Origin: Hyphomicrobiales bacterium
Lineage (GTDB): Bacteria; Pseudomonadota; Alphaproteobacteria; Rhizobiales; Aestuariivirgaceae
DNA: 36,062 bases
Assembly: GCA_025359265.1 (NCBI GenBank)
Contig: JANYHB010000007.1
Span: 1 to 36,062, forward strand
Direction of reading: 5' to 3'
Shown here one piece after another: positions 1 to 36,062 of this stretch (positions are counted from its first letter, which is position 1; each line of letters starts with the position of its first letter). The translations under genes and the position numbers were made by a program. Under the pieces are notes generated by a model. It worked only from the letters and a program-made list of their open reading frames with translations, did not search any database and had not been told where the DNA came from.

Positions 1-1697
1 CGCAGCTTGATCACATCGCCGCTGGCCAATCTGGCGGTGGCGGCATCAATATCCAAATTGAAACTGTTGTCTCTCACATGGCCTTGCCCAGAAGCGTTCT
101 CAATGTCCGGCATCGACTTATAATAATGCGAAGTGAAATCCTTCAAGGAGAATCCGAAGTCAATCGAGCCGGCGGGGTTCAAGTGATTGGCCTGCGCCTC
201 AGCCAGCTGGTTTTCGGCAAAGTTGATTTGAAACGTGCCCTCAGGCACGATGCCAGACTTTACATTTTCAAAAATCCATTGGCGTGAGCGGGGTGCCACA
301 ATGGGTGGCCAAAGGGTTTTGAGCAAATCCAAATCAATATCGCGCAAACGCCCGGCCAGATGGATGGCTGGCGAGGCTTCGCCACCCGCAATGCTGCCGC
401 GCATGCGCAAGCCCTTGTTGCCTGAGAGCACAACAAAGTCATCAATATCCAACTGGGCCTTATCAACGCCCGTTTTACCGCTGAATTCAATGCGGTCGAT
501 CAATGCTGCGGTTTGTTGATCGCCTTTGGCGTTTTGATCGGCAGCCGCACTCTGCGTGGTTAATTTGATGGCAAGGGCATTCAACTGGCCATTGGGCAAA
601 CGCTGCGGTTGAATGCTGCCGCTCAGCGCCACGCTGTGGCCGCCCAGCTTCAGCGAAGAATTATCCAGATTGAAGCTCTCGGTATCGGGCGCATAGACCA
701 CGCGAAAAACCCCTTGGTCAACGGCAATGGGCTGGGCAAAATAGTCCGGCAGGGTGATGGCCCCCTGCGCTGCCTGAAATTCACCCGACGCAGAAAGCAA
801 CTTGCCGGAGTTTGCCAAGGCCATTTCCACATGGCCTGACAGCGGCGCCGTTACCATTGCGAATTTGGATAGGGCAAAAATTTTCCGCGCCGCCGTGGCA
901 GGAATAACGTTGTCCAATGTTGCGCTGATTTCAAATTTTTGCTCGGCGTGTTGATAGGTGGTTGAAACTTCGCCGTGCCATGGCTTGCCGTTGGTTGCCA
1001 CGTCACCGCGTGCCAAAATCACAAAACCATAAGGCTTTTTTTCATAGGTCAGATCAATCGAAGGCGCAAACCAGGTGGCGGCGTTGCCATCATCATAAAA
1101 ACGCAACTGTGCGTCGCTGATGCGAATTTCACGTAATGATGAAAGCGCATTATTATCGTTATTGCTATCCAGCAAATTCAGCAGGCCAGCACCGGTGGTT
1201 TCTTCTGCCGGGGCTCCCGGAGCAACTGAACTATCAGGGGCATTGTCAGCGGCCACCGTGCCGCTGGTATCTGTGGCAGCTGGCGCGGTGTTGAAACCCA
1301 ACACCACAGAGCCATCTGCATTGCGGCGCACCGAAATGGCCGGGCCAATCAAATCTAAATTGCGTGCATTCACCTTGCCCTGCAACAGGGCCCAAGGATC
1401 AAGGCTCAGGGCCGCTTGCGGCGCGCTGGCGATTAAATTATTTTTGGCATCGGAAACGACGATATTTTTAAAACTCACATGCGGGTTGTGGGTTTTCGGG
1501 TCGATCTCTAAAAATGCATCGCCCAGTTTGATGCGCAAATCAGGCATTTGCGCGGCCACGGATTGCTCGATACGGCTGCGCAAAAATTCAACCGACATTG
1601 GGCCTTGGGTCAGCCGCACATAAACCAATGCCGCCGCAATCACAAAAAGTGCCAGTGCCGCAATTCCTGCGAACAACACATATTTCAGCGCCGTCAT
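1..1697 (-). CDS. AsmA-like/DUF3971 inner-membrane protein (3' part cut by window edge)
   Basis: Read on the minus strand from an ATG at 1697, this frame stays open for 565 codons to the window edge, so the C-terminus is missing. The first ~30 residues form one membrane anchor (LFAGIAALALFVIAAALVYV). The rest is beta-rich and periplasmic in character. Around residues 445-480 it has the segment LWPPIVAPRSRQWIFENV, typical of DUF3971 (YhdP/AsmA-like) proteins. Family members are proposed bridge-like factors moving phospholipid to the outer membrane; that role comes from the family, not from this sequence. An in-frame TGA lies three codons upstream of the ATG, so the start cannot move far. A Ser/Ala/Pro/Asp-rich linker near residues 140-165 separates two domains. 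Confidence 0.82.
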   Translation of the reverse strand, partial: MTALKYVLFAGIAALALFVIAAALVYVRLTQGPMSVEFLRSRIEQSVAAQMPDLRIKLGDAFLEIDPKTHNPHVSFKNIVVSDAKNNLIASAPQAALSLDPWALLQGKVNARNLDLIGPAISVRRNADGSVVLGFNTAPAATDTSGTVAADNAPDSSVAPGAPAEETTGAGLLNLLDSNNDNNALSSLREIRISDAQLRFYDDGNAATWFAPSIDLTYEKKPYGFVILARGDVATNGKPWHGEVSTTYQHAEQKFEISATLDNVIPATAARKIFALSKFAMVTAPLSGHVEMALANSGKLLSASGEFQAAQGAITLPDYFAQPIAVDQGVFRVVYAPDTESFNLDNSSLKLGGHSVALSGSIQPQRLPNGQLNALAIKLTTQSAAADQNAKGDQQTAALIDRIEFSGKTGVDKAQLDIDDFVVLSGNKGLRMRGSIAGGEASPAIHLAGRLRDIDLDLLKTLWPPIVAPRSRQWIFENVKSGIVPEGTFQINFAENQLAEAQANHLNPAGSIDFGFSLKDFTSHYYKSMPDIENASGQGHVRDNSFNLDIDAATARLASGDVIKL

Positions 1698-1914
1698 TTT
1701 CAATCAGGCCAACCCTGTCGCCACCGCATCGCTTCGCCGTTCACCGCTCAAGAATCTTTGCCCTTGCTTGTCCCATTAATATAAGGCCAATCCAAGTGTT
1801 AAGGGCAACAAACTTAGGCGAAACCATGGCACGGTAACGACGGTTTGTTCATAATTGCACCATGACAAGCTGGCTAAAAGCGCCTAGTCTCGATTTGATG
1901 TGTAAGGACGTTTC

Positions 1915-2430
1915 ATGATTTTCAAACGCAACAAGCCTGCCCCACGCCAAGAAGTTGCGGCGATTGAGCCTGTTGCTGCTGATACCGCCGCAGAACCCTC
2001 TTTTATCGGGCGCGATACAACTGTTGAAGGTAACATCTCAACAGCCGGTGAAATCCACATTGAGGGCGAATTGCGTGGGTCGATTCGCGCCTATACCTGC
2101 CTGATTGATAGCGAAGGCCAGGTGAATGGCGGGGTTTCAGCACAATTTGTTGTGGTGCGCGGCCGCGTTCTGGGGCCAATTACGGCAACGCATGTCACCA
2201 TTCAAAAGGGTGCGCATGTGGAAGGCAACGTGGTGCATGAAGGGCTGAGTATCGAGCATGGCGCGTTCGTCATGGGATCAATCACCCAAAGCAATTTATC
2301 AGACAGTAACGCGCATTCATCAAGCTACAGTGCAAAATTTGGCAATGGTTACCTGCCGTCAAACACGAATAGTGAAAATCATTATGACGCGCCCTTGCCC
2401 GATATCACCCTGTTGAAGCAAACCAAATAA
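1915..2430 (+). CDS. bactofilin family cytoskeletal protein
   Basis: A 171-residue protein with the bactofilin (DUF583) core at about residues 30-125: a right-handed beta-helix with regularly spaced Gly and hydrophobic residues (FIGRDTTVEGNISTAGEIHIEGELRGS). Short polar tails flank it, as is usual for family members that polymerise without nucleotide. Bactofilins form membrane-associated filaments that localise cell-wall enzymes or shape the cell. A murein amidase, PBP1A and an AsmA-like gene lie close by, which fits an envelope role. The start is supported by AAGGA at 1904-1908, 6 nt before the ATG. It converges on prfB with only 12 nt between the stop codons. It probably acts at the cytoplasmic face of the membrane. 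Confidence 0.88.
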   Translation: MIFKRNKPAPRQEVAAIEPVAADTAAEPSFIGRDTTVEGNISTAGEIHIEGELRGSIRAYTCLIDSEGQVNGGVSAQFVVVRGRVLGPITATHVTIQKGAHVEGNVVHEGLSIEHGAFVMGSITQSNLSDSNAHSSSYSAKFGNGYLPSNTNSENHYDAPLPDITLLKQTK

Positions 2431-2442
2431 ACGGTATGCAGC

Positions 2443-3574
2443 CTAATCGATGTCTTCGATAGACTCTTCCGCGCCCCCGCGGATGCGGTGTGCCAATGAG
2501 GCTTGGATGAATTCTTCAATATCCCCATCCAACACTGCAGCGGTGTTGGAAGTGAAATGGCCAGTGCGCAAATCCTTTACCAGTTGATAGGGTTGCAACA
2601 CATATGAGCGGATTTGGTGTCCCCAGCCATTCTCGGTTTTTTTGGCATTGGCCGCATCCACCTTTTCCTGCTTCTTTTGCAATTCCAATTCATACAGGCG
2701 CGCCTTCAACATTTTCATGGCCGTGGCCTTGTTTTTGTGTTGGCTGCGTTCGGCTTGGCAAGCCACAATAATGCCTGTTGGCACATGGGTGATGCGAACG
2801 GCGGAATCCGTGGTGTTCACGTGTTGGCCGCCAGCCCCCGAAGCGCGGTAGGTATCAATCTTCAAATCGCTTTCAATAATTTCGATATTGATATTGTCAT
2901 CGATCACCGGATAAGCCCAAGCGGAGGCAAAAGAGGTGTGTCGCCTGGCGTTGGAATCATAGGGTGAAATGCGCACCAGGCGGTGCACGCCACTTTCGGT
3001 TTTCAATTTGCCGTAAGCATTGTGGCCCTTGATTTGCAGCGTGGCGCTTTTAATGCCGGCTTCTTCGCCATCATGCTGATCAAGCACCTCAACCTTGAAT
3101 TTTGATTGATTGGCCCAGCGCACATACATGCGCATTAACATGGATGCCCAGTCTTGGCTTTCGGTGCCGCCAGCACCGGCGTTGATCTGAATATAACTGT
3201 CATTGCCGTCAGCCTCACCCGAAAGCAAAGCGTCTTGTTCAACTAAAGTAATATCTTTCTTTAAAGCCGTGATGGATTTTTCAGCTTCGGCAACGATTGC
3301 GCCATCGTCCTCTGCCTCACCCATTGCGATGAGTTCAGCGCCATCCTGCAACGCTTGCTGAATTTTCAGAATGCCATTGATGCGGTTGTCAAGGTCTTGG
3401 CGTTTGCGCATCACCTCCTGGGCTTTTTGCGGATCACTCCAAATGGCTGAGTCTTCGGCTTTGGCGTTCAGCTCGGCCAGTTCGCGGATTGAGTGATCCC
3501 AGTCAAAGATGCCTCCTCAGCAGGCTTAATGACTGCTCGATCTCGGAAATGTCTTTAATGGTTTCGGCGCGCAT
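2443..3574 (-). CDS. prfB: peptide chain release factor 2, made by programmed +1 frameshift
   Basis: RF2 recognises UGA/UAA stop codons and triggers peptidyl-tRNA hydrolysis. The GGQ loop is present (SGAGGQHVN), as is the codon-recognition region in the form [13 protein letters not shown] (SPY where E. coli has SPF). The reading frame is in two parts. Codons 1-23 run from the ATG at 3574 to CTT at 3508-3506 and are followed by an in-frame TGA (3505-3503). Shifting +1 onto GAC (3504-3502) continues to the stop at 2443. An internal Shine-Dalgarno sequence AGGAGG (3517-3512) sits one codon before the CTT slip codon, exactly as in the classical autoregulatory site. The full product is 376 residues, normal for the family. 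Calling the start at the internal ATG (3414) would lose about 53 N-terminal residues. Confidence 0.95.
3502..3517 (-). promoter_or_regulatory. prfB: prfB programmed +1 frameshift signal
   Basis: Read on the minus strand the site is AGG AGG CAT CTT TGA C: a perfect internal Shine-Dalgarno hexamer, a 3-nt spacer, the slippery codon CTT, the UGA stop and a following C that weakens termination. When RF2 is scarce, slow decoding of UGA lets the ribosome slip to GAC and make more RF2. Both the upstream 23-codon frame and the downstream 353-codon frame encode recognisable RF2 sequence, so this is a functional recoding site and not a sequencing error. Confidence 0.93.
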
Positions 3575-3603
3575 GTGGAACTTTCAAATCAATTTATCGC
3601 CGC

Positions 3604-6099
3604 TCAATAAAGGCCATTGCCGCCACTCGTCAACCCGCCTTGGGTTTGCGCGGCGGGTGCCCCCTGTGGCACCAACACCACGCCAGCCCCTGCGGTTGAC
3701 GCCTTGGTTCCAGACCCTTGACCGATCACGGTGGCGTTGGCGGGTGGCTCATCACCGGGTTTGAAGGCTTCCAAGATCACGCCGTCGTTGCCATAAACCG
3801 CGCGCTTGCCGCTTTTCACCTCAATGGGAATAAGTTCAATGCCGCGCGGCACGCGAAAGGGAATGGCGGCCTTGTCACGCAGCGCCAGGCGCATGAAATC
3901 CGCCACCACGGGGGCTGCCAACTCGCCACCGGTGCGGCGCTTGCCCATGGGTTTTGGGGTATCAAAGCCAATGTAAACACCCACCACCAAATCAGGGGTG
4001 AAACCGATGAACCAGGCGTCTTTTTCATCGTTGGAGGTGCCGGTTTTGCCAGCCACGGGCTTGCCCACGATTTGCACTTTCTTGCCGGTGCCGCGCTCAA
4101 CCACCCCCTCCATCATCGAGGTGATTTGATAGGCCGTATAAGGGTTCATCACCTGCTCGCGGTTGTCAATGAGGTCAGGCTCTGGCATTCCCGGTGTATA
4201 AGCATCAGCCTTGCAGGCCGAACAATCGCGCATGTCATGCCGAAACACCGTGTGGCCGAAACGGTCTTGAATGCGGTCAATCAAAGTTGCGTCAACCTTT
4301 TTGCCACCATTGGCAATGTCGGCATAAGCCGTGGTCATTTTCAGCAAGGTCGTTTCACCGGCCCCCAAAGCAAAGGCCAGTTCAAGGGGCATGTGATCAT
4401 AAATGCCCAGCCGCTGGGCCAAATCTGCCACTTTGGTTATGCCCATGGCATCAGCCAAGCGCACGGTCATGGTGTTGCGCGATTGTTCAATGCCGCGCCG
4501 CAAGGTGGAGGGGCCGAAAAAATCCTTCTCGTAATTTTTTGGTTTCCACACTTCGCCGTTTTGCAGCTTGATTTCAACCGGTGCATCCAGCACCACCGAG
4601 GCCGGGGAATAGCCATTGTCTAAAGCTGCGGCATAAACCACGGGCTTGAATGAAGAACCCGGCTGGCGCTCGGCCTGCACCGCGCGGTTGAATTGGCTTT
4701 GCCCGTAAGAAAAGCCACCCACCATGGCCAACACGCGGCCGGTGTGCGGGTCCATCGCGACAAGTGCGCCCTGCACTTCGGGAATTTGCACCAAATGAAA
4801 TTCGTCTTTGTTGCCCGAGGGTGCCACATAAACAATGTCGCCCACCTGCAAAATCTCTCCGGCCTTTTTAATTTCGGGTCCCAGCTTTTCACCATCCAGA
4901 TATTTGCGCGCCCATTGCATCAAGGCCAGTGGAATAAGCCCTTGGTCGCGGTCTTTGGCGCGGCTGCCATCTTTCAAAATTCCAGGCTGCAGGCCAATGG
5001 TTGCGTTCGCGTCAGTCACCTGCAAAACCACTGCTACGCGCCACGGTGCCTGGTCTGGCGGCACATGATATTTTTCCAATACTTTGGCCCAATCGCCGGT
5101 TACATCAGCCACATGGTCATGGGGTCCGCGCCAGCCGCGTTTACGGTCAAAGCCAATCAGGCCACGCGCCACGGCTTGCCTGGCAAAAATTTGTAGCTTG
5201 GGGTCAAGCGTCGTGCGCACCGAATAGCCGCCCGTATCAAGTTGGTCTTTGCCATATTTCACAATCAACTCGCGGCGCGCTTCTTCGGCAAAAGATTCGG
5301 CTGAAAACAGTTGCGCCCCAAAGGGCCGCGGATTCACTTTAAGGGGCTTGGCGCTGGCCTCCTTCAAATCATCGGCAGAAATATAACCGTTCAATTGCAT
5401 CTGTTCCAACACATAGTTGCGGCGCGCGATGGCTTTGTCATAATTGGTAAAGGGGTTGTAGTTGTTGGGCGCTTTCGGCAAAGCCGCAAGATAGGCCACC
5501 TCCTCATTGGTTAACTGATCCAACGGTTTTCCAAAATAGTTCAAAGCTGCGGCGGCAACTCCATAAGAGTGAAAGCCCAGATTGATGTAGTTCAGATAAA
5601 GCTCCATAATCTGGTCTTTGCTGAAACTCGCCTCAATGCGCTGCACGATAAGGGCTTCACGCAATTTGCGGGTGATAGATTTTTCATCGCCCAGCAAAAA
5701 ATTCTTGGCCACTTGTTGGGTAATTGTGGAAGCACCAATCACTTGGCCGTGGCCCGTCAACTTCACTTGCACAAAGCGCAAGCCGGCTTTGGCTATGCCG
5801 TGCCAATCCAGACCTGCATGGGTGTAAAAATTTTTGTCCTCGGCGGAAACGTAAGCATTCACCACGCGTTTGGGGATCAAATTGATGGGCACAAACAAGC
5901 GCCGCTCGGTGGCATATTCAGCCAGCAGTGAACCATCAGCGGCGTGCATGCGCGTCATCACGGGCGGCTCCCATGAAGCCAGCTGCTTGTAATCGGGCAA
6001 GTCTTTCGATACGTCCAAAATCACATAAACCGCAGCGGCCGCCATGCCCAGCGTGATCATGAAAATGAGGCCAAACAACCAAGCAAAAAAACGGAACAT
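3604..6099 (-). CDS. mrcA: penicillin-binding protein 1A, bifunctional transglycosylase/transpeptidase
   Basis: An 831-residue class A PBP that polymerises glycan strands and cross-links peptides in the periplasm. Residues ~5-28 form the single membrane anchor. The GT51 transglycosylase domain follows, with SAEDKNFYTHAGLD holding the catalytic Glu at 87, and STITQQVAKN. The transpeptidase domain has the nucleophile motif SSFK (Ser482, Lys485), an SRN motif and KTGTS (Lys685). An OB-like insert lies between the domains. The C-terminus is Gly/Ala/Gln-rich and probably disordered. Length and domain order match PBP1A. It lies 29 nt upstream of prfB on the same strand and downstream of the amidase gene, both on the minus strand, suggesting a cell-wall cluster. 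Confidence 0.95.
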   Translation of the reverse strand: MFRFFAWLFGLIFMITLGMAAAAVYVILDVSKDLPDYKQLASWEPPVMTRMHAADGSLLAEYATERRLFVPINLIPKRVVNAYVSAEDKNFYTHAGLDWHGIAKAGLRFVQVKLTGHGQVIGASTITQQVAKNFLLGDEKSITRKLREALIVQRIEASFSKDQIMELYLNYINLGFHSYGVAAAALNYFGKPLDQLTNEEVAYLAALPKAPNNYNPFTNYDKAIARRNYVLEQMQLNGYISADDLKEASAKPLKVNPRPFGAQLFSAESFAEEARRELIVKYGKDQLDTGGYSVRTTLDPKLQIFARQAVARGLIGFDRKRGWRGPHDHVADVTGDWAKVLEKYHVPPDQAPWRVAVVLQVTDANATIGLQPGILKDGSRAKDRDQGLIPLALMQWARKYLDGEKLGPEIKKAGEILQVGDIVYVAPSGNKDEFHLVQIPEVQGALVAMDPHTGRVLAMVGGFSYGQSQFNRAVQAERQPGSSFKPVVYAAALDNGYSPASVVLDAPVEIKLQNGEVWKPKNYEKDFFGPSTLRRGIEQSRNTMTVRLADAMGITKVADLAQRLGIYDHMPLELAFALGAGETTLLKMTTAYADIANGGKKVDATLIDRIQDRFGHTVFRHDMRDCSACKADAYTPGMPEPDLIDNREQVMNPYTAYQITSMMEGVVERGTGKKVQIVGKPVAGKTGTSNDEKDAWFIGFTPDLVVGVYIGFDTPKPMGKRRTGGELAAPVVADFMRLALRDKAAIPFRVPRGIELIPIEVKSGKRAVYGNDGVILEAFKPGDEPPANATVIGQGSGTKASTAGAGVVLVPQGAPAAQTQGGLTSGGNGLY

Positions 6100-6121
6100 G
6101 CAACCCTTGTGATATTGGTTA

Positions 6122-6152
6122 AATCATGAAAGCGGCTTGAGCTAGCATGATT
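6122..6152. repeat. inverted repeat upstream of mrcA
   Basis: Perfect 7-bp arms AATCATG (6122-6128) and CATGATT (6146-6152) are separated by 17 nt and lie 23-53 bp upstream of the mrcA start codon. The position fits an operator or promoter-associated dyad. No regulator is recognised for it. Confidence 0.4.
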
Positions 6153-6220
6153 CAGTGTGCTTCAAAACGAATTTGAACACGCATTTTTTAGGCCTGAATT
6201 GTGGCGAAGGCGTGGGCGGC

Positions 6221-7111
6221 TTATTGCTTCGCGGCCGTGGCCACCGTTACAAAATGTTGTTCGACTGCGCGCGTCAGAGCTGTCGCCATAGCGTCGCGCC
6301 AGGTTTTTGAAAGCAGCTTGGCCTTGTCAGCGCTGTTCGAAAGATAGCCAAGCTCAACCAAAACCGAAGGCACCTCAGGCGCTTTCAACACAACAAAGGC
6401 TGCCGACCGCATGGGCTTGCTGGTCAATCCCGTTATGGGCGCAATCTCATTCACCACTTGTTTGGCAAACATCAACGCCTGCGATTTGGATTCGCGCTGC
6501 GCCAGGTTGATCAGCATATTGGCCACCTCGGCTTTTTGATGGCCCAGGTCCATGCCCGAAATAATATCGGCGCGATTTTCTTTTTGCGCCAGGGCTTCGG
6601 CTTCCGCATCAGAGGCTTTTTCAGATACGGTATAAATGGTTGTGCCACGCACCGATGGATCATCCAATTTGTCAGCATGAATTGCGATGAGCAGATCAGC
6701 CTTGATCTCGCGGGCCATTCTGGCGCGATTTTGCAACGGAATGAATGTGTCATCGTCGCGTGTCATCACCACGGCAAACTGTCCCGTCATCTCAAGTTTC
6801 TGTTTCAACGCTAAGCCAAAGGCAAGCACCACATCTTTCTCGCGCACCCGGTCAGCACTTGAGGCACCAGGGTCAATGCCGCCATGCCCCGGGTCAATCG
6901 CAATGGTGAACTTTGGCTTCACAACCTCGGCATCTGTTGCAATGGGTGCAATGGAACTGGTTTGCGGATTGCCATCCGGTGAAATTATCAGCGGAGCAGC
7001 TAAGCCACTGTGGTGCCTGCGCACAGGCTTGGCCACAGCTGGTGCGAAGGCCGTGGAAAAGACGCTAAGAGTCATTAAAAGACATGAAATTTGAAGCAGA
7101 AAACGGAGCAC
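6221..7111 (-). CDS. N-acetylmuramoyl-L-alanine amidase, exported
   Basis: Zinc amidase of the Amidase_3 family, which cuts the bond between muramic acid and the stem peptide and so helps separate daughter cells. Visible motifs are AIDPGHGGIDPGA (zinc His), EKDVVL (zinc Glu), LLIAIHADK (zinc His) and VPSVLVELGYLSN (catalytic Glu). I place the start at the GTG at 7111, which has AAGG 7 nt upstream and begins directly with a signal peptide (LRFLLQISCLLMTLSVFSTA, cleavage near AVA). An ATG at 7279 in the same frame would put 56 unusual residues before the signal sequence. It lacks an obvious AMIN domain, so it may be localised by other means. It is divergent from rne. Confidence 0.88.
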   Translation of the reverse strand: MLRFLLQISCLLMTLSVFSTAFAPAVAKPVRRHHSGLAAPLIISPDGNPQTSSIAPIATDAEVVKPKFTIAIDPGHGGIDPGASSADRVREKDVVLAFGLALKQKLEMTGQFAVVMTRDDDTFIPLQNRARMAREIKADLLIAIHADKLDDPSVRGTTIYTVSEKASDAEAEALAQKENRADIISGMDLGHQKAEVANMLINLAQRESKSQALMFAKQVVNEIAPITGLTSKPMRSAAFVVLKAPEVPSVLVELGYLSNSADKAKLLSKTWRDAMATALTRAVEQHFVTVATAAKQ

Positions 7112-7601
7112 ACGGAAGCCTTTTGAATGGTCCGAAACTAGCCAAACTTGGTTAAGCGTTGGTTGCCGGTGGCGCAGGGCCGCCCCCATGTAAAGCGCAC
7201 CTTGCATTGCCCGCGCATAAACACTAAGTAGCAATAGTCCTTTGGAAGACTCAACATCTGCTTGTGTTTTCAAAGGCATCAGTTTCGCGCCAAGCTTGCC
7301 TTCGAGAGTTGTTTTGCTGGCTTCGGTTGCGTTTTAACCGGCCTATTTGGGCCAATATCTGGCTGTGCCAGTTTATTTAACCGCTCCATTTGGAGCAAAG
7401 GTCAACTTCGACGTGTGCCAGGCTGTCGCGCCAATAATGATCCATCCCCTCGGTTTTCCGGGGGCTGGCGTTGGCGTTGAAATACAAATGCCCCGCGGCC
7501 CGCGTCCATTTTCGCCGCTTGTAAAGGTTTTTCAAGTTTTCCAGTCTCGAAGGGAAAATCTATGACAAAACAATTGGATAGCGGCCCAAGGAATGATTAT
7601 T
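7112..7601 (+). other. divergent amidase/rne intergenic region with rne leader hairpins
   Basis: About 490 bp without a convincing gene. Three short perfect or near-perfect hairpins lie upstream of rne: CTGGC/GCCAG (7359-7371), GCTCCA/TGGAGC (7383-7396, 2-nt loop) and a 7-bp G+C-rich stem with a TTTT loop (7447-7464). In enterobacteria the rne 5' leader is folded and lets RNase E control its own mRNA. The hairpins here would fit a similar leader, but no homology to that element is visible. No strong promoter could be assigned. Confidence 0.4.
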
Positions 7602-10076
7602 ATGGGCTCAAAAATGCTCATCGACGCCAGTCAACCGGAAGAAACCCGCGTTGTTGTTGCTCGAGGCACTAAACTAGAAGAATTCGATTTCGAAAGCGCT
7701 TCTCGTAAACCACTGAAAGGCAATATCTATCTCGCCAAAGTCACCCGTGTAGAGCCGTCTTTACAGGCCGCTTTTGTGGAATATGGCGGTAATCGTCATG
7801 GCTTTTTGGCTTTTGCCGAAATCCATCCAGACTATTACCAAATTCCCATCGCCGACCGCATGGCATTGATTGCCGAGCAAGAAGCCGAGGCCGAGGAAGA
7901 TGAGGCCGAAGACGAAAAAGCTGAGACAGAACAGCAAGATACAAGTGATCAACCCGGCACTGCCCAGTTAACAGAACCGCAGGAATTTGTTGCCTCCGCG
8001 GCCCTTGATGAAGCTGCAACGCTGGACGAAGAGCATCACGATCACCCTGCTTCTGATACCATTCCCGCTGGTGAACTTGTTGAAGTGGAACAAGATTCTG
8101 AGGCACAGAAAATTGAGACCATCGGCGAGGATGACGCCATGGAAGAAGTGCCGCAGCGCCGCCCTCAGCGTCACCGCCCCCGTCGCCGGGTTTATAAAAT
8201 TCAAGAAGTCGTCAAACGCCGGCAAATTTTGCTGGTGCAAGTGGTTAAAGAAGAGCGCGGCAATAAAGGCGCAGCGCTGACAACCTATCTTTCCCTCGCG
8301 GGCCGATATTGCGTTTTAATGCCAAATACTGCACGTGGAGGTGGAATTTCCCGCAAGATTACTGACGCCAGTGATCGCCGTCGCCTTAAGGAAGTGGCCA
8401 AAGACGTGGAAGTGCCAAAAGGCATGGGCGTTATTGTGCGCACCGCTGGCGCTCAACGCACCCGGCCTGAAATCAAACGTGATTTCGATTACTTGATGCG
8501 CCTTTGGGAAAGTGTGAGAGAACTCACGCTTAAATCCTCAGCCCCGTGCTTGGTTTATGAAGAAGGCAATCTGATCAAACGCTCGATCCGCGATCTTTAC
8601 ACCAAAGATGTGGATGAGATCATTGTTGATGGTGAGGCAGCTTATAAAGAAGCCAAAGACTTCATGAAGATGCTCATGCCTTCGCACGCCAAAAATGTGA
8701 AAGCCTACAAAGACCCAAAGCCTTTATTGCAACGATATCAGGTGGAAAGCCATCTTGATGCGCTGTTTTCGCCAACTGTAAACCTGCCTTCAGGCGGCTA
8801 TTTGGTGATCAATCAAACCGAAGCTTTGGTGGCCATCGACATCAATTCCGGCAAGGCCACCCGAGAACATAATATCGAGGATACGGCTTCCAAAACCAAT
8901 CTTGAAGCCTGCGATGAAATTGCCCGCCAGTTGCGCCTGCGAGATCTTGCAGGCCTGGTGGTAGTGGACTTCATCGACATGGAAGAAAACCGCAACAATC
9001 GTGCGGTTGAGCGGCGGATGAAAGACGCATTGAAGAATGATCGGGCCCGCATTCAAGTGGGCCGAATCTCACATTTCGGCTTGCTGGAAATGTCGCGCCA
9101 GCGGTTGCGGCCCGGCCTTTTGGAAGGTTCGTTCAAAACCTGTGCCCATTGTGAAGGGCGCGGCATTGTACGCTCCATCCCATCGTGCGGCCTTGGTGTG
9201 CTGCGCCAGATTGAAGAGTTCCTGCAAAAGGGCCGCGCCGAAAATTTGACCGTGAAATGTGCACGTGAAGTGGCTTTCTATCTGCTCAACGAGAAGCGAG
9301 ACAGCCTCTTGGAAATTGAGCAGCAGCATGGCATTTCCATTTTCCTCAGCCCCAGCGCAGAAGATGTGAAAGGAACGCAAGCCATCATTGAGCGGGCGCC
9401 TGAACGGGAACGCATTCAACGCCGGGTTGCTGCACCAGTTCAAATGGAATCAGGCTTTACCGATGAGCCTGAAGTTGAAGAAGACGTGGTCGCAGAAGAA
9501 ATCGCTGGCGAGGCCGTTTCAGCAGACAACGATGATCTTTCTTCCACTTCTGATAATGCCAATGGCCAGCCCGGAACAGGCGAAAATGGTCGTCGCCGAC
9601 GCCGCCGCGGTAAACGCGGTGGTCGTGGGGAAGATCGCCAAAACGGATCGCCATCAAACTCCGATATGACTTCATCTGAAATATCAGAAACTGATGCGGA
9701 AACTGTTGAAGTGGCTTCCGAATTTCTTACTGAAGCGCCGCCAGCCGAAGGCTCTGAAGAACCCGGTCATCGTCGCCCCGGCGAAGACCGCAATGGTCGC
9801 CGCCGTGGACGGTTCGGCAGAGGCGGCCGTGACCGCACTGATCGGCCCGCGCGCAATGGCTCAAACAATGGCGAGCGCGCCGAACGTGCGCCGCGTGAAG
9901 ATCGGCCACCACGCCAAGACCGCCCGCAATCCGAGTTTGTGGCCCCGCCGCAACCGGTGGTGATCAGTATTCCCGAGCCGATCCCTGAGCCTGAGCCACG
10001 CAAGTGGCAGCCACCTGCGCCCACAGTGGCGGCAGAACCCGCCGCCCGCAAAGGCGGCTGGTGGAGCAAGCGATAG
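7602..10076 (+). CDS. rne: ribonuclease E
   Basis: Endoribonuclease that starts mRNA decay and processes stable RNA; scaffold of the degradosome. I use the ATG at 7602 (824 residues) because AAGGA at 7588-7592 is 9 nt away; the ATG at 7593 touches that sequence. The N-terminal S1 domain is split by an insertion of ~110 residues (~95-205), acidic at first and ending in an Arg-rich stretch. This insertion is typical of alphaproteobacterial RNase E. Catalytic DNase I-like Asp residues are D413 (VAIDINSG) and D456 (VVDFIDM), spaced as in E. coli D303/D346. The zinc-link cysteines are C514 and C517 (CAHCEGRG). After ~residue 620 the tail alternates acidic and Arg/Gly-rich blocks, likely RNA- and partner-binding. 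Confidence 0.96.
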   Translation: MGSKMLIDASQPEETRVVVARGTKLEEFDFESASRKPLKGNIYLAKVTRVEPSLQAAFVEYGGNRHGFLAFAEIHPDYYQIPIADRMALIAEQEAEAEEDEAEDEKAETEQQDTSDQPGTAQLTEPQEFVASAALDEAATLDEEHHDHPASDTIPAGELVEVEQDSEAQKIETIGEDDAMEEVPQRRPQRHRPRRRVYKIQEVVKRRQILLVQVVKEERGNKGAALTTYLSLAGRYCVLMPNTARGGGISRKITDASDRRRLKEVAKDVEVPKGMGVIVRTAGAQRTRPEIKRDFDYLMRLWESVRELTLKSSAPCLVYEEGNLIKRSIRDLYTKDVDEIIVDGEAAYKEAKDFMKMLMPSHAKNVKAYKDPKPLLQRYQVESHLDALFSPTVNLPSGGYLVINQTEALVAIDINSGKATREHNIEDTASKTNLEACDEIARQLRLRDLAGLVVVDFIDMEENRNNRAVERRMKDALKNDRARIQVGRISHFGLLEMSRQRLRPGLLEGSFKTCAHCEGRGIVRSIPSCGLGVLRQIEEFLQKGRAENLTVKCAREVAFYLLNEKRDSLLEIEQQHGISIFLSPSAEDVKGTQAIIERAPERERIQRRVAAPVQMESGFTDEPEVEEDVVAEEIAGEAVSADNDDLSSTSDNANGQPGTGENGRRRRRRGKRGGRGEDRQNGSPSNSDMTSSEISETDAETVEVASEFLTEAPPAEGSEEPGHRRPGEDRNGRRRGRFGRGGRDRTDRPARNGSNNGERAERAPREDRPPRQDRPQSEFVAPPQPVVISIPEPIPEPEPRKWQPPAPTVAAEPAARKGGWWSKR

Positions 10077-10114
10077 AACAAGAAGCTGCCGCAATCCAAG
10101 GGCAAAGCGCTTTC

Positions 10115-11500
10115 ATGGCGGTTCGGTTGTTGACAAGGATAACGGCTGTGGCGGTGGGGCTTTGCCTGGCCGCCCAATCTTCGTTTGCTGTTCCAGATCA
10201 AAGTGATAAACGCGCCCGCGATGTTGGCCCAACGGTCATTCGTGATGCTGAAATTGAAGGCTTGTTGCGCATTTACGCCGGCCCCATTTTTAAGGCCGCA
10301 GGCATTAATGCCAACGCAGCCCGCGTTGTGGTGATTGGTGCACCCGGTATCAACGCCTTCGTTGCCGGTGGCCAACGTATTTTTGTCAATAGCGGATTGA
10401 TAACCCGCGCACCCTCGCCCAACACGGTGATTGGGGTTTTGGCACACGAATCTGGCCACATCGCAGGCGGCCATCTTGCAAAGTTGAAAAGTGCCATGGC
10501 GGAAGCCTCAACTGAAGCGATTGTAGGCACGTTGCTGGGCGTTGCAGCCATTGTCGGCGGTGCGGCATCCGGCAGCAACACGGCGTCTCAAACGGGCGCA
10601 GGCATCATTCTGGGAGCGCAAAATTCTGCCCAGCGCGGCTTTTTGGTGTATCAACGCGCGATGGAGGCTACGGCAGATGAAAGCGCCATGCGCTACCTTG
10701 CCGCCACGCATCAAAGTGCCAAGGGCATGTTGGAGCTGTTCCGGATTTTAGCTAATGAGTCGTTGGCCAGTTTGCATGGTGCAGACCCTTACGCTTATTC
10801 CCATCCCTTGCCATTCGACAGGCTTCGGACATTGGAAGCACAAGCGCAGGCCTCGCCTGATTATAATAAGCAGGATGATCCCGCTTTGGTCATGCGCCAC
10901 AAATTGGCGCAAGCCAAGTTAGTAGGGTTTCTAACACCCTTACAGGTTTTTTCACGTTATCCTGCGTCCGATAATTCCTTGCCCGCGCGCTATGCCCATG
11001 CCATCGCGTTTTTCCGGCGTGGAGATTTGAAAGCGGCTCTGCCAGTTATTGACACTCTAACGGCGGAAGCGCCGCAAGACCCTTATTTTTGGGAATTGAA
11101 GGCCCAAGCCTATCTCGAAAATGGCCGGGCGGATGAAGGCTTGGCTTTCATCAAAAAAGCGCGGGTGATTTTGCCCAACAATGGGCTGTTGCAAATTCTA
11201 AATGCCCAGATCTTGCTGGGTTCAGAAAACCCGGCTCATGCCGACGAAGCAATTAACCTGTTGAAACAAGCACGGATTTCCGAAGGGGAAGAGCCCAGCC
11301 TGTATAAATTTATGGCGCAGGCTTATGGCCTGAAGAAGGATATTGCCCACGCTCAACTCGCCACGGCAGAATTTGCCTATGCTACGGGCGACATGAAAAA
11401 CGCCCAGGAAAAGGCCGCTCTGGCCAAGAAATACTTGAAGCAAGGCAGCCCAGAATGGTTGCGTGCCTCTGATATTGAAAGTTTTGCTGCAAAAAAGTGA
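10115..11500 (+). CDS. periplasmic M48 metalloprotease with TPR domain (BepA-like)
   Basis: 461 residues from the ATG at 10115. An upstream frame overlapping rne exists, but this ATG opens directly on a signal peptide (VRLLTRITAVAVGLCLAAQS). Zinc site: H111-E-S-G-H115, with E184 in the ExxAD motif (MEATADESA) as probable third ligand. A Gly/Ala-rich stretch at ~125-165 resembles the membrane-facing lid region of the family. From about residue 270 to the end the sequence is alpha-helical with TPR-like repeats (AYLENGRADEGLAFIKKA). Relatives degrade or help assemble stalled outer-membrane proteins such as LptD. It begins 38 nt after rne and sits in the same plus-strand run. The exact substrate is not predictable. 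Confidence 0.9.
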   Translation: MAVRLLTRITAVAVGLCLAAQSSFAVPDQSDKRARDVGPTVIRDAEIEGLLRIYAGPIFKAAGINANAARVVVIGAPGINAFVAGGQRIFVNSGLITRAPSPNTVIGVLAHESGHIAGGHLAKLKSAMAEASTEAIVGTLLGVAAIVGGAASGSNTASQTGAGIILGAQNSAQRGFLVYQRAMEATADESAMRYLAATHQSAKGMLELFRILANESLASLHGADPYAYSHPLPFDRLRTLEAQAQASPDYNKQDDPALVMRHKLAQAKLVGFLTPLQVFSRYPASDNSLPARYAHAIAFFRRGDLKAALPVIDTLTAEAPQDPYFWELKAQAYLENGRADEGLAFIKKARVILPNNGLLQILNAQILLGSENPAHADEAINLLKQARISEGEEPSLYKFMAQAYGLKKDIAHAQLATAEFAYATGDMKNAQEKAALAKKYLKQGSPEWLRASDIESFAAKK

Positions 11501-11521
11501 TTGGAATTGAGGAGTTTTAGT

Positions 11522-12277
11522 ATGCGCCGCTTTATATGTTTTGTTACCGCTCTGATGTTTGGATTGTCGCTGGCCTGTGGGGTAAATGCCGCAGCATTCA
11601 GCGACGATCAGAAAAAAGAAGTGGAAGATATTGTCCACGCTTATCTTAATGAACATCCCGAAATTCTCAATGAAATGGTTGAAAAGCTTAAGTTGAAAGA
11701 AGAAAAAGACGCGGCATCTGCGCAAACCTCAACCTTGGCCACATCGTCGCAAAACATATTCCACAATGCCCGCGATGGGGTGATTGGCAATCCATCTGGC
11801 AATGTTACCATTGTTGAATTCATGGATTACAACTGTGGCTGGTGTCGCAAGAGCATCAAAAATGTTCAAGAGCTCGTCAAGAAAGACAAGAATGTCCGCG
11901 TTGTGATGAAGGAATGGCCAATTTTCGGCGAAGGTTCAGAAGCTGGAGCGCGGGCCGCCATGGCGGCAGCAAAGCAAGGCAAATATTGGGAGTTGCACCA
12001 AGCGCTGTTCGCCTTTCAAGGGCAAGTCACACCTGACGTTGTTACGCAAGTTGCAAAATCTATTGGGCTCGACATGAAAAGGCTGAAGGAAGATATGGCT
12101 TCGGCGGATATTGATGCCAATCTCTCCGCCACGGTGAAACTGGCCACAGCCCTCAAATTCACCGGTACGCCAGGTTTTCTCGTGAACAAGAATGTGTATC
12201 CCGGTTACCTGGAACTGGCCCGCATGGAAACCATGGTTGCGGAGGAACGCGCAAAAGGTGTTTGCAAAGAGTGCTGA
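11522..12277 (+). CDS. DsbA-family thiol:disulfide oxidoreductase, periplasmic
   Basis: 251 residues from the ATG at 11522, which has GAGGAG (11509-11514) 7 nt upstream; a TTG at 11501 is a weaker alternative. A signal peptide covers residues 1-24 (FVTALMFGLSLACGVNAAA). A charged helical segment at ~25-70 resembles the N-terminal oligomerisation region of Com1/ScsC-like proteins. The thioredoxin-fold domain follows, with the active site C105-G-W-C108 and the cis-Pro loop TGTPGF. A C-terminal CKEC adds a second cysteine pair. It probably forms or isomerises disulfides in exported proteins. It follows the M48 protease by 21 nt, consistent with envelope protein quality control. Confidence 0.88.
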   Translation: MRRFICFVTALMFGLSLACGVNAAAFSDDQKKEVEDIVHAYLNEHPEILNEMVEKLKLKEEKDAASAQTSTLATSSQNIFHNARDGVIGNPSGNVTIVEFMDYNCGWCRKSIKNVQELVKKDKNVRVVMKEWPIFGEGSEAGARAAMAAAKQGKYWELHQALFAFQGQVTPDVVTQVAKSIGLDMKRLKEDMASADIDANLSATVKLATALKFTGTPGFLVNKNVYPGYLELARMETMVAEERAKGVCKEC

Positions 12278-12316
12278 GCGGTTTTCAAACTGCCGACTCC
12301 TGTCTATAAGCTCGTT

Positions 12317-12766
12317 ATGAAGACCGTTTATATCTTAAATGGGCCTAACCTCAATTTGCTCGGCCTGCGGGAGCCTGAATTCTACGGGCATGATACATTG
12401 GCCTCGGTGGAAACGCTGTGCCTGGCCAAGGCCCAGACTTTGGACATGGTCGCAATATTTCGCCAAACCAATGTTGAAGGCGAATTGGTCAACCACATTC
12501 ATGAGGCGCACGAAAAAGCTCAAGGCATCATCATCAATGCCGGAGCTTATACGCACACCTCAGTGGCGCTCCACGATGCGATCAAGGCCGTGGCTTTACC
12601 TACGATTGAAGTGCATCTTTCCAATGTTTACAGCCGCGAGACATTTCGCCATCACAGCTATATCTCACCGGTCGTTCGCGGTGTGATCTGTGGTTTTGGT
12701 GCACAATCATATGAATTGGCGCTGGATGCTCTCAGCACCATTTTGAATAAAAAGGGAAAGGCATAA
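12317..12766 (+). CDS. aroQ: 3-dehydroquinate dehydratase, type II
   Basis: 149 residues, the usual type II length. It converts 3-dehydroquinate to 3-dehydroshikimate in the shikimate pathway as a dodecamer. Motifs: ILNGPNLNLLGLREPEFYG with the catalytic Tyr loop, NAGAYTHTSVALHDAI, and VEVHLSN-like EVHLSNVYSRE with the catalytic His region. The stop codon TAA overlaps the accB ATG by one base (TAATG), so the two are translationally coupled. No strong Shine-Dalgarno sequence is seen before its ATG. This aroQ-accB-accC order is common in alphaproteobacteria. Confidence 0.95.
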   Translation: MKTVYILNGPNLNLLGLREPEFYGHDTLASVETLCLAKAQTLDMVAIFRQTNVEGELVNHIHEAHEKAQGIIINAGAYTHTSVALHDAIKAVALPTIEVHLSNVYSRETFRHHSYISPVVRGVICGFGAQSYELALDALSTILNKKGKA

Positions 12767-13248
12767 TGCCCGTAAAGAAAAAGTCCGCCGCTTCGGAACC
12801 AAAAGAGTCGGCTGAATTAAGCCTTATCCGCAAGCTTGCAGCCATTTTAGACGAGACAGGTCTCACTGAGATCGAACTCGATCACAAAGGTGCCCGCGTG
12901 CGCGTGTCGAAGTCTGTGCAAATGGCTTCGATGGTTCATTCGGCACCAACGATTCAGCACTCTGCACCGGCGCTTGTTGTCGCTGGATCGCAGGTCGCCA
13001 CCGAAGAAATTTCCGGCACGCCACTGAAATCTCCGATGGTGGGCACTGCCTATCTTTCGCCATCGCCCGAATTACCGGCGTTTGCCGCACTGGGTTCCAT
13101 GGTGAAGGAAGGCCAAACCGTTCTCATCATCGAAGCCATGAAAACCATGAACCAAATTGCCGCACCAAAATCTGGCAAGCTGGTGAAGGTCAATATCAAA
13201 AATGCGCAGCCGGTTGAATATGGCGAAGTGCTGATGGTGATCCAGTGA
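12766..13248 (+). CDS. accB: acetyl-CoA carboxylase biotin carboxyl carrier protein
   Basis: 160 residues. The C-terminal biotinyl domain has the sequence IEAMKTMNQIAAP with the biotin-accepting Lys at residue 126. The N-terminal ~35 residues start with a Lys/Ser-rich tail, then a helix (LIRKLAAILDETGLTEIELD) and a Pro/Ala/His linker around 60-85. It carries the carboxyl group between biotin carboxylase and carboxyltransferase in the first step of fatty acid synthesis. Coupled to aroQ upstream and followed after 3 nt by accC. Confidence 0.96.
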   Translation: MPVKKKSAASEPKESAELSLIRKLAAILDETGLTEIELDHKGARVRVSKSVQMASMVHSAPTIQHSAPALVVAGSQVATEEISGTPLKSPMVGTAYLSPSPELPAFAALGSMVKEGQTVLIIEAMKTMNQIAAPKSGKLVKVNIKNAQPVEYGEVLMVIQ

Positions 13249-13251
13249 ACA

Positions 13252-14598
13252 ATGTTTGATAAAATTCTCATTGCCAATCGCGGCGAGATTGCCCTTCGCG
13301 TTCTCCGCGCGGCGCGCGAGCTTGGCATCCAAACAGTTGCGGTTCATTCCACGGCTGATGCTGATGCCATGCACGTGAAGCTGGCCGATGAGAGTGTGTG
13401 CATTGGCCCGCCTCCCGCCAAGGATTCCTATCTCAACATTCCGGCGATTGTTGCGGCCTGCGAAATCACCGGCGCTGAAGCGGTTCACCCCGGCTATGGC
13501 TTCTTGTCAGAGAATGCCAAGTTTGCGGAAATACTGAAATCCCACAACATCAAGTTCATTGGCCCATCAGTTGAAAACATCCGCACGATGGGTGACAAAA
13601 TTGAAGCCAAACGCACGGCCAAGGAATTGGGTATACCTATTGTGCCTGGCTCGGAAGGCGGCGTGCATGATATTGCAACCGCCCGCAAAGTTGGCAAAGA
13701 TATTGGGTATCCGGTGATCATCAAGGCCACCGCTGGCGGCGGCGGGCGCGGCATGAAGGTGGCCAACTCGGAAGCTGAGCTTGAGCTTGCCGTTTCCACC
13801 GCCCAAAGCGAGGCAAAGGCGGCGTTCGGCAATGGCGAAGTTTACATTGAAAAATATTTGGAAAAACCCCGCCATATTGAAATTCAAATCTTGGGCGATG
13901 GGCAAGGCCGCGCGATCCATCTGGGCGAACGCGATTGTTCTTTGCAACGCCGCCATCAGAAAATTTGGGAGGAAGCTCATTCGCCTGCCCTGAACGCAAA
14001 ACAGCGCGATGAAATTGGCGCCCGCGTTTCCAACGCCATGGCCAAGATGAGCTATGAGGGCGTGGGCACCATTGAGTTTCTTTTTGAAAATAATGAATTT
14101 TATTTCATCGAAATGAACACGCGTTTGCAGGTGGAACACCCCGTCACTGAAGCCATCACTGGGCTTGATTTGGTGCAAGAGCAGATCCGCGTGGCTGCTG
14201 GTGCGGCCCTTGCTTACAAGCAAAGCGACATTCAATTCTCTGGTCATGCCATTGAATGCCGGATCAATGCCGAAAACCCGCTCACGTTCATACCCTCGCC
14301 GGGCAAAGTGAATGACGTGCATTTTCCCGGTGGACTGGGTGTGCGCGTAGATTCTGCCCTTTATTCTGGCTACCGCATTCCCCCATATTATGACTCGCTC
14401 ATTGGAAAGCTGATTGTGTTTGGTAAATCGCGCGCTGAATGCATGATGCGTTTGCGCCGTTCCCTTTCGGAATTTGTGGTGGATGGCGTTGAAACGACAA
14501 TTCCGTTATTCCAAAAATTATTGGCAGAGCCAGATATTCTCGACGGGCATTACGACATTCATTGGCTGGAAAAATATCTGGCCCGCACTAAGATGTGA
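13252..14598 (+). CDS. accC: acetyl-CoA carboxylase, biotin carboxylase subunit
   Basis: 448 residues, matching the family. It carboxylates biotin on AccB using ATP and bicarbonate. Motifs: FDKILIANRGEIALRVLRAA at the N-terminus, VHPGYGFLSENA, the ATP-grasp glycine loop KATAGGGGRGMK, EKYLEKPRHIEIQ, RDCSLQRRHQK, and FIEMNTRLQVEHPVTE in the catalytic core. The C-terminal domain is complete (DGHYDIHWLEKYL). It forms an accB-accC pair and is followed 5 nt later by aat. Confidence 0.97.
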   Translation: MFDKILIANRGEIALRVLRAARELGIQTVAVHSTADADAMHVKLADESVCIGPPPAKDSYLNIPAIVAACEITGAEAVHPGYGFLSENAKFAEILKSHNIKFIGPSVENIRTMGDKIEAKRTAKELGIPIVPGSEGGVHDIATARKVGKDIGYPVIIKATAGGGGRGMKVANSEAELELAVSTAQSEAKAAFGNGEVYIEKYLEKPRHIEIQILGDGQGRAIHLGERDCSLQRRHQKIWEEAHSPALNAKQRDEIGARVSNAMAKMSYEGVGTIEFLFENNEFYFIEMNTRLQVEHPVTEAITGLDLVQEQIRVAAGAALAYKQSDIQFSGHAIECRINAENPLTFIPSPGKVNDVHFPGGLGVRVDSALYSGYRIPPYYDSLIGKLIVFGKSRAECMMRLRRSLSEFVVDGVETTIPLFQKLLAEPDILDGHYDIHWLEKYLARTKM

Positions 14599-14603
14599 GA
14601 ATA

Positions 14604-15248
14604 ATGAGCGTAATCACACCTCAGGTTTTGTTAAAGGCTTATTCGGTTGGGGTCTTTCCCATGGCAGAGAGTGCAGATGATCCTTCACTCTATTGGATTG
14701 AGCCGGATGAGCGGGGCGTGCTGCCGTTGAAAAATTTTCATATATCGCGGTCACTTAAAAAATCTGTGCGTCAAGCAGGGTTCGAGATTCGCGTCGACAC
14801 GGCTTTTGAACGCGTGATGAAGCATTGCGCAGAAAAAACCACCGACAGAAAGGATACCTGGATAAATCTTCGAATTTTGAGGCTTTATGGTCAGCTGCAT
14901 AAAATGGGTTGTTGCCACTCGGTTGAAACGTGGCGAAGTGGAGAGCTGGTTGGCGGTCTTTATGGGGTGCGCCTTGGGGCCGCGTTTTTTGGTGAAAGCA
15001 TGTTTGCGCGTGAAACCGACGCATCCAAGGTGGCTTTGGTTCATCTTGTGGCACGGTTGAACTTCGGGGGCTTCAGATTGCTTGACGCGCAATTCGTAAA
15101 CAATCATTTGAAACAATTTGGCTGTTATACGGTGCCCAAGAAAGAATACCGCCCCATCCTTGATGAGGCAACAGAAGCCGATGCCGATTTTTTTGCGTTT
15201 ACGGGCGACAATAATATTGAAGAGGTTCTGCGACTGGCTGCATCATGA
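14604..15248 (+). CDS. aat: leucyl/phenylalanyl-tRNA--protein transferase
   Basis: 214 residues from the ATG at 14604; a GTG at 14595 overlapping the accC stop is possible but less likely. The enzyme adds Leu or Phe to proteins with N-terminal Arg or Lys, marking them for ClpS/ClpAP (N-end rule). Recognisable family sequence: LLKAYSVGVFPMAES...WIEPDERGVLPL, HSVETWRSGELVGGLYGVRLGAAFFGESMF, and LDAQFVNNHLKQFGC near the C-terminus. It is the last gene of the plus-strand run and converges with the DUF2155 gene, 21 nt between the two stops. Confidence 0.95.
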   Translation: MSVITPQVLLKAYSVGVFPMAESADDPSLYWIEPDERGVLPLKNFHISRSLKKSVRQAGFEIRVDTAFERVMKHCAEKTTDRKDTWINLRILRLYGQLHKMGCCHSVETWRSGELVGGLYGVRLGAAFFGESMFARETDASKVALVHLVARLNFGGFRLLDAQFVNNHLKQFGCYTVPKKEYRPILDEATEADADFFAFTGDNNIEEVLRLAAS

Positions 15249-15269
15249 GCTGAATTTGCGCAAAGCTTA

Positions 15270-15725
15270 TCAATCTGGTGGTGGTTGGTCGCCGTTTTCG
15301 ATTTGATCTTGCAACGTGGCCAAATCGGGCACCGTTTCAACGGGCGGCGGCGGGGCATTTGGATCTTTGCATCCCACCAGCCAAACATCATAAAGTGGGT
15401 GCTCAACAGCGTTCAAGCCGGGGCTTTCAGCAAACATCCAACCTGAAAAAATGCGCTTGTTGGTTCCATCCGTGCCGTGTTCAACAACTTCAACAAACGC
15501 CACGGTTTTAGGATCTTCGGTGATGGGGCGGGAATTGCAAACATCTGCCTTTACCAACAAACCGCCAAATTTTTTTTCTTCGCCGATTTTCGTTTCAAAG
15601 GTTGTGGTTTCGCCCAAGATCTTGTCGAGGCCAGAAAAAATGGCGATGGGATTAGCAATTGGCTCGGCCAAAGCCATTGTTGGCCAAAGCCAAATCACCG
15701 CTCCAAGGCGCAATAAAATTTTCAT
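15270..15725 (-). CDS. DUF2155 domain protein, exported
   Basis: 151 residues with a signal peptide at 1-20 (LLRLGAVIWLWPTMALA). The DUF2155 core contains LGETTTFETKIGEEKKFGGL and the signature IFSGWMFAESPGLNAVEHPLYDVWLVGC. Two cysteines (in ADVCNSRP and LVGCKDP) may pair. The Pro-rich acidic tail is probably disordered. Function is unknown. The gene is commonly found in alphaproteobacteria beside aat, MlaD-like and NDUFA12-like genes, as here. Its ATG overlaps the mlaD stop by 4 nt (ATGA), implying a shared transcript. Confidence 0.87.
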   Translation of the reverse strand: MKILLRLGAVIWLWPTMALAEPIANPIAIFSGLDKILGETTTFETKIGEEKKFGGLLVKADVCNSRPITEDPKTVAFVEVVEHGTDGTNKRIFSGWMFAESPGLNAVEHPLYDVWLVGCKDPNAPPPPVETVPDLATLQDQIENGDQPPPD

Positions 15726-16222
15726 GGCTTTGGCGGTTGTGGGGCTTCAGCTGGAGCGGCTGGAGCGTCGCTGGATTTGCTGCCTTTGGAGAACATGGCT
15801 TGGCTGATAAGCGACCACAAATCCACCGCCCCCTGTGTGTAAGAAATTTCTCCGCCATTGGTAAGTTTGGCGTCTGAACCGCCAGGCTCCAAGGCCACGA
15901 AATTCGCGCCAAGCAAGCCTTCAGAGGTGATCTTGGCTGAAGTATCGTCAGCGAGCTGCAGTTGCGGTTGAAGCAGCATGTCAATTCGTGCCTGATAAGA
16001 CTTGGGGTCAAGCGATTGGCCAACCACTGTTCCCACTTTCACACCAGCCACACGCACGTCGGTGCCCACGGCAACGCCGGCGATGTTATTGAACTGCGCC
16101 GTCACGTGATAACCGCCAGACGGGCCGCCAAGGCCCGCAACGCGGTAAGCAAACAGAAAAAATAATGCTGCGGCACCAATAACAAGGGCGCCCACCAGGG
16201 TTTCCAGCGTGTTGGCCTTCAT
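15722..16222 (-). CDS. mlaD: MlaD-like MCE-domain lipid transport protein
   Basis: 166 residues from the ATG at 16222, which overlaps the NDUFA12 stop as ATGA and has GGAAG upstream; another ATG at 16234 would add four residues. An N-terminal membrane anchor (ETLVGALVIGAAALFFLFAY) is followed by one MCE domain (~35-120; FNNIAGVAVGTDVRVAGVKVGTV, ITSEGLLGANFVALEPGG). The tail is Pro/Ala-rich. MlaD is the hexameric substrate-binding part of the Mla ABC system that handles outer-membrane phospholipids. The permease and ATPase genes are not next to it here, so it must work with components encoded elsewhere. Confidence 0.88.
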   Translation of the reverse strand: MKANTLETLVGALVIGAAALFFLFAYRVAGLGGPSGGYHVTAQFNNIAGVAVGTDVRVAGVKVGTVVGQSLDPKSYQARIDMLLQPQLQLADDTSAKITSEGLLGANFVALEPGGSDAKLTNGGEISYTQGAVDLWSLISQAMFSKGSKSSDAPAAPAEAPQPPKP

Positions 16223-16617
16223 TGCGGCTTCCATGGCTGATAATATCCGGTGCGCGGCGCTGGGCTGCCCCCAACCGCAATCGATCCCGGCGGATGGTAG
16301 GCACCCGCTGAACCCGTCAAATTCGGTTCATGGGGCTTTTGCCATTCGAAGGAACTATAACTTTCATCTGGCGGCGCAACGTCCACACGGTGATGAAGCC
16401 AGCCGTGCCAGCCAGAGGCAACCTGCGAGCCCTCAGAATAACCCTTGTAAATCACCCAGCGGCGCTCTGGAATGGAATCCGGCACCGCTGACTTTGCCTT
16501 GTAATATTTATTGCCATATTCGTCTTCACCAACGAACGTGCCTGCGCGCCACGTATAAAATCGCGTGTTCCAGGTTTGGCCATTCCACCACGTAAAGAAT
16601 TGTTTCAGAAACTGCAT
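16219..16617 (-). CDS. NADH:ubiquinone oxidoreductase accessory subunit, NDUFA12 family
   Basis: 132 residues from the ATG at 16617; a TTG at 16638 could add seven. The sequence has the family core FTWWNGQTWNTRFYTWRAG, FVGEDEYGNKYY and RRWVIYKG, then WHGWLHH and a Pro/Tyr-rich tail ending YYQPW. It is the bacterial counterpart of the mitochondrial complex I accessory subunit NDUFA12 (B17.2), one of the few supernumerary subunits kept in alphaproteobacteria. It probably sits on the peripheral arm of complex I. The other nuo genes are not in this window. Overlaps mlaD by ATGA. Confidence 0.92.
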   Translation of the reverse strand: MQFLKQFFTWWNGQTWNTRFYTWRAGTFVGEDEYGNKYYKAKSAVPDSIPERRWVIYKGYSEGSQVASGWHGWLHHRVDVAPPDESYSSFEWQKPHEPNLTGSAGAYHPPGSIAVGGSPAPRTGYYQPWKPQ

Positions 16618-16672
16618 GGATGAGACTCTTTCAATCAACTCACAATATGGCGGAAGGGGCTGGCAAGTTCAA

Positions 16673-18700
16673 TCAGGATTTGGGCCGCAAAATGACCACA
16701 AGTTGATTTCCCAGTTGGCGCTCGGCCAGTTTTTCAACGCCAGGGTCAGCCGTTAGGCGCGATAGCACATCACTTACCTCATCGGCGTCGGCCGGCTGAT
16801 CGGTGGGCACAGCAAAAAGGCCAAAATCACGCTTCGCGAATTCATGGGTGATATCGACCAAATAAACCCGCAATTTGCCGTCGCCTTCCACAACCACCGA
16901 ATTCGATTGAAAGGCTCTCAGCACCAAACGGTGATCTGGGTGCTTGGTGTCTATGGTTGTTGCCGTGGCTTTAGCACGCAAACCTTCGTGTACCACAGGA
17001 TTTGGGGCCATTTCAGCCAAGGTGCTTGAGGAGCTGAGATAAGGCAGTGCATCCCACAGTCTCCATCGGTTCCAAGTCACAAAATTTTGGCTCTGCAAAA
17101 CGCTATTCAAGGTATCAAGCGAGCCAATCCATTGGAATTGAAACGCCTCACTGGGCCTGCCCACCAGATTGATGCGCTGAACCGGCAGTTTGCTCCAACC
17201 GGTGGAAATATAGTCATCAGTTGAGAAGACGGTTATTTTATTGACGGGTTGAAAGCGTTCAAATCGCCGATCAAAGGTTTTTTCAATGTCGATCGAGGTT
17301 GCGCCAAGCAACACAATGCAGGTGGTTGCCAACAACATCAATGGACTAAACCGGCGCAATTGAATGGTTGAAATTGCCACAGAGAAAATTGCCAGAAGAA
17401 TGAGCGCCACCAACACGCCGCCGATTACGTCGCTAAACCAATTCACCCCCAAATAAAGCCGGGAAAAGCAAACGGCCATCACCAACATCGCGCTGCCGGC
17501 GGCAATAATAGCCTGCGTCCAACGCGAAAGACCGCGTGACGTAACAACCGCAACCATGCCAAATACCGTACCCGCCAGAAGCGCATGTGGTGCCGGAAAT
17601 TTAAAATCCATATTTTGTGCGCCAATGCCTGGCACGCTTAATCCAAACGAGAAAGCCGCGGTCACCAAACGGGCAGCGACAAGGGTTATGATAACAGCCA
17701 TAGCGGCACGCCAATTTCGCTTGAGGACGGCCCACATTATCAGCACCGCGACAACCGCATACAGCACATATTGATCGCCCAGCATCGTAACCCTGATGAA
17801 AATTTCGTCTCCAGGCAGTGAGCGAAGTTCGCTGAAGAAATTGTAGAGGGAGTGGTCAAATTGACTCACCGCTTGACGGATCAACAAGCCCGATACCAAG
17901 TCAATCAGCGCTACCACGGCAGCCAAACCAACCACGATCAAAAGCACCAGCAAAACTGAATTTGGGTTTTCCGGCGCAATCACTTTGGCAAAGCGCTGCA
18001 TCGACAAGGCACTACTTTTTGCCGCCCAAGCAGCGATGCGGCCTTGTATGGCCAGGCGGTAAGGTGACATAATTCCCACAATCACGCGCACCAACCATCC
18101 GCCAATGGCCAGAATTGCCAAAAGAATTAACAGAACAATAACCAGTCGGCCACTCAACTCTCCGGCCAATAAAAATGCTTGCCCAAGTAAAACGCCCGGC
18201 AAAACGTGCATGGCAGCCCAAACGATGCCGGAGAAAAAATTAACGGTGAGGAAATAGGATTGGCTCATGCCAAACATTCCGGCAATGCCGGGAACAACGG
18301 CCTTTATACCGGGAACAAAACGGCCAATGGCAATGGATTTGCCGCCATGCAAACGCACATATTCTTCACCTTTGGCCAAGAGATGCGGATAATTCCGCAA
18401 GGGCCATAAAGTGCGCAACCGCTCACCATAGATACGGCCTGCCCAATAGGAAATTTGATCACCGGAAATGCAGCCCGCAATTGTGGCGATCATCACCGGC
18501 CAGAATGGCAGCTTGCCGGCACCCACCAAGGTGCCCGCCCCAATCAAAACGGCAGTTGAGGGTACCACCAAACCGATGACCAGTAACGCTTCACCAAGAG
18601 AAATCAGAAACACCAGCGCCACAGCCCAATAAGGATGAAGCGCAAAATAATCCAATACAAAATGGACGAAGTGGTCAAAATAGGTTTGCATTAGTTCCAC
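16673..18700 (-). CDS. DedA / PAP2-like / LssY C-terminal domain fusion protein
   Basis: 675 residues with three parts. Residues ~15-210 are a DedA-family (VTT) membrane domain (GEALLVIGLVVPSTAVLIGAG, the GDQISYWAGRIYGE region, GRFVPGIKAVVPGIAG), associated with lipid scrambling and envelope homeostasis. Residues ~240-450 align with a multi-pass PAP2 phosphatase. Residues ~465-665 match the soluble LssY C-terminal domain (GWSKLPVQRINLVGRPSEAFQFQW). The PAP2 signatures are damaged: motif 1 Lys and Arg positions are A349 and V356, motif 2 reads PAPH (369-372) not PSGH, and motif 3 is SRLYLGVNWFSD with N420 where the nucleophilic His belongs. I infer a PAP2 domain without phosphatase activity. 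No frame disruption is seen. Confidence 0.88.
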   Translation of the reverse strand: MELMQTYFDHFVHFVLDYFALHPYWAVALVFLISLGEALLVIGLVVPSTAVLIGAGTLVGAGKLPFWPVMIATIAGCISGDQISYWAGRIYGERLRTLWPLRNYPHLLAKGEEYVRLHGGKSIAIGRFVPGIKAVVPGIAGMFGMSQSYFLTVNFFSGIVWAAMHVLPGVLLGQAFLLAGELSGRLVIVLLILLAILAIGGWLVRVIVGIMSPYRLAIQGRIAAWAAKSSALSMQRFAKVIAPENPNSVLLVLLIVVGLAAVVALIDLVSGLLIRQAVSQFDHSLYNFFSELRSLPGDEIFIRVTMLGDQYVLYAVVAVLIMWAVLKRNWRAAMAVIITLVAARLVTAAFSFGLSVPGIGAQNMDFKFPAPHALLAGTVFGMVAVVTSRGLSRWTQAIIAAGSAMLVMAVCFSRLYLGVNWFSDVIGGVLVALILLAIFSVAISTIQLRRFSPLMLLATTCIVLLGATSIDIEKTFDRRFERFQPVNKITVFSTDDYISTGWSKLPVQRINLVGRPSEAFQFQWIGSLDTLNSVLQSQNFVTWNRWRLWDALPYLSSSSTLAEMAPNPVVHEGLRAKATATTIDTKHPDHRLVLRAFQSNSVVVEGDGKLRVYLVDITHEFAKRDFGLFAVPTDQPADADEVSDVLSRLTADPGVEKLAERQLGNQLVVILRPKS

Positions 18701-18790
18701 AAAGCTGAGGCTTGAAAGTTTTTCGGTTCAGCCCAATAGCTAGGTGAGAATTGCGGCAAATTCCATCCAAACTTTGTGAGATGAGAAAAA

Positions 18791-19549
18791 ATGAATTATT
18801 GGCAATATGTGTTGCTGGTTATTGCTGGCATTTTTGGCGGAATTGCCAATTCGATGGCAGGCGGTGCTTCGCTCTTCACGTTCCCAGCCATGCTGAGCAC
18901 GGGCCTGCCCGCCATCATTGCCAATGCTTCGAATGGATTTTCACTTTTGCCGGCAAATTGTTTGGCAGCGATAATGGACCGCGACAAATTGCCTGCTCGC
19001 CAGTTTGGCTTTTGGCTGGCGCAGGGGCTGGCCTTCGTCGGCGGCGTGCTGGGCGCATTTTTGCTTTTGTACACCCCGGCGCGGTTCTTCACTTTGTTAA
19101 TTCCAGCTCTTATCGGCCTTGCAACAGTCACCTTTATTTTCGCGGCGCAATTGCGCGCCAGCCTTGGGCGGTTGATTGCGGGCGATGATCACCCGCGGCT
19201 TCGCGCGGCATTGGTTTTCATTGCCGCCGTCTACGCGGGTTATTTCGGTGCCGGTGTGGGCGTGGTGTTCATGGCCATTTTGGGTGCAACCACGGCCTGG
19301 GGATTGCGGACGACAAATGCCTTCAAGAATGTTTTGGGCTTTACAGCCAATGTTGCGGGCTGTTTCGTGTTCGTCTGGCAAGGCCTTATCGCCTGGCCTG
19401 AAACTTTAACCCTGATGCTGGGAACCGTTTTGGGTGCCTATATTGGAACGCGGTTGCTGAAGGTATTGCCCGTAACATTGGTGCGCAATTTCATCGCCTG
19501 CGCGGGCGTGGTGATGACGGCGATTTATGTTTTTCGTTTCTGGCTATAG
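18791..19549 (+). CDS. TauE/SafE family sulfite/anion exporter
   Basis: 252 residues with about eight hydrophobic segments in two halves. It opens with GIFGGIANSMAGGASLFTFPAML, and the second half has YFGAGVGVVFMAILG and NAFKNVLGFTANVAG, the two Gly-rich signatures of the TSUP (TauE/SafE) family. Members move sulfite, sulfonates or other organic anions across the inner membrane; the substrate here is unknown. Its 3' end overlaps the psuG 3' end by 25 bp in convergent orientation. It diverges from the DedA fusion gene (90 bp between starts). The Shine-Dalgarno sequence is weak (GAGA). Confidence 0.87.
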   Translation: MNYWQYVLLVIAGIFGGIANSMAGGASLFTFPAMLSTGLPAIIANASNGFSLLPANCLAAIMDRDKLPARQFGFWLAQGLAFVGGVLGAFLLLYTPARFFTLLIPALIGLATVTFIFAAQLRASLGRLIAGDDHPRLRAALVFIAAVYAGYFGAGVGVVFMAILGATTAWGLRTTNAFKNVLGFTANVAGCFVFVWQGLIAWPETLTLMLGTVLGAYIGTRLLKVLPVTLVRNFIACAGVVMTAIYVFRFWL

Positions 19550-20445
19550 GCCTTGGCGATTTGGGCCGCGAGTTTTGCATTGTTTTCAACCAGGGCGATG
19601 TTGGCCTTGAGGGACCTTCCGAATGTAGCCTCGGCGATCGCCTTCAACAGAAAGGGCGTGGTGTCTTTGCCGTCAATCCCTTGGGTTTGCGCCAGCTTCA
19701 ATGCGGCTTGAATGATCGGCTCAATTTCGGATGCCGGGATTTCCTCTGCCGCGGGAATGGGATTGGCCACGACAATGCCGCCCCGCAAATTCATTTTCCA
19801 TTTGGCCCACATCATCGCCGCAATCTCGTCTGGCGTGTTGAGGCGCATCGGCACCCTGAAGCCAGAGCAGCGCGAATAAAAAGCCGGGAATTCATCAGTT
19901 GCAAAACCCACAACAGGCACGCCCAAAGTTTCCAAAGTTTCAAGCGTGAGGCCCAAATCAAGAATAGCTTTGGCCCCCGCTGTCACCACTGCCACATTGC
20001 TATTGGCGAATTCGGTGAGATCAGCTGAGATGTCAAACGTGGTTTGCGCGCTCCGATGCACACCACCCATCCCGCCTGTGGCAAAAACTCTAATTCCCGC
20101 CATTTCCGCAATGCGCATCGTGGAGGCCACCGTGGTTGCGCCGTTCAGCTTTTGCGCCACCACAAAGGGCATGTCTCGCGTAGAAACTTTGATGATTGAA
20201 GAACCTTCTTGGGCGAAAAGCTGCAATTCTTTTTCTGAAAGTCCGGCGCGTAATACACCCTTGATGATGGCGATTGTTGCGGGCACCGCACCACCATGGC
20301 GAATAATGCCTTCAACTTTCTGCGCCATTGCGAAATTCTGCGGGTATGGCATGCCGTGAGCTATGATGGTGCTTTCGAGGGCAACAACCGGCTTGCCCTT
20401 CGCGATGGCGGCTTTAACAGCGGCGCTGAATTTAACTTTCATCAT
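19525..20445 (-). CDS. psuG: pseudouridine-5'-phosphate glycosidase
   Basis: 306 residues. It cleaves the C-C glycosidic bond of pseudouridine 5'-phosphate to uracil and ribose 5-phosphate (reversible). Strong family sequence: VALESTIIAHGMPYPQN (Glu24 is the counterpart of the conserved catalytic Glu), GAVPATIAIIKG, IIKVSTRDMPFV with the Schiff-base Lys, GIRVFATGGMGGVHR and FYSRCSGFRVPMR. The ATG directly abuts the psuK stop codon, so the two are a coupled kinase-glycosidase pair. Unusually, they are the end of an operon that starts with a LysR regulator and an MttB-family methyltransferase. No pseudouridine transporter is adjacent. Confidence 0.95.
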   Translation of the reverse strand: MMKVKFSAAVKAAIAKGKPVVALESTIIAHGMPYPQNFAMAQKVEGIIRHGGAVPATIAIIKGVLRAGLSEKELQLFAQEGSSIIKVSTRDMPFVVAQKLNGATTVASTMRIAEMAGIRVFATGGMGGVHRSAQTTFDISADLTEFANSNVAVVTAGAKAILDLGLTLETLETLGVPVVGFATDEFPAFYSRCSGFRVPMRLNTPDEIAAMMWAKWKMNLRGGIVVANPIPAAEEIPASEIEPIIQAALKLAQTQGIDGKDTTPFLLKAIAEATFGRSLKANIALVENNAKLAAQIAKAYSQKRKT

Positions 20446-21306
20446 CTATTCCAAAGTTGAGTATTCTGTTGCGATTACTTTTGCCGCTGTCTCTTGGCCA
20501 AGCGTTGCGGCGTTGGCGAGGGGCAGTTCTTGAATCAAGCCATAGATGAGGCCGGCCGTTGCCGCATCGCCCGCACCTGTCACATCGATAATTGTCTGCG
20601 CTGGTGATGGAATATGCGTGATGGTGCTACCGTCCGAAACATAGGCACCCAGCGCGCCGGCATGGATCACGATGTTAAGAAGGCCCAGCTGGTGTAGTAT
20701 GGCAATGCCCACGGCGATATCGCGCGTGCCGGTGAGGGCGCCCAGCTGATCGAGATTTGGCGTCGCCAGAAACACGGTGTGGTTTTTAAGAAGGGCCAAC
20801 AGCTTTTGGCATTTTGAAACCGAGACGGGTTCAACCACCAATTTGTTCGCGGCCTGGCTGGCGATTTCGTCCAACACGTCTGGTTCCAAATTGCAATCCG
20901 CCAGAACAAATTTTTTCTCTGCCACAACATTGCGTTTTTGTTCAACATGGGTTTTTGAAAGCCACGTCAGGCACTTCATGTCGGAGGCTGCCGTTATCAA
21001 TTCCCCGGTTTCGTCCAGCAAAGCGACATATGTGCCCGTCGCCACGTTCATGAAAATACTATGGGCCAAACTCACGTCAGCTTTTTCCGTGGCTTTGGTG
21101 ATCATGGCGCCATTGGCATCATTGCCGAGCACGGTGATCAAATCCGTGTCGATGCCAAGGCGTGCCAGATTATGCGCAATGTTGCGGGCCACGCCGCCGG
21201 GCTTGACTTGGATTGCTGCTGGGTTTGAGGTGGCTGGCACGTGGGCGGCCAGGGTTTTTGCCTTGATGTCAGCATTGGCCCCGCCGATGACAAGAACGCC
21301 ATTCAC
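20446..21306 (-). CDS. psuK: PfkB-family kinase, likely pseudouridine kinase
   Basis: 286 residues from the GTG at 21306, one base after the mttB-like stop codon. PfkB fold: N-terminal VLVIGGANADI with substrate-binding Asp, the KPGGVARNIAHNLARLG motif that binds sugar and is typical of pseudouridine/ribose kinases, and the C-terminal DVTGAGDAATAG with the anion hole and catalytic Asp. It should phosphorylate pseudouridine to its 5'-phosphate for PsuG. The assignment to pseudouridine rests on the directly abutting psuG; a related C- or N-nucleoside is possible. Codon 1 could also lie further upstream inside the mttB-like gene, but those residues (Arg/Ala-rich) look non-coding. Confidence 0.88.
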   Translation of the reverse strand: MNGVLVIGGANADIKAKTLAAHVPATSNPAAIQVKPGGVARNIAHNLARLGIDTDLITVLGNDANGAMITKATEKADVSLAHSIFMNVATGTYVALLDETGELITAASDMKCLTWLSKTHVEQKRNVVAEKKFVLADCNLEPDVLDEIASQAANKLVVEPVSVSKCQKLLALLKNHTVFLATPNLDQLGALTGTRDIAVGIAILHQLGLLNIVIHAGALGAYVSDGSTITHIPSPAQTIIDVTGAGDAATAGLIYGLIQELPLANAATLGQETAAKVIATEYSTLE

Positions 21307-21307
21307 C

Positions 21308-22858
21308 TTAAAAATCCGTCGGCGCGCCGCCCTCGCGTTTGCGCCGTTCCACAAATTCTTTCAACTCTTCATGTACGGCATCATCCATCGGTGGCTTTTG
21401 GTATTCGGCCAGCGCCTGCTTGTAAACGTGGTTGGCTTTCTGCCAGGCTTGCGGGCTGCCCGCCGCCACCCATTGTTGATTGTTGCGCCAATCGGAAATC
21501 AAAGGCTGGTAGAACGCGGTAGTATATCGCGCCAAAGTGTGTTGCGCTCCAAAAAAATGCCCGCCGGGGCCCACTTCCCGGATCGCTTCAATGCCAAGGG
21601 CATCTTCATTTATTTCAAGGGGTTGCAGGAATTCGCTCACCATTTGAATCAGGTCCACGTCCAGCACAAATTTTTCGAAAGAGGCAACCAAACCACCCTC
21701 CAACCAACCTGCACCATGCATGATGAAGTTGCCCCCGCCTTGGGTTAACGCCCAGAGGGAAAACACGCTTTCATAGGCTGCCTGCGCATCCACCATGTTG
21801 GCGGCACACGTGTTGGAGGTGCGGTAGGGAATTTTATAGCGGCGCGCCAATTGTCCGCCCGCCATAACAGCTTTCATATATTCCGGTGTGCCAAAGGCAG
21901 GCGCACCTGATTTCATATCCACGTTAGAGGTGAAGCCACCATAGATGACGGGCGCGCCCTTTTTCACCAACTGACAAAAGGCCAGCCCGGCCAAGGCCTC
22001 GGCGTTTTGTTGCACTAAGGCGCCCGCAACCGTAACCGGCGCCATGGCCCCCGCCAAAGTGAACGGCGTTACACAAACCGATTGACCGGCTCCTGAAAAG
22101 CGCATCATGCCTTGCAGCATGTTGTAATCCAACTTCAGCGGCGAGTTGGTATTTACAACGGTCGTGATCGAACATTCACGCTCGAATTGTGCTTGGGGTT
22201 TGCCGCTGACAATGCGTCCGATCTCCAGCGCATCAATGGTTCTGGCATCACCCAAAACATAAGCCGTCATCGGCTTGTCCATAAGTGTGGCCATGTCATA
22301 AAGCGCATCGAGATGGCGGATGCCGGCATGAATATCAACAGGCTCAACCGGATAGCCCGCTGAAAAATTGATCGCATTGAAATGTTGGCCCAACATCAAA
22401 AACTTCTGATAGTCGGCGCGGTTGCCCACCCGACGCCCGCCTTCCATATCATGGCAGTTGGGTGGTGAGCCCACGGTGCCAAACACCATATTGTCGCCTC
22501 CAATATGGAGTGTGTGCGCAGGGTTGCGCGAATGCATCACGAAGGTTTCAGGAGCATAAGAGACCAGCTCCTCCACCATTGCCGGATCAAAACGCACCCG
22601 CTCGCCGTCTATTCTTGCACCCGCTTTCTTCCACATGGCGCGAGCATCGTCATGCAAGAAATCCATGCCAATTTCAGACAGCACACGCAGAGACGCATGA
22701 TGGATTGATTCAACTTCATCATCGGAAATTATTTTTGTGGGGGTGAAGCGGCGCTGCAATTTGCGTGGCACCTGCTGCTGTAATCTACCACCATCTCCGG
22801 CTTGCGGATTGCCACGTGCGCCACCTCTGCGGCGACGCGGTTCGGTTTCCATGCTCAT
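21308..22858 (-). CDS. MttB-superfamily (trimethylamine methyltransferase-like) protein 1
   Basis: 516 residues with the full MTTB (COG5598) fold: an Arg/Gly-rich N-terminus (RRRRGG), SIHHASLRVLSEIGMDFLHDD, DNMVFGTVGSPPNC, GAGQSVCVTPFTLAGAMAPVTVAGALVQQNAEALAG, and C-terminal VGPGGHFFGAQHTLARY. Characterised members move a methyl group from a quaternary or tertiary amine to a corrinoid protein. There is no in-frame TAG, so it is a non-pyrrolysine member, like the glycine betaine, proline betaine or carnitine enzymes; the substrate cannot be read from sequence. The ATG overlaps the lysR stop by 4 nt and the stop lies 1 nt before psuK, a tight coupling. Confidence 0.92.
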   Translation of the reverse strand: MSMETEPRRRRGGARGNPQAGDGGRLQQQVPRKLQRRFTPTKIISDDEVESIHHASLRVLSEIGMDFLHDDARAMWKKAGARIDGERVRFDPAMVEELVSYAPETFVMHSRNPAHTLHIGGDNMVFGTVGSPPNCHDMEGGRRVGNRADYQKFLMLGQHFNAINFSAGYPVEPVDIHAGIRHLDALYDMATLMDKPMTAYVLGDARTIDALEIGRIVSGKPQAQFERECSITTVVNTNSPLKLDYNMLQGMMRFSGAGQSVCVTPFTLAGAMAPVTVAGALVQQNAEALAGLAFCQLVKKGAPVIYGGFTSNVDMKSGAPAFGTPEYMKAVMAGGQLARRYKIPYRTSNTCAANMVDAQAAYESVFSLWALTQGGGNFIMHGAGWLEGGLVASFEKFVLDVDLIQMVSEFLQPLEINEDALGIEAIREVGPGGHFFGAQHTLARYTTAFYQPLISDWRNNQQWVAAGSPQAWQKANHVYKQALAEYQKPPMDDAVHEELKEFVERRKREGGAPTDF

Positions 22859-23763
22859 TCTTTAACTGCCTCCAATGCCGGATCAGCGGCCACTTGTTTT
22901 ACCAGCCACTCTTCAAAGCGGCGGACCTTGTTTTTTGAGCGGTTGGCGCTGGCGCAGGCAAAATACCAGCCATGGCGGTGTGGCACGCGCAAGGGCAAAG
23001 GTTGTACCAAGCGGCCCAATTTAATTTCTTCGGCGGCATAAGGGCCAATCGTCATGGCCACGCCCCTGCCCTCAATTGCCGCTTCTTGCGCCAATATATA
23101 ACTATCAACTGAAAGCCGATTGGCTGGTTTCACATTCTTCACGCCTGCCGCATCCAACCAGATTTGCCAATCTTCCTCAGCGGTATAAACATCGATGAGC
23201 TTGCTGGTTTTCAAATCGGCAAGCTTCGTCAAATTAAGTTTTGGCGAACACACGGGCACAAGATATGATTTGAATAGCGGCCGATAATAATGGTTCGGCA
23301 ATTTATTGCGGGCCAGAATAATGCCCACGTCAACGTCGCGTTCATTGAAATCCCAATCGAAGTAAGATGTTGAAAGCCGCACTTTCACATCGGGGTAGCG
23401 GCGCTCAAAATCATGCAGGCGCGGGATCAGCCATTTCAGCGCCACCGTCACATAAACCTGGATGGTTAGTTCCATGTCCGTATTGGCCGGACGCAAGGCG
23501 CGGGTTTGAGCTTGGATTTGATCAAATGCATCACGCACGGGCGGATAATAGCTGTGCCCTGCGGTGGTCAATTCCGCGCGCCTCGCATCACGGCGGAAGA
23601 GCTGCACTTCAAGGCGCTGCTCGAGCAATTTGATCTGATGGCTGATGGCAGACCGCGTGATCCCCAGTTCCCCGGCGGCCATTCGAAAAGAACCCAGCCG
23701 CGCTGCAGCCTCAAAGGCTGTCAAAGCGCGCAAAGGCGGCAAATCACGACGTGCCAATTTCAT
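22855..23763 (-). CDS. LysR-family transcriptional regulator (GcvA-like)
   Basis: 302 residues. The winged HTH is at ~6-65 (LRALTAFEAAARLGSFRMAAGELGITRSAISHQIKLLEQRL with LFRRDARRAELTTAG). The effector-binding domain follows and includes YVTVALKWLIPRLHDFERRYPDVKVRLSTS, the GcvA/AmpR-type arrangement. It is the first gene of the minus-strand operon with mttB-like 1, psuK and psuG (ATGA overlap) and is divergent from mttB-like 2. It probably regulates both directions, with an effector related to the pathway substrate. The candidate binding region is the nested dyad at 23765-23830. Confidence 0.93.
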   Translation of the reverse strand: MKLARRDLPPLRALTAFEAAARLGSFRMAAGELGITRSAISHQIKLLEQRLEVQLFRRDARRAELTTAGHSYYPPVRDAFDQIQAQTRALRPANTDMELTIQVYVTVALKWLIPRLHDFERRYPDVKVRLSTSYFDWDFNERDVDVGIILARNKLPNHYYRPLFKSYLVPVCSPKLNLTKLADLKTSKLIDVYTAEEDWQIWLDAAGVKNVKPANRLSVDSYILAQEAAIEGRGVAMTIGPYAAEEIKLGRLVQPLPLRVPHRHGWYFACASANRSKNKVRRFEEWLVKQVAADPALEAVKE

Positions 23764-23764
23764 T

Positions 23765-23830
23765 CACCCCAAATCAGGAACCCAACTGATTGTAGCATAG
23801 GTTTTTTCCAGTTGGGTTGGCAGTGGGGTG
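23765..23830. promoter_or_regulatory. nested inverted repeat in the lysR / mttB-like 2 control region
   Basis: Inner arms AACCCAACTG (23779-23788) and CAGTTGGGTT (23809-23818) are a perfect 10-bp inverted repeat with a 20-nt spacer. Outer arms CACCCC (23765-23770) and GGGGTG (23825-23830) lie around them symmetrically in sequence, and the match continues imperfectly into TTTCA/TGAAA. The element starts one base upstream of the lysR ATG. A plausible plus-strand promoter overlaps its right arm: TTGGCA (23817-23822), 16 nt, TATTAA (23839-23844). The position suits LysR autoregulation plus control of the divergent operon. It could instead act as an RNA hairpin in the lysR leader. Confidence 0.6.
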
Positions 23831-23921
23831 GTGAAATTTATTAAACATTGGTGAGGCTCGCCCCCTTGGCAAGTGAAGGGGCGTGGCGCATTTTACCGCC
23901 GTAATTAAAATTGAGGAAAGC

Positions 23922-25490
23922 ATGAGTCTCATCGAAGAGCAATTCCGTCGGCGCGGCGGGCGTGAAGCACGCAGAGTCTTGCGCGCCACGGCCATTCCGA
24001 TGTCGCAAGCTGCGGTGCGGCCCGGCATGGAAGGCGGCCAATACAAGCCGTTGAAAGATGCAGAGATGCAACGCATTCATCAAACGGCGTTGAAGCTTTT
24101 GAATGAAGTGGGCCTGGCGCGGGCCATCCCCTCTTGCATTGCGGCAATGACAGCACGAGGCTGTTTCATGCGCGACAATGGCAGGCTGTGCATTCCGCCG
24201 GCATTGGTTGAAGACATCCTGGCCTCTTGTGCCAAGAACTTTGTGCTGCACGCGCGTGATCCGCAATTGGACATGCAGCCGTGGGGCAACAAAGTTTATT
24301 TCGGCACAGCAGGTGCTGCGGTTCACGTGGTCGAAATCGAAAATAATTCTTACCGTGAATCTTATCTGGCTGATCTTTATGATGCGGCGCGCATTGTGGA
24401 CACGTGCGAAAATATCCATTTCTTCCAGCGTTGCCTCACCGCGCGAGATATGTTGACGGGGCATGATCTGGATATCAACACGCTCTATGCTTCCATCGCT
24501 GGCACCAACAAACACGTGGGCACATCCATGGTGGAAGCTGCGCATGTGGATGAATGCTTGCAAATTTTGCATTATGTGGCAGGCGGCGAAAAGAAATGGC
24601 GTGAGCGGCCGTTTGTTTCGCAATCCAACTGCTTTGTGGTTCCGCCGCTTAATTTCGCCGAGGACGCTTGTGCTTGTTTGGAAACAGCAGCGCGTGGCGG
24701 CATGCCCGTATTGTTGCTTTCTGCTGCACAAGCTGGGGCCACATCACCCGCGGCGCTGGCTGGCACCGTGGTGCAAGCGGTTGCTGAGTGTTTGGCGGGC
24801 CTGGTTTATATCAACTGTGTGGTGCCCGGTGCCATCGCCATTTGGGGGCCTTGGCCTTTCGTGTCAGACTTGCGCACCGGCGCCATGAGTGGCGGTTCGG
24901 GTGAGCAAGCATTGATCACATCGGCATGCGCCCAGATGGGGCATTACTTTGGGCTGACGGTAGGCTCCGCATCCGGCATGTGCGATGCCAAGATGCCGGA
25001 TATTCAAGCGGGCTATGAAAAAGGTTTGACGGCGGGCATATCCGCAATGACAGGCATCAATTTGATGTATGAGTCCGCGGGCATGCACGCCTCGCTTTTG
25101 GGTTTTTGTTTGGAAAGCCTGCTCATTGACAATGATATGTTAGGCTCCATCAACCGCAATGTGCGCGGCATTGAAGTGAATGAGGATACACTTTCCTTCG
25201 ACGTGATTTCCGAAACCTGCCTCGGCGGGCCGGGCCATTATCTTGGCAGCGAGCAAACCTTGTCGATGATGATGACCGAATATGTCTATCCGAAAATGGC
25301 CAACCGCATGAGCCCGAAGGAATGGAATGAAGCAGGCAAGCCCGATATTTTAAAGAAGGCCATTGCCAGGAAAACGGAAATTCTCTCCAGCTATTACCCC
25401 CAATATATCCCGCGCGACATTGATGAAATGATCCGCGCCAAGCACGATATCAAACTCCCGCGTGAATATATGCAGGAGAAAACTTCGTAA
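23922..25490 (+). CDS. MttB-superfamily (trimethylamine methyltransferase-like) protein 2
   Basis: 522 residues from the ATG at 23922, with GAGGAAAG just upstream (23913-23920). An in-frame start at 23883 has no ribosome binding site. A paralogue of the 21308-22858 product and of similar length, with an Arg/Gly-rich start (FRRRGGREARR), MQRIHQTALKLLNEVGLA, NKVYFGTAGAAVH, GATSPAALAGTVVQAVAECLAG, and a C-terminal LGGPGHYLGSEQTLSMM. It ends with TAA, has no internal TAG and so is not a pyrrolysine protein. The sequences differ enough to suggest different substrates. It leads the plus-strand operon with an Fe-S protein (2 nt later), a homocysteine methyltransferase and a GFA-type protein. Confidence 0.92.
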   Translation: MSLIEEQFRRRGGREARRVLRATAIPMSQAAVRPGMEGGQYKPLKDAEMQRIHQTALKLLNEVGLARAIPSCIAAMTARGCFMRDNGRLCIPPALVEDILASCAKNFVLHARDPQLDMQPWGNKVYFGTAGAAVHVVEIENNSYRESYLADLYDAARIVDTCENIHFFQRCLTARDMLTGHDLDINTLYASIAGTNKHVGTSMVEAAHVDECLQILHYVAGGEKKWRERPFVSQSNCFVVPPLNFAEDACACLETAARGGMPVLLLSAAQAGATSPAALAGTVVQAVAECLAGLVYINCVVPGAIAIWGPWPFVSDLRTGAMSGGSGEQALITSACAQMGHYFGLTVGSASGMCDAKMPDIQAGYEKGLTAGISAMTGINLMYESAGMHASLLGFCLESLLIDNDMLGSINRNVRGIEVNEDTLSFDVISETCLGGPGHYLGSEQTLSMMMTEYVYPKMANRMSPKEWNEAGKPDILKKAIARKTEILSSYYPQYIPRDIDEMIRAKHDIKLPREYMQEKTS

Positions 25491-25492
25491 AA

Positions 25493-26134
25493 GTGGAACA
25501 CCCCATTCTCAACCGCATCCAGCAGGAGAGTTTCACCCCCTTCGGCTGGTTTGCACCAACGGATCTGGGGAGCACAAAGTTTATCATTCTCATCGGCAAT
25601 GCCGGGCCAGCGATGTTTCGCCGGTTCTGCCGCGAAGGCGGCGGCATCATGGACGATTGGACACGGCGGGTGGTTAATTCTTTGGCGCAAGATTTGGGCG
25701 CTACGGCGGCTTTTCCTTTCGATGCGCCTTACCTGCCCTTTCAACAATGGGCGCGTGCCGCAGGCAACATATACCAATCACCGCTGGGCCTGAACATTCA
25801 TAAGGTTTATGGACTTTGGCACGCTTACCGGGCCGCCCTGTTGTTTCCGACGGCGGTTGGCCTCCCCCGGCCCATTGCCAGTTTACATCCTTGCGAAAGT
25901 TGCCGCACCAAGCCCTGTCTATCGGCCTGTCCGGTTTCGGCGTTCAATGGTCGTAAATATGAGGTTGATGCTTGTATCGGGCATCTACACTCGCGCAATA
26001 ATTGCACCGAAAGTGGTTGCCTCGCACGCTTGGCCTGCCCCGTTGGTGTGCCTTTCCGCTATGAGAAGCCACAAATGCAATTCCATATGAATGCACTCAA
26101 GGCCGCCCATGAGCTACGACCAGATCGCCGCTAA
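25493..26134 (+). CDS. ferredoxin-like protein with eight clustered cysteines
   Basis: 213 residues from a GTG 2 nt after the upstream stop. The N-terminal ~125 residues contain KFIILIGNAGPAMFRRF and a YLPFQQWARAA block. The C-terminal part has C134-x2-C137-x4-C142-x3-C146-Pro and C161-x9-C171-x4-C176-x5-C182-Pro, enough ligands for two [4Fe-4S] clusters, arranged much like the ferredoxin part of epoxyqueuosine reductase. Proteins of this layout occur in alphaproteobacteria without an assigned role. Between an MttB-like and a homocysteine methyltransferase gene, a role as electron donor or corrinoid re-activator is tempting, but it lacks the RamA architecture. It overlaps the next gene by 26 nt. 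Confidence 0.8.
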   Translation: MEHPILNRIQQESFTPFGWFAPTDLGSTKFIILIGNAGPAMFRRFCREGGGIMDDWTRRVVNSLAQDLGATAAFPFDAPYLPFQQWARAAGNIYQSPLGLNIHKVYGLWHAYRAALLFPTAVGLPRPIASLHPCESCRTKPCLSACPVSAFNGRKYEVDACIGHLHSRNNCTESGCLARLACPVGVPFRYEKPQMQFHMNALKAAHELRPDRR

Positions 26135-27020
26135 ACTTAAGAAAGGCCAAACCATCATTATTGATGGCGGCACGGGAACCGACATAGAGCGACGCGGCGG
26201 AAAAATGAGTTCGGCCACTTGGTGCGCTGATGCCAATCGTAATTTTGGTGAGATTATCACCCAAGTCCACGCAGATTATATCAAGGCGGGTGCTGAGGTG
26301 ATTGCAGCCAATACTTTTGCAACCTCAATGTTGTCTTTCAATGCCTATGGGCGCGATGAAGAAGTGGAAGAACTGGATGCGCTGGCGATTTCTTATGCCA
26401 AAGCAGCGGCTGCAAAAACGGAGGCCGCGGTTGCGGGTTCTTTCTCCACGATGCGGCCGGTGATTAAAGGAACGGATCGCACAGATTTAACCAGGAATTG
26501 GACAGAGGCTGAAGCCAAAGTTTTGTTCCGCCGCAAGGCTGCGAATTTGAAAAAGCATGGCGTTGATTTCATCATGATGGAAATGATGCGCGATGCAGAC
26601 TATTCGCTTTGGGCTTGTGAAGTGGCCAAAGAAACCGGACTGCCGATGTGGATTTGCATTTCCGTTGAACGGCATAACGGGGAATTGGTGGGCTTTGGGC
26701 GCGCCGATCAAAAGCTGGCGGATTTCGCCCCCAAACTTTCGTCTTTGAAGCCCGATGCAATGTGCATTATGCACACCTCCCCCAATGACACGCACAATGC
26801 CCTGTTGATATTGCGACAAAGTTGGTTGGGGCCAATGGGGGCCTATCCGGAATGCGGCTATTATAAAGCACCAAACTGGGTGTTCCATGATGTCATTGCG
26901 CCCGAAGATTTGGTGGCCAAGGCGCAAGAGTGGCAAGAGCTGGGTGCCACCATTTTCGGCGGTTGCTGTGGCATTGGGCCAACCCACATCACAGCACTGG
27001 CAAGGGGGATTAAATCGTGA
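26109..27020 (+). CDS. homocysteine S-methyltransferase family protein (BHMT-like)
   Basis: 303 residues from the ATG at 26109, overlapping the Fe-S gene. TIM-barrel Pfam S-methyl_trans family: IIIDGGTGTDIERRGG at the N-terminus, YIKAGAEVIAANTFATS, and the zinc-binding set C219 (AMCIMHTSP), C286 and C287 (FGGCCGIGPTHI). Enzymes of this family pass a methyl group to homocysteine, giving methionine, from donors such as betaine or S-methylmethionine. In this operon it could accept methyl groups released by, or share a substrate with, the MttB-like proteins. The donor is not determinable from sequence. Its stop overlaps the next start (GTGA). Confidence 0.9.
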   Translation: MSYDQIAAKLKKGQTIIIDGGTGTDIERRGGKMSSATWCADANRNFGEIITQVHADYIKAGAEVIAANTFATSMLSFNAYGRDEEVEELDALAISYAKAAAAKTEAAVAGSFSTMRPVIKGTDRTDLTRNWTEAEAKVLFRRKAANLKKHGVDFIMMEMMRDADYSLWACEVAKETGLPMWICISVERHNGELVGFGRADQKLADFAPKLSSLKPDAMCIMHTSPNDTHNALLILRQSWLGPMGAYPECGYYKAPNWVFHDVIAPEDLVAKAQEWQELGATIFGGCCGIGPTHITALARGIKS

Positions 27021-27391
27021 AAACTGGATCGTGCCTCTGTGGCCAAGTCGCTTTCGAAATTCACGGCCCGCTCTCGGATGTAACGGCCTGCCATTGCGGC
27101 CAATGCCGCAAGCAAACCGGCAACTACTGGTCTTCCACGCATTGTGCAGATGGCGATTTAATGTTTACGCGCCAAGATGGCCTCAAATGGTTTGCATCCA
27201 GCAGTTTTGCCAAGCGGGGCTTTTGCAAAGACTGTGGCTCAACCTTGTTTTGGAAACAAAATGATGAAACCACCACTTCAATCTGTCTTGGCAGCATAGA
27301 TGGCAAGTCTGGTTTGAAGCTGGGGGGCCATATTTTCACCGCTGATGCCGGAGATTATTATGTCATCGCCGGCGGCGATTACGTGAAATAA
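27017..27391 (+). CDS. GFA-family (glutathione-dependent formaldehyde-activating enzyme-like) protein
   Basis: 124 residues from a GTG at 27017 that overlaps the preceding stop by 4 nt. Mss4-like fold with zinc ligand pattern GSCLCG (C6, C8), CHCGQC (C25, C27, C30) and the later FCKDCGS pair. The first studied member, Gfa, was linked to formaldehyde-glutathione adducts, though that activity is doubted for many relatives. Its tight coupling to methyl-transfer genes makes a link to formaldehyde or another one-carbon intermediate reasonable. That is inference from context. No signal peptide is seen; it should be cytosolic. Confidence 0.9.
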   Translation: MKTGSCLCGQVAFEIHGPLSDVTACHCGQCRKQTGNYWSSTHCADGDLMFTRQDGLKWFASSSFAKRGFCKDCGSTLFWKQNDETTTSICLGSIDGKSGLKLGGHIFTADAGDYYVIAGGDYVK

Positions 27392-27409
27392 AGCCTGAGC
27401 TTTGTGCAT

Positions 27410-27425
27410 TGCCAGCAGTCTGGCA
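27410..27425. repeat. short inverted repeat after the GFA gene
   Basis: Perfect arms TGCCAG and CTGGCA around a CAGT loop. No T-run follows, so it is not a standard terminator. It lies 38 nt before the small ORF at 27463 and may be an operator or an mRNA hairpin. Confidence 0.35.
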
Positions 27426-27462
27426 GCCGTTAAGATGTTCTCCAGATTCTTAAGGGGTGCCG

Positions 27463-27687
27463 GTGTTCAAAAACTTTCCATTGGGCTTGATCATGTACAC
27501 AGCTGGCGGCAACGTCGCGGGTGCATCGACAGCCGTTTTTGCCAAAGCATCCTTGATTGACGCGAACAGTTTTAACGCCGCAAAATCCGAAAAAGCCAAA
27601 GACTTTCTCGGATTTGCTGATTTGCAGGGCAATGCTGCATTGAAAAAACTATTTCCGCCAAATCCAATTATTGTCGTTGTCAAATGA
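27463..27687 (+). CDS. small hypothetical protein coupled to the MFS gene
   Basis: A 74-residue frame from a GTG at 27463, with AAGGGG 5 nt upstream; another GTG at 27457 is in frame. I do not recognise it. The sequence is moderately hydrophobic at the start (FKNFPLGLIMYTAGG), Ala-rich in the middle (GASTAVFAKASLIDA) and ends FPPNPIIVVVK. It has no clear signal peptide or complete membrane helix. The case for a real gene is the ribosome binding site and the 4-nt ATGA overlap with the following MFS start, suggesting translational coupling. An opposing frame is also open here, so it may be chance. Confidence 0.4.
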   Translation: MFKNFPLGLIMYTAGGNVAGASTAVFAKASLIDANSFNAAKSEKAKDFLGFADLQGNAALKKLFPPNPIIVVVK

Positions 27688-29261
27688 TTCCAGAGTTGTC
27701 CCGCCCTGATCAACGTATCACGCTGCCGCGCTTTCCGCGGTGGATTGGGTTCATCGCTTTGTGCATCGGCATGGGCATGGCCATTTTGGATATTCAGGTG
27801 GTGGTCACCTCGCTGAAGGTCATCTCCAAGGCCTTCCAGATTGGCGATGATCAAATCAGCTGGGTGCAGACGGCCTATCTCATTGCCGAGGTCATCGCCA
27901 TTCCCCTCACGGGGCTGTTGATGCGGGTGTTCACGCTGCGCTGGCTCTTGCTGGCCTCTCTGGTATTTTTCATACTGGCTTCGATTTTCTGCGCCTATTC
28001 CAACAGCTATGTCGAACTTTTAGTGGGCCGCATTGCGCAAGGCTTCGCCGGCGGCGTTTTAATCCCCATTGTCTTCACCGCGATTTTCCTGCTGTTTCCT
28101 CCCAGCATAGAGCAATCATTGGCCACCACATTGGCAGGGTTTCTTGCTGTCCTGGCCCCAACGCTGGGGCCGTTGATCGGCGGGTGGTTGACTGAACATT
28201 ATACTTGGCATGCACTATTCCTGATCAATGTGCCGCCGGGAATTCTTGCCGTTGCAATGGGCTATTTTGCGTTGCCGCAACAGCCCATTAACACCGCGGA
28301 GTTGCGCGGGCTTGATTATCTCTCGCTGGGGCTTTTGGGTGTTGGGCTCTCAGCTTTGTTGATCGGAATGAAATATGCCCCACAGGATGGCTGGTTGGCG
28401 CTCCATGTTCTGGCGTGGTTTGGGCTTTCAGCGGCGGCCCTTTGGTGGCTATGGAAGCGGCCTAACCCGGCGGTTATGTTTCATTTGCTGGAAGATCGGT
28501 CGCTGGGCTTTGGCTGCATGTTGTCATTTCTCACCGGCTTTGTGCTTTATGCCAATATCTTTCTCATCCCGTTCTTTCTGGCCTCGGTGCGCGGCTATGG
28601 GCCATTGGCCATAGGCCTCACCACCTTGGTCATGGGCCTATCGCAGTTATTTACAGCGCCAATCAGCGTTCAGATTGATCGTTATTCCAACGCGCGAATT
28701 TTGTCGGCAGTGGGTTTTGTCACCTTTGGCATCGGGCTGTTCATGAACGCTGATCTTACTTTGCTATCGGATCGGGAAACATTTTTCTGGCCGCAACTGG
28801 TGCGCGGCGTGGCTTCTGCTTTTATTGTGTTGCCACCCATTCGCTTTGCGCTGGCGTTAATGCCGCTGGATAAGGTGGGTGATGCGTCCGGCCTGTTCAA
28901 TCTGGCGCGCAATATGGGCGGGGCCTTGGGTATTGCCGTGGTTGATACAATGATCTGGCAACGCTCACCGGTTTACTCTGATCAAGTGAATGAATGGATC
29001 AAGACAGAGCCAGAAAAGGCGGCGGTCGCTTTAGGCATGCCACTGTCGGATGTGCCCGCACCCAATGATGCCATGGGCATGATGAGCATTACCGACGCGA
29101 TTGGGCAGTTCGGGATTACCGGTGCGATAAATGAAAGTTGGATTTTGCTGGGCTGCGTCAGCCTGCTGGCTTTGCCTGTGCTCTGGTGGTTGGGGCCAGT
29201 GGCAAGCGCCATGCCACCCAAAAAGCTTAAGTTATTGAAAGGCAAAAATGGTTCTCGTTAA
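27684..29261 (+). CDS. MFS transporter, DHA2 (EmrB/QacA) family
   Basis: 525 residues with about 14 hydrophobic segments, the number expected of DHA2 drug:H+ antiporters. Motifs: LDIQVVVTSL in helix 1 (motif D1), ISWVQTAYLIAEVIAIPLTGLLMRVFTLRW (motif A region), GRIAQGFAGGVLIPIVFT (motif B) and APTLGPLIGGWLTEHYTWHALFLINVPPGI (motif C). EmrB-type members export hydrophobic compounds, often with an HlyD-like partner, which is not present here. Sitting behind the methyl-transfer genes it might export a toxic substrate or product. It overlaps the following oxidoreductase by 14 nt. Confidence 0.92.
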   Translation: MIPELSRPDQRITLPRFPRWIGFIALCIGMGMAILDIQVVVTSLKVISKAFQIGDDQISWVQTAYLIAEVIAIPLTGLLMRVFTLRWLLLASLVFFILASIFCAYSNSYVELLVGRIAQGFAGGVLIPIVFTAIFLLFPPSIEQSLATTLAGFLAVLAPTLGPLIGGWLTEHYTWHALFLINVPPGILAVAMGYFALPQQPINTAELRGLDYLSLGLLGVGLSALLIGMKYAPQDGWLALHVLAWFGLSAAALWWLWKRPNPAVMFHLLEDRSLGFGCMLSFLTGFVLYANIFLIPFFLASVRGYGPLAIGLTTLVMGLSQLFTAPISVQIDRYSNARILSAVGFVTFGIGLFMNADLTLLSDRETFFWPQLVRGVASAFIVLPPIRFALALMPLDKVGDASGLFNLARNMGGALGIAVVDTMIWQRSPVYSDQVNEWIKTEPEKAAVALGMPLSDVPAPNDAMGMMSITDAIGQFGITGAINESWILLGCVSLLALPVLWWLGPVASAMPPKKLKLLKGKNGSR

Positions 29262-30327
29262 GGAAAAACGCCTTCTTGGCGTTGGCATACTGGGCTGCGG
29301 TCCGATTGCGCAGTTCGCCCATTTGGAAAGTGTTCAGAAGGGTCGCAATGTCACCTTGGCCGCGGTATGCGACCGTGATGAAGGCTTGGCCCAGCGCTTC
29401 GGCGCGTTTTATGATGCGGCAACCATTTATGCTGACTATGACAAGATGCTGGCAAACCCAGCCGTTGAAGCCGTTATCATCGCCACATCTGATGCGTTCC
29501 ATGTGCCAGCGGCCCGCAAGGCCCTGGCTGCGGGCAAACATGTGCTGTGTGAAAAGCCCATCGGCATTGCCATCGAAGAAGTGGAAGAGCTGGCCCAAGT
29601 GGTTAACCGCACTGGCCGCAAGCTGCAAGTGGGCCATATGCTGCGCTTTGACCCCGGCATTCAGGCCGCGCATGAATTTGTCCACAGCGAAATGGGTGAA
29701 ATGCTGGCTCTGAAAGCCTGGTATTGCGATTCAACCCACCGCTATACCATGACTGATGCCATACAGCCCTTGCCCCGTTTAGGTGCTGCAGCCTTGAAAC
29801 CTTCAGGCAATCCCAAGGCAGATCTGCGCCGCTATAACATGTTGGCCCATGGCAGCCATCTGGTTGATCTGGCGCGTTGGCTGGGCGGGCCGATCTTGGC
29901 CGTGCAGGCGCGCGTGCGGGAACGTTTTGGGGCGCAGTGCTTTTTTATAGACGTGGAATTTGAGAATGGCGTGCTGGGACATCTTGATCTCACCGTTGCC
30001 GTCCGAGGAGATTGGCATGAGGGGTTTCAGATTTACGGACAAAACGGCAGCGTTGCGGCCAAGACTTTGAACCCGTGGTATTACAAATCCAGCGAAGTGG
30101 ACATTTTCCGTGAATGCACGGGCGCCACAACGCGGGTTCTAGGGGCGGATGGGCATTTTTACCGCCGGCAACTGGAAAGTTTTGCCGATGTGGTGTTGAA
30201 GGGGGCGCCGATGAGTGGCGCGTCAATTATTGACGGTGCCGCCTCAATGCGCGCCATGGCGGCGATCCTGCGCTCGGCTGAGTCGGATAAACCAGTCACT
30301 CTCAGCCAAGTTGTTGGCGCTGTGTGA
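29248..30327 (+). CDS. Gfo/Idh/MocA family NAD(P)-dependent oxidoreductase
   Basis: 359 residues. The N-terminal Rossmann domain begins LLGVGILGCGPIAQFAHLESV with the dinucleotide-binding Gly loop, followed by VCDRDE. The HVLCEKPIGI motif contains the conserved EKP of the family. The C-terminal alpha/beta domain has HGSHLVDLARWLGG with the conserved His. Members oxidise or reduce sugars, inositols and related polyols. The substrate is unknown. AAAGG lies 6 nt before the ATG. It overlaps the MFS gene, so the two are probably made together. It is the last gene before the 500-bp nrdJ control region. Confidence 0.92.
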   Translation: MVLVKEKRLLGVGILGCGPIAQFAHLESVQKGRNVTLAAVCDRDEGLAQRFGAFYDAATIYADYDKMLANPAVEAVIIATSDAFHVPAARKALAAGKHVLCEKPIGIAIEEVEELAQVVNRTGRKLQVGHMLRFDPGIQAAHEFVHSEMGEMLALKAWYCDSTHRYTMTDAIQPLPRLGAAALKPSGNPKADLRRYNMLAHGSHLVDLARWLGGPILAVQARVRERFGAQCFFIDVEFENGVLGHLDLTVAVRGDWHEGFQIYGQNGSVAAKTLNPWYYKSSEVDIFRECTGATTRVLGADGHFYRRQLESFADVVLKGAPMSGASIIDGAASMRAMAAILRSAESDKPVTLSQVVGAV

Positions 30328-30468
30328 CGGGGAAACAACATCTCAGCTCCATCTTTAGTTGCGAGGGACGCAGGGCACACGCCACCACGATTAGGCTAAC
30401 CGCCATAAAAATTTTTGTTACTGGGCGTTTCTTTTCTTGACAGAAGTCAAGCCCCAATGTGCCTTCCT

Positions 30469-30499
30469 CAACAGCGCGAATTTGGCGTTGGATTTTTTT
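30469..30499 (+). terminator. weak terminator candidate after the oxidoreductase gene
   Basis: A short imperfect stem (CAAC-a-GC pairing with GCGTTG, 9-nt loop) is followed two bases later by seven T residues (30493-30499). It lies ~140 nt after the upstream stop. The stem is weak, so the call is tentative. Confidence 0.35.
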
Positions 30500-30517
30500 G
30501 CTGAGAGTTCTTGAGCT

Positions 30518-30574
30518 TGTCCCCAGAATCGGATCAGTATGTCCCTATCAACAGCCGCAAAAAAGCTGGGGACA
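30518..30574. repeat. 9-bp inverted repeat upstream of nrdJ
   Basis: Perfect arms TGTCCCCAG (30518-30526) and CTGGGGACA (30566-30574) are separated by 39 nt. The right arm runs into the first NrdR-like box. It could be a distal operator, or a remnant of a short repetitive element; no companion copy is seen in the window. Confidence 0.45.
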
Positions 30575-30641
30575 CAATAGGTGGTATTAACCTTGCGTTA
30601 ACACACTAGCTATTGACGTTTTGGGCGTGTTGAGTTACTTT
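30572..30641 (+). promoter_or_regulatory. nrdJ promoter with two NrdR-like boxes and a CtrA-type site
   Basis: A candidate sigma70-type promoter is TTGACG (30613-30618), 17 nt, TACTTT (30636-30641). Two sequences resembling the NrdR box (palindromic, roughly ACACwAtATaTwGtGT) begin with ACAC at 30572 and 30603, exactly 31 bp apart, i.e. three helical turns. The second covers the -35 element. Between them lies TTAAC-CTTGCG-TTAAC (30587-30602), matching the CtrA recognition sequence. NrdR represses ribonucleotide reductase genes; CtrA is the alphaproteobacterial cell-cycle regulator. Box matches are about 11-12 of 16 positions, judged by eye. Confidence 0.5.
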
Positions 30642-30647
30642 AATTTT

Positions 30648-30831
30648 AAGGTCGTGCGGCGGTGATGCGAGGGCTTTTTTCTCGCGGGTTCTGGTTGCTG
30701 GAACAACAACCGCCAGCATGCGTTGGGGGCGAGAACCATCGCCATCACAGGGTTTGTCGAACACGGGGAATAGGAGTACCGTGCGCGTATTCACGCGTGC
30801 ACGGCTTGGGATATTAAGGGATACGGGCATT
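30648..30831 (+). promoter_or_regulatory. long structured 5' leader of nrdJ
   Basis: About 185 nt between the candidate promoter and the nrdJ ATG. Nested pairings are visible: GTGATG (30662-30667) with CATCAC (30743-30748), TTCTCGC (30679-30685) with GCGAGAA (30729-30735), and an inner hairpin GGTTG/CAACC (30693-30711). Together they make an extended imperfect hairpin of ~90 nt. A second imperfect hairpin (CGTGCGCGT with ACGCGTGCACG, ~30779-30803) lies near the ribosome binding site. The cobalamin riboswitch signature was not found. This may be a regulatory RNA; a candidate nrdJ-associated RNA motif has been described by comparative genomics, but I cannot show that this is it. Confidence 0.4.
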
Positions 30832-33800
30832 ATGCGGATTGAACGTCATTATACTAAAGCGGGCCAGGATGCTTACGCGGGATTGGATTTCCGCGTTGGG
30901 GTGAGCGAAATAAAAAATCCCGATGGTTCCATCGTTTTCCGTTTGGCTGATATTGAGGTGCCTGCCTCGTGGAGCCAGGTGGCCACCGACATTTTGGCCC
31001 AAAAGTATTTCCGCAAAGCCGGTGTGCCCAAGGCTTTGAAGCGTTTTGAAGAAGAATCCGTTCCGTCGTGGTTGTGGCGTTCCATTCCAGATGAAGAGGC
31101 TTTGACTGGCCTTACCGCCAAAGAACGCATCACCGGCGAACGCTCGGCCAAGCAGGTGTTCAACCGCCTTGCGGGCACGTGGACGTATTGGGGCTGGAAG
31201 GGCAAGTATTTCAGCACCGAAGAAGACGCGCGCGCCTTTTATGATGAAATGTGCTTCATGTTGGCCACCCAAAAATGTGCGCCCAATTCACCACAATGGT
31301 TCAATACCGGGCTGCATTGGGCTTACGGCATCGACGGGCCCGCACAAGGCCACCACTATGTTGATTTTGAAACGGGCAAGCTGACTAAATCCAAAACCGC
31401 TTACGAACATCCGCAGCCCCATGCCTGCTTCATCCAATCCGTCTCTGACGACTTGGTAAACGAGGGCGGCATTATGGATTTGTGGGTGCGCGAAGCGCGG
31501 CTGTTTAAATATGGCTCTGGCACCGGTTCAAACTTCTCCATGTTGCGCGGCGAAGGCGAAAAACTTTCCGGCGGCGGCAAATCGTCAGGCCTGATGAGCT
31601 TCCTTAAGATTGGAGACCGCGCAGCCGGTGCCATCAAGTCTGGCGGCACCACGCGCCGTGCGGCCAAGATGGTGGTGGTGGATGTTGATCACCCGGATGT
31701 AGAAAACTACGTCGAATGGAAAGTGAAAGAAGAACAGAAAGTAGCCGCTCTCGTCACGGGTTCAAAGATTGTCAAGAAGCATCTTACCGCGATCATGAAG
31801 GCATGCGTGAATTGCGAAGGCCCCGGCGGGGATTGCTTTGAAATTGAAAAGAACCCGGCCCTCAAGCGCGCGGTTAAAGATGCCCGCCGCAACCAGGTTT
31901 CTGACAATTATATCAAGCGCGTCATTCAGTTCGCCAAGCAAGGTTATACTGAAATTGAATTCGACACCTACGATTCGGATTGGGATGGCGAAGCTTACCG
32001 CACGGTCTCTGGCCAGAATTCCAACAATTCGGTTCGGGTCACTGATGAATTCCTCGGCGCTGTGGAAAAAGACGGCGATTGGAATCTTGTTGGCCGCACC
32101 AATGGCAAGATTTTCAAAACCCTGAAGGCGCGTGAATTATGGGACAAAATTGGCCACGCCGCTTGGGCATCAGCTGATCCTGGCATTCAGTTCCACACCA
32201 CCATCAACGATTGGCACACGTGCATCGGCTCTGGCGAAATTCGCGCCTCAAACCCATGCTCTGAATATATGTTCTTGGATGATACCGCCTGCAACTTGGC
32301 TTCATTAAACCTGTTGCAATTCCGCAATGTGGCCACGGGCAAATTCAACATTGCGGCTTATGAACATGCCACGCGGTTGTGGACGGTGGTTCTGGAAATT
32401 TCGGTTCTCATGGCGCAGTTCCCGTCGAAGGAAATTGCTCGCCTGTCTTATGAATATCGCACGCTGGGCCTGGGCTTTGCCAATATCGGCGGGCTTTTGA
32501 TGACGGCTGGCATTCCATATGACAGCCACGAGGGCCGGGCCATTTGTGCCGCGATTTCGGCAATCATGACAGGCATTGCTTATGCAACGTCAGCTGAAAT
32601 GGCTGCTGAACATGGGCCATTTTTGGGCTTTGCCAAGAACCGTGAACACATGCTGCGCGTGATGCGCAACCATCGCCGCGCGGCCTATGGTGCGGCTGTG
32701 GGATATGAAAACTTGCATGTTGCACCTGTGCCGCTGGATGAAGCTGAGCTTTCGGAAAAGTCACTGGCCCTGGCCGCCCGCAAAGCGTGGGACAAAGCCG
32801 TTGAATTGGGCGAAGCCCATGGCTACCGCAACGCCCAGGCCACAGTGGTGGCCCCAACCGGCACCATTGGTTTGGTGATGGATTGCGACACCACGGGCAT
32901 TGAGCCGGATTTCGCCTTGGTGAAGTTCAAAAAGTTGGCAGGCGGCGGTTATTTCAAAATCATCAACCAGGCCGTGCCAGAGGCTCTGCGCACCTTGGGT
33001 TATAATGCCGACCAAATCGAAACCATCATCAATTATGCCGTGGGCCATGGCTCACTGGCCGATTCGCCCACACTCAATCATGCGCAGCTCAAGGCCAAGG
33101 GTTTTGGCGATGAGCAGATTGAAAGGATTGAAGGCGGTTTGGCCTCCGCTTTTGATATCAAATTCGTATTTAATAAATGGGCCATCGGCGAAGACTTTTG
33201 CGAGAACGTTCTCAAACTCACCGATGTTCAGCTGAATGACTTCTCTTTCGACATGCTGGCTCATTTGGGTTTTTCACGCGCTGATATTGATAAAGCCAAT
33301 ATCCATGTGTGTGGTGCCATGACTCTCGAAGGTGCTCCCGGTTTGAAGGATGACCATCTTCCCGTGTTTGATTGCGCCAATGCGTGTGGCCGCATCGGCA
33401 AGCGTTATCTCTCTGTTGAAAGCCACATTCGCATGATGGCCGCTTCACAGCCCTTCATCTCAGGTGCCATTTCCAAAACCATCAATATGCCGAATGAGGC
33501 CACGGTGGAAGAATGCTCGGCCGCCTATATGATGAGCTGGAAATTGGGCGTGAAGGCCAATGCGCTATACCGTGATGGCTCAAAGCTCTCGCAACCTTTG
33601 TCATCGCAGCTGCTCGCAGATAATGATGATGAAAGTGAAGACGTGGTTGAAACCCTCACCGCCAAATCCATGCCAGCGCGGGTGGAAACGGTGGTGGAAA
33701 AGATTATTGAGCGTATTATTGAGCGCGTGGCCGGCCATCAAGAAAAGCTGCCTGGCCGCCGCAAAGGCTATACGCAAAAGGCTAAAATTGGTGGCCACAC

Positions 33801-34506
33801 GGTGTTCTTGCGCACCGGTGAATATGAAGATGGTCGCTTGGGCGAAATTTTCCTTGATATGAACAAGGAAGGCTCAGCGCTGCGTGCCTTTATCAACAAC
33901 TTTGCCATTTCAGTATCTCTTGGCCTGCAATATGGCGTGCCGCTGGAAGAATATGTGGATGCCTTCACCTTCACCAAGTTTGAACCTGCCGGCATTGTGC
34001 AAGGTAATGACTCAATCAAAAACGCCACGTCGATCCTGGATTATGTGTTCCGCGAATTGGCGGTGTCTTATCTCAGCCGTCATGACCTTGCGCATGTTGA
34101 ACCCTTGGATATGCATTTTGATGCGCATGCCAAGAACGAAGGCATGGAACAACAGAAACCTTCGGCTCCAGCCCAGCGCTTTGTGTCGAACGGCTTTGTG
34201 CGCCGCCAAAACCTGGCCAATGTGGTGATGATGCCGCAGCAGGCCGCAGCCTCTTCGCCCGCTCATGCCTTGCAAATGCGCGTGGGCGATAGTGTGGGCG
34301 CACCTTTGGCCGCCGTTGGTTTAACAGAAGCGCCAGTGATGGCTTATGAAGCATCCAAGCCGGTGAGAGCCATGGATCAACGCGCCCAGGCCCGGATGAA
34401 AGGCTATGAAGGCGATAGTTGTGGCGAATGCGGCAACTTCACCATGGTGCGCAACGGCACGTGTCTGAAGTGTGATACCTGTGGCAACACGAGTGGCTGT
34501 TCGTAA
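30832..34506 (+). CDS. nrdJ: vitamin B12-dependent (class II) ribonucleotide reductase
   Basis: 1224 residues from the ATG at 30832, with AAGGGA 10 nt upstream; an in-frame ATG at 30718 would add 38 residues that look like untranslated leader. It reduces ribonucleotides to deoxyribonucleotides using adenosylcobalamin as radical source, without oxygen dependence. Active site: N474-P-C476-S-E478 (thiyl Cys 476), with the redox pair C199 (ACFIQS) and C487 ([10 protein letters not shown]). Other family sequence: [45 protein letters not shown]. The C-terminal tail has C1197-x2-C1200 and C1211-x2-C1214-x2-C1217, a zinc-like, disulfide-shuttling end typical of the long alphaproteobacterial NrdJ. A terminator follows. 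Confidence 0.97.
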
Positions 34507-34533
34507 GGCACCATTTATACTCCAATGAACCAC

Positions 34534-34566
34534 AAGGCCGGGAGCAATCCCGGCCTTTGCTTTTTT
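34534..34566 (+). terminator. Rho-independent terminator of nrdJ
   Basis: A perfect 10-bp stem AAGGCCGGGA / TCCCGGCCTT closed by a GCAA tetraloop (34534-34557) is followed by TGC and six T residues. It starts 28 nt after the nrdJ stop codon. Strong canonical terminator. Confidence 0.93.
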
Positions 34567-34830
34567 ACTTCTGCCGCCGCCATTCAACGCGAGAAGACGG
34601 CGAAGAATCGATCTCGTCAATGCAAGATCAACACCGCCAAAAAGCAGAATCAAGAGAAGATTGGCCTCCCCTTTGCGTCATTTCAGCGTTTCATCATGAA
34701 AGAATCTGTGCAAAACATCCAGCAGCGTAGCGTCCGCAATTTGATTGACAGGCAAGCTGCATTTTATTTTAATTTCATCCGTACACAGATTAATCAATTT
34801 AACCTGAATGCTACATAGGTTTTATAACTT

Positions 34831-34859
34831 TTGCATTTAATCCGTCTACGGACTATATT
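34831..34859 (+). promoter_or_regulatory. candidate promoter of the Lys/Ala peptide transcript
   Basis: TTGCAT (34831-34836), 17-nt spacer, TATATT (34854-34859). The spacer contains the inverted repeat TCCGT-CT-ACGGA (34841-34852), positioned like an operator. The transcript would start near 34866, about 200 nt before the peptide ATG, and run to the terminator at 35174-35205. Confidence 0.45.
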
Positions 34860-34865
34860 GCAACT

Positions 34866-35066
34866 TGCAGATTCGTTTCCAACTTGTTAACCAAACGCAT
34901 CCTAGATACCAGATGTTGTCGGCATATTGCCGAATCACACAATGAGGTTCACAAGACAGTCCAGTTACGGGCAAAAATAAAAAAATATTTTTGTTGATGC
35001 GCGTACAAAGTCAGTCTGGCCCGCGTTGTGGGGCATAACAAAATCATATCCTTATGGAGATATACT
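34866..35066 (+). other. leader of the Lys/Ala peptide gene with two hairpins
   Basis: About 200 nt without a convincing ORF. It contains the 15-bp dyad TCGGCA-TAT-TGCCGA (34919-34933) and an A/T hairpin with perfect arms CAAAAATA (34972-34979) and TATTTTTG (34986-34993). Just before the gene, ATATC and GATAT (35046-35063) could form a small stem that presents the GGAG ribosome binding site in its loop. The region from 34568 to 34830 shows no supported gene. Confidence 0.35.
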
Positions 35067-35144
35067 ATGGCTGCTAAAAAAGCTGCGAAGAAGACCGCCA
35101 AGAAGGCTGCTAAGAAAGTCGCAAAGAAGGCAAAGAAGAAGTAA
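35067..35144 (+). CDS. 25-residue Lys/Ala-rich histone H1-tail-like peptide
   Basis: Too short for ordinary gene finders, but well supported. The ATG at 35067 has GGAG (35056-35059) with a 7-nt spacer. The frame ends with TAA at 35142-35144, and a Rho-independent terminator follows 29 nt later. The product has 13 Lys and 9 Ala of 25 residues, built from five tetrads of the form xAKK (x = Ala, Ala, Thr, Ala, Val) plus a final AKKK, with no acidic or aromatic residue. This composition matches the C-terminal tails of histone H1-like bacterial proteins, so binding to DNA or RNA is the first guess. Synonymous codons vary between repeats (GCT, GCG, GCC, GCA), arguing against simple repeat slippage. 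Confidence 0.72.
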   Translation: MAAKKAAKKTAKKAAKKVAKKAKKK

Positions 35145-35173
35145 CTTTCTTCTCTCAGTTTCAAAACTGAATC

Positions 35174-35205
35174 AAACCCCGGTGGCCCTTAGCCCCGGGG
35201 TTTTT
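35174..35205 (+). terminator. Rho-independent terminator of the Lys/Ala peptide gene
   Basis: Nine-bp stem AAACCCCGG (35174-35182) / CCGGGGTTT (35195-35203) with a 12-nt loop; the T-run is TTTTT, partly in the stem. It starts 30 nt after the peptide stop codon. Confidence 0.85.
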
Positions 35206-35232
35206 GGTTGATGGCGAAGCGATGCACCGCCT

Positions 35233-35256
35233 CCCTCCGACGCTAGCGTCGGAGGG
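35233..35256. repeat. 24-bp perfect palindrome next to the L,D-transpeptidase stop
   Basis: Two 12-bp arms, CCCTCCGACGCT and its exact reverse complement, meet with no spacer around a GCTAGC centre. The element directly abuts the minus-strand stop codon (35257-35259). There is no T-run on the minus strand, so it is not a standard terminator. It could be a short dispersed palindromic repeat, a protein-binding site or an mRNA 3'-end stabiliser. Confidence 0.7.
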
Positions 35257-35865
35257 CTACTGATAAACCCAAACCTTCGCGCCCACCTTCGTGCGTTCAT
35301 AAAGGTCAATCACATCGGCATTCATCATGCGGATGCAGCCGGATGAAACAGCGCCGCCGATAGACGCCTCATTGTTGGTGCCATGAATGCGGTACATGCG
35401 TCCGCCCAGATACATGGCGCGCGCACCCAATGGATTGCCGGGCCCACCGTCCATATGCGGTGGAATAATGTGGCCCACTTTGGCCTCTCGCGTGATCATC
35501 TCTGGCGGCGGAGTCCAGCCCGGCCATTCAGCTTTGGCCACAATGCGTGATGTGCCACCCCACTGAAAGCCCTCGCGGCCCACCCCCACCGCATAGCGCA
35601 TCGCTTCGCCTTTGCCGGTCACAAAAAACAAGGCGCGTTCTGGAGTTCGCACGATGATGGAACCTGTTGGATATTGCTCTTCTGACCAACGCACCATCTC
35701 ACGGTGTGAGCCGCCGGAGAGCGCCATCTCTTGGGGTTGAACAATTTGATGGCGTGGCGCGGTGTTGAAGATGCAATCCAGAATGTTTTTGCAGCGATCC
35801 GATGTGGCGGCATTGGCGCCCGTGGATGAAAGCAGCAGCGATGCAGCGAGAATGATTTTACGCAT
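35257..35865 (-). CDS. L,D-transpeptidase (YkuD domain), exported
   Basis: 202 residues from the ATG at 35865, which opens directly on a signal peptide (RKIILAASLLLSSTGANA). An ATG at 35892 would add nine residues and has no ribosome binding site. The YkuD catalytic domain ends with H161-GTNN...SIGGAVSSG-C177-IRM, holding the catalytic His and Cys; it then closes with KVGAKVWVYQ. These enzymes make 3-3 cross-links in peptidoglycan or attach proteins to it. It is near the C-terminus as in short single-domain family members. It lies 53 nt downstream of aspS on the same strand. Confidence 0.92.
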   Translation of the reverse strand: MRKIILAASLLLSSTGANAATSDRCKNILDCIFNTAPRHQIVQPQEMALSGGSHREMVRWSEEQYPTGSIIVRTPERALFFVTGKGEAMRYAVGVGREGFQWGGTSRIVAKAEWPGWTPPPEMITREAKVGHIIPPHMDGGPGNPLGARAMYLGGRMYRIHGTNNEASIGGAVSSGCIRMMNADVIDLYERTKVGAKVWVYQ

Positions 35866-35918
35866 GAACAAACCCCGGTCGAAGCCGCCCATCTAAGCAA
35901 ACAAATCTTAATCCAGCA

Positions 35919-36062
35919 TTACGGCGTTTTGGTTTCCGACACGTTCAAACGGATGTGAAGTTCGCGCAATTGCTTGGGCGATGGATCAGACGGCGCACCC
36001 ATCAGCAAATCCTGCGCCTGCTGGTTCATCGGGAACAAAGTGATCTCGCGCAAATTGGTTAC
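35919..36062 (-). CDS. aspS: aspartyl-tRNA synthetase, C-terminal 47 residues (cut by window edge)
   Basis: An open minus-strand frame from the right edge to TAA at 35921-35919. The peptide contains [20 protein letters not shown] and then [14 protein letters not shown], the characteristic C-terminal end of bacterial AspRS (the FP.....QDLMMGAPS motif followed by LRELHI). The catalytic core lies outside the window. Confidence 0.88.

Follow-up and report, generated by a model that had tools for sequence, protein, structure and literature searches.

Corrinoid-dependent demethylation of glycine betaine has been described in Ruegeria pomeroyi and Phaeobacter inhibens, in which MtgBCDE functions as a glycine betaine methyltransferase and a split methionine synthase, with MtgE using the methyl group of methyl-MtgC to form methionine (PMC12478193, PMC5764234). 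DUF1638 is also needed in this system, and its function was left open (PMC5764234). In Ruegeria, corrinoid methyl transfer leads to methyl-H4F or methionine, not to formaldehyde (PMC12478193). Pseudouridine is degraded by PsuK and PsuG; the E. coli PsuK also binds N1-methylpseudouridine, which it phosphorylates at ~6.8% of the pseudouridine rate (PMC9247573).

The locus described here, found in a window of 36,062 nucleotides from a Hyphomicrobiales genome, combines features of both systems. With MtgBCDE it shares an MttB-family enzyme, a free MtgC, DUF1638, a RamA-like activase and several MttB paralogs per genome. It differs in having two divergent mttB genes, QueG/MMACHC-like Fe-S, His-variant BHMT-like and GFA proteins, a GcvA-like LysR regulator and psuKG, and in that the MtgC and MtgE-like genes of the source genome are on another contig. 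With the E. coli pseudouridine breakdown it shares both enzymes, the order psuK-psuG and all residues checked; unlike there, lysR-mttB1 precedes the pair in one packed gene string. A literature search found no paper on this gene set, in agreement with the preliminary description, which knew of no pathway containing it. We consider that the locus is probably a lineage-specific accessory cluster of an Mtg-type cobalamin methyltransferase system, into which psuKG was recruited as a parallel scavenging route.

Gene content and packing of the locus

Genes were called from the list of open reading frames and by Pfam and NCBIfam profile searches (Table 1). All eight genes of the preliminary description were recovered, together with each gap and overlap that it quoted; seven of them lie inside the range that it gave, 20446-27391, and psuG lies outside. 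In the lysR arm, lysR and mttB1 overlap by 4 nt, mttB1 and psuK are separated by 1 nt, and psuK and psuG by 0 nt. In the mttB2 arm, a 2-nt gap separates mttB2 from the Fe-S gene, which overlaps the BHMT-like gene by 26 nt, and the latter overlaps the GFA gene by 4 nt. These gaps and overlaps bear out the operon-like packing of the locus.

Table 1 Features of the locus and their positions in the window
Feature	Positions	Strand	Remarks
psuG, pseudouridine-5'-phosphate glycosidase	19525-20445	-	PF04227 429 bits; best PDB match 4gij
psuK, PfkB-family pseudouridine kinase	20446-21306	-	GTG start; PF00294
mttB1, betaine-type MttB-superfamily corrinoid methyltransferase	21308-22858	-	PF06253 657 bits
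lysR, GcvA-like LysR regulator	22855-23763	-	first gene of mttB1-psuK-psuG arm
lysR/mttB2 divergent intergenic region, 161 nt	23764-23924	.	26 regions aligned
mttB2, divergent MttB-superfamily methyltransferase	23925-25490	+	PF06253 348 bits
8-Cys Fe-S protein, candidate corrinoid reductase	25493-26134	+	predicted two [4Fe-4S] clusters, QueG/MMACHC-like fold
BHMT-like S-methyltransferase-fold protein	26109-27020	+	PF02574 156 bits
Small GFA-domain protein	27017-27391	+	PF04828 67 bits

The LysR protein scored 286.1 bits against the NCBIfam GcvA model (cut-off 288). Alignment of the lysR/mttB2 intergenic regions revealed short conserved islands, and no common LysR palindrome or operator was found by a simple scan of the 26 regions. 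A scan for promoter-like sites (11 vs 7.2 expected) and terminator-like sites (13 vs 13.4 expected) was uninformative.

MttB paralogs and the Mtg-type corrinoid system

Both mttB products matched the MttB superfamily (COG5598/PF06253) over nearly the full profile (MttB1, 656.7 bits; MttB2, 347.8 bits; cut-off 25), as had been proposed for this MttB-type methyl-transfer locus. Neither frame contains an in-frame stop, so the in-frame UAG of pyrrolysine-type MttB is absent from both. MttB1, which has no pyrrolysine codon, matched 4yyc, 2qne and 9yce in the PDB. The best PDB match of MttB2 was 7xcl, a pyrrolysine-type MttB (205 bits); in place of the UAG-encoded pyrrolysine of that protein, MttB2 has Met352 (ATG) at the archaeal pyrrolysine position in 21 of 21 sequences, and an Rfam PYLIS_3 match in mttB2 starts at the codon equivalent to the pyrrolysine codon. 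An alternative start of the mttB2 open frame is possible at GTG 23883.

Docking predictions place Y94, N199, R309 and H345 of MtgB in contact with betaine (PMC6855144). MttB1 keeps three of these four contacts (N199/R309/H345), its Asn, Arg and His being the residues predicted for the betaine carboxylate, and has Gly/Ala at MtgB Y94 and Gly at MtgB F353. MttB2 keeps none of the four, with F/G/E replacing N199/R309/H345 in all 21 sequences. Comparison of MttB1 with 75 relatives not linked to psu genes gave two fixed differences in 187 columns, a weak test given that a group only ~40% identical also gave 0/98, and no clear specificity shift of MttB1 was apparent. Outside the genus, a DAO-GcvT type oxidoreductase was located within 6 kb of MttB1 relatives in 36/71 cases, and psuG or psuK in 0/71 at the same distance. 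The source genome has a 72% homolog of this oxidoreductase; the match includes one TGA.

The source genome contains the free B12-binding protein, activase and DUF1638 that characterize an Mtg-type genome: the B12-binding protein is adjoined by DUF1638, an S-methyl_trans (MtgE-like) protein is on the same contig, and the activase is RamA-like. DUF1638 and MtgC were found within the fetched stretch of the locus in 15 of the 30 genus genomes and also accompany the locus outside the genus, in G326, G363 and G028. We infer that MttB1 would transfer the methyl group of a carboxylated quaternary amine (betaine) to MtgC, the free corrinoid protein whose gene lies elsewhere, and that MttB2 would supply MtgC from another methylated substrate, presumably also an amine. 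Methyl-MtgC may then pass it to H4F, or to methionine through MtgE-type enzymes. The locus would extend the known range of Mtg-type cobalamin methyltransferases beyond marine roseobacters, for which the system has been shown.

Accessory proteins of the mttB2 arm

The Fe-S protein matched no Pfam or NCBIfam model at E 0.001, and its eight cysteines are invariant in 16/16 sequences. Identification by sequence alone was rejected, as the best profile matches reached only E 0.085-0.1 and a phage capsid protein scored at an equal level; only the fold comparison was informative. Foldseek searches with the AlphaFold2 model (pLDDT 83.2) retrieved QueG 5d08 with moderate agreement (probability 1.00, E 1.8e-4, TM 0.51 by query length, rmsd 8.8 A) and MMACHC 3sby (E 1.6e-3). 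The predicted fold and two Cys4 motifs resemble those of QueG, MMACHC/CblC and corrinoid reductive dehalogenases; unlike these, the protein has 213 residues and is without a known substrate domain. The model suggests that this protein, unnamed so far and among the newest parts of the locus, is a candidate corrinoid reductase. It would probably help to keep the corrinoid reduced and is a concrete candidate for a further protein of corrinoid reactivation. In Sinorhizobium meliloti the Fe-S gene is located on pSymB and adjoins mttB. A strict association of the family with MttB was nevertheless rejected: the family occurs in 85 genomes across the class, and among the 40 loci fetched from these, only 5 had an MttB, MtgC, RamA or DUF1638 gene within ~2.5 kb; 19 of the 85 genomes encode neither MttB nor DUF1638.

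The BHMT-like protein had been assigned the transfer of the methyl group to homocysteine. Direct methionine synthesis, in which it would accept the methyl group from methyl-MtgC in the manner of MtgE, draws on its PF02574 fold and on the precedent of MtgE in Ruegeria and Phaeobacter (PMC12478193, PMC5764234), but several findings make this doubtful. The protein shares only ~23% identity with its MtgE-like counterpart in the source genome, falls below the NCBIfam homocysteine-methyltransferase cut-offs (112.6 vs 215 and 81.3 vs 338 bits), and its gene is missing from the fetched stretch of G013, a genome that has lost the mttB genes. Three zinc-binding cysteines characterize homocysteine S-methyltransferase, BHMT and MtgE; at these positions the protein has His222-Cys286-Cys287 in 27/27 sequences, the His222 assignment carrying a one-residue alignment ambiguity. 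The third zinc ligand thus appears to be His rather than Cys, which places the protein among the newest parts of the locus and suggests a variant thiol methyltransferase whose zinc site is unusual. On another contig (C29), the source genome encodes an S-methyl_trans protein closer to the usual type, and the role in homocysteine methylation was not upheld. A single-sequence structure model (mean pLDDT 39.1) was discarded.

The GFA protein has the GFA domain (cut-off of PF04828, 24.3 bits) and remains far below the cut-offs of the Gfa models (TIGR02820, 22.9 of 234.55 bits; PRK05417, 20.4 of 249 bits). Formaldehyde capture by this protein, as earlier suggested, finds no support in these scores, nor in corrinoid transfer, which in Ruegeria yields no formaldehyde (PMC12478193).

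Conservation and separability of the mttB and psuKG genes

PsuG and PsuK are canonical, as anticipated. The best PDB match of PsuG was E. coli PsuG (4gij, E 1.2e-103, ungapped), and the seven positions that we take to form its active site (E. coli Glu31, Lys93, Thr130, His137, Asp149, Lys166 and Asn289) are kept in 46 non-identical sequences, with one gap. For PsuK, the best NCBIfam match was the pseudouridine kinase PRK09850, an E. coli-type equivalog model whose cut-off of 540 was not reached (157.4 bits), and the best PDB match was E. coli PsuK (7vkp). All 13 pseudouridine contacts listed in PMC9247573 are identical in the window and near-invariant in 27 sequences.

We compared 30 genomes of the window's genus, most of them MAGs with broken contigs. 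mttB1 was present in 27, and in 24 of these psuK lies directly behind it on one contig; for 22 of the 24, the spacing is between -8 and +8 nt. The adjacency is not unique to the source genome and is not due to chance. It persists in spite of MttB1 divergence to 67-82% identity, and the locus is found in two chromosomal contexts, next to rnr/mfs and/or tauE/dedA (nine genomes) or next to DUF1638-MtgC (15 others); the locus is therefore held together as a unit. Outside the genus, mttB-psu adjacency was observed only in G239, of a same-family genus, as psuG without psuK; no psuK remnant was found there, and a reading frame in its place is presumably HxlR-like. None of the 19 psuG loci fetched outside the family had an MttB neighbour.

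The two sets can also be separated. G013 and G014 keep psuKG and lack mttB1 and mttB2, G301 keeps both mttB genes and lacks psuKG, and other genera (G326, L101) have lysR-mttB1//mttB2-FeS-BHMT-GFA with no psuKG. It had been proposed that a single pathway strips methyl groups from its substrate and then cleaves it as a glycoside. In such a pathway, MttB1 and/or MttB2 would act on a methylated C-glycoside or (pseudo)nucleoside, for instance N1-methylpseudouridine, before cleavage by PsuK and PsuG. The tight packing kept in 22 of the 24 genomes agrees with such a pathway, the low activity of E. coli PsuK on N1-methylpseudouridine (PMC9247573) could make demethylation useful, and departure of the uracil anion is chemically conceivable. 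However, each half occurs without the other, MttB1 has betaine-type residues with no clear specificity shift, and the PsuK residues are those of an enzyme for the unmethylated substrate. A single pathway is therefore dropped as the leading view and appears highly improbable. Since relatives keep either set alone, the two sets probably work side by side and do not form one new pathway.

A single insertion of psuKG behind mttB1 in the ancestor of the genus, followed by vertical descent with no common function, would account for the restriction of the adjacency to the genus and G239, for its absence from the fetched psuG loci outside the family and for the separate loss of the two halves. We regard this as unlikely, because 24 of 27 genomes keep the adjacency despite MttB1 divergence and changed surroundings, the gaps remain short, and psuK in G013 is still back to back with FeS-GFA-DUF1638-MtgC after loss of the mttB genes. 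We favour recruitment, in which the lysR-mttB1 operon arm would have taken up the canonical psuK-psuG pair, converting pseudouridine to uracil and ribose 5-phosphate as parallel scavenging under shared expression. Parallel scavenging by itself leaves the retention of psuKG in the operon unexplained, and which signal controls both makes the conserved mttB-pseudouridine link a testable puzzle.

Taken further, and only tentatively, the Fe-S protein might found a family of free-standing corrinoid reductases, CblC-plus-ferredoxin in build, which in aerobic alphaproteobacteria would act beside RamA and DUF1638 to reactivate MtgC or a related corrinoid carrier, the His-Cys-Cys BHMT-like protein might methylate a thiol other than homocysteine, and psuKG might be held because the MttB1 substrate and pseudouridine share a source; we see this combination as possible at best.

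Conservation and separability of the locus

The gene arrangement is real and conserved. All eight genes, with the families and spacings of the preliminary description, were borne out by open reading frames and Pfam/NCBIfam matches in a genome of 2.65 Mb that is 99.9% complete, the window being an entire contig. That description had staked its single pathway on the MttB-psuK-psuG adjacency not being unique to one genome, and we found psuK directly behind mttB1 on the same contig in 24 of the 27 mttB1-bearing genomes of the genus. These come from a sample of 30 (25 plus five more), with orthologs defined by at least 67% identity; mttB1 was missing from G006 (a broken assembly of 820 contigs), G013 and G014, and psuG, present in 28, from G301 and G406. 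The contig breaks in G022 and ends 311 nt past mttB1 in G406. Judged by alignment ends, 22 of the 24 genomes have -8 to +8 nt between mttB1 and psuK (the exceptions being G015 with 144 nt and G178 with 77 nt), and the psuK-psuG gap lay between -7 and 119 nt.

The methyl-transfer and pseudouridine parts are joined yet separable. In G013, psuG and psuK are back to back with FeS-GFA-DUF1638-MtgC genes, and mttB1, mttB2, lysR and the BHMT-like gene are all absent from the 20-kb stretch; in G014, psuKG lies at a contig end. Each of these two genomes has one MttB match, of another subfamily and about 42% identical to MttB1. The psuKG genes are absent from G301, where mttB3 (a third mttB gene) and mttB1 are 31 nt apart and mttB2, Fe-S and BHMT genes are present; from a genome of a different genus in the same family (G326), with lysR-mttB1 divergent from mttB2-FeS-BHMT-GFA-DUF1638-MtgC; and from locus L101, with the same order through GFA and DUF1638-MtgC not in view. 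Genome G239 has psuG between mttB1 and mttB3 without psuK; in psuK's place, between mttB1 and psuG, is a reading frame that we take to be HxlR-like (L184:7903-9222).

The pseudouridine part is canonical. PsuG aligned with E. coli PsuG without gaps, and seven checked positions, presumably active-site positions by their roles, were kept in 46 non-identical sequences, one gap excepted. PsuK keeps 13 of the 13 pseudouridine contacts named in the available text of PMC9247573.

Among 80 named-collection loci kept from 587, nine had psuK or psuG no more than 6 kb away, and seven of these nine belong to already counted genomes; neither gene lay within that distance in the remaining 71, of which 36 had a DAO-GcvT oxidoreductase. 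None of the 19 psuG stretches taken from beyond the family contained an MttB gene. Outside the genus, MttB1 relatives were often neighboured by a DAO-GcvT oxidoreductase and a DddP-like protein (loci L138 and L049), the latter close to the DMSP lyase DddP at 516 and 438 bits (cut-off 600). Downstream of an MttB2 homolog on the Ruegeria pomeroyi megaplasmid (L150) come genes for a class III aminotransferase, two FAD oxidoreductases and a TPP enzyme, a set that could fit amine breakdown, e.g. of taurine betaine. In the open-licence PMC literature, no paper combining mttB and psuG was found; pseudouridine together with trimethylamine methyltransferase gave a single match, a pyrrolysine review, and further searches gave no others.

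Divergence of the MttB proteins

At positions 199, 309 and 345 of MtgB, 22/22 psu-linked MttB1 and 75/75 other relatives keep Asn, Arg and His, with Tyr94 of MtgB replaced by Gly or Ala and Phe353 by Gly; in MttB2 the first three positions hold Phe, Gly and Glu (21/21). The MtgB betaine contacts are docking predictions in the accessible part of PMC6855144. Psu-linked MttB1 (22), mttB3 (7) and locus MttB2 (21) each formed one clade in the tree, with support of 1.0. Fixed differences, counted over columns that reach 90% conservation in each of the two groups, numbered 2 of 187 between psu-linked MttB1 and relatives, 6 of 151 between mttB3 and relatives, 14 of 191 between mttB3 and psu-linked MttB1, and 135 of 204 between MttB1 and MttB2; the group of only about 40% identity gave 0 of 98 against relatives, a sign that the test has little power when groups are heterogeneous. 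A third mttB follows psuG in some loci (L035, L037-L041, L054, L073, L184) and directly follows mttB1 in L204. The PYLIS_3 match begins exactly at the Met352 ATG of MttB2, the codon replacing pyrrolysine, and is probably coding-sequence homology.

Features located in the window
Feature	Position	Strand	Evidence
Rfam PYLIS_3 (pyrrolysine insertion sequence of mttB)	24978-25077	+	57.4 bits, gathering 38
Vitamin B12-dependent ribonucleotide reductase, downstream of locus	30832-34506	+	PRK07562, 2259 bits, cut-off 1737

Relation to the Mtg system

The methyl-transfer genes probably form a variant of the Mtg system. In Ruegeria, according to the available text of PMC12478193, the proteins MtgB, MtgC, MtgD and MtgE together demethylate betaine and make methionine; in Phaeobacter, methionine synthesis needs RamA-like and DUF1638 proteins, the latter without known role in the part of PMC5764234 available. 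In 15/30 genus genomes the stretch retrieved around the locus also contains DUF1638 and MtgC, and in nine others the locus lies beside rnr/mfs and/or tauE/dedA. The present genome carries MtgC, DUF1638 and MtgE-like genes on one other contig (C29) and a RamA-like gene on another (C38). The ribonucleotide reductase gene also flanks the locus in several relatives, and in some genomes gfa is separated from the MFS gene by two M16-peptidase genes (L031:8259-10937).

In the BHMT-like protein, His222 (27/27 sequences) takes the place of a Zn-ligand Cys of MtgE and MetH as aligned by phmmer, and lies one residue off by MAFFT. The GFA protein had been cast as a formaldehyde catcher, a role not supported by its score, far under the formaldehyde-enzyme cut-offs.

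The Fe-S protein had no Pfam/NCBIfam match at E 0.001, and its eight Cys were invariant in 16 aligned sequences. All six PDB matches of its model (pLDDT 83.2, pTM 0.77) by Foldseek at E <=0.001 were QueG, followed by MMACHC 3sby (1.6e-3) and PceA (1.2e-2); with TM about 0.5 and rmsd of 6-9 A, the modelled likeness would be one of fold level. On S. meliloti pSymB and in Paracoccus aminovorans its gene comes immediately after an mttB gene, in clusters annotated with cobalamin-binding protein, DUF1638, methylenetetrahydrofolate reductase and methyl-H4F:cobalamin methyltransferase, and in Paracoccus also an ASKHA-domain (RamA-like) protein. Across 386 alphaproteobacterial genomes, the Fe-S protein was found in 85, MttB in 83 and DUF1638 in 79. 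MttB occurred in 64/85 Fe-S-positive versus 19/301 Fe-S-negative genomes (Fisher p 3e-37, uncorrected for kinship); 19 of the 85 lacked both MttB and DUF1638, and 15 genomes had both without the Fe-S protein, which is thus associated with, not confined to, MttB/DUF1638 systems.
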